From: Chitinophagales bacterium
GTDB lineage: Bacteria > Bacteroidota > Bacteroidia > Chitinophagales > Saprospiraceae
Direction: 5' to 3'
Assembly (NCBI GenBank): GCA_013298845.1
Contig: JAAFJN010000035.1
Location: 1-54,108 of the forward strand
Length of the DNA: 54,108 bases
The notes beneath the pieces are model-generated. The model was given only the letters and a program-made list of their open reading frames with translations. It made no database searches and was not told where the DNA came from. Each line of letters opens with the position of its first letter. Position 1 is the stretch's first letter. Below are positions 1 through 54,108 of this stretch, piece after piece. The position numbers and the translations under genes were made by a program.

Positions 1-81
1 GGGGGATATACGTACGTAATCGAAATACGGGGCATTCATAAACGCGGGGGATATACGTACGTAATCGAAATACAGGGCATT
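1..81. repeat. Two direct copies of a 36-bp repeat, period 45 bp
   Basis: Positions 1-36 and 46-81 are the same 36-base unit with one substitution (CGGGG against CAGGG near the end), separated by 9 bp. The unit contains the palindromic word TACGTA. The stretch that follows, up to about 161, repeats related words (GGGGATACGTACG, GCGGGATACG, GCGGATATACG), so the whole leader is low in complexity. No reading frame or promoter was recognised here. Confidence 0.85.
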
Positions 82-93
82 TTATCCGGGGAA

Positions 94-114
94 GGGCAGG
101 CACAAGGCCTGCCC
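94..114. repeat. Palindromic repeat GGGYAGGC-N5-GCCTRCCC, copy 1
   Basis: The 8-bp arms GGGCAGGC (94-101) and GCCTGCCC (107-114) enclose the loop ACAAG. The same design occurs at 2442-2462 with the loop CTCGT, which is the opposite orientation. The two copies lie on either side of the TonB receptor gene. It looks like a small dispersed palindromic element. With no T-run on either side it is a poor terminator. Confidence 0.75.
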
Positions 115-167
115 CTACGGGATATCGCGGGGATACGTACGCGGGATACGCGGATATACGCCATCGT

Positions 168-2333
168 TCAATAATCATCCGACGTGGTGGTCGTTTTATC
201 ATATTTTTGACCAATGGACATAATCACCGCCAAAACCCCAAACCGCCGCGCCGGTGGGGTAATCACCCGCGACGGAAACACGCCATCCGCGTTGGGTTCC
301 GGGGCGTATTGGTAACCAAATGTTTGTTTAAAACCCGGTACATTCTGGATACTCAGGTAAAAAATCGTAAAATGACCACTAATATTGGTCAAATACGTCA
401 CGGCAAGGCTCAAATCGTGGTACACCGGGGTGCGCGGTTGCATAAATTCCGCCGCCGGAAGATTGGGATTATTGTACGGACGGCCCGAATTAAACGCGTA
501 CGATGCGCTCAAAGCCGTATTCAACTTGGGGAAAAATTGTTTGTACACCACCGAAAAACTGTGTTTCATAGCAAAATCAGGTGTGGCCAACCGTGGAAAC
601 TGACGCCAGTTGCGCTTCGTATCTAAATACGAATACGACAACCAGTAATCGCCGTTTTTTATGTTTTTGTTATCGCGCAGGAAAAGATCCAGACCGCGGG
701 CGTAGCCGCTGCCGTCGTTGTTCACCCCACCTTCGGGGCTATTTTTTAACAGGTGATTGTACCATTTCTGATAAACCTCCGCTCGAAAAATAAAACCATT
801 CTTCATCCGCTGGTAATTGAGCAGAAGGTGCGTGGCGTTTTCAAAATTCAAATCCTGCGTGCCGCGCAGTTGGGCGTATTCCGGGGTTTGGTAAAACCGC
901 CCGAACGACATCGAAAGTTGTTCTTTATTAGCCAATAAATACGCCACCGATACCCTCGGAGCCACATTCGCCCGATCCAGCAACGATGAATACTCCGAAC
1001 GTACCCCCGTTCGCGCCACCCATTTTGGGCTTAAAAAAAGGTCCGCCTCCGCAAATGAAGCGGCGTAATGATCGCGTAATTGCCCGGCAATTGGCCCTTG
1101 TTGCGCGTCCTGGTAGCGTTCGGCGTACTGCGAGCGATAGTATTCAGCCCCCAATTTCAGGCGAAAAGTAGTATTTACCGAACGCGACAACGTAGCCCGT
1201 GTCTGGACAGATTGGTGCTTTTTATCGTTTTCAAAACTGCTCCTGATGGCATCATTATTATAGGTGTGCGCCGCGCCCGCAAACAACGTCCAGCCGCCCA
1301 CCACGTCGCGGTACGAAACATTGGTATACACATTGTCGGCGTTTAAGGCCAGCGGTGTTGTTTCATTGGTAAAAGGAGCCGCGTAGTTCATCCGCATCGC
1401 AGAGCGGTTAAAATTGGAATAAAATTTCAGCATTCCACCGTTGTTATTGGTCTTGTGCCGAAACACCACCTCTCCTACCCCCGATTGCGGTGCGCGAATC
1501 CACTGCACGCGCTGCGGCACCAAAGCAAAATACGGCCGCAAATTATTGTAACTGCCATTGACCGACAACGAGGTATTTTCCCACCGTTGCGTCCGTGCTA
1601 CTCCCGCTCCCACCGACAACACACTGATACCCGTGGTGGTTTTGGGGGCTAAATCTTCGGTATTCAGCACCAGCGCCGACGACATGGCCTGTCCGTATTC
1701 CGCCGAATAGCCGCCCGTTGAAAACATGGTTCCTTTGAATAAAAAAGGTGAAAAACGGTTGCGCGCCGGTAAATTCCCCACCGTGCTGTTGTACGGATTT
1801 TGCACCAAAAGCCCGTCCATAAACGTCCGGGTTTCGTAGGCTGCCCCGCCGCGAACTAAAATTTGGCCCGTTTCGCCGTTGCGCGTTGTACCGGGCAGCA
1901 TCGTAATGGCCCCCGCAATATCCGCCGAAGCGCTGGCCGTAAGCGCAATATCCAGCGATGATAATACCGCAGCGCGGCGACGGTCGCTATTCGCCTCGAA
2001 AGTACCGGCCGTTACCACCACCTCGCTCAACGCATTTTTTTGTTCTTTTAACCGTGCCAACACTTCCACCGGAGTGCCGTCCAGCACCACCAACGTCCGG
2101 AAAGTATCGCAGCCCATGTACAACACCAAAAGTTGAAAAGGCCCCCGTTCGGTGGTTACAAATTCAAACTGCCCCAACGTATCGGCAGTTGCGCCGTCGT
2201 AAGTACCTTGTAAAATAATACTGGCCCCGGGCAATATTTCGCCCTGAGTAGTCGCAACTTTCCCCGATACCCGGGTTTGGGCCAATGCCGTGGTGGCGGT
2301 GAGCAGGCAAACCATAAAAACAATAACTCTCAT
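168..2333 (-). CDS. TonB-dependent outer-membrane receptor with N-terminal carboxypeptidase-regulatory-like domain
   Basis: A 721-residue outer-membrane transporter, expected to take up a bulky ligand using TonB/ExbBD energy. The signal peptide ends near residue 19 (ATTALAQ). A CarboxypepD_reg-like beta-sandwich follows at about 22-92 (SGKV...PGASI...GATADTLGQFEF). The plug spans roughly 98-230, with LSEVVVTA at its start and ILVRGGAAYETRTFMDG in it. The rest is the beta-barrel. There is no SusD partner beside it, so it is not an obvious polysaccharide-utilisation pair, and the ligand cannot be told. A box CAACTTTG, one base off the -7 consensus, lies upstream on the minus strand at 2368-2375. 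Repeats bound the gene on both sides. The family call is firm; the substrate is unknown. Confidence 0.9.
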   Translation of the reverse strand: MRVIVFMVCLLTATTALAQTRVSGKVATTQGEILPGASIILQGTYDGATADTLGQFEFVTTERGPFQLLVLYMGCDTFRTLVVLDGTPVEVLARLKEQKNALSEVVVTAGTFEANSDRRRAAVLSSLDIALTASASADIAGAITMLPGTTRNGETGQILVRGGAAYETRTFMDGLLVQNPYNSTVGNLPARNRFSPFLFKGTMFSTGGYSAEYGQAMSSALVLNTEDLAPKTTTGISVLSVGAGVARTQRWENTSLSVNGSYNNLRPYFALVPQRVQWIRAPQSGVGEVVFRHKTNNNGGMLKFYSNFNRSAMRMNYAAPFTNETTPLALNADNVYTNVSYRDVVGGWTLFAGAAHTYNNDAIRSSFENDKKHQSVQTRATLSRSVNTTFRLKLGAEYYRSQYAERYQDAQQGPIAGQLRDHYAASFAEADLFLSPKWVARTGVRSEYSSLLDRANVAPRVSVAYLLANKEQLSMSFGRFYQTPEYAQLRGTQDLNFENATHLLLNYQRMKNGFIFRAEVYQKWYNHLLKNSPEGGVNNDGSGYARGLDLFLRDNKNIKNGDYWLSYSYLDTKRNWRQFPRLATPDFAMKHSFSVVYKQFFPKLNTALSASYAFNSGRPYNNPNLPAAEFMQPRTPVYHDLSLAVTYLTNISGHFTIFYLSIQNVPGFKQTFGYQYAPEPNADGVFPSRVITPPARRFGVLAVIMSIGQKYDKTTTTSDDY

Positions 2334-2436
2334 AAAAATCCCTAAGCGTTGTGTGTGCTTGATGGCACAAAGTTGTCACCAACCGGGCCAACGGATACGG
2401 AAATACGCACCCAAACGCCGATTTTAGGGAGTGAAG

Positions 2437-2646
2437 CGTAGGGGTAGGCCTCGTGCCTACCCTAGCGCCTACCCGCCTGCCTCGTGCCTACCCTAGCGCC
2501 TGCCTTGTGCCTACCCACGTGCCTAGCCTACCCACGTGCCTAGCCTACCCGCCTGCCTTGTGCCTACCCTACGTGCCCTCGTGCCTACCCTAGCGCCTGC
2601 CTCGTGCCTACCCTAGCGCGTGCCCTCGTGCCTACCCGCATGCCTA
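2437..2646. repeat. Degenerate array of CGTGCCTACCCTAG-type words
   Basis: About 200 bp are built from shuffled copies of short words such as CCTCGTGCCTACCCTAGCG, CCTTGTGCCTACCC and ACGTGCCTAGCCTACCC. The first unit (2442-2462) is a perfect palindrome, GGGTAGGC-CTCGT-GCCTACCC, of the same design as 94-114. Unit length and order vary and there are no unique spacers, so this is not CRISPR. It fills most of the interval between the divergent TonB receptor and the TetR gene. The 2334-2436 part holds nothing recognisable beyond the receptor's possible -7 box. Confidence 0.8.
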
Positions 2647-2704
2647 ACCCTAAACTACTGGACAAAACGCATCGCAAAATTTTTTTCACAAAAAAAGAAA
2701 AAAA

Positions 2705-2737
2705 CTTGCGCAACATACCAACTGGTATGTACCTTTG
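2705..2737 (+). promoter_or_regulatory. tetR promoter with operator ACATACCAACTGGTATGT between -33 and -7
   Basis: The -33 element cTTG (2705-2708) and the -7 element TACCTTTG (2730-2737, a perfect TAnnTTTG) are 21 bp apart. The gap is filled by an operator at 2713-2730 with 8-bp inverted arms ACATACCA/TGGTATGT around AC. An identical 18-bp sequence lies at 3351-3368 before the next gene. A bound repressor would block this promoter, which suggests autoregulation. Confidence 0.8.
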
Positions 2738-2741
2738 CACC

Positions 2742-3332
2742 GTGAAAAACGCAGATACCCGCGAACGCATTTTGGGACGTATGTTCTCCGACATCCATAA
2801 ATATGGGTTTCAGGGCTTACGCGCCGACAAAGTAGTGGCCGAAATGGACATTACCAAGGGCGCGTTGTATCACTATTTTCCCAGCAAACAAAGCATTGGT
2901 ATTGCGGTGATAGACGAAATTATTCGCCCGCATTATTTGGCTTTTTACCGGGAATTAAACCAGTCGGTGGCCCATCCCGTTGATTTGCTTCAAGCGCATT
3001 TACAAGAATTAACTGGCATGTGCACTACCGACAGCATTGCTTTGGGTTGCCCCTTGAACAACCTGATTCAAGAGATGAGTCCCATTGACGAAACGTTTCG
3101 GGTACGCCTGAAATCGGTCATTGATACCATGCACCAAACGGTCGCCGACAGCCTCCGGCGGGGACAAGAATCGGGTTTTATCCGCCCCGATGTCAATCCC
3201 GTTGATACGGCGCACTTCTTTTTAGCTACCCTCGAAGGGGCTTACGGAATTGCCAAAGTACAAAAAAGTGTAGTGGTTTTTAAAGCCACGCTCGACGTAT
3301 TATCACAATTTTTAAACACGCTGCGCAAGTAG
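2742..3332 (+). CDS. TetR/AcrR-family transcriptional repressor
   Basis: A 196-residue one-component regulator. The N-terminus (KNADTRERIL, then the helix-turn-helix core KVVAEMDITKGALYHYF and the family mark YHYFPSK) is the TetR DNA-binding domain. The remainder is a helical ligand-binding and dimerisation domain of TetR_C type, with GCPLNNL in it. The frame stays open upstream to 2604, but that part covers the repeats and the promoter. GTG at 2742 puts TRERIL where the family has it. The start is only 4 nt after the -7 box, so the mRNA is probably leaderless or nearly so. The same 18-bp operator lies before this gene and before the NmrA-type gene 70 bp downstream, which is the likely target. 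The inducing ligand is unknown. Confidence 0.88.
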   Translation: MKNADTRERILGRMFSDIHKYGFQGLRADKVVAEMDITKGALYHYFPSKQSIGIAVIDEIIRPHYLAFYRELNQSVAHPVDLLQAHLQELTGMCTTDSIALGCPLNNLIQEMSPIDETFRVRLKSVIDTMHQTVADSLRRGQESGFIRPDVNPVDTAHFFLATLEGAYGIAKVQKSVVVFKATLDVLSQFLNTLRK

Positions 3333-3339
3333 CCTTTTT

Positions 3340-3371
3340 TTTGTCCAAAAACATACCAACTGGTATGTATG
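3340..3371 (+). promoter_or_regulatory. Promoter of the NmrA-type gene with second TetR operator
   Basis: ACATACCAACTGGTATGT at 3351-3368 is base-for-base identical to the operator before tetR. A -33 TTTG (3340-3343) and a -7-like TATGTATG (3364-3371, one mismatch to TAnnTTTG) flank it at 20 bp spacing. The operator therefore sits between the two promoter elements, as in the upstream copy. Confidence 0.75.
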
Positions 3372-3402
3372 TAGTATAACATTTTAACTAAACAACCACA
3401 TT

Positions 3403-4287
3403 ATGTACGTTATCACAGGAGCAACCGGCAACACCGGTAAAATCATCGCCACTCAACTGCTGGAAGCCGGAAAAACCGTCAAAGTCATCAGCCGCAAAGC
3501 CGATCACCTTGCCGAACTCGTGGCCAAAGGGGCCATTCCGGCCATCGGCGATTTGGCCGACAGCGCATTTGTCACCGAAGCCTTTACGGGGGCCACTGCC
3601 GTATATTTGGTCATTCCGCCGAAATGGGATGTTAGCGATTGGACGGCCTACCAACGCAGCGTAAAAGATTCATTTTTAACGGCTTTGCGCACCACCGGCG
3701 TAAAAAAAGCGGTGCTTTTAAGTTCGTTGGGTGCACACATGCTCGAAGGCGCGGGACCAGTAAGTCGGGTGGGCGAATTGGAACAGGAAGCGCGGGACAT
3801 TCCCGGTTTGGATGTATTGAGCCTTCGCCCGGGCTTTTTTATGGAAAATTTTTACGGCAATATTCCTTTAATTAAACAAGCCGGCATTTTTGGATATTCG
3901 ATGAACGGCGACGTCAAAATGCCATTTGTGCACACCCGCGACATCGCCGAGGTGGCTGCGAAGCGGTTATTGAGCCTCGATTTTCAGGGGCATACGCACG
4001 AATTTATCGCCGGAGCCGCCGATTTGAGCATGAGTGAAGCCGCCGCTATTTTGGGGAAAGCCATTGGCAAACCCGATTTGGCCTACGTGGCATTTGACCA
4101 GGCCAGCGCCAAAGCCGGGATGATGCAAGCCGGTATTCCGGAAACCATCGCCGATGGTTACAACGAGTTGTTTAACGCGCTCAACACCGGCGAATACCAG
4201 CAAGGGTATACCCGTACGCCGGAGGTTACAACGCCCACAACTTTTGAGTGGTTTGCCGAAAACCAGTTTAAATACGCGTTTCAATAG
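3403..4287 (+). CDS. NmrA-family NAD(P)-binding oxidoreductase-like protein
   Basis: A 294-residue atypical short-chain dehydrogenase. The glycine-rich Rossmann motif GATGNTG is at residues 6-12, followed by VKVISRKADH, which would contact the adenosine or phosphate of NAD(P)H. The fold continues with AVYLVIPP, KKAVLLSSLGAH and the C-terminal NmrA part (SLRPGFFMENF, FVHTRDIAEVAAKRLL). Such proteins act as quinone or azo reductases (QOR2/YtfG type) or as redox sensors. The classical Tyr-x-x-x-Lys catalytic pair is not seen. A TetR operator identical to the one before the adjacent repressor gene overlaps its promoter, so it is probably induced when that repressor binds its ligand. The natural substrate cannot be named. 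Confidence 0.85.
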   Translation: MYVITGATGNTGKIIATQLLEAGKTVKVISRKADHLAELVAKGAIPAIGDLADSAFVTEAFTGATAVYLVIPPKWDVSDWTAYQRSVKDSFLTALRTTGVKKAVLLSSLGAHMLEGAGPVSRVGELEQEARDIPGLDVLSLRPGFFMENFYGNIPLIKQAGIFGYSMNGDVKMPFVHTRDIAEVAAKRLLSLDFQGHTHEFIAGAADLSMSEAAAILGKAIGKPDLAYVAFDQASAKAGMMQAGIPETIADGYNELFNALNTGEYQQGYTRTPEVTTPTTFEWFAENQFKYAFQ

Positions 4288-4354
4288 ATTTTTTGGCCAA
4301 AACGCCCACAAAGACGGCTTTTTTGTCAAAAAATTTACTAATCCGCGACACAAC

Positions 4355-4407
4355 AAAAAGGGGCTATTCCCGCTCACCTGCAAAAGTGGTTGAACGTGAA
4401 TAGCCCC
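4355..4407 (-). terminator. Intrinsic terminator of terC
   Basis: GGGGCTATTC (4360-4369) pairs with GAATAGCCCC (4398-4407) over a 28-nt loop. On the minus strand the stem is followed by TTTTTGTTG. It lies between two convergent genes and best fits as the end of the terC transcript. Confidence 0.65.
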
Positions 4408-4429
4408 AAATATTATCGTAAATAACGGT

Positions 4430-5134
4430 TTATTTGCGCGAAGCAATCCGAATATTAATCAGTTCTACCCCTACCGAAAACGCCATCGCAAAGTAGATGA
4501 ATCCTTTGGGAATGTGGAAATCAAGTCCTTCGCCAATCAGCGCAACGCCGATCATAATCAAAAACGCCAGCGCCAACACTTTCACCGCCGGATGACGATT
4601 CACAAATGCGCTGATGGACGCCGCCGATAACATCATCACCGCCACCGAAATCAGGACGGCGGCAATCATAATTTCGATGCGATCGACCATACCTACCGCC
4701 GTAATCACCGAATCGAGGGAAAAAACCAGGTCAATCAGGATAATTTGGGCAATCACTGAGGCGTAACTCACCTTGGCTTTGTCCTCTTCACTTTTACCGG
4801 CAGCCTCTACTTTACTGTGAATTTCATTGACACTTTTGTACAAAAGAAATAAACCACCGAGCAACAAGATCAAATCACGGCCCGAAATTTCGTTGGATAA
4901 CACCGTAAACAATGGCGCGGTAAGCCGCATAATCCAACTAATCGTAAACAATAAACCCAGTCGCATCACCAAGGCCAACCCCAAACCCACGCGGCGGGCG
5001 GGTGCCTGCTGCTCAACGGGCAGTTTATTGGTCAAAATTGAAATAAAAATAATATTGTCAATACCCAGTACAATTTCCAGCGCGCAAAGGGTCAATAAAG
5101 CAATCCAGGTATTCGGATCTGATAACCATTCCAT
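4430..5134 (-). CDS. TerC/Alx-family integral membrane protein
   Basis: A 234-residue inner-membrane protein with seven or so hydrophobic segments. The two family signature motifs are present: LGIDNI (residues 23-28) and FSLDSV (138-143), whose acidic residues sit in membrane helices and are thought to handle metal ions. A charged cytoplasmic loop (KVEAAGKSEEDKAK) separates the two halves. TerC/Alx proteins are tied to manganese homeostasis and to metalation of exported enzymes. Some are linked to tellurite resistance, but no other ter gene is nearby, so a housekeeping metal role is more likely. It is convergent with the NmrA-type gene and separated from it by a hairpin. Confidence 0.88.
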   Translation of the reverse strand: MEWLSDPNTWIALLTLCALEIVLGIDNIIFISILTNKLPVEQQAPARRVGLGLALVMRLGLLFTISWIMRLTAPLFTVLSNEISGRDLILLLGGLFLLYKSVNEIHSKVEAAGKSEEDKAKVSYASVIAQIILIDLVFSLDSVITAVGMVDRIEIMIAAVLISVAVMMLSAASISAFVNRHPAVKVLALAFLIMIGVALIGEGLDFHIPKGFIYFAMAFSVGVELINIRIASRK

Positions 5135-5229
5135 AGTTAGTATTTTGTTTTGTTGTAAATAATAGTATTACTCTCAAGAAACAAAGCAACATCAAATCAG
5201 TGATTTTTGTTCATACCACCCGACGGATT

Positions 5230-5826
5230 TTACCGCCGTATAAAAATGCCAAACAATTCATTACCCGCGCGGGGTTTGATGGAGTTGTAACATTTCTCAA
5301 AGGTTTTAACGTCAAAATACGGTTGCAAATAACCCAAATATTCCGCCACGGAGCCACCAAAGGGCCGTTTTTCCATATCGCCCGTCAACGGAATATCAAA
5401 CCAAAGTCCCACCAATTTCCCACCGGGTACCAGTAACGCCGCGCAATGTTCGGCATAAGCCGCTCGGGTCGTTGGCAACGGCGGAAACGAACAAAAAAAG
5501 GTTTGCTCCACAATCAGGTCAAATTGGCCCTGAAACGCAAAAAAATCGCCCAGCACCACCCGTTCCGCCGGAAAATCGGGGCAAATCGTTTTAAAATGTT
5601 CCAATGGTTCGAGCGCAATATCCAAAACGGTGACGTTCGTAAAGCCCCGCTCCCACAAATACGCCGCTTCGTGGGCATTACCAGCGCCGGGAATCAAAAT
5701 GCGTTGGTTTTTGTCCGTTAACTGGTCAAAATACGCCACCAACGGCGCCGAAGCCGCACCAATGTCCCAACCCGTTTGCCCTTGTTGGTAACGGGTTTGC
5801 CAATACTGTTGTGTTAGTTGATCCAT
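5230..5826 (-). CDS. SAM-dependent methyltransferase, thiopurine S-methyltransferase (TPMT)-like
   Basis: A 198-residue class I methyltransferase. TGWD at residues 18-21 and PGAGNAHE at 46-53 (SAM-binding motif I), followed by VTVLDIALEPL, match the TPMT branch, in which GxD/GW near the N-terminus and PGCG-type motif I are usual. FDLIVEQTFFCSFPP is motif IV and GGKLVGLWFD is the later core strand. Bacterial members methylate sulfur, selenium or halide substrates; which one applies here is unknown. The start is set at the ATG giving MDQLTQQYW. The frame stays open further upstream only because the 41-bp palindrome there has no stops. The alpha/beta hydrolase gene lies just upstream on the same strand. 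Confidence 0.85.
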   Translation of the reverse strand: MDQLTQQYWQTRYQQGQTGWDIGAASAPLVAYFDQLTDKNQRILIPGAGNAHEAAYLWERGFTNVTVLDIALEPLEHFKTICPDFPAERVVLGDFFAFQGQFDLIVEQTFFCSFPPLPTTRAAYAEHCAALLVPGGKLVGLWFDIPLTGDMEKRPFGGSVAEYLGYLQPYFDVKTFEKCYNSIKPRAGNELFGIFIRR

Positions 5827-5827
5827 A

Positions 5828-5919
5828 ATTTTAGTGATGAGAGAGGAGTTAGGAGTGATGAGAGATAAGAGATGAGTTTTATCTCTCATCACTCCTAACT
5901 CCTCTCTCATCACTAAAAT
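5828..5919. repeat. Perfect 41-bp inverted repeat (ATGAGAGATGAG word family)
   Basis: The arms 5828-5868 and 5879-5919 are exact reverse complements across a 10-nt loop, GAGATGAGTT. The arms are built from words such as GTGATGAGAGA and GGAGTTAGGAGTG. The element fills the whole gap between the methyltransferase start codon and the hydrolase stop codon, reaching the first base of that stop. As RNA it would form a very stable hairpin just before the methyltransferase start. Similar words recur at 13262-13355. Confidence 0.9.
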
Positions 5920-6743
5920 CACGCTCTTACCTGTACGTTTGCGGCTTCGCTGTGCAAAATATCGTATAAAATATCGTGGTACTCCGGGAAATCGGGTAAG
6001 TTATTGTGTCCGGCGCCTTCAATCGGGTGCAAATGAATATGCTCGGGCCGAAGCGCTTTTAATTTTTCACTTTGCGCGTAAGGAATCAGGCGATCGCGCC
6101 GACCATGCAAGATGTGAATCGGGCAATTTACTTTTTTAATAAACTGATCGGTGCGAATATGGTAGCGCAATAGCCACCGCATGGGCATCCAAAAACCGTA
6201 GCGGTTAGTGTGGTACAAAAACGAATAATACGGACAATCGAGAATCAGCATGGTCGGGTCATTCCACGAAGCGATGCGCGTGGCCAATCCACTGCCCAAC
6301 GAACGCCCGTACAACACAATCGGGTAACCTTCGTAGGCATCTTCGAGCCATTTATAGACCTGTTGTAAATCACTGTACAAAATGGATTCGGTGCGGCGGC
6401 CCGAACTTTTGCCAAAACCCCGGTAGTCGAGAATCAAAAAATCGTAGCCTTTGCCCACAAAATCCTTGGCAAATTTGCCCCACCCTTTGATGCTGCGCGA
6501 ATTTCCTTTGATGTAAAAAACGACCCCTTTGCAATTGGGCACTTTAAAATGAAGGGCGTTGACGGTACCGCCGTCTTCCATTTCAAAATTCACTTCGGTA
6601 AAAGGAAAGGGGTATTGATAGACAAACCACTTTGGTAGTCTTTCGGGACGGAAAAAGAAAAAATCCTGTCCAAAATAAAAAATAGCGCACAGTGCAGCGT
6701 ACACAATGGCGGCTATATATAATAGGTGTCCCCAAACCGGCAT
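5919..6743 (-). CDS. Membrane-anchored alpha/beta hydrolase (ABHD13/ABHD17-like)
   Basis: A 274-residue serine hydrolase with one N-terminal membrane helix (about residues 5-26). The nucleophile elbow GRSLGSG (146-152, Ser148), Asp217 in HGRRDRLIP and His246 in EGAGHNNL form a complete triad. LDYRGFGKSSG follows the oxyanion strand, as in the bacterial relatives of the ABHD13/ABHD17 group. The reaction is probably ester, thioester or lipid hydrolysis at the inner membrane; the substrate is unknown. ATG at 6743 was preferred to GTG at 6788, because a -7-like box CAATTTTG (6748-6755, minus strand) ends 4 nt before it. The gene is divergent from ribF. Confidence 0.82.
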   Translation of the reverse strand: MPVWGHLLYIAAIVYAALCAIFYFGQDFFFFRPERLPKWFVYQYPFPFTEVNFEMEDGGTVNALHFKVPNCKGVVFYIKGNSRSIKGWGKFAKDFVGKGYDFLILDYRGFGKSSGRRTESILYSDLQQVYKWLEDAYEGYPIVLYGRSLGSGLATRIASWNDPTMLILDCPYYSFLYHTNRYGFWMPMRWLLRYHIRTDQFIKKVNCPIHILHGRRDRLIPYAQSEKLKALRPEHIHLHPIEGAGHNNLPDFPEYHDILYDILHSEAANVQVRA

Positions 6744-6827
6744 GGCGCAAAATTGCACCTTAGTTTTGGAAAAAGGAAAGTAATGCACAGAAAAGCGAAA
6801 AAAAACAAAATGTTATGGGCAAATCGC

Positions 6828-6835
6828 TACTTTTG
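6828..6835 (+). promoter_or_regulatory. -7 promoter element of the ribF fusion gene
   Basis: TACTTTTG fits TAnnTTTG exactly and ends 8 nt before the ATG at 6844. The 5' untranslated leader is therefore at most a few bases, and no FMN riboswitch can fit there. Confidence 0.65.
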
Positions 6836-6843
6836 CGCCGCAC

Positions 6844-8847
6844 ATGAGGGTTCATTACGATTTATCGCAACTGCCGGAATTTCGCCATGCCGTGGTTACC
6901 ATTGGTTCATTCGACGGCCTGCACACCGGGCATTTGCGCATTTTGGAACAGGTTCAACAACTCGCCGCCGCCGCCGGAGGAGAAAGCGTGGTCATTACAT
7001 TTGACCCGCATCCGCGTACCGTTATTGGTACCAAAACCAGTTCATTTCACCTGCTCACCACCACGCCCGAAAAAATTGAGTTATTCCAAAACGTCGGGGT
7101 AGATCATTTGGTTATTGTTCCTTTTACGCCGGAATTTGCCCATTTAAGCGCCGCGCAATACGTCGAATCGTTTTTGCTGGCCAAATTCAACCCTCATACC
7201 ATCGTTATTGGTTACGACCATAAATTTGGTAACGACCGCCAGGGCGACCTCCAATTTTTAGCGCAATACGCCGCCCGCCGCCCTTTTCACCTGGTCGAAA
7301 TTCCCGCGCAGGAAGTGGATGACATTACCGTATCGTCGTCCAAAATCCGGCGGGCCATTGAAGCGACGGATATGACCACGGCCCAACGGTTACTGGGGCA
7401 CGCGTTTGTGCTCACCGGCGAAGTAGTACTGGGCAACCAAATTGGCCGCACCATTGGTTTCCCCACGGCCAATATCCACATCAACGACCCTTACAAACTG
7501 ATTCCGCCGCCGGGTATTTACGCCGCTTATTGCCAGATTCCGGGCCACGAACAACCGCTCCCGGGCATGTTGTACATCGGCGACCGGCCCAGCATCGAAG
7601 GGGCGCAGGGGCAACGCATTGAGGTCAATATCCTCGGTTTTGAAGGCGATTTGTACGGACAACAAATGCAGGTGGAAGTGGTAGATTTTATCCGGGGCGA
7701 TAAAAAACTCGACGGTTTGGATGCCTTAAAAGCCCAAATTGCCGCCGACCAAAACGCCATTGAACAACGATTGGGCCTATCCACCGCCGCTCCCGATGAC
7801 CGCGACGTGGCCGTGGTGATTCTCAATTACAACACGCGCAGCCAGTTGGAACACTACTTGCCTTCGGTGGTGGCGTACAGCGGCAACGCCCGCATTGTGG
7901 TGGCCGATAACGGCTCCCCCGATGATTCCATCGCTTTTGTACGGCAACAATATCCCCAGATTGAGGTGATTGATCTGGGACAGAACTGGGGTTTTGCCGA
8001 AGGATACAACCGCGCCCTCCAACAGGTGCAGGCGGCGTATTACGTCATTCTGAATTCCGACGTGGAAGTAACGCCCAACTGGACCCGTCCCATCCTGGAG
8101 GCCATGCGCCAGGACGCTACCATCGGGATTGCGCAACCCAAAATTTTGGCCGACCGCCACCGTACGCGTTTTGAACACGCCGGGGCCGCCGGGGGCTGGA
8201 TGGATTATTTGGGATATCCCTTCTGCCGGGGCCGCATTTTTAATTACGTGGAAGAGGATTTGGGCCAATACGATGAACCGCAGGCGTGTTTTTGGGCCGC
8301 CGGGGCTGCTTATTTTATCCGGGCCGAATTGTATCACCAATTGGGCGGTTTTGACGCCGATTATTTTGCTCACAACGAAGAAATTGACTTGTGCTGGCGG
8401 GTAAAAAGAGCCGGTTATTCGGTGTGGTGTTATCCGCAAAGTACGGTGTATCACCTCGGCGGTGGCACGTTGGGGTACGAAAGTCCGCGCAAAGTATTCC
8501 TCAATTTCCGCAATAGTTTGTTTACGCTCATCAAAAACGAGCGGGTTCCCAAATTATACTGGCTGATTCCGGCCCGTTTGGTACTCGATGGCGTGGCCGC
8601 CGCCATGTTTTTTGTCAAAGGCCAACGCGCGGCGATTAAGGCTATTTTGCAGGCGCATTTTTCGTTTTACGGATTATTTTTTCGGTATTTGAAAAAAAGA
8701 AAAGAAGTGGCACGATTGGTGCGGCAATATAAATTAGCCGACAAAAAAGCCGACAAAACGGGTATTTATCACGCGAGTATTGTGTTTGCGCATTATTTAC
8801 GCCGGGTAAAAGCATTTTCGGACTTGCCGTTTATTGGAAAAAAATAA
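6844..8847 (+). CDS. ribF: RibF (riboflavin kinase/FAD synthetase) fused to a family 2 glycosyltransferase
   Basis: A 667-residue protein made of two enzymes. Residues 1-180 are the FAD synthetase nucleotidyl-transferase domain (GSFDGLHTGH at 21-30, TFDPHP at 52-57, SSSKIRR at 164-170). Residues 183-308 are the flavokinase domain (GNQIGRTIGFPTAN at 197-210), completing a normal-length RibF that turns riboflavin into FMN and FAD. After a short linker, residue 321 starts a GT2 domain: VAVVILNYN, DNGSPDD, NSDVEV as the metal- and sugar-nucleotide-binding acid motif, and EEIDLCWR. A helical, basic C-terminal tail follows. The GT half resembles rhamnosyl or other polysaccharide transferases. The junction (about nt 7770-7803) is in frame with no stop and no internal start placed well for the GT half. 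RibF normally stands alone at about 310 residues. No functional link between the halves is known to me. Confidence 0.88.
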   Translation: MRVHYDLSQLPEFRHAVVTIGSFDGLHTGHLRILEQVQQLAAAAGGESVVITFDPHPRTVIGTKTSSFHLLTTTPEKIELFQNVGVDHLVIVPFTPEFAHLSAAQYVESFLLAKFNPHTIVIGYDHKFGNDRQGDLQFLAQYAARRPFHLVEIPAQEVDDITVSSSKIRRAIEATDMTTAQRLLGHAFVLTGEVVLGNQIGRTIGFPTANIHINDPYKLIPPPGIYAAYCQIPGHEQPLPGMLYIGDRPSIEGAQGQRIEVNILGFEGDLYGQQMQVEVVDFIRGDKKLDGLDALKAQIAADQNAIEQRLGLSTAAPDDRDVAVVILNYNTRSQLEHYLPSVVAYSGNARIVVADNGSPDDSIAFVRQQYPQIEVIDLGQNWGFAEGYNRALQQVQAAYYVILNSDVEVTPNWTRPILEAMRQDATIGIAQPKILADRHRTRFEHAGAAGGWMDYLGYPFCRGRIFNYVEEDLGQYDEPQACFWAAGAAYFIRAELYHQLGGFDADYFAHNEEIDLCWRVKRAGYSVWCYPQSTVYHLGGGTLGYESPRKVFLNFRNSLFTLIKNERVPKLYWLIPARLVLDGVAAAMFFVKGQRAAIKAILQAHFSFYGLFFRYLKKRKEVARLVRQYKLADKKADKTGIYHASIVFAHYLRRVKAFSDLPFIGKK

Positions 8848-9028
8848 AATGGCAAATGTTAAAATTTTGCTAAGAACAACAATATAAAATAGTCCGCCGT
8901 TTTCCCGTTAAATTTATCAAATATTTTCGCTGCGAAATCTTCCCAATAACTGCATGAGTTCTGCTCATTCGGGGCCGATTTTTTGTCTTTAATCCAGGTT
9001 TCACAAATTACTAAACACGGTATTTATT
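8848..9028. other. AT-rich gap between ribF fusion and gldN
   Basis: A 181-bp spacer with AT-rich stretches. I found no hairpin with a T-run and no clear -7 element. It presumably carries the gldN promoter and leader. Confidence 0.5.
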
Positions 9029-9898
9029 ATGAAAAAAATGATGTTGCTGCCAGGCATCGGGGTATGTATTGCCCTCACACTGGCCATCGCCCCCACCGCA
9101 TCGGCACAAGGGCAAGAACCCCAGGAAATTGAAAACACCGCACCTCCGGCTGAACCCCTCAACGACTTTACGGAACGGCACGTGGTGGCCGAAAAACAAG
9201 TGCTCAAACACGCCCCCATCCGTGAAGCGGACATTTTGTGGGAAACGCGCATTTGGCGGGTGATTGATACCCGCGAAAAAATGAACCTGCCGTTTGTAGC
9301 CCCCGAATCGCCTTTATTTTCCATTTTACAGGAAGCCGTTGAAACGGGTAAACTCACGGCGTACAGCACCGAAAGTGACAAATTTGACCGCCCGCTGGCC
9401 ATGGCCGATCTCACTCAAATGCTGAACCGGATTGACACCGTTGTTGTGTTCAACATGGACACGGGCGAGGAAGAGGTGAAAACGGTTCAAAACAGCATTA
9501 ACTGGGAGGATGTAAAACGGTTTCGGATTAAAGAGGCGTGGTTTTTTGACAAAAATCAGGGTACTTTACGCCACCGGATTCTCGGTATTGCGCCCATGAT
9601 TGACGAAAAAAACGAACAGGGCGACTTTTTGTACGAACGCCCCTTGTTTTGGGTGCACTACCCATCGGCCCGTTCGGTTTTGGCCCGGCACAAAGCCATC
9701 GCCTCCAACAATGTGGCGGCCACCACTACCTGGGAAGACATGTTTGAACAACGGTATTTCGCCTCCTACATCTCCAAAGAATCGAACATGTACGACCGCC
9801 GTCTCAGCGATTACCTCACCGGGGTTGACCTGCTGATGGAAGGTCAAAAAATTGAAGACGAACTCTTCAACCGCGAACACGACCTCTGGAGTTGGTAG
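9029..9898 (+). CDS. gldN: GldN-family gliding motility / type IX secretion protein
   Basis: A 289-residue secreted protein. The signal peptide is residues 1-26 (cleavage after ASA). The mature part carries the GldN pattern: SPLFSILQEAVETGKLTAY, RIDTVVVFNMDTGEEE, FRIKEAWFFDKNQGTLRHRILGIAP and PLFWVHYPSAR. In Flavobacterium and Porphyromonas (PorN) this protein forms, with GldK, the periplasmic ring attached to the outer membrane of the T9SS. GldN usually closes a gldKLMN operon; here it stands alone. The K, L and M genes must lie elsewhere, or this is an extra copy. A second GldN-like gene is at 13355-14377. Confidence 0.88.
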   Translation: MKKMMLLPGIGVCIALTLAIAPTASAQGQEPQEIENTAPPAEPLNDFTERHVVAEKQVLKHAPIREADILWETRIWRVIDTREKMNLPFVAPESPLFSILQEAVETGKLTAYSTESDKFDRPLAMADLTQMLNRIDTVVVFNMDTGEEEVKTVQNSINWEDVKRFRIKEAWFFDKNQGTLRHRILGIAPMIDEKNEQGDFLYERPLFWVHYPSARSVLARHKAIASNNVAATTTWEDMFEQRYFASYISKESNMYDRRLSDYLTGVDLLMEGQKIEDELFNREHDLWSW

Positions 9899-9933
9899 GG
9901 TGAAAGGCTGGAAAAGGCTGTTTTAAAAATATC

Positions 9934-10183
9934 GAACAGCGAATGTTGAACACCGAACATCGAACACCGAACGCCGAACATCGAAATGATGTTTAATTGA
10001 CTAAGGTTAAAATACGCCGTAGAGTATTATCCTGCCTTTAAGGGACGATTACCTAAGCCACACATAGTACTCAATACCTATAATTGAATCCAATAAGGCA
10101 GTCTCACAAGCAGATACTTCAACATTCGGTGTTCGATATTCGGTGTTCGGTGTTCGATGTTCGGTGTTCAACATTCGCTGTTC
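9934..10183. repeat. 250-bp element: GAACACCGAAC-type inverted repeats around a 146-bp core
   Basis: The outer 39 bp are a perfect inverted repeat (9934-9972 against 10145-10183). It continues with two mismatches inward to 9985/10132, about 52 bp per arm. The arms are tandem words of the type CGAACACCGAACATCGAA. The 146-bp core (9986-10131) has no open frame of note and different composition. The overall plan resembles a MITE or a long stem-loop RNA element. The rest of the 9899-10354 gap holds only the rseP promoter. Confidence 0.85.
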
Positions 10184-10274
10184 AACATTAAAAAATATCA
10201 ACCTCCTACCTAACTATCTTACCTCCAAGACTGCTCCTCCAAAAACCCTTTCCGGCCAATTGGAAAATAATGTA

Positions 10275-10282
10275 TAACTTTG
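10275..10282 (+). promoter_or_regulatory. -7 promoter element of rseP-hscB
   Basis: TAACTTTG matches TAnnTTTG. It lies 72 nt before the rseP ATG, giving a leader of about 65 nt. Confidence 0.6.
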
Positions 10283-10354
10283 CCGCCTTAAAATTGTTAT
10301 AAAGTCTGTATCACATTGGTACAGGTAACGTAAATCGAATTTTCGAATTATTCA

Positions 10355-11710
10355 ATGGATATTCTGATCAAGGTAGGCCAATTGTTATTAAGCCTTTCTA
10401 TCCTGATTGTTTTGCACGAAATGGGACACTTTTTCCCGGCAAAATGGTTTAAAACCCAAGTTGACAAATTTTACCTCTTTTTTGACGCTCCACCTTTTAA
10501 CAGTCTTTGGAAGAAAAAAGTAGGCGATACAGAATACGGTATTGGGTGGTTGCCCTTGGGCGGTTACGTGAAAATTGCCGGTATGGTGGACGAAAGTATG
10601 GACACCGAATTCAAAGATAAAGAACCTCAACCTTGGGAATTCCGGTCAAAACCAGCCTGGCAACGCCTTATTATTATGTTAGGCGGGGTTACGGTCAACT
10701 TTATCCTGGGCTTTTTCATCCTCGGTATGTTATTGTGGGGCTACGGTAAACAATACCTGCCCAATTCCGAAGCCAAGCAATACGGCGTCGCATTCGATTC
10801 CATCCTGATTCAGCAAGGTTTCCAAAATGGCGATTTAATCACCAAAATTGGCAATGTACCCAACGACCGCTTCGATCCGGTGCAATTGTTGGAAAAAGTG
10901 ATTTTGGGCAACGAACGCTCCGTTACGGTCATTCGCAACGGCCAGGAACAAACAATCACGGTAAACGAAAACATTGCCCGGCAGGTCACCGACCGCGGAG
11001 TGCCTAAAAGTGCCCTGCTTTCGCCGCGTTTCCCCTTTATTGTGGAACAACTGGCCCCTAATAGTCCGGCGGAAAAAGCCGGGGTATTACCGGGTGACCA
11101 AGTGATCAGTTTCAACGGGGTGGGCACTGAATTTTACGATCAGTTTGTCCGCGAAGCGCAAAAAAACAAAGGGAAACCCGCCGATTTGGGTATCGTGCGC
11201 AACGGCGACAGCATTCGGGTAAGCCTTACCCTGAGCGAAGAAGGCACTATTGGGGTGTACGCACGTCCATTAAACAAACTATTCAAATTTGAACGGGAAG
11301 ATTATACCCTGCTCCGCGCCATTCCCGAAGGCTACAACGAAGGTGTTAACTTTTTGAAAACGCAGATTTCGGCCTTTGGAAAAATGTTTACCGGTCAAAT
11401 TTCGCCCAACAAAAACCTGGGTAGTTTTATCAGCATCGGCAATATGTTCCCGGCGCAATTCAGTTGGGAAACGTTTTGGCACATGACGGCTACCCTCAGC
11501 CTGATCTTGGCCTTTATGAACCTGCTGCCCATTCCCGCCCTCGATGGTGGTTACGTGGTATTCTTGATTTGGGAAGTGATTACGGGACGGAAAGTGAGCG
11601 ATAATTTCCTCGAAAAAGCCGTCACCGTCGGATTTTTCCTGCTCATGGCCCTCATGATTTACGCCTTTGGCCTCGATCTCTGGCGGCATATTTTCTCTAA
11701 GTTTTTCTAA
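10355..11710 (+). CDS. rseP: RIP metalloprotease RseP (site-2 protease)
   Basis: A 451-residue intramembrane zinc protease that cuts membrane-bound substrates such as anti-sigma factors and leftover signal peptides. Helix 1 carries HEMGH (residues 21-25), with the zinc ligands His21 and His25 and the catalytic Glu22. The third zinc ligand is Asp397 in NLLPIPALDGG (389-399). Two PDZ-like regions lie between (about 130-210 and 215-300; the second has SPAEKAGVLPGDQVISFNG). Length and order are normal for the family. Its stop overlaps the hscB start by one base (TAATG), so the two genes are co-translated. A Bacteroidota -7 box lies 72 nt upstream. Confidence 0.95.
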   Translation: MDILIKVGQLLLSLSILIVLHEMGHFFPAKWFKTQVDKFYLFFDAPPFNSLWKKKVGDTEYGIGWLPLGGYVKIAGMVDESMDTEFKDKEPQPWEFRSKPAWQRLIIMLGGVTVNFILGFFILGMLLWGYGKQYLPNSEAKQYGVAFDSILIQQGFQNGDLITKIGNVPNDRFDPVQLLEKVILGNERSVTVIRNGQEQTITVNENIARQVTDRGVPKSALLSPRFPFIVEQLAPNSPAEKAGVLPGDQVISFNGVGTEFYDQFVREAQKNKGKPADLGIVRNGDSIRVSLTLSEEGTIGVYARPLNKLFKFEREDYTLLRAIPEGYNEGVNFLKTQISAFGKMFTGQISPNKNLGSFISIGNMFPAQFSWETFWHMTATLSLILAFMNLLPIPALDGGYVVFLIWEVITGRKVSDNFLEKAVTVGFFLLMALMIYAFGLDLWRHIFSKFF

Positions 11711-12237
11711 TGAACTACTTTGAATTTATGGGGCTTCCCGTTGCTTTTAACATTGACGAAGCAGCCCTGCGAAAAAAATACTACGCCAATAGCCGGGATA
11801 TTCACCCCGATTTGTTCTCGTTGTCCGACGAAGGTCAACGCGCTTGGGCATTGGAACAAACCACCCTGAACAACGAAGCCTGGGCCGTTTTGTCGGATGC
11901 CGATAAAAGAATGGCGTACGTGTTGCGCCTCAAAGGGAAGTTGACCGACGAGGCAAAAAATGAAACCCTGCCCCAGGATTTTTTGATGGAAATGATGGAT
12001 ATTAACGAAGCCATCATGGATTTGCAGATGGATTTTGACCAGGAACGGTACGAAAAAACCCTCCGGGAAGTAGATGAACTGGAAAAAAACTTGCAGGACT
12101 CGGTGCAAAATATCTTCGATAATTATTCAGAATCCACCGAAAACGACGAAGATTTGGAAAAAGTGAAAAATTTTTTTCTAAAAAAGAAATATTTCTTGCG
12201 CATTCGAAAAAACCTCTTTACCTTTGCGTCCGCTTAG
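11710..12237 (+). CDS. hscB: HscB-type iron-sulfur co-chaperone (J-domain protein)
   Basis: A 175-residue co-chaperone that delivers the IscU scaffold to the Hsp70 HscA during Fe-S cluster assembly. The N-terminal J-domain has YYANSRDIHPDLF with the essential HPD at residues 32-34. The C-terminal helical domain (about 90-170) would bind IscU and includes FLMEMMDINEAIMDL, typical of HscB. Zinc-finger cysteines of the eukaryotic type are absent, as expected. It is coupled to rseP by a one-base overlap. The end of the gene (12219-12226) also carries a -7 box that probably drives the tRNA gene 9 bp downstream of it. Confidence 0.92.
   Translation: MNYFEFMGLPVAFNIDEAALRKKYYANSRDIHPDLFSLSDEGQRAWALEQTTLNNEAWAVLSDADKRMAYVLRLKGKLTDEAKNETLPQDFLMEMMDINEAIMDLQMDFDQERYEKTLREVDELEKNLQDSVQNIFDNYSESTENDEDLEKVKNFFLKKKYFLRIRKNLFTFASA
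12219..12226 (+). promoter_or_regulatory. tRNA-Leu promoter inside the 3' end of hscB
   Basis: TACCTTTG is an exact TAnnTTTG element, within the last codons of hscB and 20 bp before the tRNA. Upstream TTCTTG supplies a possible -33 element. Confidence 0.55.
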
Positions 12238-12245
12238 GAAAAAGA

Positions 12246-12328
12246 GCGGGAGTGGCGGAATGGTAGACGCGCTGGTCTCAAACACCAGTGATTTCACGGT
12301 CATGCGAGTTCGAGTCTCGCCTCCCGCA
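12246..12328 (+). tRNA. tRNA-Leu, anticodon CAA
   Basis: The acceptor stem GCGGGAG pairs with CTCCCGC (12321-12327), with discriminator A at 12328. The D-arm is GGCGGAATGGTAGACGC-like. The anticodon arm CTGGT-CTCAAAC-ACCAG gives CAA. A variable arm of about 15 nt marks a class II tRNA (leucine). The T-arm is GCGAG-TTCGAGT-CTCGC. The 3' CCA is not encoded (ACAA follows). Confidence 0.95.
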
Positions 12329-12332
12329 CAAA

Positions 12333-12366
12333 AAAGGGGCATCTCACACGAGATGCCCCTTTCCTT
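12333..12366. terminator. Bidirectional terminator after tRNA-Leu
   Basis: GGGGCATCTC (12336-12345) and GAGATGCCCC (12350-12359) form a 10-bp stem, extended by A/T pairs, with loop ACAC. TTTCCTTTTT follows on the plus strand and TTTTTT on the minus strand. It serves the tRNA/hscB side and the convergent LysM gene. Confidence 0.85.
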
Positions 12367-12393
12367 TTTGGGTTATTTAGGTGTTTCGAGCGG

Positions 12394-13245
12394 TTATTTG
12401 AGGTACCGCACTTTGGTCATAAAATTGGTGTTTTTTGCCCCCAGTTTTTTGGCCGCCGCCGGTGACAAAATAACTTCGGCGTTATTAGCCAGGTTATTGG
12501 GTATCCGCCCGATGACTTTGGCGTACACCGTCGTTTTGGTGGCCGGGTTAGTCACCATAATTGCCGTCCCGATGGCCGCCTCGCGGTGCATGGCGTACAA
12601 ATCTCCCACTTCCGCGTTATCGTTATTCCAATGGCAAATGCCCTGGCTGCTGACCTCCTTGTATTTTACTTTGTCTTTTTCAAAACGCCCTTTCAGCACC
12701 TCCGATCCGGTCGGTTTGCGGTCTTTGCGCCATTCTAATTTGTAACCTTCGGTACCAATCCAGCCCACGTGAATCAATTGACCGGGCACAATACTGTTGT
12801 TTTTCAACTTATTGCGCGTTTTTATGCTGTCCACGGGCATTTCAAACTGCTTTTTACTGATTTGGTACAAATTATCGCCCGGCTGCACCACGTAACACAA
12901 GGGCGCAATTTGGGTGGGTTTATCCGTTTTCTTTTTATACCGTTTAATGGCAATATTGGGCGTTGGAATGGCGATAAGTTCACCCGTGCGCAACACCGGA
13001 TCCGTTTGGAAACGCGGATTGTATTCGTATAACTCTTCGAGGCTGAGGCAATAAAATTTGGCCAAAGAGAACAAGGTTTGTTTGGCTTTCACGCGGTGGT
13101 GAATGAGTTTTTTCCCGTCTTCTTCAATGGTTAAATACAACGTGTCTTTGTGGGTTAACACAATTGCCGGGTTGGTTTTCGCGGTGTTTTGAGCCTGTAC
13201 GGCGAACGAATAAAATAACAATAAAAATAGTGGTGTAAATCTCAT
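12394..13245 (-). CDS. Secreted peptidoglycan-binding protein: two LysM domains plus RlpA-like C-terminal domain
   Basis: A 283-residue exported protein with a signal peptide at residues 1-19 (AVQAQ). LysM 1 is about 47-94 (HHRVKAKQTLFSLAKFY...NPRF...LRTGELIAIP). LysM 2 is about 116-163 (YVVQPGDNLYQISKKQF...NNSIVPGQLIHV). The C-terminal part (about 195-283) looks like a double-psi beta-barrel (GDLYAMHREAAIGTAIMVTNPATKTTVYAKVIGRIP, here spanning two motifs), as in RlpA and expansins. It probably binds the cell wall. The RlpA catalytic residues could not be confirmed, so enzyme activity is open. It is convergent with hscB/tRNA. A repeat block lies just before its start. Confidence 0.82.
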   Translation of the reverse strand: MRFTPLFLLLFYSFAVQAQNTAKTNPAIVLTHKDTLYLTIEEDGKKLIHHRVKAKQTLFSLAKFYCLSLEELYEYNPRFQTDPVLRTGELIAIPTPNIAIKRYKKKTDKPTQIAPLCYVVQPGDNLYQISKKQFEMPVDSIKTRNKLKNNSIVPGQLIHVGWIGTEGYKLEWRKDRKPTGSEVLKGRFEKDKVKYKEVSSQGICHWNNDNAEVGDLYAMHREAAIGTAIMVTNPATKTTVYAKVIGRIPNNLANNAEVILSPAAAKKLGAKNTNFMTKVRYLK

Positions 13246-13261
13246 GTAGTATGTTGAGTGA

Positions 13262-13355
13262 TAAAATATGAGAGATAAGTGATGAGTGATGAGTGATGAG
13301 TGATGATTTTTTTATTTATCTCTCATCACTCATATCTCATCACTCATATCTCTCC
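13262..13355. repeat. Low-complexity GTGATGAG/ATGAGAGATAAG repeat with inverted arms
   Basis: Four or more tandem GTGATGA words (13280-13306) face their complements CTCATCACTCATATCTCTC (about 13321-13353) across a T-rich loop, so the block can fold on itself. It fills the space between the LysM gene start and the GldN-like gene stop. It belongs to the same word family as 5828-5919. Confidence 0.8.
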
Positions 13356-14377
13356 TAAAAGCATTTGTGGTAAAAAAGTATTTTTGGGTACGTGGGCGCA
13401 TTTTTTTCGGTGTCGAGCACCCAAAAACGCGGGGCTACGGCGACCAAACGCGTGTATAGTTTTTGAGCGGTGGCATCCCAAAACCATTCTTCCATCAATT
13501 GCAATTCCGTTACTTGTTGTTGGTCAATGCCGCTGTACAACTCCTGTTGAAACTCGGTGTTGGTTTGCGGATCAAATACCTTAATTAATTGGGTGCAGGC
13601 AAACAAACATTCGCGTTCTTTTCCGCGCACGGGTTTGCCCGTTTCGGGTTCGTACAACGTAATATTTTCGTCGCCGCGCAACCGATCAATTAAACGATCA
13701 ATAATCGGGCCAGTTGTATTTTTTATCTCCTGCCAGCGATCGGGGCCGGGGCTGGTTGCGTGGGTAATGTACTTTACTGCCCAGGTTATATCTTCTTCGT
13801 TGGGGGTGTTTTCCCACGGTGCGTCCGGAACGGCCATCCAGTAGGGCGTAAAACCCGAATCAAAACAAGGGGCAATGGCGATGGTACGCATGTGAAAATT
13901 AGCCGTGGCGTGGTCGTAGGACAAAACTTGCCGGACTTTTATCCAGGTGGCTTCAAACGGGAAGGCTTTCAGGCCCGATATTTCCACTTTTTCCTCGTAC
14001 GTTTCGGGATTAAAGGTAACTACAGTGTCCATACGAGACATGTAGGCCAGCGCTGCTTCAAAATTCAGGGGGCGCGTCAGTTCGGGATCGGCGAAAATAG
14101 ACCACTGCCCCGACTTGACCAATTCCCACAGTTTGGGGTGCAACGAATGGTTGGGCGCGGGTATGTGCCACTCATTTTGCTCCACGGTTAATTTCAGGAT
14201 ACCCGCACTTGCCATATCCGGTTCTTGGGCGAGGGAAGGATCTGCCGGTAAAGTCAGTTCAATAAATGCCACCCAATCGGCGGGAATTCCGGCGGATTTG
14301 GTGGTTGTTTGGGCCAAAGAAACAAGCGGTAACGAGATAAAAACAACGCTAAAAAAGGCAAGTACGGCTCTATGCAT
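13355..14377 (-). CDS. GldN-like protein with two tandem GldN-type modules
   Basis: A 340-residue exported protein with a signal peptide at residues 1-22. Module 1 (about 79-190) follows GldN closely: LWELVKSGQWSIFADPEL, SRMDTVVTFNPETYEEKVE, WIKVRQVLSYDHATANFHMR, TIAIAP. Module 2 (about 222-338) repeats it: RLRGDENITLYEPETGKPV, VFDPQTNTEFQQE, ELQLMEEWFWDATAQKLYTR, LVAVAPRF, PKILFYHK. The nearby gldN (9029-9898) has one module. The natural reading is a paralogue that arose by duplication and fusion, perhaps a variant ring part of the T9SS or an unrelated use of the fold. The start at 14377 gives a proper signal peptide; the longer frame to 14428 does not. Confidence 0.72.
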   Translation of the reverse strand: MHRAVLAFFSVVFISLPLVSLAQTTTKSAGIPADWVAFIELTLPADPSLAQEPDMASAGILKLTVEQNEWHIPAPNHSLHPKLWELVKSGQWSIFADPELTRPLNFEAALAYMSRMDTVVTFNPETYEEKVEISGLKAFPFEATWIKVRQVLSYDHATANFHMRTIAIAPCFDSGFTPYWMAVPDAPWENTPNEEDITWAVKYITHATSPGPDRWQEIKNTTGPIIDRLIDRLRGDENITLYEPETGKPVRGKERECLFACTQLIKVFDPQTNTEFQQELYSGIDQQQVTELQLMEEWFWDATAQKLYTRLVAVAPRFWVLDTEKNAPTYPKILFYHKCF

Positions 14378-14482
14378 AAATTTTGACTGCAATTTTTTAT
14401 CCACAAACGGAATTTGGCGGTAAATCATTGCAATTTTGCTTGATTTTATGAAAGTTTAGGAAAGAGGCTGTTCAAGCGCATG

Positions 14483-15655
14483 TCATTCCAGTTCTTCAAT
14501 TTTAAAAAAATGCATCCGGCTAAAACTATCCCGAACGATCAGGAAATTACTATCCGGGTAGATAAAAACCGGTGGTACCAACCCTCTTCGATCGGGAAGC
14601 GTCTCCTGAAGGGCTAATTTTCCGTTGTTTTTATTCATCAACACTAATGTATTGGGCACCCCATTGTCATCGTCTTTTATACCAGCGTAATGGTTTTCGT
14701 ACGCGGCCGCGATGGACGATACCAACGTGCCTTTGCGCAGGTTGATGTGTAATTCGCCGGGCTGAATGGGAAGTATGGATGGAGACTTGCCCGCGCGACG
14801 GGCGAATACTTTTTCATCAAACACCTGATAATCAAGCAAATAATAGGTCCACAAGAGTGTACCATCCTGGGGATCAAAAAGATAGTAAGGTTCGAAAAAT
14901 GCGGAGAATGTTACCGTAAAAATCTTATCCTGAACAACGCCCAATGGGTAATATCCGGTGCTAAATGGCTGAGAAACAACAAACTGCTGGGTAGTCAGGT
15001 TGAACAACAGTGTAAAATTGGTGAGCGCACTGGGGTGACTCGCAATAAGCAGCAACAAGGAATCGCCGCTGGTATTTGACCGGATTACCTGCGGATCATT
15101 AATAATCGTGAATTTTTCGTTGATCAAATACTGATTAACGCTGTCCAATGACCTGACCTCACCCGTTTCTTGTTGATACAAATGCAGGTATTGTGCTTTA
15201 AAATCAATATTTGACCTTGTTAAAAAAGCAATGTGTCCTAACTGCATTTTAATGGTCTCGTTCAGGTAAATTTCCTGCGTATCCGGGCAGGTAAATACCG
15301 TTTGCCATTGTTTGGCGGAATAGTCAAATATCCGCAGGCTGGTTCGATCCGTGCCAACAAAAGGTTGATCGTAGCAGGTTGAATTGGTAATTTCAAGGTC
15401 CTCCGGAATATCTATGGTGTAAGAAGCACTGTCGATACACGAAAGTACCAAAAGTTTTTTCCCGGCGTGAAACCACAAATCAGTCCCAAATAAACGACCG
15501 GTGCTGTACAAACCCAACGGCAAATTACTGTGGGTTCTTACCGGCTTAAGGGTGTAAATAGATCGGTCGTTCAACTCTGTGTCTTTCAAACACGCAGGTG
15601 TAACGAATAAATATAGAATGACCGTACCCAAAAGAATAAAACGAAGTGTATGCAT
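14483..15655 (-). CDS. Predicted lipoprotein with beta-propeller-like body
   Basis: A 390-residue protein of unknown function. The N-terminus MHTLRFILLGTVILYLFVTPAC is a lipoprotein signal, with the lipobox Cys at about residue 22. The body has repeated strand patterns with aromatic-Asp turns (LRIFDYSAKQWQTVF, YLFDPQDGTLLWTYYLLD, LVLMNKNNGKLALQETL) that recall PQQ-like propeller blades. No catalytic motif is visible. It has no clear partner: it is 105 bp upstream of the GldN-like gene on the same strand and 74 bp from the DUF92 fusion. ATG at 15655 is preferred to an upstream ATG at 15676 because it gives the usual signal length. Confidence 0.7.
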   Translation of the reverse strand: MHTLRFILLGTVILYLFVTPACLKDTELNDRSIYTLKPVRTHSNLPLGLYSTGRLFGTDLWFHAGKKLLVLSCIDSASYTIDIPEDLEITNSTCYDQPFVGTDRTSLRIFDYSAKQWQTVFTCPDTQEIYLNETIKMQLGHIAFLTRSNIDFKAQYLHLYQQETGEVRSLDSVNQYLINEKFTIINDPQVIRSNTSGDSLLLLIASHPSALTNFTLLFNLTTQQFVVSQPFSTGYYPLGVVQDKIFTVTFSAFFEPYYLFDPQDGTLLWTYYLLDYQVFDEKVFARRAGKSPSILPIQPGELHINLRKGTLVSSIAAAYENHYAGIKDDDNGVPNTLVLMNKNNGKLALQETLPDRRGLVPPVFIYPDSNFLIVRDSFSRMHFFKIEELE

Positions 15656-15729
15656 GATTGAGTTCTGAAAAAACAAATAAACCTTTTTTCTACATCTATA
15701 GACGGGAAATTTGAAAAAAAGGTTGAGTA

Positions 15730-17088
15730 TCAGAACAACAAATACATCAATACCGTCACCACAATACCCAATATATTTACCACGTCGTTATTGCACCAAT
15801 GCCAGCCTTTGATCAATTGTTCACGCGGGCCGGTTTCGGTAATTTCTCCGGCTTCGTTGCGGTATTGCGCCTGCAACAAACTGCCCAAAATACTGTCCAC
15901 CAACATCCCGACGAAGCCCCAAACCGCGATGGAAATAGTCATTGGCCATTCCCAGCGGTCAAACATCAGCAATGCGGCAATCAGCGCCACCAAAAGGCTG
16001 CCCAAAAGCCCGCCCAAGGTCCCGGCCCAACTCACCCCACCCGATAACCCTGAGGTAATGGGTTTAAAGGTGATAATATCCACTGTGCGTTGCCGAAAAT
16101 ATTTACCCACTTCGCTACTCACGGTATCGGACATCGCAATGGCAAACGTAAGGATAAAAATATCGAATGGAAGGTGCAGCAAAGAGACCAGCATGGCGGG
16201 CAGGCCGTTGGCAAATACCTGCATCGCGTTACGCGCCTCCGAAGCCGGCTTTTTTTCGTTTAATTTGGATAAAAGACTACCCACCACCAAAAAGGCAAGG
16301 GGAAAAACGAGTGCCAGACGCCCCATGTACAAAGCAATCCAAACGCCCATATAACCCGCCGAAGTGGCGCCGTTGCACGTTAACCAGCCCCTTTTTACCA
16401 AAAAAGGCAAGATCAGCGCGGCGCAAAACAAGATCGTAACCCCATCCTGCGGAATAAAACCCTTGGGTTCTAAGTACTGTAGAGTAACGGCAATCACCAC
16501 CGGTATCCAAAAATTATCACTGCCCCGCCACGAAAACATTTCCGCCCCCGTGGCCAAAAACGCAATCATAATCATCGTTAGCCAATAACCCTCCGTATCG
16601 GGTCGAAACTGACACGCCAAAATAATAACCGCCGATAAAAAGAATACGAATGACCCCAACACCGATTTTTGTTCCATAAAAGGCACCCAGTACGAACGGG
16701 CAAAGCGCATTCCCACCAGCCCGGCCAAGGCATCGCTGATGGCCAAAATGAGCATGGCCGTTACAATAGCAACGGTTTCGATCCGACCGGATACCAGCAA
16801 CAGCCCGAATGACAACGGAAACAAAGCGATTCCCCAACTTTGTCCAGTGCTGATATTCAATATTTTGTAATGAATGACCCCAAAAAGCACGGCGCTAAAA
16901 AACAAAAAAATGTAACCTAATAAAACCGGGTCTGAATAATTATGGGTCGCCACCGCACAACTCAAAATTGCCGACAAATGGAGTACCTTGCGCAGTTGTG
17001 GTATATTGTCGGGGAGTATTTGAGACAATAATTGCACCACAAACGTAGCCAGGGTTATTAAAATAAATAGCAAAAACAACAATAACAT
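15730..17088 (-). CDS. Membrane fusion protein: VTE5-like prenyl-alcohol (phytol) kinase domain + DUF92 (VTE6-like) domain
   Basis: A 452-residue polytopic membrane protein. The N-terminal half (about 10-215) resembles the phytol/dolichol kinase-CTP transferase family: RKVLHLSAI, SDALAGLVGMRFARSYW and KSVLGSFVFFLSA. The C-terminal half (about 235-452) is DUF92/TMEM19: CNGATSAGYMGV, VGSLLSKL, ARNAMQVFANGLP, SDTVSSEVGKYF, KPITSGLSGGVSWAGTLGG, DSILGSLLQAQY and NNDVVNILG. In plants and cyanobacteria VTE5 phosphorylates phytol and VTE6 (DUF92) phosphorylates phytyl-phosphate; here the two are one chain. A homogentisate-phytyltransferase-like gene is next door, so a two-step prenyl diphosphate salvage enzyme is a fair inference. 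Its start codon overlaps the divergent methyltransferase start (CATG). Confidence 0.8.
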   Translation of the reverse strand: MLLLFLLFILITLATFVVQLLSQILPDNIPQLRKVLHLSAILSCAVATHNYSDPVLLGYIFLFFSAVLFGVIHYKILNISTGQSWGIALFPLSFGLLLVSGRIETVAIVTAMLILAISDALAGLVGMRFARSYWVPFMEQKSVLGSFVFFLSAVIILACQFRPDTEGYWLTMIMIAFLATGAEMFSWRGSDNFWIPVVIAVTLQYLEPKGFIPQDGVTILFCAALILPFLVKRGWLTCNGATSAGYMGVWIALYMGRLALVFPLAFLVVGSLLSKLNEKKPASEARNAMQVFANGLPAMLVSLLHLPFDIFILTFAIAMSDTVSSEVGKYFRQRTVDIITFKPITSGLSGGVSWAGTLGGLLGSLLVALIAALLMFDRWEWPMTISIAVWGFVGMLVDSILGSLLQAQYRNEAGEITETGPREQLIKGWHWCNNDVVNILGIVVTVLMYLLF

Positions 17089-17851
17089 GATAGTAAAAGA
17101 ATTGGAGGATTACGCTTGGTTTCCCGCAATTTTGAGGCGATTCCAAACCGAGTTTATTGGTTCAATGGTCGCGTGGACCCATATTTATCGGCCCATTGCG
17201 CCGTTGTTAGACGCAATGATGCACGAAAATAACACCCGAAAAATGATAGACTTATGCTCTGGTAGTGCGCACCCTGTTTTGTACCTGACCCAATTTTGGG
17301 AAAATGCCGTTCAAATTCACTTGACCGATAAATTTCCGACGGAGCCAGTTCTTTCAGAATCAGTACCGCATCAAATTATCGTTAGGCGCACAAGTTACGA
17401 CGTTTTATCGGCCTCGTTTTCAAAAGATACAATATACTCGATGTTTAACGCTTTTCACCATTTTAACGACCAAGAACAAGTTTATATCCTGGAGCAATTT
17501 GAAAAAGCCAATGCCCCGTTTTTGATTGTCGAAATTTTGCAACCGAATCTCTTTGAAATTGTTAAGATTGCCGTTACCACGACCATTGGTCAACTTTTTA
17601 CGGCTCCGTTTATTGCTCCATTTTCGTGGCGAAGAATCTTATTCACGTACATTATACCCGTCAATCTCCTGACAGTGACTGTTGACGGGATCATCTCCGT
17701 AACCAAATCCAAAACAGCCACGGCGTACCAGCAACTGGCCAACCGCGTACAAACCACCGATTATTCGATTGAAGCCAAACAAATACGCACGCGCTTTTTT
17801 ACCACTTTGACCATCATTCAGGGCACACCAACGCATGTTACAAACACTTAA
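17087..17851 (+). CDS. Class I SAM-dependent methyltransferase-like protein beside a UbiA prenyltransferase
   Basis: A 254-residue protein. Motif I is IDLCSGSA (residues 54-61) and an acidic strand end comes at IHLTDKFP. MFNAFHHFNDQEQ is where motif IV is expected. The N-terminus (LEDYAWFPAILRRFQTEF...YRPIAPLL) and the C-terminal FTYIIPVNLLTVTVDGIIS block, weakly hydrophobic, are marks of a Bacteroidota family I recall as uncharacterised methyltransferases. It overlaps the UbiA gene by 17 bp, so the two are translated together and a role in methylating a prenylated aromatic is possible. It does not look like the plant VTE3 or VTE4 enzymes. The start is shared, base for base, with the divergent gene. 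Confidence 0.7.
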   Translation: MIVKELEDYAWFPAILRRFQTEFIGSMVAWTHIYRPIAPLLDAMMHENNTRKMIDLCSGSAHPVLYLTQFWENAVQIHLTDKFPTEPVLSESVPHQIIVRRTSYDVLSASFSKDTIYSMFNAFHHFNDQEQVYILEQFEKANAPFLIVEILQPNLFEIVKIAVTTTIGQLFTAPFIAPFSWRRILFTYIIPVNLLTVTVDGIISVTKSKTATAYQQLANRVQTTDYSIEAKQIRTRFFTTLTIIQGTPTHVTNT

Positions 17852-18731
17852 AACACTGTGGGACTTCACCCGTCCGCACACCATTATTGGCTCTTTTTTG
17901 AGCATTACCACGTTATTTATCCTCGCCAGTGCACCCGGCGAACGGCTCCTGCACCTGCCGCTGTACGGCTGGACCCTGCTGGCAGCCCTCGCCTGTAACG
18001 TGTTTATTACCGGCCTCAACCAAATCACCGACGTGGACATGGACAAAATCAACAAACCTTTTTTGCCCCTGGCCAGTGGTGCATTATCCATGCAAGGTGC
18101 ACAGTACATCGTTGGGGTAAGTCTGGTGCTCTGCCTCGCTGCGGCCTGGATTGCGGCACCGGTGATACTGGTCATTATGAGTTTCATTTTGCTCATCGGA
18201 ACGGCCTACTCTGCCCCACCGCTGCGCCTCAAACGGCACCACGTTCCGGCGGCGCTGTGCATTATTGTGGTGCGGGGTGTACTCGTTAATCTGGCGATTG
18301 GCGCGGCGTTCGACTGGCAATTGTACGGTCAAATCGTACACTGGCAGGAATGGACGGTACTGATGATTTTTGTGTCGGTTTTTAGTTTGGCCATTGCGTG
18401 GTTTAAAGATTTGTACGATACCAAAGGCGATGATTTGTACCAAATTCGCACGTTTCCGTTGCTGTACAGCGTTCAGTCAACGTACAAATGGGGCAATGGT
18501 CTGGTTGTGTTGGCGTACGTAGCGGCCATTGGCTTAAGTTGGAGCATCAGCGGGGCGGCCAAATGGATTTTGGTGGGCGGCCACGCCCTTTTAATGCTTT
18601 TGTTTATCGGGCACGCCCTGCGGTCGTCGGTGGGTACCCGCGAAGGTATGTACCGTTTTTACATGGTTTTTTGGATATTTTTTTTCGCCGAATACGTGTT
18701 GTTTTTGGGGTATGGCGGAGCGGGAAAATGA
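17835..18731 (+). CDS. UbiA-family prenyltransferase, homogentisate phytyltransferase (HPT/VTE2)-like
   Basis: A 298-residue membrane prenyltransferase with about nine hydrophobic segments. The first Asp-rich motif is NQITDVDMDKINKPFLPLA (62-80), which holds the HPT-type NQxxDxxxDxINKPxLPLASG rather than the NDxxD of menaquinone or heme enzymes. RPHTIIGSFLS (14-24) and SAPPLRLKRH (126-135) are also HPT-like. The second motif is KDLYDTKGD (191-199), followed by RTFP. HPT joins phytyl or geranylgeranyl diphosphate to homogentisate with loss of CO2, the committed step to tocopherols. The acceptor here is inferred, not shown; other aromatic acids are possible. The fused VTE5/DUF92 gene 750 bp away would supply the prenyl donor. 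The stop is followed at once by a GTGAAAAGTGAAGAG repeat. Confidence 0.82.
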   Translation: MLQTLKTLWDFTRPHTIIGSFLSITTLFILASAPGERLLHLPLYGWTLLAALACNVFITGLNQITDVDMDKINKPFLPLASGALSMQGAQYIVGVSLVLCLAAAWIAAPVILVIMSFILLIGTAYSAPPLRLKRHHVPAALCIIVVRGVLVNLAIGAAFDWQLYGQIVHWQEWTVLMIFVSVFSLAIAWFKDLYDTKGDDLYQIRTFPLLYSVQSTYKWGNGLVVLAYVAAIGLSWSISGAAKWILVGGHALLMLLFIGHALRSSVGTREGMYRFYMVFWIFFFAEYVLFLGYGGAGK

Positions 18732-18806
18732 GTGAAAAGTGAAAAATGAAGAGTGAAAAGTGAAGAGTAATGAGTGAAAAGTGGTGAGTGAAAAGTACAT
18801 TTTCAC
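18729..18806. repeat. GTGAAAAGTGAAGAG low-complexity repeat
   Basis: Five or six imperfect copies of GAGTGAAAAGTGAAGAG-like words begin inside the last codon of the UbiA gene and run for 78 bp. It resembles the GATGAG word repeats elsewhere in the window but uses a different word. The remaining gap to 18917 shows nothing else. Confidence 0.75.
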
Positions 18807-18917
18807 TGCTAAAAGCGGCCGGACAGTTTGAGAAAACGATATTTCGTTCAAAGTTTGTTGTGTTTTTTACTTTAAATAACTGATAAGAAAATTTTGGAAA
18901 AGTAAAAATAAACTAAA

Positions 18918-18948
18918 AAAAGAGCAATTGGTTTCCCAATCGCTCTTG
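18918..18948 (-). terminator. Terminator of the small lipoprotein gene
   Basis: AAGAGC-A-ATTGG (18920-18931) pairs with CCAAT-C-GCTCTT (18936-18947), with one A/C mismatch. On the minus strand a TTTTTTT run follows. It lies just past the stop of the 18973-19305 gene. Confidence 0.8.
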
Positions 18949-18972
18949 CGTACCAACAATTCTACTCTCCTT

Positions 18973-19305
18973 TTATTGTTGCAAAAAACCGGCGGCTAAC
19001 AGCGCTGCTTTGTGTTCTTCGGCGCTTTTGAACCGAATTACGTAGCCATTTTCGCAGGTACAAGCCTGGCATTGAAAATCGGAATTTTCTTTGGCAACGG
19101 CCAAATCGGACACGGTAACGCCCAGAGAATCGGTGAGAAATAACTCAACGGCTTGTTGGTGCGCGTTGGTGCCCGGCTCATAAGTGCCTTTTTGCCAGGG
19201 GTCGGCGCATTGGGTTTCGGCGCGGTAAAAATCGAGTAATCCATCATCCGTTTTTTTGCAGGAAAAAGCCAATACGGCCATCATTAATAACAAGGTTTGT
19301 TTCAT
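18973..19305 (-). CDS. Small predicted lipoprotein
   Basis: A 110-residue protein of unknown function. MKQTLLLMMAVLAFSCKK is a short lipoprotein signal with Cys16 as the lipid site. The mature part holds four more cysteines (ETQCADPW and CQACTC), likely disulfides or a metal site, and ends with a mixed alpha/beta part (YVIRFKSAEEHKAALLAAGF). No relatives come to mind. It stands alone on the minus strand and has its own terminator. Confidence 0.65.
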   Translation of the reverse strand: MKQTLLLMMAVLAFSCKKTDDGLLDFYRAETQCADPWQKGTYEPGTNAHQQAVELFLTDSLGVTVSDLAVAKENSDFQCQACTCENGYVIRFKSAEEHKAALLAAGFLQQ

Positions 19306-19756
19306 AACTTATAATAATTGTGGTGAATAATTCATTTTTCAAACATCACTGCTACGTGGCCAAAATAACCGAATGCAGTAACGTATTTGATTCGCACTAC
19401 TTTACGGAACAACCCGCTCGGAGGTTGGTTTTTTCACCAAAAAATAATGATTTGGTCTTTTTGCCCGAACAAAAAAGCCGCATTAGCGTTAAATGGAGAG
19501 CAAATAATACCCGTAAAATGCCACCTGATGCCCGGCAAGTCCTAAAACATATCATTCCGGGTGGGCACCATCACCCAATTTAATTTTGCTAAATGGTGAA
19601 TAAATTTTCATAACAAAATATTAATTCGCCGACATCCAGCAACTGTTTGGGTGATTCATTGTTACTAACCGTGGTATTTTCGTAATTATATGCGAAAAAA
19701 CTTGACACAGGCCGCATATTAATCGTAACTTTGCGGCCGAAAATTAAAATAACAGC
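19306..19756. other. 451-bp intergenic region upstream of rpoD
   Basis: It lies between divergent genes. The right end carries the rpoD promoter (-7 at 19726-19733). A plus-strand frame at 19320-19583 (87 codons, GTG start) has no signal, motif or known relative that I can see and is not called. No hairpin with a T-run is evident. Confidence 0.5.
19702..19733 (+). promoter_or_regulatory. rpoD promoter
   Basis: TTGACA (19702-19707) and TAACTTTG (19726-19733) are 18 bp apart. The latter is an exact Bacteroidota -7 element. The leader to the ATG at 19757 would be about 17-20 nt. Confidence 0.65.
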
Positions 19757-20626
19757 ATGAGGCAACTTAAAATAACGAAGTCCATTACCAATCGCGAGAG
19801 TCAATCGCTTGAAAAATACCTCCAGGAAATTGGTAAAGTGGACCTCCTGACACCCGAAGAAGAAGTTGATTTGGCAAAGCGTATCAAACAAGGTGATCAG
19901 ATTGCTCTTGAAAAATTAACCAAAGCCAATCTTCGTTTCGTTGTATCGGTTGCCAAGCAATACCAGAATCAGGGTCTTAGCCTCTCTGACCTGATTAACG
20001 AAGGAAATCTCGGTTTGATCAAAGCCGCGCAACGCTTCGATGAAACTCGTGGTTTTAAATTTATCTCTTACGCCGTTTGGTGGATTCGTCAAAGTATCCT
20101 TCAGGCATTGGCCGAACAAAGCCGTATTGTACGTCTCCCCCTCAACAAGGTGGGTTCTCTCAATAAAATTAATAAGGCATTCTCCGAACTCGAACAACAG
20201 TACGAGCGCGAACCATCCGCCGAAGAATTGGCCGACCTCCTCGAAATCACCACCGACGAGGTGGAAACTACCCTTGGGGTAGCCGCCCGTCACGTTTCGA
20301 TGGATGCGCCATTCGTCGAAGGTGAAGATAACTCCCTGCTCGATGTATTGGAAAATACCGCCATGCCCGGTACCGACCAGCACCTCGAATACGCCGACTC
20401 GCTTCGCCGCGAAATCGAACGTTCTTTGGGTACCCTCACCGACCGCCAAGCCGACGTTATTAAATTATACTTCGGTCTCGGTATCGAGCACCCCATGTCA
20501 CTCGAAGATATTGGTGATAAATTTGGCCTTACCCGCGAACGGGTGCGCCAAATTAAAGATAAAGCCATCAATAAACTCCGCGCTACCAACCGCAGCAAAT
20601 TGCTCAAGAATTACCTCGGCGCTTAG
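19757..20626 (+). CDS. rpoD: Primary sigma factor RpoD/SigA (Bacteroidota type)
   Basis: A 289-residue housekeeping sigma factor that directs RNA polymerase to the TTTG/TAnnTTTG promoters seen across this window. Region 1.2 is about 18-50 ([20 protein letters not shown]). Region 2 has [32 protein letters not shown] and the -7-melting [15 protein letters not shown]. Region 3 follows, then region 4 with [16 protein letters not shown] and the helix-turn-helix [19 protein letters not shown]. Region 1.1 is missing, as is normal for Bacteroidota. An rRNA methyltransferase gene starts 7 bp downstream. Confidence 0.97.
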
Positions 20627-20633
20627 GTTAGTG

Positions 20634-21893
20634 ATGTTTCAACGCACCCACCCCGCATCCGTACAATTTCACATTCACCCGTTGCTGGTACGCGCCGTTG
20701 CCGGTGCGCTGGAACGGATATTTGTGGAGCAACACTATGCCGATAAGGTGATAGAACAAACGTTGCGCTCAAACCCCAAAGCGGGCAGCCGCGACCGTTC
20801 GTTTATTGCCGAAACGACTTACGAAGTAGTGCGCTACTACCGGTTATTGGAGGCGTTGATGGGGCGTACGCCGAAAAACGAAACGGATTTTTGGGAAATG
20901 ACGGGCATTTACCTGCTTACCCGGCATTTGCGCAACGAAAAAGAAACACCCGTTGAATTGCCCGAATGGCAGGAATTTAAAGTGATAAAACCCAAAGCGG
21001 TTTTTGAACAATACGCGGCTTTGTCGCAACAAAGGCCCATTCGCGAAAGTATCCCCGATTGGATGGATACCCTCGGCTCCGAAGAACTGGGGGCCGCCTG
21101 GGAACCCACCCTCGCCGCGCTGAACCGCCCCGCCGAAGTGGTTTTGCGCACCAATACCCTCAAAACCAACCGCAACGCCCTGCAAGAAGCCCTACTTCAG
21201 GAAGGGATCGAAACCAAACCCGTCGGATCAGAACATGCGCTTAAACTAACCGTGCGCAAAAACGTATTTCAAACCAAAGCCTTCAAAGCCGGGATGTTTG
21301 AAGTGCAGGATTACAGCAGTCAAGCCGTAGCCGCGTTGCTCGCTCCCACGCCCGGTATGCGCGTGGTGGATGCCTGCGCCGGAGGTGGCGGTAAAACCCT
21401 GCATCTGGCCGCCCTCCTGCAAAATAAAGGTGCCTTAATTGCCCTCGATACCCTCGCTTGGAAATTGGACGAATTAAAACTCCGGGCGCGCCGGGCCGGT
21501 GCCACCAACGTCGAAACCCGCCCCATCGAAAACCGCAAAGTCATCAAACGGCTGTACAATTCCGCCGATGCCCTTCTCCTCGATGTACCGTGCAGCGGCC
21601 TGGGCGTGTTGCGCCGCAATCCCGATTCCAAGTGGAAAATTACCCCGGCGCAAATTGAACAACTCCGCGCCACCCAACAGGATATTCTCCGTTCGTACAG
21701 CCCAATTGTAAAACCGGGGGGCAAAATGGTGTACGCCACTTGTAGTATTCTCCCTTCCGAAAATCGCCTTCAAGTGGACGCTTTTTTGGCCTCCGAAGCC
21801 GGAAAAAACTGGACCCTTGTGCAAGACCGCAGTATTTTACCCCAAGACGAAGGATTCGACGGGTTTTATATGGCGTTGCTGACGAAGGGGTAG
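20634..21893 (+). CDS. RsmB/NOP-family 16S rRNA (cytosine-C5) methyltransferase
   Basis: A 419-residue enzyme that methylates cytosine in rRNA. The N-terminal region (about 1-150) is NusB-like and helical. The catalytic domain has VVDACAGGGGKTLHLA (SAM motif I), LDVPCSGLGVLRRNPD (motif IV Cys, which releases product) and YATCSILPSEN (motif VI Cys, the nucleophile). These match RsmB. ATG at 20634 is chosen because the open frame before it lies inside rpoD in another frame; GTG at 20631 is possible. The 7-bp gap suggests co-transcription with rpoD. No terminator is visible after it. Confidence 0.9.
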   Translation: MFQRTHPASVQFHIHPLLVRAVAGALERIFVEQHYADKVIEQTLRSNPKAGSRDRSFIAETTYEVVRYYRLLEALMGRTPKNETDFWEMTGIYLLTRHLRNEKETPVELPEWQEFKVIKPKAVFEQYAALSQQRPIRESIPDWMDTLGSEELGAAWEPTLAALNRPAEVVLRTNTLKTNRNALQEALLQEGIETKPVGSEHALKLTVRKNVFQTKAFKAGMFEVQDYSSQAVAALLAPTPGMRVVDACAGGGGKTLHLAALLQNKGALIALDTLAWKLDELKLRARRAGATNVETRPIENRKVIKRLYNSADALLLDVPCSGLGVLRRNPDSKWKITPAQIEQLRATQQDILRSYSPIVKPGGKMVYATCSILPSENRLQVDAFLASEAGKNWTLVQDRSILPQDEGFDGFYMALLTKG

Positions 21894-21940
21894 TTTGAAT
21901 CAAATAAATTTTCCTCGTTTGGGTATAATCCCCACCTCCC

Positions 21941-22038
21941 AAACAACCTCCCTTTCCTTATCCGCTCAGCAAGCCCGCCGCCGATACACCCAATGATATA
22001 TTTATCTCAAAACTTCAGGCCCGGTATTGATTACCCAA
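21941..22038. repeat. Dispersed intergenic repeat, copy A
   Basis: The core CCCGCCGCCGATACACCCAA begins at 21974 and recurs at 29256. Matching flanks follow: C-rich sequence before, then TTCAGGCnCGGTATT and TTACCC after. Both copies lie in long gaps upstream of exported-protein genes. Confidence 0.75.
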
Positions 22039-22267
22039 CTCATGAAGGCGGCATTTGTATTGGGCCAAAAAACGCATTTGTTATTTCAGAATAAAGCCAG
22101 TAAAAAGGCATAAAAAAGTTTAAGTTAATCAAAATTTAAGTTATTAACGTAAAAATTAATCATACTTGTTCTTGATTGAAAATCAATGTTTTAAAAAATA
22201 AATAAACCTAATGCAAACCTAACATTTTGGTAACTTTTGCTTAAAGACCGACCGCAACTAACAGCCC

Positions 22268-22275
22268 TAATTTTG
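22268..22275 (+). promoter_or_regulatory. -7 promoter element of the PhoX-like gene
   Basis: TAATTTTG matches TAnnTTTG and lies 31 nt before the ATG. No -33 element at normal spacing is clear. Confidence 0.5.
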
Positions 22276-22306
22276 CATGAAATTTACATTTTAACTGTAA
22301 CGAAAC

Positions 22307-24145
22307 ATGCAAAAGAACATTACAACATTTGCGCTTTTTTTGATGCTCACAATGGGTTTCAAGGCGTATTCACAAACACTTTTTGATGAAACCATCCAAT
22401 TGCCGGCTGGTTATGCTCCCACCACAGTAGTTCTTCCCCCCTCTCCACTTTCACTTCAGGTACTTTTTGTTGGTGGAACCGACATTGTTCAAACAACACC
22501 AACTTATGGCAACCCCGCCGGTCAACAAGTTGCTAAAGAATGGCACGACTTCATCGGTTTTACCCCGGATAACACGAACCAGTCTTTGGGTTGGGTTACT
22601 GTTAACCACGAAATGATTCTGCGTGACGACAAAATTGGCGACGGTGGCGGTATGACTGCATTCCGTTTACAGCGCAAGCAAGATGGTACCCTTGAAGTTG
22701 TAGATCAAACATTACCTGATGGCCGTACCGGTAAGTTTTTCAACGTAGATTTTGCCAATACAGTTGGCGAAACTGGTATGAACTGCGGTGGTATTGTATC
22801 TATGGTTGATGGCCGTATCTGGACAGCAGAGGAGTGGTTCAACAACAGCAACACAGACATCGCAACGGGTATCAGAGACACCTCTGATGTGGTTGTCGCT
22901 TCTGACATTGCAGGCTGGAACGGTGTTTCTTTGAAAAAATACCAATCTATGAACTGGATGGTGGAAATTGACCCTAAAACGGCAAAAGCAATCCGCAAGC
23001 AGTACAACTGGGGCCGTCAGGGTTTTGAAGGTGGTGTTATTGAGCCAGGTAACCGTATCGTTTACCTTGGCCCAGACGCAACTCCCGGCTTTTTTGGTAT
23101 GTTTGTAGCCAACACGCCCGGCGACTTCACAAAAGGTACATTGTTCGCCTACAAGCACGACAAGCAAGGCTACAACTGGACACCAATTTGGGAAAATGGC
23201 TCCATGTTGGACCACAACAAGTTTTCCAACCTCAAAGGTGCTACTATGTTCAACCGGATTGAATGGGTAGCATTGGACCCCAAAGATAACAGCGTGTATT
23301 TTACTGAAACAGGAGCCGACAAACCCGGCAACTTGTGGAAAGATGACGCGGCTCAAGGTGGCGTTTATGCACCACACCACGTTGCGCGCGCTGTGGCACA
23401 GGGTTACGCTAATCCGGGCGATGCCAACTACTGGGACTACTACGGTCGTATTTTGAAATATGATCCGGTAAAAGACACCGTAACGGTATTCCTCGAAGGT
23501 GGTCCATATTTTGCAACCAGCCCAAGCGAAGCCAATTACCCATCCAAGCACCTGTCAAATCCTGACGGTTTGTCGGTGGTACAAATCAGTGGTAAATCTT
23601 ACTTGTTGGTACAAGAAGATTTGAACGGTGTTACTTTTGGTCGTACACCAGCCGGTGTAACAAACCGTACCTGTGAAGCGTTTTTGCTGGATCTTACCCT
23701 GCCAAATCCAACAATTGATGATTTGGTACGCTTAACTGCGGTACCCGTGGGTGCAGAAATCACCGGTGGTATCATGACATCTGATGGTAAGTCAATTTTG
23801 TTGAACTCGCAGCACCCTAACGCCAGCAATCCATTCCCTTATAACCACTCCCTCACTTTTGCGATCAACGGTTTGGATAAAGTAGATGCCAATCGCCTTG
23901 GCGAACGTAACCCGTTCAACAACGTAGATGCCGCTACCGAAAACAGCGCATTCCAGGTGTATCCTAATCCGGTTGCCCGCGTGGTGTACATGAACGAAAC
24001 TACCGATGTTGCCTTGTACGACAGCAATGGCAAACGTGTAATGGTACAACGCAATGTAAACCAAATTGATGTTGCTCATTTGGCAGCCGGTACTTATTTC
24101 CTGCAAAATGCAAAAGGTAATACCATTAAACTCCAGGTACAGTAA
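22307..24145 (+). CDS. Secreted PhoX-like (DUF839) protein with T9SS type A sorting tail
   Basis: A 612-residue exported protein. The signal peptide ends near residue 22 (KAYSQ). The body fits DUF839, the PhoX alkaline phosphatase fold, a propeller using Ca and Fe: WVTVNHEM, RTFEAL-like ENxxR patterns replaced by GGIVSMVDGRIWTAEEW, YLGPDATPGFFGMFVA, VYFTETGAD, NPDGLSV and LVQEDLNG. The last 70 residues (FQVYPNPVARVVYM...YDSNGKRV...LAAGTYFLQ) are a T9SS type A sorting domain, so it leaves by that route. Phosphatase activity is possible, but I could not map all metal ligands. Codons favour CGT, GGT and AAC more than neighbouring genes do, as in highly expressed genes. Two cytochrome genes follow. 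Confidence 0.82.
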   Translation: MQKNITTFALFLMLTMGFKAYSQTLFDETIQLPAGYAPTTVVLPPSPLSLQVLFVGGTDIVQTTPTYGNPAGQQVAKEWHDFIGFTPDNTNQSLGWVTVNHEMILRDDKIGDGGGMTAFRLQRKQDGTLEVVDQTLPDGRTGKFFNVDFANTVGETGMNCGGIVSMVDGRIWTAEEWFNNSNTDIATGIRDTSDVVVASDIAGWNGVSLKKYQSMNWMVEIDPKTAKAIRKQYNWGRQGFEGGVIEPGNRIVYLGPDATPGFFGMFVANTPGDFTKGTLFAYKHDKQGYNWTPIWENGSMLDHNKFSNLKGATMFNRIEWVALDPKDNSVYFTETGADKPGNLWKDDAAQGGVYAPHHVARAVAQGYANPGDANYWDYYGRILKYDPVKDTVTVFLEGGPYFATSPSEANYPSKHLSNPDGLSVVQISGKSYLLVQEDLNGVTFGRTPAGVTNRTCEAFLLDLTLPNPTIDDLVRLTAVPVGAEITGGIMTSDGKSILLNSQHPNASNPFPYNHSLTFAINGLDKVDANRLGERNPFNNVDAATENSAFQVYPNPVARVVYMNETTDVALYDSNGKRVMVQRNVNQIDVAHLAAGTYFLQNAKGNTIKLQVQ

Positions 24146-24170
24146 TTGTACACCCTGATTATTTTTATAG

Positions 24171-24214
24171 CGGTTGTACTGTTGATCAACATCAATGGTA
24201 CAACCGTTTTTTTT
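24171..24214 (+). terminator. Terminator between the PhoX-like gene and the cytochrome genes
   Basis: CGGTTGTAC (24171-24179) and GTACAACCG (24198-24206) are followed by eight T. The loop holds its own palindrome TGTTGATCAACA (24180-24191). It lies 25 bp before the next start codon, so it may limit read-through. Confidence 0.85.
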
Positions 24215-24238
24215 GTAAAATACAAGAAAAAACACACT

Positions 24239-26191
24239 ATGCGACACAAAAAACAAACTGTAATTATTTCCTTAATTATCATCTGCGCATTAACTCAAGG
24301 CTTTTTGAGTCAAAAAGAACCTCAACCCCTACAACAAATACACGCCCGGTTCGTCACCGGTTTGGAGCGCCTGGAAACCCAACTGGAATCGTACCGCACT
24401 GCCGCAGAAACCCTCAACACAACCGATGCCAGTGCCGACAAGTTAAAACAACGCCATTCTGATACACGTTTGGCGTATAAAGAAATAGAATTTTTGGTAG
24501 AGTACATTGATCCTTTTTTGGTGAAAAAAAGCATTAATGGTGCCCCATTGCCCACCGTTGAACCCAATATTCCGACGGTAAATATTTTAGAACCCACCGG
24601 TTTACAGGTATTGGACGAATTGGTATTTGAAGACAATCCGGTCCAGCACAAAGAAGAAATTATTGCCGAAATTGGTCGTTTGCAAAAAAAATTGGAAGAC
24701 GCTAAAAACCATTTAACCAATACACGCCTGCAACACCGCCATGTATTTGAGGCCGCCAGACGCGCTTTAATTCGCATTTTTACGCTTGGTGTTACCGGGT
24801 TCGATACACCTGGTTCCAAAAACATTGTTCCCGAAGCCGCCGCCGCATTTAGTGGGATTGAACAGGCGATTCGGCAATACATTCCACTCATCGAAAAAAA
24901 GGACAAAGGTTTGGCCATCGTTTTAGACGCCAGATTACAAAACACCAGTACTTTTTTAGCCAAAAACAACGGATTTGAAAACTTTGACCGTATGACGTTT
25001 TTAATGGAGCACATCAATCCATTATATGATCTTTTATTGGAAGCACACCTCCGGTTGGGGATAGAAACGATCCTGGAAGTAGAAAAACTGCCGCAGCCGA
25101 TGAACTACTTAGCCAGAGGAATATTTGACAGTAACTTCCTTAATATTTCGTATTTTTCCAATATCCAAATGGACGCCAAAGAGACCCCGGCCAGGGTCGC
25201 GCTCGGGCGGCTTTTGTTTTTTGACCCGGTATTATCCAAAAACAATTCCATGTCGTGCGCAACGTGTCACCAGCCGGAAAAGGCATTTACGGATGGTAAA
25301 AACAAAAGTATGACCCGAGACGGCAACAAAACGGTATTGCGCAACGCCCCAACGCTGTTGAACTGCGTTTACAGCGAGCATTTTTTTTATGATTTGAGGG
25401 AGCCTAAGTTAGAACGACAAATTTTGCACGTTGTAAGTGACCAAAACGAATTTGCCACTGATTTTATAGAAATCGCCGGAAAATTGCAGCAAAGCAACGC
25501 ATACCTTGAATTGTTCCAAAAGGCTTACCCGGATTTAGGCACCTCCCCCATCAATGCTTATTCCATTGCCAGCGCAATGGCCAACTATGTCGCCCAACTG
25601 CAATCGTTTGACAGTCCTTTTGATCAATATGTCACCGGACGCAGTGGGGTTATTCCACCGGCTGTAACCCGTGGTTTTAACTTGTTTATGGGTAAAGCAC
25701 AATGCGGAACCTGCCATTTTGCACCGGTTTTTAACGGAACGGTCCCGCCAATGTACATCGAAACCGAATCAGAAGTATTGGGAGTTCCGGCTACCAACGA
25801 AACCAACGCACCCGTTGATGCCGACGAAGGCCGTTATGCCAACCTTAAACCAAGGGATCACACGAGTATTTATCGGTATTCGTTCAAAACGCCCACCATT
25901 CGCAACGTTGCTCTAACGGCGCCTTACATGCACAACGGGATTTACACTACCTTAGAACAAGTGGTTGACTTTTATAACAAGGGCGGTGGCAACGGCATGG
26001 GTATGCAACTGGAACACCAAACTTTGCCTTTTGACAATTTGCAATTAAGTACGGAAGAACAGCAGGATTTGGTCGCCTTTATGAAAGCCCTCAACGGCTC
26101 AACGGACAAATACACCGCACCAGCACAACTCCCAGAATTTGATAAAAAACCGGAATGGAATCAACGAAAAATCCTGTATCAGGGCAAATAA
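24239..26191 (+). CDS. Di-heme cytochrome c peroxidase / MauG-family protein with N-terminal helical extension
   Basis: A 650-residue exported protein. A signal anchor is at residues 1-24. A helical part (about 35-300) resembles the imelysin-like extension often fused to Bacteroidota peroxidases (YKEIEFLVEYIDPF, EPTGLQVLDELVF). The C-terminal 330 residues are the CcpA/MauG fold with two heme c sites, CATCH (340-344) and CGTCH (489-493), plus FKTPTIRNVALTAPYMHNG, which carries the usual distal Met/His region. It would reduce hydrogen peroxide or oxidise a partner in the periplasm. ATG at 24239 is used; the open frame upstream to 24146 runs through a terminator. The next gene overlaps by 37 bp. 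Confidence 0.88.
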   Translation: MRHKKQTVIISLIIICALTQGFLSQKEPQPLQQIHARFVTGLERLETQLESYRTAAETLNTTDASADKLKQRHSDTRLAYKEIEFLVEYIDPFLVKKSINGAPLPTVEPNIPTVNILEPTGLQVLDELVFEDNPVQHKEEIIAEIGRLQKKLEDAKNHLTNTRLQHRHVFEAARRALIRIFTLGVTGFDTPGSKNIVPEAAAAFSGIEQAIRQYIPLIEKKDKGLAIVLDARLQNTSTFLAKNNGFENFDRMTFLMEHINPLYDLLLEAHLRLGIETILEVEKLPQPMNYLARGIFDSNFLNISYFSNIQMDAKETPARVALGRLLFFDPVLSKNNSMSCATCHQPEKAFTDGKNKSMTRDGNKTVLRNAPTLLNCVYSEHFFYDLREPKLERQILHVVSDQNEFATDFIEIAGKLQQSNAYLELFQKAYPDLGTSPINAYSIASAMANYVAQLQSFDSPFDQYVTGRSGVIPPAVTRGFNLFMGKAQCGTCHFAPVFNGTVPPMYIETESEVLGVPATNETNAPVDADEGRYANLKPRDHTSIYRYSFKTPTIRNVALTAPYMHNGIYTTLEQVVDFYNKGGGNGMGMQLEHQTLPFDNLQLSTEEQQDLVAFMKALNGSTDKYTAPAQLPEFDKKPEWNQRKILYQGK

Positions 26192-27660
26192 AATACCGAT
26201 ACTGCCTGCTGACAATGGTGATTGGGCTGTGGGCAGTATCGTGGGTAAAAGCACAAAATGCGGAGGCTACACTCGCCGAACAATACTGCGGCTCCTGTCA
26301 CCAGTACACCCCACCGGATATGTTTGAGGCCGCACATTGGAAAACGCAAATTTTGCCCCGAATGGCGCAGTTTATGGGCATTTATAAAGATTCGGCTACG
26401 GCGGTGGCGTTACAACGACATTCCACGGCATACCCGTTGGCACCCATGCTGTCCCAAAGTGCATTCGATAGTATCACTAATTTTTTTGTAAAAAACGCCG
26501 CTCTACAACCCGCGCCGCCCGTTTTTGAAGGCGATACAATATTGCCTTTTGAACCCATTATACCGTTGAACAAGGTTATACCACCCGGTTCCAGTATGGT
26601 TCGGATTGGCCCCGGAGACCAAATTACCATTGGCGATGTATACGCGAAAAAACTGTTGTTTTTTAACAGCAACGACCTTTCTTACCGCAAAGGAGGGTTT
26701 ATTGACGAAGGAATTGTTGACCTGGAAACATCGGGGGATACCATGTGGATAACCGTTATGGGCAGTTTTTCGCCCTCGGAAGCAGCCCAAGGGTATTTGT
26801 TACAACTGATCACCAGCACGGGGAACGCCGCTGTTATTCAGGATAGTTTACAACGACCCGTGCAAACAACCCGTTGTGACCTTGACAAAGATGGCGATAT
26901 GGACTTTCTGATTTGCGAATTTGGCAAATACACCGGTAAAGTGACCTGGTTGGAACAAACCTTGAACGGCCAATGGCGGCGCCACACGTTATTTCAGAAA
27001 TCGGGGGCAATATCGGCGCAAGTAGAAGATACTAACCAAGACGGCGACCTTGATATTATGGTATTGTTTGGACAGGCCGATGAAGGAATCTTGCGATTAT
27101 TAAACGATGGCCAACAACAATTCGAACCTGAACTGCTTTTGCGTTTTTCACCCGCGCACGGCTCCAGCAGTATGCTCCGTGTGGATATCAATAACGACGG
27201 ACACCAAGATATTGTTTATACTTGCGGCGATAACGCCGATTTTGCGCCTCTGTATAAACCGTGGCACGGTATATATATTTACCTGAACGACGGCTCTGAA
27301 CAGTACCAAATGGCGCATTTTATACACTTGCCCGGTGCTTATCAGGCTGCCGTTCATGATTTTGATTTTGATGGCGATTTAGATATAGCCGCCATTGCCT
27401 TTTTCCCTGAATACAACGTGGCATCGCCTGATTTTTTGTACGCCGAAAATACCGGCCAATTGCAATACACGTTGCACTACACCACCACGGGACAATGGGG
27501 TCGCTGGATCACGATGGATACCGGAGATACCGACCACGATGGCGATATAGACATTGTATTGGGTTCTATGGCGTTTGAAGTGCCCAACCAGCCCAAATGG
27601 GTAAATCAATGGAAAAAGCAGGGCATTCCGTTTATTTTGCTAAAAAACAAACGTTTTTGA
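26155..27660 (+). CDS. Exported mono-heme cytochrome with FG-GAP/VCBS repeat propeller
   Basis: A 501-residue protein. A signal sequence lies at about 16-34 (LLTMVIGLWAVSWVKAQ). The heme c site CGSCH is at 45-49, with a possible Met axial ligand in the following helix (PRMAQFM). From about 150 the chain is a beta-propeller of FG-GAP/VCBS type with calcium-binding loops: DLDKDGDMDFL, DTNQDGDLDIM, DINNDGHQDIV, DFDFDGDLDIA and DTDHDGDIDIV. This design suggests an extracellular or outer-surface electron carrier. It starts inside the peroxidase gene (37-bp overlap), so the two are surely one operon and may exchange electrons. No T9SS tail is seen. Confidence 0.82.
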   Translation: MESTKNPVSGQIKYRYCLLTMVIGLWAVSWVKAQNAEATLAEQYCGSCHQYTPPDMFEAAHWKTQILPRMAQFMGIYKDSATAVALQRHSTAYPLAPMLSQSAFDSITNFFVKNAALQPAPPVFEGDTILPFEPIIPLNKVIPPGSSMVRIGPGDQITIGDVYAKKLLFFNSNDLSYRKGGFIDEGIVDLETSGDTMWITVMGSFSPSEAAQGYLLQLITSTGNAAVIQDSLQRPVQTTRCDLDKDGDMDFLICEFGKYTGKVTWLEQTLNGQWRRHTLFQKSGAISAQVEDTNQDGDLDIMVLFGQADEGILRLLNDGQQQFEPELLLRFSPAHGSSSMLRVDINNDGHQDIVYTCGDNADFAPLYKPWHGIYIYLNDGSEQYQMAHFIHLPGAYQAAVHDFDFDGDLDIAAIAFFPEYNVASPDFLYAENTGQLQYTLHYTTTGQWGRWITMDTGDTDHDGDIDIVLGSMAFEVPNQPKWVNQWKKQGIPFILLKNKRF

Positions 27661-27677
27661 TGCTATAAATTGTTATA

Positions 27678-27714
27678 AATCCCCTGCCGAGGCTTTCAGA
27701 CCGGCAGGGGGTTT
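27678..27714. terminator. Terminator between convergent genes
   Basis: CCCCTGCCG (27681-27689) pairs with CGGCAGGGG (27702-27710), giving a 9-bp GC stem with A/T flanks on both sides. It could end both the cytochrome operon and the opposing T9SS cargo gene. Confidence 0.65.
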
Positions 27715-27725
27715 GTAACAATTTC

Positions 27726-28967
27726 TTACTGTTTTACAATTTTTTGGGATGAAAAAGCCACGCGATCATTTTTGAAAGTCAGGATATAAACTCCCGGAGG
27801 AACGGCACCCATCTGAATTGTAACCGGCGTTTGCTGCTCTTCCGGGATATTACCCGTGGCAATTACCGAACCATTTACATCGCACAGAAACCAGTTTGTT
27901 TCCGTGGGCATTTTGATTCCCGGCACAACTTGTAATACGTCCGCAACCGGTTGTGGGAATACCGAAAAATCGGGTTGTGCCAGTTCTACGCTGCGCAGCG
28001 GGCTATACGTATCCTTGTTATCGGTATCTACCTGCCGGAGCCGATAAAATGACCTGCCCACCAATGGCTGTTCATCGGTGTATTGATATTTTGATGGAGT
28101 ATTGTTCGTTCCGGCCCCGCTCAACTGCCCGATAACAGCGAATGAAATGCCGTCGTTACTGCGTTCAATGTCAAAATAAGCATTGTTTTCTTCCCGCTCG
28201 GTGGCAAATTCAAGTTGCACGACACCGTCCAATACCTTGGCCCAAAAATACAAAAATGAAACGGGTAATGGCGAAGTACCGTTACCAGGAGTCAGTATCG
28301 CACTGTAAGTACCGGAAATATTATTGCGGGTCGGATCAACGCTATAAGGGCCGGAACCAGAACCCAAAATATCACCGGCAACCCATTGTGTGCCATCAAA
28401 CGCCAAAAAATCCGGGTTATAACCCACAAAAGGCCCCAAGACAGTGCCGCCCACTTCATCCGCGTAACCATAGTTATTTGCGCCGTCGTTTTCTATAACA
28501 CTTACGGCGGATATTACGGTAAAAGGCAATGTCACATCGAGGGTACCATCGTTGTTGGTATCATAATCTGTACCAACGGTGGGTGCCGTAGTCGCCTGTA
28601 CCAGCATAAAAGTATTCGAGCCGTTTTCAATATCGGTAAAATTGGATACATTCACCGTTGTTTCGGCACTGGGTGCGGGTGAAATAACCGTAGCGGCATC
28701 GCGCCAAAGAAGCAAACCGTTGGAACCTAGTGACAATGAACCGAGACTTAACACTAAATCTACTGCCCCGGCACCCGTTCCATCACCTTCAATTGCGATA
28801 AAATACAAATTTGTTAAGGACGCACCTGCCGTACCCTGTATCTCAAAATACTCAAGCCCATCATCCGTGCCGGGAGGATTCATTAGTACGGAACGGATGG
28901 ACTGGGCACTCAGGAACTGTTGCGTTAAACACCATAACGCAATGCACGTAAATAATTTTTTATTCAT
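27726..28967 (-). CDS. Secreted protein with lamin-tail-like N-domain and T9SS type A sorting tail
   Basis: A 413-residue exported protein. The signal peptide ends near residue 22 (FLSAQ). The first domain (SVLMNPPGTDDGLEYFEIQGTAG, then LYFIAIEGDG) looks like the lamin-tail or LTD-type beta-sandwich common on Bacteroidota surface proteins. After it comes LPVSFLYFWAKVLDGVVQLEFATEREENNAYFDIERS, an Ig-like linker often found before T9SS tails (quoted here as motif; key words are LPVSF and FDIERS). The last 75 residues (FSVFPQPVADVLQV, PPGVYILTF) form the sorting domain. Function is unknown; cell-surface binding is the best guess. ATG at 28967 gives the signal peptide. Confidence 0.8.
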   Translation of the reverse strand: MNKKLFTCIALWCLTQQFLSAQSIRSVLMNPPGTDDGLEYFEIQGTAGASLTNLYFIAIEGDGTGAGAVDLVLSLGSLSLGSNGLLLWRDAATVISPAPSAETTVNVSNFTDIENGSNTFMLVQATTAPTVGTDYDTNNDGTLDVTLPFTVISAVSVIENDGANNYGYADEVGGTVLGPFVGYNPDFLAFDGTQWVAGDILGSGSGPYSVDPTRNNISGTYSAILTPGNGTSPLPVSFLYFWAKVLDGVVQLEFATEREENNAYFDIERSNDGISFAVIGQLSGAGTNNTPSKYQYTDEQPLVGRSFYRLRQVDTDNKDTYSPLRSVELAQPDFSVFPQPVADVLQVVPGIKMPTETNWFLCDVNGSVIATGNIPEEQQTPVTIQMGAVPPGVYILTFKNDRVAFSSQKIVKQ

Positions 28968-29070
28968 GGTTGGTTGTATAGTAGTATATTGACAAAAAAA
29001 TAACGTTGCGAAACTATGGGGCACGGGTAAGTTGTACGTAAATCAAACATTAAAAAAGCGTAAAGCCTGT

Positions 29071-29217
29071 CCATTGACGAATCTGGTTCACGCCGGGGTA
29101 CAATTCGGTATTTTTAGCAATCAAAACGGATTGGCTATTCACAATCGAATTTATCAGCAGGTCATTGTGAATAAGATGAATTTTAGGGTATTAAAGGAGT
29201 TTGAAATGAAAAAATAA
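29071..29217 (+). pseudogene. Possible C-terminal remnant of an AAA-ATPase-like gene
   Basis: About 48 codons end in FSNQNGLAIHNRIYQQVI and LKEFEMKK. The pattern [GL]I...NGL.I.N.IY..VI resembles the winged end of a common Bacteroidota ATP-binding protein (AAA-ATPase-like, with DLGLI...GLEIANPIYREVI). No ATPase core is present upstream. This rests on memory of the family and is tentative. Confidence 0.35.
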
Positions 29218-29223
29218 AATCCA

Positions 29224-29318
29224 AAACAACCTTCCCACCGCACCTCCCCTTCACCCCCGCCGCCGATACACCCAATGGTATATTAGGCCAAAAATTTCAG
29301 GCACGGTATTTGTTACCC
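29224..29318. repeat. Dispersed intergenic repeat, copy B
   Basis: This copy shares the core CCCGCCGCCGATACACCCAA (from 29256), then GGTATAT, TTTCAGGCACGGTATT and TTACCC with copy A at 21941-22038, in the same orientation. The rest of the 28968-29556 gap holds the porP promoter and the gene remnant. Confidence 0.75.
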
Positions 29319-29392
29319 TTTGATTTATATCCGTATGAAGTATACTTCGACTCGGTCGGGATAAATATTTCTTGCGGAAATTAAAAACGTTG

Positions 29393-29400
29393 TACATTTG
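29393..29400 (+). promoter_or_regulatory. -7 promoter element of the porP operon
   Basis: TACATTTG matches TAnnTTTG, with CTTG 18 bp upstream (29371-29374). The leader to the porP ATG would be about 150 nt, long for this genome. Confidence 0.55.
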
Positions 29401-29556
29401 GGCCGTCCATTGATCCCTGTATTATGAAATCTCTGAAAAGTTTATAACAAGGACGCTCCTGCCACCGTTTTTATTTTTACTCCCCATTTCATAAAACAGA
29501 ACCGGGTTTTACCCGTGCACAAACATTCATTTGCATCAATATTGCTTTTGAAAACG

Positions 29557-30627
29557 ATGGTCAACATAATACGCTTTTTGACAACATTTGCGGTTGTTGC
29601 TGCAAGTTTCGCTGTATCCGCTCAGGATATCCACTTCTCGCAATACCTCAACTCTCCCATGAACCTCGGTCCCGGAATGACGGGCATTTTCGGTGGAGAT
29701 ACCCGGTTTACCGCCAATTATCGCAACCAGTTTTATCGGGTACCCGTACCTTATACAACGTTTAGTGGTGTGGTGGAAAACAAGTTCTATTTGCAAAAAC
29801 AGCGCTACGACCGCTATCTCACCGGCGGTTTAATCCTCAACCACGACCGTCAGGGGGATTTGCGCCTTACCTCACTCCAAATTGGCATTCCCGTATCGTA
29901 CACCATTCCGTTGGCGAACCGCACCAACCCGGTAGCCCACAACTTTATCACGGTGGGCGTAGTACCCATGTTTGGCCAACGCAGTTTTGGTACCAATAAA
30001 TTTACTTTTGATGCCCAATACGTGGATTGTATGTTCGATCCCGGAGCAGCCATCAACGAGTCGCAGTTTTTGGAGAGCAACAGCCTCAACTATTTCGACG
30101 TTAGCGGCGGCATCAACTACCGCTGGCAGGCCAAAGCGTACCGCAGCAAAATTGACCTCGGCGCGGGTTGGCACCACATCAACCGCCCCAAACACGATTT
30201 TTGGCAGGGCGATGACCAGGTGCGTTTGCAACGCCGTTTGGCGGTGTACACTTCGCTGTTGTTTCAGGTGGGTTCCAAAGTGGATTTGGTGGGCCAAGGT
30301 CTTTGGCAAAAACAGGGCGAATACCGCCAGGTCGCTTTTGGCGGCGGTGCCCGTATTCACCTCAACCAACAGCCTTACCACGAATTTGCCCTTCAAATCG
30401 GGGCGAATTACCGCAAAACCTACAATAGCGCCATTATCCCGCACATCGAAGGGCATTTCCGCACCTGGACCGTGGGCCTTTCATACGATATTAACTTGCT
30501 GAACATCAATGGTGCGTCGTCGCCCATTACCTCCGATATTCGCCGCGGTGGCCCCGAAGTGGCCGTAATTTACCGCTTGTACAAAGTAAAACCTTTGTCC
30601 AAATTCAAATCGTGCCCCATCATTTAA
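29557..30627 (+). CDS. PorP/SprF-family outer-membrane protein of the type IX secretion system
   Basis: A 356-residue beta-barrel protein. The signal peptide ends at AVSAQ (about 22). The mature start DIHFSQYLNSPMNLGPGMTGIFGGDTR is the hallmark of PorP/SprF (key words: HFSQY, N-P, G-G-R), followed by TANYRNQF. In Flavobacterium SprF is needed to export and attach SprB; PorP does a similar job with the PorKN ring. It opens a same-strand run with two PorE-like genes and a giant type B cargo gene, so it is probably the outer-membrane partner for that adhesin. ATG at 29557 gives a normal signal; the GTG at 29515 does not. The next gene starts 19 bp after its stop. Confidence 0.9.
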   Translation: MVNIIRFLTTFAVVAASFAVSAQDIHFSQYLNSPMNLGPGMTGIFGGDTRFTANYRNQFYRVPVPYTTFSGVVENKFYLQKQRYDRYLTGGLILNHDRQGDLRLTSLQIGIPVSYTIPLANRTNPVAHNFITVGVVPMFGQRSFGTNKFTFDAQYVDCMFDPGAAINESQFLESNSLNYFDVSGGINYRWQAKAYRSKIDLGAGWHHINRPKHDFWQGDDQVRLQRRLAVYTSLLFQVGSKVDLVGQGLWQKQGEYRQVAFGGGARIHLNQQPYHEFALQIGANYRKTYNSAIIPHIEGHFRTWTVGLSYDINLLNINGASSPITSDIRRGGPEVAVIYRLYKVKPLSKFKSCPII

Positions 30628-30646
30628 TCATTACAACTCGCTAAAA

Positions 30647-33424
30647 ATGAGATACTTATTACTCATTTCTTTTTTAATACCCAGCCTTTTTATATCCGCA
30701 CAACAACAGGGAAATACCGGCTTTGGCAATCGCATGGGCGAAAACGTTGACCGGGGACCATCCCTTTCCAAAATAGAAGAAAAAGCCCAAGAAGCATTAG
30801 AAGAAGGCGACGAATACCTCGCCATGGACTATTACGCCCGCGTTATCGCCGCCGATTCGAACCGCGTATCGGCCCTCAAAGGGTTTAGTAAAGCCGCTTA
30901 CCAACACGGTGCCTATCCGTTGGCCCGCAAACACGTGCTCCGGTTGCTGCAAATCAACTCGAAGGACGAAGAAGCCCAACTCATGTACGCCGATATTATG
31001 TTTCGCGAAGGTGATTACGAAGGCGCACAGGCGCGTTATTCGGCACTCGTGACCGGCGGCTCGGACCAACAAACGACATCGGCGCAAAAAGGACTAAATC
31101 TGGTGAATTGGGCGATTCAAAAACGCGATAATTCGGATTTTTCCAAAACGGCCATTCTGTTAGACACCACCATCAATACCGAATATTCCGAATACATGAA
31201 CTGGCCCAACAACGACGGGTCTTTTTATTTTTCATCGTATCGTTTTCCGTTTAAAGGAGATAAAGGCGACCGCAAACGCGAGCGCCGTTTGGTAAAAATT
31301 ATGGAAGCCACGCCCAAAGGCGATAGTTTCGAAGCCACTACCACCGACTGGAACCAACAAAAAAGACACACCCTCCACCCTACTTTTAACGCCACGGGCG
31401 ATATTATGTACTACGCCGAGGGCGATTTTGTCAACAGCGCCGAAATCCGCAGCGAATTGTTTATGCGCCGCAAAACGGGCGGTGCGTGGAGTGCACCCAT
31501 CAAACTGACCAACGTTAACTTTGAAGGTTTTACTTCCACCGAACCCAACGTGGGCCGCATTCCGGGCCAAGACGGCGAAACCTTGTTTTTTGTGAGCGAC
31601 CGCGCCGAAGGAGGCAAAGGGGGCCGCGATATTTGGTACGCGCCCATCAATGCCGATGGCACGGTGGGTATGCCGGTTAATTTGGCCAATATCAACACAT
31701 CATTCGACGATGTAACGCCATTTTACCACAGTCAAACGGGTACTTTGTATTTTTCATCGAACAACGACGCCGAAACAATGGGCGGTTTTGACGTGTACAA
31801 AGCCATTGGAACGGTAGAAAAATGGACCAAAATGGAACATTTGGAGCCGCCGGTGAACAGTGCCTCCAACGATGTATTTTTTACCTTAACCAGCGATGCC
31901 GCCATTGCCTACATGTCCTCGAACCGCTACGGTTCCAAAAACATTTCGGAAGAGGCCTGCTGTTACGATATTTTCCAAATTCCTTTGGTAAAACCCAAAA
32001 TGGTGGCCGTCGCTTTCCGTGCGCTCACCAAAGATTCTTTGGCCAATACCACCATGCGTTTGTACGAATTGGTGGATGGTAAGCGCGTTTTGGTGGATTC
32101 AGCGGCGAACCTGCCGGGGGCTTTTTATCCGTTTTCGGTAAATCCCGGCAAAACCTACATCGTTGTGGCCGACAAGCCCGGTTTCAAACCCGATTCGGTG
32201 CAATTTATAACACCCCGCACCGTTTGGCCCGGCATTATGTCGCAACATTTGTTTTTGCCCGAAATCAAAGTGGATTTGGTAACCAAGGTATTTGACAAAA
32301 AAACCAACCAGCCCATTCCCGGCGCAACGGCGCGTTTTGTGGATTTAGGCCCCGTAAAAGGGGTAAAAACACCGTCCAAATCATCGTCCAGCGTTAATCC
32401 CGTGGGCAACGATTTCAACTATCCGTTGGAAGTAGACCACCAATACAAGGTGTACATTACCAAAGACGGCTACACCATGGATTCCACTTACGTCACCACC
32501 GAGGGCGTAAAAGAAACGACCACCATCAACCGCGACTTATTTATTGACCGTGGGGTAAGCCTCGTAGCCGATGTGTTTGACAACGCCAACCCCGAAAACC
32601 CGGTAGCCTTAACGGGCGTGCGTTTTCAGTTGTACGATATCACCGAAATTAACCCGATGAAAATGATGGATTCGGTGGAAAAACTGGACAATAATATCAC
32701 ATCGGTGCTGGATTTTGGGCGTAAATACAAAATTATTGCCACCAAAGACGGTTATTCCTCCGATACGGTGACTTTTGTGGTGCCGCGTAAAACCAACAAT
32801 CCGAACGAGGTTATTCGCAAACAACTCTTTATTCACCCGAACCGACTGGAAGATTATTTGCCCATTAGTTTGTTTTTCGACAACGATGAGCCAGACAAAC
32901 GCACCTTGGCCACCACCACCGAAAAACTGTACAGCGAAACTTACTTTGATTATTACCCCAAACAGGATTCGTTTATTCAGGAATTTACCAAGGTATTATC
33001 GTCGGAAAACGAACGGTTGTCGGCCAGCAAGGAATTGGAGCAATTTTTTGAAGACTCCATCAAAGGAGAATGGAACCGCCTGCGGACATTCACCGAGGTT
33101 TTGTTTGATAACCTGAGCCGAGGCGAAACCATTAAAATTGAAATTAAAGGTTACGCCAGTCCCCGCGCGTCCAACAGTTACAATAAAAACCTGACGGCGC
33201 GCCGTATTTCATCGGTGATGAACCACTTTAGCGACTTCGACGGTGCTTTATTGAAAAAATACATTGATAATGGCCAATTAAAAGTAGTAGAAGTACCCAA
33301 CGGTGAGGATAAATCCCGGGCCGGGGTCAGTGACGTATATGAAGATCCGCGCAACTCGGTGTTTAACATAAAAGCATCGAGGGAACGACGGGTAGAGATT
33401 ATTAAAGTAGAATCAAAACAGTAG
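30647..33424 (+). CDS. PorE-like protein: TPR, PD40 propeller, regulatory-like sandwich and OmpA domains
   Basis: A 925-residue exported protein with a signal peptide at about 1-18. TPR-type helices lie at about 40-150 (GDEYLAMDYYARVIAADSN, then AQLMYADIMFREGDYEGA). A PD40/WD40-like propeller is at about 185-435 (LFFVSDRAEGGKGGRDIWYA, LYFSSNNDAETMGGFDVY). Carboxypeptidase-regulatory-like sandwiches follow (about 520-720, with KDGYxxDxxxV repeats). The C-terminal OmpA domain has IEIKGYASPRASNSYN and LTARRISSV, expected to bind peptidoglycan. This order is that of PorE of Porphyromonas, a T9SS part linking the outer membrane to the wall. It sits between porP and a paralogue (33439-35841). Confidence 0.85.
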   Translation: MRYLLLISFLIPSLFISAQQQGNTGFGNRMGENVDRGPSLSKIEEKAQEALEEGDEYLAMDYYARVIAADSNRVSALKGFSKAAYQHGAYPLARKHVLRLLQINSKDEEAQLMYADIMFREGDYEGAQARYSALVTGGSDQQTTSAQKGLNLVNWAIQKRDNSDFSKTAILLDTTINTEYSEYMNWPNNDGSFYFSSYRFPFKGDKGDRKRERRLVKIMEATPKGDSFEATTTDWNQQKRHTLHPTFNATGDIMYYAEGDFVNSAEIRSELFMRRKTGGAWSAPIKLTNVNFEGFTSTEPNVGRIPGQDGETLFFVSDRAEGGKGGRDIWYAPINADGTVGMPVNLANINTSFDDVTPFYHSQTGTLYFSSNNDAETMGGFDVYKAIGTVEKWTKMEHLEPPVNSASNDVFFTLTSDAAIAYMSSNRYGSKNISEEACCYDIFQIPLVKPKMVAVAFRALTKDSLANTTMRLYELVDGKRVLVDSAANLPGAFYPFSVNPGKTYIVVADKPGFKPDSVQFITPRTVWPGIMSQHLFLPEIKVDLVTKVFDKKTNQPIPGATARFVDLGPVKGVKTPSKSSSSVNPVGNDFNYPLEVDHQYKVYITKDGYTMDSTYVTTEGVKETTTINRDLFIDRGVSLVADVFDNANPENPVALTGVRFQLYDITEINPMKMMDSVEKLDNNITSVLDFGRKYKIIATKDGYSSDTVTFVVPRKTNNPNEVIRKQLFIHPNRLEDYLPISLFFDNDEPDKRTLATTTEKLYSETYFDYYPKQDSFIQEFTKVLSSENERLSASKELEQFFEDSIKGEWNRLRTFTEVLFDNLSRGETIKIEIKGYASPRASNSYNKNLTARRISSVMNHFSDFDGALLKKYIDNGQLKVVEVPNGEDKSRAGVSDVYEDPRNSVFNIKASRERRVEIIKVESKQ

Positions 33425-33438
33425 CCAGCACATTGCGT

Positions 33439-35841
33439 ATGAAGAAAAAGACCCTTATTTTTATTGTCCTTGGAAGCATTGCCACCCATACTTTCGCCCA
33501 AACGCCGCGCGCATTTGAACAAGCGGCACAAATAGCCCTGGAGCGCAACGATTATTACACGGCGTTTAAGTATTACGGCAAAGTGCTCGAAATGGAACCC
33601 CTCCGAACCGATGTTATGGTCCAATACGCCGACGCGGCCCGTTTGTACGGGGCCTACCGCGATGCCGAATTGTATTATGAAAATGCCCTAAAGGCCAACA
33701 ATACAGCGGGAGGCAAATACAATTCGGCGCTGTTCGGGCTTGCTTTGGTCAAAAAAAATTTGGGTAAATACGACGAAGCCTTAAACCTCTTTGAACGTTA
33801 TACAACCCGCCCCGACAGCGACCCGGATTTGAAAAAAAAAGCCGATAGCGAAATCGTCGAGTGTGAATGGGCGATGGAAAAAATGACCAACCCCGACAAA
33901 CTCGTGCAACTAAAACCGCTGGAAGCCATGTACAATACCGGAGAATCGGAAATGGGCATGGTGCAATTGGGCGATACCTTGTTTTTTAGTGCACTGCACC
34001 TCGTGGATTGGGGCGACAAACACCTTCCGGCGCGCCCCTTGTTGCAGGTGATGAAATCGGTGAAAGGCGGCCCGCCGGAATTGGCTTATTTTAACCGGGA
34101 AAAAATGCACACCGCATTACCGGCTTTTTCCCCCGACGGAAAATTTATGATTATCCCGTACGGTACTTACGCCAGCGAAACCGACGTAAAGTGCCACCTT
34201 TACTGGTGCAAACGGGAAAATGGCCTTTGGACCGCGCCGGCACCCTTGCCGGCTTTTGTCAATTTACCGGAAGCCACCCAAACCCAACCCGCTATTTCGA
34301 AGGATAAAGACGGTTATTACACCTTGTACTACATCAGCGACGCGCCGGGCGGTAAAGGCGGAAAAGATCTTTGGGCCGTTCGTTTTTCACAAACCGGCAC
34401 GTTTGCACGACCAGAAAACCTCACAGCATTGAATACCAACCAGGACGAAGCAACGCCTTTTTTCGATGCTGCCAGCCAATATTTGTATTTTAGTTCAAAT
34501 GGCTACCCCAACCTCGGAGGGTACGATATTTACAAAATTCAAAAATTAGACAATGGCTGGGCAAAACCACAACATTTGCCCAACCCGATCAACAGCGGGT
34601 ACAATGATTTGTATTACACGCCCACAACCAAAAACCACGCACACCTGACTTCTAACCGGATCGGAGCGGCCATTTTGGGCGAAGAATCGTGTTGTTACGA
34701 CCTGTTTGACGTGGAAATATCCAACCTGCGCCTGAATTTGGCGGCTTACGAACAGGGAACCGACCAACTTTTAAACGAGGTAGTGTATACCCTGGTAGAA
34801 GATAAAAAAACACCCAACCTCAAATTTTCGTCGGCCCCTCAGCCCGTCGAATATGCCATTGAACGCGACCAGATGTATCGGATTTTTGCGGCAAAAGACG
34901 GGTATGTCGCCGATACAATCGTAGTGTCGGCGTTGCAATTGGAACCCTCAAAAACCGAGATTTCGGACAAACTTTACCTCAAGCCCATGCAAGTGGATTT
35001 GGCGGTGCAGGTATTTAACCAATTTAGCAAAGAACCTTTGACCGGGGTAAATATCCTGTTATTGGAAAGAACCGGCAAAGTAAAAGAGCATAAAAACACC
35101 GGCGAACGCGGCCATGAATCGGGTTTAAAAGCCGATTATAAACGCGATTACGTGGTCATTGCCACCAAAGAGGGTTACGAACCCGACACGGTGGTGGTTT
35201 CGGCGCTTGAAATGAGTAAACCGGGTACCAAAGTGCTCAAAAACCTGTTTTTAACGCCCGTTTCCTTGTATGGTTTGTTGCCATTAGCCATTTATTTTGA
35301 CAACAACGTGCCACCGCGTTCGGCTAATGTACAAAAAGAATCGTACGACATTAATTACCAAAATTACATCGCCCGCCGCGACGAATTTATCGCCAGTTTT
35401 ACCCAACATATTGCCAACGAAGAAGAACGGCAAGCCGCATCCGAGCGGATAAACCACTTTTTTGAAACCGATGTAAAAGGTGGTTTTATGAAATTGGAGC
35501 ATTTTGCCGAAAATCTTGACTTGTTTTTGGCCAATGGCTACGAAGTGGAAATTCTGGTGAAAGGTTTTGCCAGTCCGCTCGCTTCACACGAGTACAACTT
35601 GGCACTTACCCACCGCCGCATTGTAAGTGTAAAAAACTACCTCCGTACGGCAAAAGGGGGTATTTACGCCAATTATATCGTCAATAATCAATTAAAAATA
35701 TCAACGGCACCGATGGGAGAAGCCGCTGCTGCCTCTTTTGTAAACGACAGTGCCCGCCAAAAGGAATTATCGGTTTACAGCGTTGAAGCCTCCAAAGAGC
35801 GCCGCGCCGAAATCATTGAAGTCCGGATGACCAAACTTTAG
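33439..35841 (+). CDS. Second PorE-like protein, paralogue of the upstream gene
   Basis: An 800-residue exported protein (signal peptide about 1-20, THTFAQ) with the same order of parts as the gene before it: TPR (ALERNDYYTAFKYYGKVLEM), PD40 propeller (YYISDAPGGKGGKDLWAV, LYFSSNGYPNLGGYDIYK), sandwich domains with KDGYVADTIVVSA and KEGYEPDTVVVSA, and OmpA (ILVKGFASPLASHEYN, LTHRRIVSV). Both share the CCYD motif at the end of the propeller (EEACCYDIF, EESCCYDLF). It starts 14 bp after the first copy ends. It is therefore a tandem duplicate that has diverged strongly. Why two are needed is unknown; they may form a heteromer. Confidence 0.85.
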   Translation: MKKKTLIFIVLGSIATHTFAQTPRAFEQAAQIALERNDYYTAFKYYGKVLEMEPLRTDVMVQYADAARLYGAYRDAELYYENALKANNTAGGKYNSALFGLALVKKNLGKYDEALNLFERYTTRPDSDPDLKKKADSEIVECEWAMEKMTNPDKLVQLKPLEAMYNTGESEMGMVQLGDTLFFSALHLVDWGDKHLPARPLLQVMKSVKGGPPELAYFNREKMHTALPAFSPDGKFMIIPYGTYASETDVKCHLYWCKRENGLWTAPAPLPAFVNLPEATQTQPAISKDKDGYYTLYYISDAPGGKGGKDLWAVRFSQTGTFARPENLTALNTNQDEATPFFDAASQYLYFSSNGYPNLGGYDIYKIQKLDNGWAKPQHLPNPINSGYNDLYYTPTTKNHAHLTSNRIGAAILGEESCCYDLFDVEISNLRLNLAAYEQGTDQLLNEVVYTLVEDKKTPNLKFSSAPQPVEYAIERDQMYRIFAAKDGYVADTIVVSALQLEPSKTEISDKLYLKPMQVDLAVQVFNQFSKEPLTGVNILLLERTGKVKEHKNTGERGHESGLKADYKRDYVVIATKEGYEPDTVVVSALEMSKPGTKVLKNLFLTPVSLYGLLPLAIYFDNNVPPRSANVQKESYDINYQNYIARRDEFIASFTQHIANEEERQAASERINHFFETDVKGGFMKLEHFAENLDLFLANGYEVEILVKGFASPLASHEYNLALTHRRIVSVKNYLRTAKGGIYANYIVNNQLKISTAPMGEAAAASFVNDSARQKELSVYSVEASKERRAEIIEVRMTKL

Positions 35842-35952
35842 CAACTATTTTAACCAGTTTCCTGGAGGATGGCCGACGTGCTCATCGCAAATGGCACAGT
35901 AATTGATTCATATAAAAAAACCAGTAGAATAACCCAACATAAAGATAGAAAT

Positions 35953-38900
35953 ATGAGATCCGCACTTTTGACACTTCTTTTCCTGGCTGGCGCTTACGCT
36001 GCACAAGCCATAGATGTGACCCTGTCGTTCACTGCACCCACCTGCTTTGGTTTTACCGATGGCACAGCAACGGCAACGCCGAGTGGTGGCACAGGGCCTT
36101 ATGCATTTGCGTGGAACAATGGCCAAAGTGGTCAGACCGTGCTGGGTATTTCAGCGGGGGGGTACACCGTAACGGTAACGGATCAAACCGGCGCTACCGC
36201 CACCGGTAGTGTCACCGTCACCCAACCCGCCGCCCTTACAGTACAATTTACCCAGCCAGCGGCCAATTGCAGCACGTACCAGCCCGTAACGGCAGTGGTA
36301 AGTGGAGGCACCAGTCCCTACACCTACAGTTGGAGCACTGGCAGTACTGCGGCGGTAGTAAATCCTACTGGCTCAGGTAATATTTTTATCACAATAACCG
36401 ATGCGGCAGGTTGTGCGCTGGTAGAAACCTACTACGTTCCCGTAGCATCGCAAATTTTCACCAGTTATTTTGCCGCACCTCCTACTTGTGCCGGCGGAAC
36501 AAACGGCAGTATCACCCCGAATATCGTGGGAAATTACACCCCACACACCTGGGTTTGGAGCACGGGAACCAACCCAAGCACCAACCTGACCGGTGTAGCC
36601 TCGGGAAATTACAGCATTACCATCACCGACCAGCAAGGTTGCACCAAAGTGGACCAGATCAACGTGCCCACGCAGGCTCCCGTGGGCGTTTTCCCGCTGA
36701 TGACGGCGGCAAAATGTAACGGTACGCCCTCTGGAGTAGGCACCGCCATCGGTTCCGGGGGCGTGAGTCCATATTCTTACGTTTGGAGTAACAATGCCAC
36801 CGGACAAATTATTCAAAACTTAGTCGCGGGTAATTATACCGTTACGGTCACCGATGGCAACGGCTGTACCGCCAGCGCAACGGGTACCGTGAACCAACCC
36901 GATCCACTTACCACTACCGTCGTATCCGTTACACCCGCCTGCGGCAACAATGGCAGCGTAACAGTTATGCCAACTGGTGGCACACCACCGTACAATGTCG
37001 TTTGGAACGGCGGCCAATACACCGGAACTACGGTCAATGGCCTGGCGCCCGGTTCCTATTACGTGTGTACTTTTGATGCCAATAATTGCCAATTGGATAT
37101 TATTGTGGAAGTTCCGGGCGGGCCTGGGCTTTCGGTAAATATTATGACTGAAAAAGCCAGTTGCGTGGGCATCAACGATGGTACCGCAACCGCCATTGTA
37201 ACCGGTGGCAGCGGCAATTATCAATACTCCTGGAGCAATGGCGCACCAAACTACCCGCAACAAACCGGCTTGGCCAGTGGTACCACGGTTACAGTAACCG
37301 TGACCGACCTGAACAGCAACTGCGTGGGTACGGCAACGGCCACCATTGCAACCCACACGCAAATCACGGTTCAAGTTACCGATACCGACGTTTTTTGCCC
37401 CAACGATGCAACGGGTACGGCTTCGGCCAATGCTATTAGCGGTACGGCGCCTTACGTTTATTCCTGGACGGTGAACGGCGCACAAGTCAACCAACAAAAC
37501 CTCACCGGATTAACGGCCGGTGCATACCCCGTTACCGTCACCGATGCCACGGGTTGCCAGGCATTTGGCGTGGCCGATATTAACGCCACCGGCGCGGCCC
37601 AAGCCAATTTGAGCGTTGAAACGGCCTTCTGTGAAGGCGACAGCGTGGCTTTGTTGATCAAAGATTTATCCCTCGCTTCGGGTAATACCATCGTAAGTTG
37701 GCAATGGGTGGTGGGCTGGAATACCGGTTCTACTACGTTCACCGGCCAAGAATTGCCGTTGGTATTTGTACCGGCCAACTCAACGGGAACCGTGCAATTG
37801 GCGGTAACCACCACCTCCGGTTGCGAAGATAAAGCAGCCGTTTCCTTTACGGTTGGGGAAGATGTAAAAGTAACCATTGACGGCGGCGGCACCTATGTTA
37901 ACTGTACCGGCGGACCATCCACGATTAAAGTAACGGGTGAGCCTACCTACAATTACGCCTGGTCGCCAGCGGCCGGTATTGTTTATGTCAATAATGACCC
38001 ACGCGTTATTCAGGTAAATCCGGCGCAAAACACCACGTATCAGGTGGTAGCCACCAGCAATGGTTGCTCGGATACCTTGATTGTAACGGTCATCAAATCA
38101 ACGTTGTTTGAGGTAGATTTGGGCACGCCGGTGATTACCACCTGCGACAGCACCCAATCGCTCTCCCCTACCCTGAATATTCCGTTGAACAATATGAATG
38201 TGGTTTGGGTAAACGCCGCCGGTGATTCCATTGCTTCGGGCAATAACTTTACCGTTCCGGCCACCAGTACCCCGGTTACCTACGGCGTTATTGTTACCGA
38301 CCAATATGGCTGCTCCGACAGCGATGTGGTCAGCGTGGTCAGTACCGCGGTAGATATCCAGGCCGAAATTCTGCCCATTAATTCGGCGTGTTCCAACGTT
38401 GCGCTCCAGGCGGGCGTTGTCAACCTCGATCCGGCGGATATTTTGGTGTATAACTGGACGATTTCGCCCGCAGGTGCTACCATTTCAGACCCCGTTTCGC
38501 CCAATCCTACGATTACCGGCGCGGCAGGAACGTACACCCTGAGCGTAACTTTGACCAACCAACACGGTTGTACCCAAACCTTAATGACACCGGTGAATTT
38601 CCTCCAGACGGCTACGTTAGGTGGCCAAATGGGCCCCAATATTTGCAATGGTCTTGTTGTGGATTTTGACAACAATAATATCGTCAGTGGCACTTGGTCT
38701 TTTGGTGATGGAAATACCAGCACCGAACTTAGCCCCGTGCACGAATACGCTGCCGCCGGGCAATACATTGTTTCCTTTACGCCCAACGATGCCTGCTACC
38801 AGCCGTTTAAAGATACCATTCAGGTCTATACCGTTCCCGCCGTGGTGGCCGGTATTCATTCGGCATTGCTCAACTGCGAAAATACCGCAACCGTTGGATT

Positions 38901-40335
38901 TACCGACGCAACGCAACACGTGACGGATATTGCTTCGTGGACCTGGAATTTCTCAACGGGACAAACCTCTAACCAACAGAATCCGACCATTACCATCCCC
39001 GCCGAAGGCACGGTAACGGCGACCTTAATTGTACAAGACATCAATGGTTGTTCGGATACCTCCGACGTAGTAACGCTGGAAATTGACATCGTTAACGACG
39101 ATATTCAAGCGGAAACGGGTTTTTGCCCCGGTGGTTCCACTGAACTTAACCCCACATCGAACAATACTTACAACTATAACTGGACTGCCTCACCGGCCGA
39201 TGCGGAGTTGATTGCAACCAGTTCCAACCCAACGGTAAGCCCCGACGTAACAACGGTGTACAACGTTGCGATTGTTAACGGCAATTGCACCGTAGAAAAA
39301 ACGGTAACGGTAGAAGTGTACGCCCCCGCCGATGTTTTGGCTTCCCGCGATACGGTGGTGTGTACAACCAACGACGTATCTATCAGTGCGTACAGTTCAA
39401 ACGCTGTCAGTTTTGCGTGGTCTACCAATACCGATTTTAACCCGGTATTTTCCACTGGTAGCGTCACGATGGCCACGCCAAGTACCACGGGAATGAATTA
39501 CGTTCGCGCTACTACAGCCCAGGGATGTACCGCCGTGGACAGCACAATGGTATTGTTGGGCAATCCGGTGGTGGTGGCTTCTACGCTTAATCCATTGTAC
39601 GTTTGTAACGGTGTAAGTGCCGAAATTGCGGTCATTAACAACAAACCCGGCGATTTCCTTTCTTATGCCTGGAACAATAACTTACCCGCCAACCCCAGCC
39701 ATTTGGTACAACCCGCTGCGGCCACTACTTATACGGTAGTGGTCACCAACCAATACGGCTGCACCGAATCGCTGAGTTTTGCGGTAACGCCCGTTGGTTT
39801 GGCGTTGGGTATAGAAGTAACCGGGAAAACAACTATTTGCCCCGGCGAAAGCACTGTTATTGCGGCCACTACTACCGGTGGAACGGGTTACACGTACAGT
39901 TGGACCCCGGTAAACACCCTCGATAACGCCGAAATTGCCGCGCCAACGGCTTCGCCAGTCGAAACTACGGATTACACCGTAACAGTTACAGATGTAGCCA
40001 GCCAGTGTACGATTATTGGCACCACCACCATTACGGTTATATCACCGGAGTGTATTGATCCGTTCATTTTTGTACCCAGTGCATTTACGCCCAACGACGA
40101 CAGTAACAACGATTATTTCCGCGTTCGCGGTGTGAATATGACGGAAGTGTATTTTGTGGTATGGAATCGTTGGGGAGAAAAAATGTACGAAACCGAAGAA
40201 GTAAACCATCAGGGTTGGGACGGTAACCTGAACGGCCAAAAACTATCCCCCGATTCTTACGCGTGGTACGCCCGCGTGCGCTGCGGCAACGGCCAGTTTT
40301 GGGAGAAAAAAGGCAATGTGACGTTGATTAGATAA
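35953..40335 (+). CDS. Giant SprB-like surface adhesin with gliding-motility C-terminal (T9SS type B) domain
   Basis: A 1460-residue exported protein. The signal peptide is about 1-20 (AYAAQA). From residue 21 it has some seven SprB-type repeats (C-x-G-x-x-DGTATATPSGGTGPYAFAW style, each ending YTVTVTDxxGC). Then come PKD and Ig-like repeats, including WSFGDGNTSTELSPVHEYA. The last 90 residues (FVPSAFTPNDDSNNDYF, VWNRWGEKMYE, GWDGNLNGQKLSPDSYAW) are the CHU_C/gliding-motility-associated domain, the type B T9SS sorting signal. SprB moves along the surface in gliding cells; this is probably a binding or gliding adhesin. The porP and PorE-like genes upstream likely export and hold it. A strong terminator follows. 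ATG at 35953 gives the signal peptide. Confidence 0.9.
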   Translation: MRSALLTLLFLAGAYAAQAIDVTLSFTAPTCFGFTDGTATATPSGGTGPYAFAWNNGQSGQTVLGISAGGYTVTVTDQTGATATGSVTVTQPAALTVQFTQPAANCSTYQPVTAVVSGGTSPYTYSWSTGSTAAVVNPTGSGNIFITITDAAGCALVETYYVPVASQIFTSYFAAPPTCAGGTNGSITPNIVGNYTPHTWVWSTGTNPSTNLTGVASGNYSITITDQQGCTKVDQINVPTQAPVGVFPLMTAAKCNGTPSGVGTAIGSGGVSPYSYVWSNNATGQIIQNLVAGNYTVTVTDGNGCTASATGTVNQPDPLTTTVVSVTPACGNNGSVTVMPTGGTPPYNVVWNGGQYTGTTVNGLAPGSYYVCTFDANNCQLDIIVEVPGGPGLSVNIMTEKASCVGINDGTATAIVTGGSGNYQYSWSNGAPNYPQQTGLASGTTVTVTVTDLNSNCVGTATATIATHTQITVQVTDTDVFCPNDATGTASANAISGTAPYVYSWTVNGAQVNQQNLTGLTAGAYPVTVTDATGCQAFGVADINATGAAQANLSVETAFCEGDSVALLIKDLSLASGNTIVSWQWVVGWNTGSTTFTGQELPLVFVPANSTGTVQLAVTTTSGCEDKAAVSFTVGEDVKVTIDGGGTYVNCTGGPSTIKVTGEPTYNYAWSPAAGIVYVNNDPRVIQVNPAQNTTYQVVATSNGCSDTLIVTVIKSTLFEVDLGTPVITTCDSTQSLSPTLNIPLNNMNVVWVNAAGDSIASGNNFTVPATSTPVTYGVIVTDQYGCSDSDVVSVVSTAVDIQAEILPINSACSNVALQAGVVNLDPADILVYNWTISPAGATISDPVSPNPTITGAAGTYTLSVTLTNQHGCTQTLMTPVNFLQTATLGGQMGPNICNGLVVDFDNNNIVSGTWSFGDGNTSTELSPVHEYAAAGQYIVSFTPNDACYQPFKDTIQVYTVPAVVAGIHSALLNCENTATVGFTDATQHVTDIASWTWNFSTGQTSNQQNPTITIPAEGTVTATLIVQDINGCSDTSDVVTLEIDIVNDDIQAETGFCPGGSTELNPTSNNTYNYNWTASPADAELIATSSNPTVSPDVTTVYNVAIVNGNCTVEKTVTVEVYAPADVLASRDTVVCTTNDVSISAYSSNAVSFAWSTNTDFNPVFSTGSVTMATPSTTGMNYVRATTAQGCTAVDSTMVLLGNPVVVASTLNPLYVCNGVSAEIAVINNKPGDFLSYAWNNNLPANPSHLVQPAAATTYTVVVTNQYGCTESLSFAVTPVGLALGIEVTGKTTICPGESTVIAATTTGGTGYTYSWTPVNTLDNAEIAAPTASPVETTDYTVTVTDVASQCTIIGTTTITVISPECIDPFIFVPSAFTPNDDSNNDYFRVRGVNMTEVYFVVWNRWGEKMYETEEVNHQGWDGNLNGQKLSPDSYAWYARVRCGNGQFWEKKGNVTLIR

Positions 40336-40355
40336 GCGTAAAAACATGTCAAATG

Positions 40356-40400
40356 ATAAAAGGCAAATGTCGGTCATCGGCATTTGCCTTTTATTTTTTG
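40356..40400 (+). terminator. Terminator of the porP-adhesin operon
   Basis: A 14-bp perfect stem (40356-40369 with 40381-40394, core AAAGGCAAATG/CATTTGCCTTT), an 11-nt loop and a following T-run. Confidence 0.85.
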
Positions 40401-40403
40401 GAT

Positions 40404-40411
40404 TATCTTTG
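40404..40411 (+). promoter_or_regulatory. -7 promoter element of the helical hypothetical gene
   Basis: TATCTTTG matches TAnnTTTG, right after the terminator T-run and 15 nt before the ATG at 40427. Confidence 0.6.
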
Positions 40412-40426
40412 CGCTTTGTTATTATC

Positions 40427-41881
40427 ATGAAGAAAAGTCAAATTGTAGAGTTATTACAAACGCTTCAAACCGAAGAATGGGAGGAGATTTCGTTGTTTTT
40501 GGAATCGGAGTTCTTCAATAGTGGCCCCCTGCGCCGCGACGTACTGCTGTATTTTAACACGGTAAAGAAGCACCAACCCGGTATTTTGGAAGCCGAGGAC
40601 AGTCTCTCCAATCCCGATTTTTTTGAACTCATGTACCCCGGAAAACCGATGGTATCGGGTAAACTAGATAAAATAGCCTCCGAACTCAAAAAACAAATCC
40701 GCACCTACCTGATTTTTAAACACCAGGAACAGGAGGACGAGCAGTTTCGCCAATCGCTGCATTGGGCGGTGATTTTACGCACAAGGGGGCTGGAAAACCA
40801 ATACGATCTTCAAATCGAACGGATGGAACGGCAAATAAAAGAGATTCCTCAAGTCTCCTTGGAGGACATGTGGAACCGATTTATTTTGGAAAAAGAAAAA
40901 TACTACTGGAACGGCTCAAAAAACCCGGGAAAAACCGAAGAAAACCTGATTCCCATGGTAGAAAGTTTTTGGGAAAGTGTGGAAGCCATGCGCCTTGATT
41001 TGGCGAACCGATATTTATTAAGACAAATTTTTGTTCAAATTCCACCAAACGCCGCTTTAGAAAAACTAAGTACCCTACAAGTCTATTCGGAATCATTGCC
41101 GGATCATCCTTTAATTCGGGTTCCGGCATTGATTTTTGACCTGTTTTCCAAACCCGAACCCCGGGCGGAAGATTTTTACCAGTTATTGGATTTATTAAAA
41201 CAAAATGAACACCGCATTTCTAAACCGGATTTAATGATGCATTATAGTTATTTGAGGTCTTATTGTACTATTCTTGCCAATAAAGTAGATTTGGGTCTTT
41301 ATAAAGTGGTACATGAAATTCACAAAGAAAACCTGAGAACAGGTATTATTTATTACGAAAACCTGATTACATCTAATACATTCCTGAATATCAACATTAT
41401 TGCCAACAGCGTTAAAGAATACGATTGGGCATTGGAATTTGTACATCAACACCGTGGTAAAATTATTGGGGAAGATAACGAAGAAACCTTATATCGGATC
41501 AATATGGCCAATTGTTTGTTTGAAACCGGCCAATTTGAACAATCTTTAGAAATAATGCCTGCCACCTGCGAAAACATTGGTTATTATCTATTTGCCCGCC
41601 GTTTGGAAATCAAAAACTATTATGAACTTCGTTCAGATCTATTAACCTACAAAATAGACGCCTTTAAAGTGTACCTGCGCCGAAGTGGGGAAAAATTTTT
41701 ACCCCAAAATCTATTTGAGCAAAGTTTATTCTTTATAAACCTGCTCCAACAATTGGTTTCTTCAGTCCCGGGTGATGCCAAAAGGGCGGATAAATTATTG
41801 GAACGGATAAAAGCCAAACCTACCACTGCGGACAAAACCTGGCTGACCAAAAAATGTAACGAACTTAAAAAAGGGAGCTGA
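40427..41881 (+). CDS. Uncharacterised helical protein
   Basis: A 484-residue soluble protein with no signal peptide. It is almost wholly alpha-helical, with a spacing that suggests TPR-like or other helical repeats. The N-terminus (KKSQIVELLQTLQTEEWEEIS, then FLESEFFN) seems to be a small domain: short helix, EW pair, then LxSxFFN. I recall similar N-termini in several Saprospiria proteins of unknown role, but cannot name a family. No catalytic motif is seen. ATG at 40427 follows the -7 box; the longer frame from 40346 runs back through the terminator. It stands alone between a terminator and the next gene. Confidence 0.7.
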   Translation: MKKSQIVELLQTLQTEEWEEISLFLESEFFNSGPLRRDVLLYFNTVKKHQPGILEAEDSLSNPDFFELMYPGKPMVSGKLDKIASELKKQIRTYLIFKHQEQEDEQFRQSLHWAVILRTRGLENQYDLQIERMERQIKEIPQVSLEDMWNRFILEKEKYYWNGSKNPGKTEENLIPMVESFWESVEAMRLDLANRYLLRQIFVQIPPNAALEKLSTLQVYSESLPDHPLIRVPALIFDLFSKPEPRAEDFYQLLDLLKQNEHRISKPDLMMHYSYLRSYCTILANKVDLGLYKVVHEIHKENLRTGIIYYENLITSNTFLNINIIANSVKEYDWALEFVHQHRGKIIGEDNEETLYRINMANCLFETGQFEQSLEIMPATCENIGYYLFARRLEIKNYYELRSDLLTYKIDAFKVYLRRSGEKFLPQNLFEQSLFFINLLQQLVSSVPGDAKRADKLLERIKAKPTTADKTWLTKKCNELKKGS

Positions 41882-42013
41882 TAAAAGAGGACAAATTACA
41901 CTTTCTACGTCGGTTTGGAAAAAAACACCAAAACTGTACTTTTTTTGGGTGCCGCCGCGCCGCACCTTTGCAGTACAATTTTTCATCAGCACAAATTTTT
42001 ATTCTTATTGAAC

Positions 42014-43147
42014 ATGTCAAAGTTATCTCAACTCATTTTTTGTTTTCTTTTTGCACTGTTAAACTTGACCGTAACACCGGTACTGCACGCGGAAAACAAG
42101 GTTCCAACTACCACCGTAGAGGACAATTGTAACCTTCCGGCACCAACGGGGCTAAATGTCACCAACATTACGGCTTATACCGCCGATGCAACCTGGAACG
42201 CAGTGCCCGGCGCAATTGGCTATTCGGTGGTTGCCAAAAACGTCGCCACCCAACAGGTATATTTTAGTACCACCACAACGGGAACTGCTGTTACGATCAC
42301 CGGCTTACCACCCAATACCAATATCGAAGTGGAGGTAAGCCCCATTTGTCCCAATGGAAATATCGGGGCCACCACTGAGGCTATTATTACCACTAATATT
42401 ATTATTGATGTCATTGCAAGTAATTACAACGGCTGTGATAATAATAATGGCTGGTCAGTACATCTGCCGGGAACATTTATTAGTTTCCCGATTGGAACGC
42501 CTTACGAACTGAAATTAGCCGAGATCGTTACGCCATTAGATCTGATCAGTTTCGTAGCGCATGGAAATACTCAATCCGCCGATAAGATATATTTTTATCC
42601 GACACAAGCCCCCGCTACATTTATATTGGCTGACCAAACGACCGGAAAGGCCCAAATAAAAGATGGCGATATTCTTGTGTGCGAAATAACATGTTTGAAG
42701 GAAGGACAAAACTACAAAATGAAAACCGAGTTTGGCCCAACTGGCGCACGTTACCGACTTTCTTATCGCCCATTGCCAGAATCATGTAGCGGCAACTTTA
42801 CACCGGGTGGCCCCGGCACCGGCGGAGGCGGCACTCCACCGCCCTTCGGTGGTGGTCGTTCCAGCGACGACGAAACTATGGCATCGGTAGAAACGACTAT
42901 TATCGCGGCACCAAATCCATTCAACGAGCAATTCAGTCTTTTGACCAACGGATACCTGAACGAACCCGCTACCATCCAGTTGTTCAACCTCAGCGGCCAA
43001 CTGGTACAATCCATCACAACAGTTTTGGACGACCAAACGATTTCCGTTGTCAATACCGAAAATTTACCCGACGGTATGTACATCGCTAAAATACAAACCA
43101 GCCAGACAGTAAACACGATTAAAGTCCAAAAAACAAGCCCCAAATAG
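42014..43147 (+). CDS. Secreted fibronectin type III protein with T9SS type A sorting tail
   Basis: A 377-residue exported protein with a signal peptide at about 1-25 (VLHAE). A fibronectin type III domain lies at about 35-125 (CNLPAPTGLNVTNITAYTADATW..., NTNIEVEV). A middle beta-rich domain of unknown type follows (about 130-270). Then comes a Gly/Pro linker (GGPGTGGGGTPPPFGGG) and the sorting tail (AAPNPFNEQFSL, NLSGQLVQS, LPDGMYIAKI). It probably works at the cell surface or in the medium. ATG at 42014 gives the signal. A box CACCTTTG (41963-41970), one base off consensus, could be its -7 element. A terminator follows the gene. Confidence 0.82.
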   Translation: MSKLSQLIFCFLFALLNLTVTPVLHAENKVPTTTVEDNCNLPAPTGLNVTNITAYTADATWNAVPGAIGYSVVAKNVATQQVYFSTTTTGTAVTITGLPPNTNIEVEVSPICPNGNIGATTEAIITTNIIIDVIASNYNGCDNNNGWSVHLPGTFISFPIGTPYELKLAEIVTPLDLISFVAHGNTQSADKIYFYPTQAPATFILADQTTGKAQIKDGDILVCEITCLKEGQNYKMKTEFGPTGARYRLSYRPLPESCSGNFTPGGPGTGGGGTPPPFGGGRSSDDETMASVETTIIAAPNPFNEQFSLLTNGYLNEPATIQLFNLSGQLVQSITTVLDDQTISVVNTENLPDGMYIAKIQTSQTVNTIKVQKTSPK

Positions 43148-43183
43148 ACATTATAAACCAAAGTTGAAACAATCTCCTTCATC

Positions 43184-43217
43184 AGCCGTACCCGGACATC
43201 CGGGTGCGGCTTTTTTT
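43184..43217 (+). terminator. Terminator after the fibronectin-type gene
   Basis: AGCCGTACCCGG (43184-43195) pairs with CCGGGTGCGGCT (43200-43211), with one T-G wobble and loop ACAT, then a T-run to 43217. Confidence 0.9.
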
Positions 43218-43232
43218 GTGTTTGTTTCTGGT

Positions 43233-43240
43233 TACCTTTG
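43233..43240 (+). promoter_or_regulatory. -7 promoter element of the VOC gene
   Basis: TACCTTTG matches TAnnTTTG exactly, 45 nt before the ATG at 43286. Confidence 0.55.
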
Positions 43241-43285
43241 CGGTTGCAACAACATTGGCTAACCAATCATACCTTATTCAGCAAG

Positions 43286-43669
43286 ATGCGCATAGAACAC
43301 ATTGCCATTTGGGTAAATAGTCTGGAACTTACCCGCCAATTTTACACCACCTATTTTGGAGGTGTATCCGGAGATTTGTACGAAAACCCGAAAAAACAAT
43401 ACAAGTCTTATTTCCTTCGATTCGAAACGGGTGCCCGCCTCGAACTCATGTACCGCCCCGATATTCCAGCCCGTCAACACCTCGATGAAGTCATGGGGTT
43501 AACCCACCTGGCATTTTCGGTCGGGAGTGAACTACTGGTAGACCTACTCACCGAACGCCTGCGCGCCGATGGTTACTCCATTGTGGGTGAACCCCGCCGC
43601 ACGGGCGATGGGTATTACGAAAGTGTGGTACTCGATCCCGAGGGAAATCGAGTAGAAATTACGGCTTAA
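43286..43669 (+). CDS. VOC-superfamily (glyoxalase/bleomycin-resistance fold) protein
   Basis: A 127-residue single-module metalloprotein-like chain. IEHIAIWV has the first metal His (residue 5, in the strand start), GLTHLAFSV the second, and LELMYRP and DPEGNRVEIT carry acids usual at metal positions of this fold. The RQFYTTYFGG loop is typical. Members are glyoxalase I, dioxygenases, epimerases and antibiotic-binding proteins; nothing here picks one. It has its own promoter after a terminator. A glycosyltransferase gene follows 48 bp downstream. Confidence 0.85.
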   Translation: MRIEHIAIWVNSLELTRQFYTTYFGGVSGDLYENPKKQYKSYFLRFETGARLELMYRPDIPARQHLDEVMGLTHLAFSVGSELLVDLLTERLRADGYSIVGEPRRTGDGYYESVVLDPEGNRVEITA

Positions 43670-43717
43670 ATCCTAATCTTGCGCCTTTATCCTGTTCCTT
43701 ATTGAAATCCGTTGCTT

Positions 43718-44458
43718 ATGCACCCAAAAGTCTCCATCATCACCGTTTGTTACAACGCCGAGGCATTTCTCGAACGCACCATTCAAAGCGTCGTTGCGCA
43801 GGACTATCCCAATATCGAATACGTCGTTATTGATGGTGCCTCCAAAGACAATACCCTGGCCATCGCCAAACGCTACGCCGGACACATCACGACCCTGGTC
43901 AGTGAACCCGACAAAAGCCTCTACGATGCCATGAACAAGGGAATTCGACGGGCAACGGGCGATTACGTGGTGTTTATGAACGCCGGTGATTGTATTGCCA
44001 CCCCGCAGTCCCTTTCCCGAATGATGGAAGGCAGCAACAACGCCGATTTGGTGTACAGCAAAGCCGAATTTGTGGACGAAGCCGGCCTGCACCGGCCCTG
44101 GCACAAAACAACACCACCGCCGGATCAACTCCGTGCCCGTAGTTTTATGAACGGTATGGTCATTTGCCACCAATGTATGCTCGTGAAACGCAGCATTGCG
44201 CCGCAATACGATTGGCAGACCTGGAAAATTGCCGCCGATATCAATTGGTCCATCGAAGTGATGAAACAGGTCAAAACGGCCCATTTTTACGACGCCATTT
44301 TTTGCCATTTTTTGGCCGGTGGCGTATCGGACAAACGCCGCCGACAAGCCGTAAAAGAACGTTTTCGGATTTCTGTGCAGCATTTTGGCTTATGGGCTAC
44401 GCTGCTGGTGCACGTTAAGATTGCATTTCAGGTTTTAAAAAGAGGAAGTGTATCATGA
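43718..44458 (+). CDS. Family 2 glycosyltransferase (WcaE-like)
   Basis: A 246-residue enzyme that would transfer a sugar from a nucleotide donor, probably to a lipid-linked or surface glycan. VSIITVCYNAEAFLERTI starts the GT-A fold; YVVIDGASKDNTL binds the nucleotide; EPDKSLYDAMNKGIRRATGDYV and FMNAGD carry the acidic pair that usually chelates the metal. SLYDAMNKGI is typical of WcaE-type transferases of exopolysaccharide clusters. No other polysaccharide gene adjoins it, so it may act alone. ATG at 43718 places KVSIITVCYN at the N-terminus as in relatives. Confidence 0.88.
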   Translation: MHPKVSIITVCYNAEAFLERTIQSVVAQDYPNIEYVVIDGASKDNTLAIAKRYAGHITTLVSEPDKSLYDAMNKGIRRATGDYVVFMNAGDCIATPQSLSRMMEGSNNADLVYSKAEFVDEAGLHRPWHKTTPPPDQLRARSFMNGMVICHQCMLVKRSIAPQYDWQTWKIAADINWSIEVMKQVKTAHFYDAIFCHFLAGGVSDKRRRQAVKERFRISVQHFGLWATLLVHVKIAFQVLKRGSVS

Positions 44459-44534
44459 AAAATTTCTTTTTTCTCGAATATTACGGCGCAATGGGGGTTA
44501 AATGGCGATTTTAAGACATTATCCAACCTCACCT

Positions 44535-44657
44535 TTATTCAGCGGATTTGCTCAGCCAATTCAAAAAATCTTTCAAATTTTGCGGCGAAATAGTGTGTCC
44601 CATGCCTTCGTATTCGTGATAAACCCTCTTCAAACAATGATTTATTGATTTTTGATT
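44535..44657 (-). pseudogene. C-terminal remnant of an alpha/beta hydrolase (carboxylesterase-like)
   Basis: About 40 codons on the minus strand read LKRVYHEYEGMGHTISPQNL, then KDFLNWLSKSAE and a TAA stop. The G-M-G-H-T-I-S block with the active-site His is the usual end of phospholipase/carboxylesterase family proteins. An in-frame TAG stands at the left limit of this stretch, and no nucleophile elbow or start is found upstream. It is a decayed gene end. It is too short to be listed as a gene. Confidence 0.6.
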
Positions 44658-44683
44658 CTATACTTTGACGAATCATGGCAATT

Positions 44684-45430
44684 CTACTTTATCGGCGAAA
44701 ACGACAAAGCCCGCATATAAACCGACTCAATTTTGTCAATAATAGGCCCGTTTTTCTCCGAATCGGCTTTTACCCTTTTCCATTCGGGGTCATTAACAAA
44801 CTGCTCAAACATTTTTGCCCCGCCCGCCTCACTGGGGTGGGCCAGAATATAATATAATTTGGATTGCACCGACGTCTCTTTCTCGATGGTCGTCCAATAG
44901 GCCAAATTAGTAGCGCCGTGTTTAGCGAACAACTTCATGGTGTGCGAACGGAAGCGCTCGTTCAAAGTGGGCAGTTTTTCGGGAGAAGCCGTGTAAATAC
45001 GCAACTCAAATACCCTTTCGCCGTTGGTAGAAGCCGCGATAATGGGCGAATAGTCAGTGGCATTCATAAAAATAGACTCCACTTTTTGCACCAATTTGCC
45101 GTTTACTTCCGATTTGGATTTTACTTTTTTCCATTTGGGATCTTCGCCAAATTCTTTCCACGCTTTGTCGCGGGCCGCCATATCGGGGTAAGCCAACACG
45201 TAAATGAGGCGATTATCGTCGTTGTGGATGGGCAACCAATACCCAATATTTTCCATGCCGTGTTTTTTAAACAATTTGCGCGTATGTTTTTGAAACCGCG
45301 TCACGAGGGCATCCAGTTTACCGGGTTCGGCGTAATAAATGCGCATTTCAAAAACGCGGGTATCGGTGGAGGTTTGGGCAGTAGCCCACAAAGCCATAAA
45401 GGCCAAACAAAGGGTTAATAGGTATCTCAT
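44684..45430 (-). CDS. Exported NIPSNAP-family protein with two repeats
   Basis: A 248-residue protein. The signal peptide is about 1-19 (LWATAQ). Two NIPSNAP units (ferredoxin-like ABM fold) follow: RVFEMRIYYAEPGKLDALVTRF...GYW...VYVLAYPD at about 25-125, and RVFELRIYTASPEKLPTLNERF...AYW...YYILAHP at about 140-240. The key words are EMRIY/ELRIY, KHG, YW and L-YP/AHP. Bacterial members are of unclear role; some lie with sugar or aromatic catabolism genes. None does here. A box CAACTTTG (45442-45449, minus strand), one base off consensus, precedes the start, the same variant as before the first TonB receptor. Confidence 0.85.
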   Translation of the reverse strand: MRYLLTLCLAFMALWATAQTSTDTRVFEMRIYYAEPGKLDALVTRFQKHTRKLFKKHGMENIGYWLPIHNDDNRLIYVLAYPDMAARDKAWKEFGEDPKWKKVKSKSEVNGKLVQKVESIFMNATDYSPIIAASTNGERVFELRIYTASPEKLPTLNERFRSHTMKLFAKHGATNLAYWTTIEKETSVQSKLYYILAHPSEAGGAKMFEQFVNDPEWKRVKADSEKNGPIIDKIESVYMRALSFSPIK

Positions 45431-45496
45431 GTTCAACAAAGCAAAGTTGTGATGTTACGAAACAGGTCAACGGGTAAAAGGTTGCTATTCGTGGCA

Positions 45497-46405
45497 TTAT
45501 CCCGCCACGTCGAAACGGTAGCCAACGCCGTGTACGGCCACAATTTTTACGGAAGTATCCTTTTGCAATAATTTGCGCAGCCGGGAAACAAACACATCAA
45601 GGCTGCGACCGGTGATAATGCCCTCATCAGCCCACACCTGCTCCTGAATAAAACTGCGCTCTAATAACTGGTTGCGGCGTTGCAAAAACAGTTGTAACAG
45701 TTTGGCTTCGCGGTAGGTAAGCACCGATTCCTGATCGCCCGTACGCAACAAACACCGATTAGGCAACATCCGCGATTGCCCGAACACAATCCAGTCTTCG
45801 GTGTCCGCGGCGGTGGGTTCGGGTGGTTCCAACGCCGTTTTGGGGCGACGGCGAAACCGCCAGGCGTAGGCCACCGCCAGCACTACCCCACCGGCCAGTA
45901 CCGGGTATTCCCACGGAAACCGCGTTGGGGTGGGCGGTGCTTGCTCCGTAAACCGTACTTGCAGGTTATAACAACCTTCTTCCTGCGAACGGCCGCCGCA
46001 GGGAAAATCGCCGGTTTCGCTGTATTCTTGATAATTGTATCCAAGTTCCAATAAATTATCGAGGCAACGCAAGACCGCTACATCGTAATTGGCTTCAATA
46101 CCGTGCAAATGAAAAGAAGACTGCAACAGCGGCGGCAAGGTATCGTAAGGAAAAAAATGCTCCAGGCGCACCAACCAGGTCTGGTTGTCGAGCCGCTCCA
46201 CCACGGGAATCCGGGAAGTGCTGTCACCGCTCAATTTGAGCAGATGATGAGCCGTTCGCCGCAGCGCCAATTGTACTTTTTCGTTGGACATTTGCTCCAC
46301 CGGTGGCGAATGGGTCCAGTTTCCCAATACCAACGATGCCAGCGCCAGTACCGACACCGCAAACAACAGCAGCAAAATGGATTTGGGATAAAAAGTTCGA
46401 TTCAT
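45497..46405 (-). CDS. Membrane-bound one-component regulator: extracytoplasmic sensor plus OmpR-type winged helix
   Basis: A 302-residue protein. Helix 1 is about 8-28. An extracytoplasmic domain (about 30-163) contains cysteines that could pair (LRCLDN, FPCGGRSQEEGC). Helix 2 is about 166-183 (PVLAGGVVLAVAYAW). The cytoplasmic C-terminus (about 205-302) is an OmpR/PhoB winged helix: LTYREAKLLQLFLQRRNQLL, then RSFIQEQVW, RSLDVFVSRLRKLL and VHGVGYRF. This is ToxR-like in logic, with the DNA-binding end at the C-terminus rather than the N-terminus. It has no receiver domain, so it acts without a kinase. TATTTTTG (46411-46418) ends 5 nt before the start. Its targets are unknown. Confidence 0.82.
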   Translation of the reverse strand: MNRTFYPKSILLLLFAVSVLALASLVLGNWTHSPPVEQMSNEKVQLALRRTAHHLLKLSGDSTSRIPVVERLDNQTWLVRLEHFFPYDTLPPLLQSSFHLHGIEANYDVAVLRCLDNLLELGYNYQEYSETGDFPCGGRSQEEGCYNLQVRFTEQAPPTPTRFPWEYPVLAGGVVLAVAYAWRFRRRPKTALEPPEPTAADTEDWIVFGQSRMLPNRCLLRTGDQESVLTYREAKLLQLFLQRRNQLLERSFIQEQVWADEGIITGRSLDVFVSRLRKLLQKDTSVKIVAVHGVGYRFDVAG

Positions 46406-46410
46406 AATGG

Positions 46411-46418
46411 CAAAAATA
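46411..46418 (-). promoter_or_regulatory. -7 element of the winged-helix regulator gene
   Basis: TATTTTTG on the minus strand matches TAnnTTTG and ends 5 nt before the ATG. The transcript would have almost no leader. Confidence 0.5.
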
Positions 46419-46483
46419 CAACACTTTTCGTTTTCGGTGGTCTATGACTCGGGGCAAAGGAATTTTGGCGTAAATGCGCCTCT

Positions 46484-46894
46484 TTATTGCACCACAATTT
46501 CGTTGTGCGGCAAGGCATACGTATCATCCAGGGTAATGAGCACAATAGAATCGCCTTTTTTACAGCGGGCCAATACTTTTTGGACATCGAGTCTTTTGTA
46601 GTTTTCATCGGTAAATAGGGTCATTGTGCCTGTATTTTTATCTTTGAGGGCTACTTTAAATTTAATTTTGTCCACCGAAAAGATACCCGTTTCCGATCCG
46701 TCAATGGTGGCAACGGTTAACTCACCGGTAGCATTCAGTGGCAAGGTACATTTTCCTTCGGGCGAATATTGGTCCACCACCACTTTGTTGTCCAAAAAAG
46801 CGGCGGCACAATTGTTAAAAGCCGTTTGGCTGAATCCGGTGGCCAGTGCCACAAAAAAAGCGCCGATGAGCGCGATACAAGTGCGTTTGTTCAT
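46484..46894 (-). CDS. Small exported hypothetical protein
   Basis: A 136-residue protein. The signal peptide is about 1-22 (ATGFSQ). The mature part is beta-rich with three cysteines (FNNCAAAF, EGKCTLPL, LARCKKGD) and reads like a compact beta-sandwich (GELTVATIDG, KIKFKVALKDKNTGTMTLF, DSIVLITLDD). I do not recognise a family. A -7 box TACTTTTG at 46921-46928 on the minus strand supports the ATG at 46894. The frame stays open far upstream to 47392, but that part has no family features and crosses the divergent promoter region. The regulator gene starts 78 bp downstream. Confidence 0.68.
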   Translation of the reverse strand: MNKRTCIALIGAFFVALATGFSQTAFNNCAAAFLDNKVVVDQYSPEGKCTLPLNATGELTVATIDGSETGIFSVDKIKFKVALKDKNTGTMTLFTDENYKRLDVQKVLARCKKGDSIVLITLDDTYALPHNEIVVQ

Positions 46895-46920
46895 GATAAA
46901 GTGCATTAAAAATGTTTCAA

Positions 46921-46928
46921 CAAAAGTA
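46921..46928 (-). promoter_or_regulatory. -7 element of the small exported protein gene
   Basis: TACTTTTG on the minus strand matches TAnnTTTG, 26 nt before the ATG at 46894. Confidence 0.55.
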
Positions 46929-46997
46929 TCGCCCCGGCACTCGGACCACCCAATCAGACTTGTAAAAGAATGTAAACGGCTCGTAAAATAACCAAAA

Positions 46998-47035
46998 TGT
47001 TCAACCACGAACAACCAAATGTCCGAAAACGAACA
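46998..47035 (+). promoter_or_regulatory. Twin inverted-repeat sites, likely activator binding for a sigma-54 promoter
   Basis: TGTTC-N6-GAACA (46998-47013) and TGTCCGAAAACGAACA (47020-47035, one mismatch between arms) are 22 bp apart centre to centre, two helical turns. Both have TGTyC/GAACA arms. They end about 42 bp before a sigma-54-like promoter. Confidence 0.55.
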
Positions 47036-47077
47036 CCTTAACAAAGCAAAAACATTGATTATCAATACAAAAGTCCT

Positions 47078-47093
47078 TGGCACACCTATTGAA
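47078..47093 (+). promoter_or_regulatory. Sigma-54-type -24/-12 promoter
   Basis: TGGCAC (47078-47083), 5 bp, then TTGAA (47089-47093) fits TGGCAC-N5-TTGCW with one change (A for C). The ATG of the next gene is 52 bp downstream. Confidence 0.6.
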
Positions 47094-47144
47094 CTAATCA
47101 TTACAACAACAATAACGACAACAACAAAAGCACATACAAAAGTT

Positions 47145-47465
47145 ATGAAATCATTACAGATTATTCCCGTTTTACTGTTACTCGCAGTGTCCGCCATCAG
47201 CGCCCCGATAACCACCTCCACGGCCTCTGTGGTTGCCCCCGTTACCCAAAACGGACCCACCGCCCCCGCAACCACCGATGCTATTTTGAACGATTTGGTC
47301 GAATTGGGCATTATTAAAAACAAGTCCAAAGCCTCTTTTTTATTGGAAAAAGGCCGCCTGATTGTGAACGATGAATGGCAAGACAAAGACACCCTCGCCT
47401 ATTTTGTAAAAAAATACAACATCAATAAATCGGATACCTGGATCGTGTACAATTATTCGATGTAA
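47145..47465 (+). CDS. Small exported hypothetical protein under a sigma-54-type promoter
   Basis: A 106-residue protein. The signal peptide is about 1-20 (LLLLAVSAISA). A Thr/Ala/Pro-rich linker follows (about 21-45). The C-terminal part of 60 residues (AILNDLVELGIIKNKSKASF, LIVNDEWQD, TLAYFVKKYNI, TWIVYNYS) alternates helix and strand. I recall similar tails (helix, KGLxVNGxxQ, YxxKY, ISYSY end) in other Bacteroidota exported or membrane proteins, function unknown. ATG at 47145 follows a -24/-12 promoter; the longer frame from 47019 includes the promoter. It is the only gene this promoter can drive, since a 55-nt palindrome comes right after its stop. Confidence 0.68.
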   Translation: MKSLQIIPVLLLLAVSAISAPITTSTASVVAPVTQNGPTAPATTDAILNDLVELGIIKNKSKASFLLEKGRLIVNDEWQDKDTLAYFVKKYNINKSDTWIVYNYSM

Positions 47466-47478
47466 CGATTCCGCCCCC

Positions 47479-47534
47479 CCTCCGTAACTCCGTAGCGACG
47501 GGTTTAAAAACCCGTCGCTACGGAGTTACGGAGG
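47479..47534. repeat. REP-like palindrome 1 (27-bp perfect stem) upstream of the HUH transposase
   Basis: 47479-47505 and 47508-47534 are exact reverse complements with only AA between. The arm contains CTCCGTAGCGACGGGTTT. The element on the other side of the transposase (48220-48268) has the same core with GCGGCGGG. There is no T-run, so it is not a plain terminator. The rest of the gap to 47753 shows nothing else. Confidence 0.9.
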
Positions 47535-47753
47535 AGCCGCGGAACGTGGGGTAAAAAATTTTCTTCTAATGAACATCAAAAAAAAAACAGTTTCCTTATT
47601 TTTGTGATTGATTTGCAACAGTAGCTACCGTAGATATCACATTATCCGAATACACTCTTCGTAAAAGTGCATTCGTTTTATTTTTATCTTTCACTGTAAT
47701 TCATACCGTACCGTACACTTCACTCTTTTCACTACCATAAATTTTAATTCATC

Positions 47754-48200
47754 ATGGGAAAAACGTATCATTCACTTTGGGTTCATCTCGTTTGGGGCAC
47801 CAAATATCGGCAACCACTCATCGTTCCTTCACTAAAAATTCCACTTTATGACAAAATGCGGGAAATAGCCCGGGACAAAAATTTCTACCTCGACTTTATA
47901 AACGGCGTAGAAGACCATGTTCATTTGCTAATTGGGCTAAAACCCACTGACTCTATCCCAATTATTGTAAAAGATTTAAAAGGAATTACCCATATCTGGA
48001 TCAGGGAAGAAAACCTTACTGATACGTATTTCCATTGGCAAGATGGTTATGCCGCTATTTCAGTAAGTCCAAATCGTGTACCTTCTGTCCGTGGGTACAT
48101 TAAAAAGCAAGAGCAACACCATAAAAAAGAACCTTTTAACCACGAATGGGATTTTTTTAAAAAACAAGCGGCTGTTTTTAAAGACATTATGACAGGTTAA
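47754..48200 (+). CDS. IS200/REP-type HUH (Y1) transposase
   Basis: A 148-residue single-strand DNA transposase. GVEDHVHLLIGL holds the HUH pair (His55, His57) that binds the metal. Tyr115 in RGYIKKQEQHHKK is the nucleophile that would join to DNA. KTYHSLWVHLVWGTKYRQPLI is the typical start (key words: HLVW, KYRQ). Length is normal for IS200 TnpA and REP-associated RAYT enzymes. No TnpB or other passenger is beside it. Long palindromes with a shared core flank it at 219 bp upstream and 20 bp downstream, the layout of a REP-transposase unit. All key residues are intact, so it may be active. Confidence 0.9.
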   Translation: MGKTYHSLWVHLVWGTKYRQPLIVPSLKIPLYDKMREIARDKNFYLDFINGVEDHVHLLIGLKPTDSIPIIVKDLKGITHIWIREENLTDTYFHWQDGYAAISVSPNRVPSVRGYIKKQEQHHKKEPFNHEWDFFKKQAAVFKDIMTG

Positions 48201-48219
48201 TTTTTCGGCCCTATTATTT

Positions 48220-48288
48220 CCGTACCTCCGTAGCGGCGGGTTTCAAACCCGCCGCTACGGAGGTACGGAGGTACGGAGGTACGGAGGC
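48220..48288. repeat. REP-like palindrome 2 plus 8-bp tandem repeat
   Basis: 48220-48243 and 48245-48268 form a 24-bp perfect stem (core CCTCCGTAGCGGCGGGTTT) around a single C. From about 48259 the 8-bp unit GGAGGTAC is repeated three times and ends GGAGG, so the right arm has been extended by slippage. The core matches palindrome 1 at 47479-47534. Confidence 0.88.
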
Positions 48289-48307
48289 CATTTCACCCGC
48301 GAAGAAC

Positions 48308-48348
48308 AGCCCCCCTCTCCCCTCTAATAGTGGTGAGGGGGCTTTTTT
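48308..48348 (+). terminator. Terminator-like hairpin after the transposase unit
   Basis: AGCCCCCCTC (48308-48317) pairs with GAGGGGGCT (48335-48343), with one bulged C, followed by TTTTTT. Confidence 0.7.
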
Positions 48349-48367
48349 CGGTAGTCTCAAAAATTAG

Positions 48368-48398
48368 TTGCCCATGTAAAGATAAAAGTTTAATTTTG
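48368..48398 (+). promoter_or_regulatory. Promoter of the TonB receptor-nadR operon
   Basis: TTG (48368-48370) and TAATTTTG (48391-48398) are 20 bp apart. The -7 element matches TAnnTTTG. The leader to the ATG at 48455 would be about 50 nt, too short for a large riboswitch. Confidence 0.6.
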
Positions 48399-48454
48399 CG
48401 TTGAATTTACACAATATAAAAAATTTGAAGAAACGCTGTTCGTTTCACCGCAAA

Positions 48455-50449
48455 ATGAAGCCATTTACCATTACTTCCCTCTGCTGCACTTTTTTTGCAG
48501 CAACCCACCTGTCGGGACAAGGCACTCCCGACAACACCGACACACTCCCGGAAGCACTCATTATCTACCGCGCCGACCAACGCACCCCAATAACATTTCA
48601 GAACATTTCAGCCGCTTATATTCAGGCCCGTACAATCGGACAGGAACCCTCCTTTCTGCTTTCCGAGACGCCTTCCATCACCAATTACTCCGACGCGGGT
48701 AATGCGCAGGGTTATTCCTATTTTCGGATGCGCGGCATTGACCAAACCCGCATCAATATTACCCTCGACGGTGTTCCGCTCAATGAACCGGAAGACCAGG
48801 GCGCTTATTTTTCCAATTTTCCCGATTTGTGGAATTCGGTGGGACAAATTCAAATCCAACGCGGCGTGGGTACCTCCAAAAACGGGGTGGCCAATTACGG
48901 CGGCAGTATCCAATTAACCAGTTTGCCCTTCGCCGACTCCAGCCAGAGCACCATCGGCGTTGGGTATGGCTCTTTTAATAGTTCGCGTTTTTTTGGCGAA
49001 TACCAAAGCGGGTTTCGGAAAGGGAAAGCCCTGTACGCCCGCGTGTCTCAAGTACAATCCGAGGGCTATAAATACCATTCGGGCAACAACGCGCAATCGG
49101 CTTTTCTCAGTGCCGGATGGATGACCAATGCTTCCTTTTGGAAAATAAACCTCCTCGCCGGGCGGCAACGCAATCAACTGGCCTGGCTGGGCGTCCCCGA
49201 GTCCCAAATTCAGGAAGACCCCCGCAGCAACGCCAACAGCCCGCAGGAATACGATGCCTTTACCCAATGCCTGACCCAATTGCAGCACCATTGGAGCCTG
49301 ACACCCACGGCTCGTTTGCAAAGCAGCGTTTATTACACTTTTTTGGAGGGAAATTACGATTTTGACTTTAATAATTTTTTGGGTTTCTCCTCCACCCCGG
49401 AACTGTATAATTACGCTTTCAGGTCGCATTTGAACGGTTTTTTTAGCAATTATTCGGTAGAAAAACGTCATTTTGACTGGACAGTGGGCATTCATGCCAA
49501 CCGGTACACCCGCCAACACACGGGCAGCGAACGGGTGTTGGGACAATTGTACCAAAATACCGGCTATCGGTCCGAAATCAGCGCATTTAGCAAAAGCCAA
49601 TACCAATGGCGGCGTTTTCGCATTTTCGCCGATGTTCAATATCGTTATTCGACCTTTGATTACCGTGGAAACGCGACTTTGGAAAAAATGCACTGGCAAT
49701 TTATCAATCCCAAAGCCGGGTTTAGTTTTTTGGCCAATGCTAAAAACACCTTATACTACAATATTGGGCAAACGGGACGTGAACCCACCCGCAACGACTT
49801 GTTCGGCGGCAACGACGATTTGTTGGTTGATTCTTTGGGAAATGCGGTATTATCCATCAAATCACCCGAATACGTGCTGGATCAGGAGTTGGGATGGCGT
49901 TATCAGTCAGCAAAACTGCGGTGTAGCGCCAACGTGTATTACCTGGATTTTGAAAACGAAATTGTGCTGGATGGAAAATTCGGCCCCAACGGACTGGCCC
50001 TGACGAACAAAGTGGAGCAAAGTATCCGAACTGGCATAGAGTTGGAAGCCCAATTGTGCGTGCACACGCGCTGGTACCTGACGCACGCATCGTCGTTGAA
50101 TTACAGCCGGATTAAGGAGCAAAAAGAAGTTTTTCAACCCATTCTAACGCCCCCGTTACTGGTTTTTCAGGAAGTCGAGTACCGGGCACGGCGCTGGAGT
50201 TGGGCCGTTTCGGGGCGTTACCAGAATGCCTCGTTTATTGATTTTGCCAATACGGCCCAGGTACCATCTTATTGGTTATGGAACAGCCGGATGTCATTTG
50301 CTGTCAAAGGCTGGTCGCTGCGGCTTTTTGCCAATAACCTGACCAATATTCGGTATTTTAACCACGGCTATATGGATGTGGATGGCCGCAAAAAACTATT
50401 TGTACAAGCCCCGTTTAACCTGTATGGTGCGGTGGAATACACTTTTTAA
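48455..50449 (+). CDS. TonB-dependent outer-membrane receptor, probably for an NAD precursor
   Basis: A 664-residue transporter. The signal peptide is about 1-22 (HLSGQ). There is no carboxypeptidase-like domain. The plug starts near residue 30 (LPEALIIYRAD) and includes YSYFRMRGIDQTRINITLDG, NEPEDQGAYFSNF and VGTSKNGVANYGGSIQL (key words: RMRGID, LDGVPLNEPEDQG, NYGGSI). The barrel ends with an aromatic residue (VEYTF), as needed for assembly. nadR begins 5 bp after its stop. Receptors paired with nadR or pnuC in other bacteria are predicted to import nicotinamide riboside, which makes this ligand the best guess. No pnuC is seen in the window. Confidence 0.88.
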   Translation: MKPFTITSLCCTFFAATHLSGQGTPDNTDTLPEALIIYRADQRTPITFQNISAAYIQARTIGQEPSFLLSETPSITNYSDAGNAQGYSYFRMRGIDQTRINITLDGVPLNEPEDQGAYFSNFPDLWNSVGQIQIQRGVGTSKNGVANYGGSIQLTSLPFADSSQSTIGVGYGSFNSSRFFGEYQSGFRKGKALYARVSQVQSEGYKYHSGNNAQSAFLSAGWMTNASFWKINLLAGRQRNQLAWLGVPESQIQEDPRSNANSPQEYDAFTQCLTQLQHHWSLTPTARLQSSVYYTFLEGNYDFDFNNFLGFSSTPELYNYAFRSHLNGFFSNYSVEKRHFDWTVGIHANRYTRQHTGSERVLGQLYQNTGYRSEISAFSKSQYQWRRFRIFADVQYRYSTFDYRGNATLEKMHWQFINPKAGFSFLANAKNTLYYNIGQTGREPTRNDLFGGNDDLLVDSLGNAVLSIKSPEYVLDQELGWRYQSAKLRCSANVYYLDFENEIVLDGKFGPNGLALTNKVEQSIRTGIELEAQLCVHTRWYLTHASSLNYSRIKEQKEVFQPILTPPLLVFQEVEYRARRWSWAVSGRYQNASFIDFANTAQVPSYWLWNSRMSFAVKGWSLRLFANNLTNIRYFNHGYMDVDGRKKLFVQAPFNLYGAVEYTF

Positions 50450-50454
50450 CGCCA

Positions 50455-51435
50455 ATGGTACAAGCCTTTGTTTTTGGTAAATTTTTACCTTTTCACCGTG
50501 GCCACGAAGCCATGATTCGTTTTGCACGCGGGCATTGTGACCGGTTAAACGTACTCATTTGCGCCAGTGACCGCGAACATATCCCGGGGGAAGTTCGTCG
50601 CCAATGGCTGGCAGCAACGTTTCCACCGGAAAGCGGGATCAATATTCAGGTATTTGACTATCGGGAAAGCGATTTTCCGAATACTTCGGTTTCATCGCGG
50701 GAGGTATCGGCCATTTGGTCGGCCTTGTTCCGGCAACTATTCCCGGATGTTCAATTGCTCGTAACCTCTGAGCCGTACGGGGATTATGTTGCGGCGTACA
50801 TGGGCATCCGGCACTTGGCATTTGACCCCGGTCGGCAGCAGGTGCCCGTGTCGGCCACGGAAATTCGCCGAAATATTTCCGATTACTGGTCATTTCTTCC
50901 CGATGTGGTGAAACCGTATTTTGTGCAAAAAGTGGCCATTTTAGGTACGGAATCAACGGGGAAAAGTACATTAGCCCAATATTTGGCCCAAACCCACCGT
51001 TGCACTCTGGTCACCGAAGCGGGACGGGATATTGTGACTAACTCGACCAATTGTACCCTCGAGCAACTGTACGAAATCGCCCGTGAACACGCCCGGCGCA
51101 TCGAACAAGCCCAACGCGGGCCGCACGCTTTGGTCATTCTGGATACCGATATTCACATTACCCAGTCGTACGCCCGTTATTTTTTTGGCCAGTACCTTTC
51201 CATTTCCCCAGAAATCCGGGCGGTAAACCGCGCCCAACAATACCTCTACCTCACCAAAGACGTACCTTATCACCAGGATGGCACCCGCCTAAACGAAACA
51301 GAACGCAACGCACTCGATTTGTCCCACCGGGATACCTTAAAGGAATACGGGATTTTGTACACCGAAATTGCGGGAAATTGGTCGGAGCGCCACCGGGCAG
51401 CCTCTGACATTGTAGCCCAACTCCAACGATGTTAA
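50455..51435 (+). CDS. nadR: NadR-type bifunctional NMN adenylyltransferase / ribosylnicotinamide kinase
   Basis: A 326-residue cytoplasmic enzyme for NAD salvage from nicotinamide riboside. The first half (about 1-155) is the adenylyltransferase: GKFLPFHRGHEAM with the HxGH site at 14-17, and VSATEIRRNI as the ISxTxxR site. The second half (from about 158) is the kinase: GTESTGKST Walker A (164-172), VTEAGRDI, and LDTDIHIT. The helix-turn-helix repressor domain of the enterobacterial NadR is absent, so this is the purely enzymatic form. Its start is 5 bp after the receptor stop, so the two surely share one mRNA. Riboside taken in by the receptor could be turned to NAD by this one protein. 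Confidence 0.93.
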   Translation: MVQAFVFGKFLPFHRGHEAMIRFARGHCDRLNVLICASDREHIPGEVRRQWLAATFPPESGINIQVFDYRESDFPNTSVSSREVSAIWSALFRQLFPDVQLLVTSEPYGDYVAAYMGIRHLAFDPGRQQVPVSATEIRRNISDYWSFLPDVVKPYFVQKVAILGTESTGKSTLAQYLAQTHRCTLVTEAGRDIVTNSTNCTLEQLYEIAREHARRIEQAQRGPHALVILDTDIHITQSYARYFFGQYLSISPEIRAVNRAQQYLYLTKDVPYHQDGTRLNETERNALDLSHRDTLKEYGILYTEIAGNWSERHRAASDIVAQLQRC

Positions 51436-51725
51436 AATATTGACAAAAAAAATCCCCCCAACATGCAACCTGCCTCCGCCCTAAGCCCCTAAGCATTGTA
51501 CTAAATAATTACACTTAGATTTCTGTTTTTATAACAGCATCTAAAAAACGTGATTTGTGAATGAAATGAAGCCCTTTCGATGCAACTATCGGAAGGTTTT
51601 TTTATGGTGATAAAAAATATCAGTCGCACAGAATGAAACTTCGGGCGGGTGAATTTCATTGTTGATAGAAAAAGAAAGGCGCGAGCGTATTTTACCCGGC
51701 ATATTGCACAAAAACACAGTTGCCT
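51436..51725. other. 290-bp intergenic region after nadR
   Basis: It holds a terminator at 51573-51603. No clear -7 element was found before the next ATG at 51726, though a promoter should lie in 51604-51725. Confidence 0.5.
51573..51603 (+). terminator. Intrinsic terminator downstream of nadR
   Basis: CCTTTCGAT (51573-51581) pairs with ATCGGAAGG (51588-51596), one T-G wobble, loop GCAACT, followed by seven T. Confidence 0.8.
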
Positions 51726-52742
51726 ATGCTTAATGTGGACACATGGCGCAATCTATCTGCCGCCGAAATTACCTTACTCCGCGAACCGGAAAAAGAACAA
51801 GTCTCCACTGTTCTGCCCCTTTTGCTCAAAGAATTAGTGCTAAAAAAATGGATTCAGGTGCGGATTGGCACCCGTCCTGTACCAACTGCCGTTTTGGTCC
51901 TCGAAGGAATCTTTTGTATCGGTGCTTTTTTGGCCAATGTCTTCGTGGGGCTGGCCGCGCTCCTGCTTTTTATTTTAATAAACCAATACAGCCGGAAAAA
52001 ACCGCGCAACTTGATTTACATCACGCCCATTGGGGAACAACAGGCCGAAGTACCCATTAACCGTACATTTTTACACGAATTCCTTTCGGATCTTCGCGTT
52101 GTTATCCAAAAAAACCAGGGTAATTGCAATTGGCCGGAATTTTTGACCTATTTAAAAAGCAAATACCAGAGTAACCAAAATTTCCACCAACAAGTATTGG
52201 CGCAAGGTTTGCTCATGCGCCGCTTGATCGTTTGGGACGGTGCCAAACAACAGTATCAACGCACCGAAAGCGGAAATCAGATGGTCGCCGCTATTGATCA
52301 ACGGCTCCAGGAAGGTATGCCATTGGCGTCATTGGTGCGCAAAAAATCACCCGAAGCCCTACAATTGCTCTTAGCATTGGGCGGATTGGCGCTGCTGCTA
52401 CCCAATATGCAAGGCTTTTATTCCGATTTGCTCGAACTTTTGCCCGCTGATATTGACGCCTTACAGGAAAAAACCGAACACATGTCCTTGTCCGACGGCG
52501 GCGGCGAATCCATCTATTTCGACGATCATGAAAAACCGACTAACCCCGATGCTACCCAAGAAGCCACTTCTTACAACGAAAGTTGGCTCGATTCACTGGA
52601 CGGTGAACTGCTCGATGGATCTTTGGACAGTAATTTGGGTGGTGATTTAGATACCTCAGACGGCGGCAGTGGCGATGGTGGCTCCGACGGAGATGGCGGT
52701 GGCGACGGCGGTGGTTGTGGCGGCGGATGCGGCGGTGATTAA
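51726..52742 (+). CDS. Membrane protein with Asp/Gly/Cys-rich tail (TIGR04222-like)
   Basis: A 338-residue protein without a signal peptide. The first part is cytoplasmic-looking and helical (WRNLSAAEITLLREPEKEQ, LPLLLKELVLKKWIQV). A hydrophobic pair lies at about 57-88 and a third segment at about 214-230 (LLLALGGLALLL). The C-terminal 70 residues are very acidic and glycine-rich and end in CGGGCGGD, a tail seen in proteins of the TIGR04222 type. The next gene encodes a GRPD-like protein, and I recall such genes often found as pairs. Function is unknown. The cysteines at the end could bind metal or be a processing signal. ATG at 51726 is used. Confidence 0.65.
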   Translation: MLNVDTWRNLSAAEITLLREPEKEQVSTVLPLLLKELVLKKWIQVRIGTRPVPTAVLVLEGIFCIGAFLANVFVGLAALLLFILINQYSRKKPRNLIYITPIGEQQAEVPINRTFLHEFLSDLRVVIQKNQGNCNWPEFLTYLKSKYQSNQNFHQQVLAQGLLMRRLIVWDGAKQQYQRTESGNQMVAAIDQRLQEGMPLASLVRKKSPEALQLLLALGGLALLLPNMQGFYSDLLELLPADIDALQEKTEHMSLSDGGGESIYFDDHEKPTNPDATQEATSYNESWLDSLDGELLDGSLDSNLGGDLDTSDGGSGDGGSDGDGGGDGGGCGGGCGGD

Positions 52743-52773
52743 AAACTTATTTTCTTTTCCCGTTGACAACACA

Positions 52774-53268
52774 ATGCTAAGCACCCATCCTGAACTTTGG
52801 CAAGCCATTTTGGCGTTTCATCCCGATCACCCGACGGCTATTTTACCTTTTTCCAAACGTTTAGCGCTGGAACAGGGCTGGACGCGGCGTTATGCGGTGC
52901 GGGCCATTGAAGAATACAAAAAATTTATCTTTTTGGTGTGCATCGCCGGGCACCCGGTTACCCCGTCGGAGCAAATAGACGAAGTATGGCACCTCCACCT
53001 GATTTATACCCGCTCGTATTGGGATGATTTTTGCGGGCAAGTCCTGAAACGCCCCGTGCACCATAACCCCACCGAAGGCGGCCCAAGCGAAGATGCCCGG
53101 TACCACCAACAATACCAACAAACACTGGATACCTACGCAACGGTGTTCGGTATTGCCCCTCCCGAAGACATTTGGCCCCCGGTAGCGGAGCGGTTTCGGC
53201 GCGGTATTCGACAACGCCACCGACCCATGACCTGGTTGCAGGCGTTCAAAAATCGTTTTATGCGATAA
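52774..53268 (+). CDS. GRPD-like protein (glycine-rich-domain-protein-like, DUF1399 type)
   Basis: A 164-residue soluble protein. QIDEVWHLHLIYTRSYWDDF matches the conserved core of the plant glycine-rich domain protein family and its bacterial kin (key words: DEVWHLHL, YWDDFC), then HHNPTEGGPSEDARYHQQYQQTLDTY (key words: HNPTEGG, RY-QQY-TL-TY). The His-rich WHLHL and HH pairs suggest metal binding. Its role in bacteria is unknown. It starts 31 bp after the Gly/Cys-tailed membrane protein and is most likely its partner. The open frame upstream of 52774 overlaps that gene's repetitive tail and is not used. Confidence 0.75.
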   Translation: MLSTHPELWQAILAFHPDHPTAILPFSKRLALEQGWTRRYAVRAIEEYKKFIFLVCIAGHPVTPSEQIDEVWHLHLIYTRSYWDDFCGQVLKRPVHHNPTEGGPSEDARYHQQYQQTLDTYATVFGIAPPEDIWPPVAERFRRGIRQRHRPMTWLQAFKNRFMR

Positions 53269-53292
53269 ACTTTCGCTTCTAAAACAGTTTCT

Positions 53293-53300
53293 TACCTTTG
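53293..53300 (+). promoter_or_regulatory. -7 element of the TSUP permease gene
   Basis: TACCTTTG matches TAnnTTTG, with TTTC at 53271-53274 as a possible -33 element 18 bp upstream. It ends only 3 nt before the ATG at 53304, so the transcript would be leaderless. Confidence 0.6.
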
Positions 53301-53303
53301 GGC

Positions 53304-54020
53304 ATGCTTTTTTACCCATTATTATTTGTTGTTGCCCTGCTTTATGCCATGGTGGGGCACGGTGGGGCCAGCGGTTATTTGGCTTTGATGGCCATTTGGG
53401 GCGTATCACCTTCAACCATGAAAGCCACCGCGTTATTGCTGAATTTATTCGTGTCATCGGTGGCTTTTGTGCAATTTTACCGGGGCGGGCATTTTCGCTG
53501 GCCTTTATTTTGGCCCCTTGCGCTGGCTTCCATTCCGTTGGCTTGGCTGGGTGGCACGGTTCAAATTGATGCCCAATTGTACAAAAAAATGCTGGGGGTG
53601 CTGCTACTTTTACCCCTGTTGCGCTTGTTGTTCCGCCAGGAAGTAGATGCTTCGGCCCTGAAACCGGCCAATAATTATTATTTATTCCTCATTGGCGGGG
53701 TTATTGGGTATTTATCCGGCCTTATTGGTATTGGTGGTGGTATTTTATTGTCGCCGCTGCTGCTGCTGCTGCGATGGAGTACCCAACAACAGACCGCCGC
53801 CATTAGTGCTTTATTTATTTTTGTAAACTCCTTCGCGGGGTTATTGGGGCAAATGAGCAAAGGTCTTCAATTCAGCGGCGACATGTATCTCTACGTACTG
53901 GTGGCATTTACCGGTGGACTGTTGGGTGCGCATTGGGGCGCGCTAAAAATGCGTCAAGAGCAACTAAAGTACGTCCTGATTGTTGTGTTACTCATTGCAG
54001 TTTTTAAACTTTTTCAATAA
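53304..54020 (+). CDS. TSUP (TauE/SafE) family permease
   Basis: A 238-residue inner-membrane protein with seven or eight hydrophobic segments in two halves. Each half opens with the family glycine motif: VGHGGASGYLALMAI (about 19-33) and IGIGGGILLSPLL (about 144-156). Members export or import sulfite, sulfoacetate, taurine-type compounds or other anions. MoaD follows one base after the stop, so a link with molybdenum cofactor, which needs sulfur transfer and serves sulfite-handling enzymes, is possible but not proven. ATG at 53304, directly after the -7 box, is preferred to TTG at 53298. Confidence 0.88.
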   Translation: MLFYPLLFVVALLYAMVGHGGASGYLALMAIWGVSPSTMKATALLLNLFVSSVAFVQFYRGGHFRWPLFWPLALASIPLAWLGGTVQIDAQLYKKMLGVLLLLPLLRLLFRQEVDASALKPANNYYLFLIGGVIGYLSGLIGIGGGILLSPLLLLLRWSTQQQTAAISALFIFVNSFAGLLGQMSKGLQFSGDMYLYVLVAFTGGLLGAHWGALKMRQEQLKYVLIVVLLIAVFKLFQ

Positions 54021-54021
54021 A

Positions 54022-54108
54022 ATGGCGTTAAAAATCCTCGTTTTTGGGCAATTAACCGAAATCACCCAAACCTCCGAACTGGAATGGGAAACCGTGGAAC
54101 AGGTGGGG
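54022..54108 (+). CDS. moaD: MoaD, molybdopterin synthase sulfur carrier subunit (partial, cut by window end)
   Basis: The first 29 codons read MALKILVFGQLTEIT, then SELEWETVEQVG. This is the MoaD beta-grasp start (KILVFGQLxEIxG...E). The protein, about 80 residues when whole, carries sulfur as a C-terminal thiocarboxylate to form molybdopterin with MoaE. Its ATG comes one base after the TSUP stop, so the genes share an mRNA. The other moa genes probably lie to the right of the window. Confidence 0.8.
   Translation, partial: MALKILVFGQLTEITQTSELEWETVEQVG

Follow-up and report, generated by a model that had tools for sequence, protein, structure and literature searches.

Three adjacent genes within a 54,108-nucleotide stretch of a Chitinophagales bacterium genome (here called the window) form, by what we judge a slight balance of probability, the phytol-salvage branch of a vitamin-E-type pathway ending in a phytyl-benzoquinol or phytyl-benzoquinone. 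They encode a VTE5-like/DUF92 fusion protein, a methyltransferase-like protein (MT21), and a homogentisate phytyltransferase (HPT) of the UbiA family. Each was an open frame where the first-pass annotation had placed it, and the gene order and both UbiA motifs that it quoted were borne out, while its interpretation as a whole was partly supported by our sequence comparisons. The fusion gene lies on the minus strand (15730-17088), divergent from the genes of MT21 (17087-17851) and HPT (17835-18731) on the plus strand. A single CATG (17086-17089) is common to the start codons of the fusion and MT21 genes, and the MT21 and HPT frames overlap by 17 bases.

The fusion protein, MT21, and the UbiA enzyme

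The fusion is a membrane protein of 452 amino acids, previously annotated as a VTE5-like kinase joined to a DUF92 domain. The DUF92 part of that claim held: PF01940 was matched at 177 bits (Pfam cut-off, 27.5), the DUF92 (VTE6-type) half being the C-terminal one (residues 223 to 445), and we take DUF92 to be the VTE6 family. The narrower DUF92 model TIGR00297 remained below its cut-off (90.8 of 205.85 bits), which counts against our preferred reading. The VTE5 part held less firmly. The N-terminal half (residues ~1 to 222) matched none of the Pfam and NCBIfam kinase families, such as CTP_transf_1, at an E value of ≤10 in any of 12 fusions, and its assignment as a prenol-kinase-like, VTE5-type domain thus depends on individual residues. 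R33, K34, H37, D119, A122, G126, K141, S142, G145, and E183 were invariant in 12/12 fusions; R33, K34, H37, and E183 correspond to an RKxxH clamp and a hinge glutamate 150 residues past the arginine, with the same R, K, H, and E spacing as in the computed model of a Plasmodium prenol kinase presented in the available text of PMC10849223. The VTE5-like half appears too diverged for the Pfam and NCBIfam profile libraries, and the residues point weakly to VTE5. A PDB sequence search with the fusion gave no match, and its AlphaFold model, built from an alignment of 3 sequences taken from the window and its related loci, was poor (mean pLDDT, 52.7). A tblastn search of plasmids returned no relative of the fusion at an E value of ≤1e-3.

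For MT21 (254 amino acids), the proposed methyltransferase identity stood as far as the DLCSGS stretch, which is present, but not at the level of curated thresholds, all scores falling below them: no methyltransferase domain or family of Pfam or NCBIfam was matched over cut-off. Six of the eight relatives scanned matched Methyltransf_25, all below cut-off (best E value, 3.4e-4). Comparing the MT21 profile with those of the two methyltransferase families of the relatives gave probabilities of just 1.8 and 5.1. The PDB sequence search gave no match for MT21 either, and its AlphaFold model, from an alignment of 2 sequences, was likewise poor (mean pLDDT, 34.1). MT21 is therefore weakly assigned as a probable divergent SAM-dependent methyltransferase.

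The UbiA enzyme (298 amino acids) scored 265.8 bits against NF009525, the NCBI curated equivalog model for HPT (cut-off, 226), while the runner-up among 18 families, ChlG, reached only 56.4 bits. The HPT type proposed for this protein was thus confirmed at the level of the profiles, and the menaquinone, heme, or archaeal-lipid type, which the first-pass annotation had named as the outcome that would overturn its reading, was not found. The motifs DX[D/E]XD and DXXDXXXD, in the wording used for HPT in the available text of PMC10617047, are present as DVDMD and DLYDTKGD, and the N, D, D, D, and K residues have the same spacing as sites 161, 165, 167, 169, and 173 of the docked barley HPT described there. 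NQxxDxxxDxxNKP and KDxxDxxGD were found in 30/30 HPT sequences compared, including that of the window. In contrast to 27 other HPTs, which have proline at the KDxPD position, the enzymes of the window, G328, and bin15 carry a tyrosine, a replacement that could alter the substrate of HPT and that counts against our preferred reading. Plasmids contained no HPT relative detectable by tblastn at an E value of ≤1e-10. Overall, the window's enzyme is by sequence a member of the HPT family and is predicted to join phytyl diphosphate and homogentisate.

Sources of homogentisate and of the side chain

Of the 396 genomes of the order, 29 had an HPT over cut-off, and these all fell within one family. Co-occurrence was evaluated in 80 genomes of this family, 29 with HPT (HPT+) and 51 without (HPT-). 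A single genus accounts for 17 of the HPT+ genomes, so the counts are not independent, a point that weighs against our preferred reading. Fourteen named control genomes, none of which was over cut-off for HPT or PF14249 (tocopherol cyclase, VTE1), showed no false positives but contain no positive control.

The window's genome encodes HPPD, the source of homogentisate, elsewhere (438 bits; cut-off, 277), so that the absence of such a source, the other outcome named as fatal to the earlier reading, does not apply. It is nevertheless conceivable, if quite improbable, that the UbiA enzyme acts on a different aromatic acceptor or serves the synthesis of a respiratory quinone with no relation to tocopherol, given that its motifs are common to enzymes with different acceptors and that the use of homogentisate here is predicted. 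The distance between the HPT score and that of the next family argues against this, as does the presence of HPPD in 28/29 HPT+ genomes, although HPPD also occurs in 46/51 HPT- genomes.

Geranylgeranyl reductase (GGR) was not found over cut-off in the window's genome; the best protein reached 72.7 of 158.8 bits and scored higher with GoxB/LodB maturase models, likewise below their cut-offs. Among relatives, a close GGR (E value, <1e-180) was present in 23/29 HPT+ and 0/51 HPT- genomes, and each of the 29 HPT+ genomes harbored GGR or DUF92. Taken alone, the lack of any genome with neither was dropped as a significant result (0.21). All six HPT+ genomes without a close GGR were among the 11 with the fusion (Fisher test, 9.7e-4, not corrected for kinship). 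Together with the lack of a GGR over cut-off in the window's genome, this makes salvage of a prenyl alcohol the likely source of the side chain, in agreement with the scavenging of phytol or a similar alcohol proposed at first pass. Because the host is a member of the Bacteroidota, a group not known for photosynthesis, we infer that it is non-photosynthetic, and the genome's five other UbiA-family proteins included no match to the chlorophyll-synthase family at an E value of ≤1e-30.

A function of the fusion unrelated to HPT, its position being accidental, seems very improbable. Fusion and HPT lay on different contigs in 7/11 fusion-bearing HPT+ genomes, which counts against the phytol-salvage reading, and a lone DUF92 was found in four HPT- genomes. 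However, DUF92 occurred in 23/29 HPT+ versus 4/51 HPT- genomes (Fisher test, 7.9e-11, uncorrected), and the fusion adjoins HPT in five genomes (that of the window, L009, L010, L074, and L075). When contigs were scanned with one protein, two close loci turned up; the only named relatives found are two metagenome-assembled genomes called Chitinophagales bacterium.

Which prenol is salvaged is fixed by no sequence feature in the window. An unsaturated prenol such as geranylgeraniol or farnesol, or the cell's own GGPP, could be used instead of phytol, in which case the product would be of the tocotrienol type or plastoquinone-like and the fusion a general prenol-salvage kinase. Prenol kinases of other organisms accept farnesol or geranylgeraniol (PMC10849223 and PMC9782597, in their available text), GGPP is usable by HPT in engineered plants according to the available part of PMC10925712, and the window's clade deviates at the conserved motif position described above. 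We consider this explanation unlikely, though a serious one, since the UbiA enzyme matches the curated model for the phytyl transferase and the close GGR, which would make the phytyl chain, is confined to HPT+ genomes in the sample.

Predicted product and the cyclase family

In the phytol-salvage pathway that we favor, the N-terminal half of the fusion would convert phytol to phytyl phosphate, by analogy with VTE5 in a CTP-dependent manner, and the DUF92 half would then add the second phosphate as VTE6 does, so that a single protein would yield phytyl diphosphate. HPT would combine the latter with homogentisate from HPPD to give 2-methyl-6-phytyl-benzoquinol, and MT21 would probably add a ring methyl. 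The resulting phytyl-benzoquinol or quinone would likely act as a membrane antioxidant or redox lipid.

The earlier remark that no cyclase is visible extends to the whole genome, where PF14249 had no match at an E value of ≤10; with no known cyclase, the product would remain a phytyl-benzoquinol or quinone, a methylated phytyl-benzoquinol being the likeliest prediction. The methyltransferase of the relatives, which we presume to be VTE3-like and name accordingly, was found in 22/29 HPT+ and 0/51 HPT- genomes and had no match in the window's genome at an E value of ≤1e-20; MT21 might serve in its place. PF14249 was over cut-off in 26/29 HPT+ genomes, and MT21 was found in exactly the remaining three. 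These counts favor a reading in which a cyclase missed by PF14249 leads to a chromanol (tocopherol), possibly with MT21 in the role of the VTE3-like enzyme, but we regard this as improbable, as the window's genome offers no candidate cyclase and, in the tree of genus g1, the cyclases of the HPT+ genomes G328 (same genus as the window's genome) and G254 were placed among those of HPT- congeners. The latter result suggests that the PF14249 family may have another role. With PF14249 also present in 53/367 HPT- genomes, these data ruled out its use as a strict pathway marker.

Since GGR, VTE3-like, and cyclase-family genes co-occur with HPT, this Bacteroidota family has, by gene content, a near-complete tocopherol-type set, of which the window represents a divergent branch lacking both a cyclase and a VTE3-like gene. 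More tentatively, we suggest that the family holds, outside photosynthetic organisms, a near-complete plant-like vitamin E set, and that in the derived branch seen in the window the fusion would turn phytol, probably from the chlorophyll of other organisms, into phytyl diphosphate for an uncyclised phytyl-benzoquinone lipid, with a substitute methyltransferase.

Relation to known pathways

As in the tocopherol pathway of plants and cyanobacteria (HPPD, VTE2/HPT, VTE3, VTE1, and VTE4), the window's genome has HPT over cut-off and HPPD, and most HPT+ relatives also have GGR, VTE3-like, and PF14249 genes. It differs in its Bacteroidota host, in having no PF14249 cyclase or VTE3-like match, and in its different methyltransferase-like gene. 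Among the matches listed in open-licence PubMed Central, there was no report of tocopherol genes or of a VTE5-VTE6 fusion in Bacteroidota, and PMC8960797 does not mention tocopherol. In their available text, one review attributes tocochromanols solely to photosynthetic organisms (PMC5745509) and another mostly to them, with Plasmodium as the exception (PMC5694494). If the gene sets work, vitamin-E-type lipids would be made by heterotrophic bacteria, partly from salvaged chlorophyll tails; this would be relevant to the history of vitamin E biosynthesis in plants, and the use of a phytyl quinone to a cell without photosynthesis would become a testable question.

A vitamin-E-type pathway without photosynthesis is also described in the available texts on Euglena longa (PMC7580956), which retains VTE5 and VTE6, on Leishmania (PMC6443866), and on Plasmodium (named in PMC5694494). 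Those organisms are eukaryotes in which tocopherol was detected, whereas the present system is bacterial and known from genes. The fusion resembles VTE5/VTE6 phytol salvage in combining a DUF92 half with a half in which the RKxxH clamp of prenol kinases and their distant glutamate are present. It departs from that system in the high divergence of its VTE5-like half and in uniting both halves in one protein, which, if it functions as predicted, would be a natural one-protein path from phytol to phytyl diphosphate.

The homogentisate phytyltransferase and its gene cluster

All three adjacent genes reported by the first-pass annotation were found as open frames on contig C29 of a 6.37-Mb genome (completeness, 98.14%). 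The minus strand (15730-17088) encodes a 452-aa fusion membrane protein, and the plus strand encodes, divergently from it, the 254-aa methyltransferase-like protein MT21 (17087-17851) and a 298-aa UbiA-family protein (17835-18731). One CATG is common to the divergent start codons of the fusion and MT21, the MT21 and UbiA frames overlap by 17 bases, and the cluster has a G+C content of 0.481, versus 0.475 ± 0.023 in 3-kb segments taken from the window.

The UbiA protein scored 265.8 bits with the NCBI equivalog model for homogentisate phytyltransferase (HPT; cut-off, 226) versus 56.4 bits for the runner-up, chlorophyll synthase, thus setting it apart from the menaquinone, heme, and archaeal-lipid enzymes. 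Its closest PDB sequences were chlorophyll a synthases (E = 4.6e-6). The HPT motifs attributed to it, NQxxDxxxDxxNKP and KDxxDxxGD, are present, as in 30/30 HPT sequences compared, and residues of barley HPT agree with their positions (PMC10617047). The variant KDLYDTKGD was seen in the HPTs of the window, bin15 (L009), and G328, a genome of the same genus; proline occupies the fourth position in 27 of the 30. A proline and an aspartate are named near the substrate of barley HPT (PMC10617047); by analogy, these two residues would be placed at this motif. Five other UbiA-family matches occur in the genome. A heme o synthase and a UbiA-like polyprenyltransferase near MqnP (TIGR01475) exceed their cut-offs; two more, resembling decaprenyl-phosphate phosphoribosyltransferase and PRK12872, stay under theirs; the fifth, a short paralogue, had no family match at E ≤ 1e-30. 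A homogentisate source is present, HPPD scoring 438 bits (cut-off, 277), and no homogentisate dioxygenase was found among seven frames scanned of the eleven others within ~9 kb of HPPD.

The fusion protein and the methyltransferases

PF01940 (DUF92), which we take to be the family of VTE6, matched the C-half of the fusion with 177 bits, and TIGR00297 matched below its cut-off. No kinase-family match was obtained for the N-half in Pfam or NCBIfam (12 fusions searched), nor any match in a PDB sequence search with the fusion. The DUF92 half of the annotated VTE5-like kinase-DUF92 fusion held; the VTE5 half is marked by conserved residues only. D119, A122, G126, K141, S142, and G145, kept in 12/12 fusions, presumably resemble the dolichol-kinase CTP motif. 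R33, K34, H37, and E183, also kept in 12/12, are spaced like the clamp (R29, K30, and H33) and hinge glutamate (E179) described for a malaria prenol kinase, the latter a computed model (PMC10849223). In twelve HPT-positive genomes (L115, L119, L122, L123, L127, L131, and others), DUF92 is encoded with no VTE5-like half attached, and no separate VTE5 was found for them in the loci examined.

MT21 of the window fell below every Pfam and NCBIfam threshold. Among relatives scanned, 6/8 reached Methyltransf_25, all below cut-off (best E, 3.4e-4). The annotated methyltransferase gene stands as an open frame, and its product is probably a divergent class I methyltransferase, judging from sequence. 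Strong matches (E < 1e-120) among 80 genomes of family f1 were limited to the window's genome, G342, and G240, which supplied three of the four rows of the MT21 model; bin15, outside the genome-level counts, also carries MT21. These three are the HPT-positive genomes without the tocopherol cyclase family PF14249 (2.7e-4, uncorrected; two genera only). Eight others of the 80 gave weaker matches (L174-L181), seven being HPT negative.

Relatives carry two other methyltransferases, whose best NCBIfam matches, all below cut-offs, were UbiE/BioC-like and sarcosine/dimethylglycine- or cyclopropane-synthase-like; in our reading, their consensus sequences presumably resemble plant VTE3 and VTE4. In five of the VTE3-like proteins, a hydrophobic stretch lies close to the C terminus, matching that described for olive MPBQ methyltransferase (PMC11911349).

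Distribution of HPT and co-occurring genes

HPT exceeded its cut-off in 29/396 genomes of the order, all in f1 and spread over 9 genera (17 genomes in genus g5), and in 2/395 genomes of a phylum-wide sample, both f1. We compared the 29 with 51 HPT-negative f1 genomes taken in list order (26 with and 25 without PF14249). Close geranylgeranyl reductase (GGR; E < 1e-180) occurred in 23/29 HPT-positive versus 0/51 HPT-negative genomes, VTE3-like methyltransferase (E ≤ 1e-20) in 22/29 versus 0/51, and DUF92 in 23/29 versus 4/51, while HPPD was not discriminating (28/29 versus 46/51; Fisher, 0.41). At E ≤ 0.001, weaker flavoproteins included, GGR matches extended to 64/80 genomes. Close GGR and the VTE3-like gene were both absent from the HPT-negative members tested of HPT-bearing genera (g1, n = 9; g13, n = 1; g23, n = 2).

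Every HPT-positive genome had close GGR or DUF92 (17 both, 6 GGR only, 6 DUF92 only), an outcome with a chance probability of 0.21 given the totals. The fusion occurs in 11/29, including all six genomes without close GGR (Fisher, 9.7e-4, uncorrected), as would be anticipated were the fusion able to substitute for making phytyl diphosphate de novo.

Across all 396 genomes, PF14249 exceeded its cut-off in 26/29 HPT-positive versus 53/367 HPT-negative genomes; the latter genes lie at L182-L216 and other places. Since the cyclase tree mixes both classes (7 changes), some genomes may use PF14249 for a different function. The HPT tree (n = 30) splits the window, bin15, G328, G342, G240, and G254, the last a long branch, from the other 24 (support, 100/99). 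The VTE3-like gene is absent from all five searchable genomes on the window's side and from two of the 24.

Neighborhoods, viewed for HPT loci other than L061, included sets of fusion, MT21, and HPT (window, L009, L074, and L075), of fusion and HPT (L010, identical to L076), and of GGR, methyltransferase genes, and HPT (e.g., L050, L052, and L054); in g5, HPT stood with or without the two methyltransferases. In three of five g5 GGR regions read, a VTE3-like gene lay 5 to 6 kb from GGR, with a VTE4-like gene beside it in two; a Pfam scan of nine neighbors in one of these regions found no pathway gene.

Proposed route and genomic setting

Beyond gene identification, we infer that the cluster most likely salvages phytol, probably from chlorophyll of other organisms: the fusion would phosphorylate it twice, HPT would condense the resulting diphosphate with homogentisate, and MT21 would methylate the ring. 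The product would stay a quinol/quinone because there is no cyclase; as first noted from the window, none is visible, and PF14249 had no match in the genome at E ≤ 10. No GGR over cut-off was found in the genome either (best, 72.7 bits; cut-off, 158.8), this best match scoring higher with GoxB/LodB maturase models, also below their cut-offs. The main rival to phytol salvage keeps the same route and takes geranylgeraniol or GGPP as the prenyl source.

The single parts of the cluster are already known, and the VTE6 role was first suggested through comparison with bacterial genomes (PMC9782597). The non-photosynthetic tocopherol cases described in the sources consulted, Euglena longa (PMC7580956), Leishmania (PMC6443866), and Plasmodium, named as such a case (PMC5694494), are eukaryotes. 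No prior report for Bacteroidota was among the matches listed in searches of open-licence papers.

By eye, GTGAAAAGTGAA-like repeat units, a hairpin-like stretch, and then a T-rich end follow HPT on its 3' side (18731-18990). RseP-like and HscB-like genes (by eye) lie at 10355-12237, ~10 kb or less from the cluster. G342, which belongs to a different genus, has the same two at a like distance (right end of L074), a hint that the neighborhood may be inherited. A GldN-family gliding protein is encoded at 13355-14428 (51.1 bits in two stretches; cut-off, 23), and the frame at 9029-9898 resembles it by eye.
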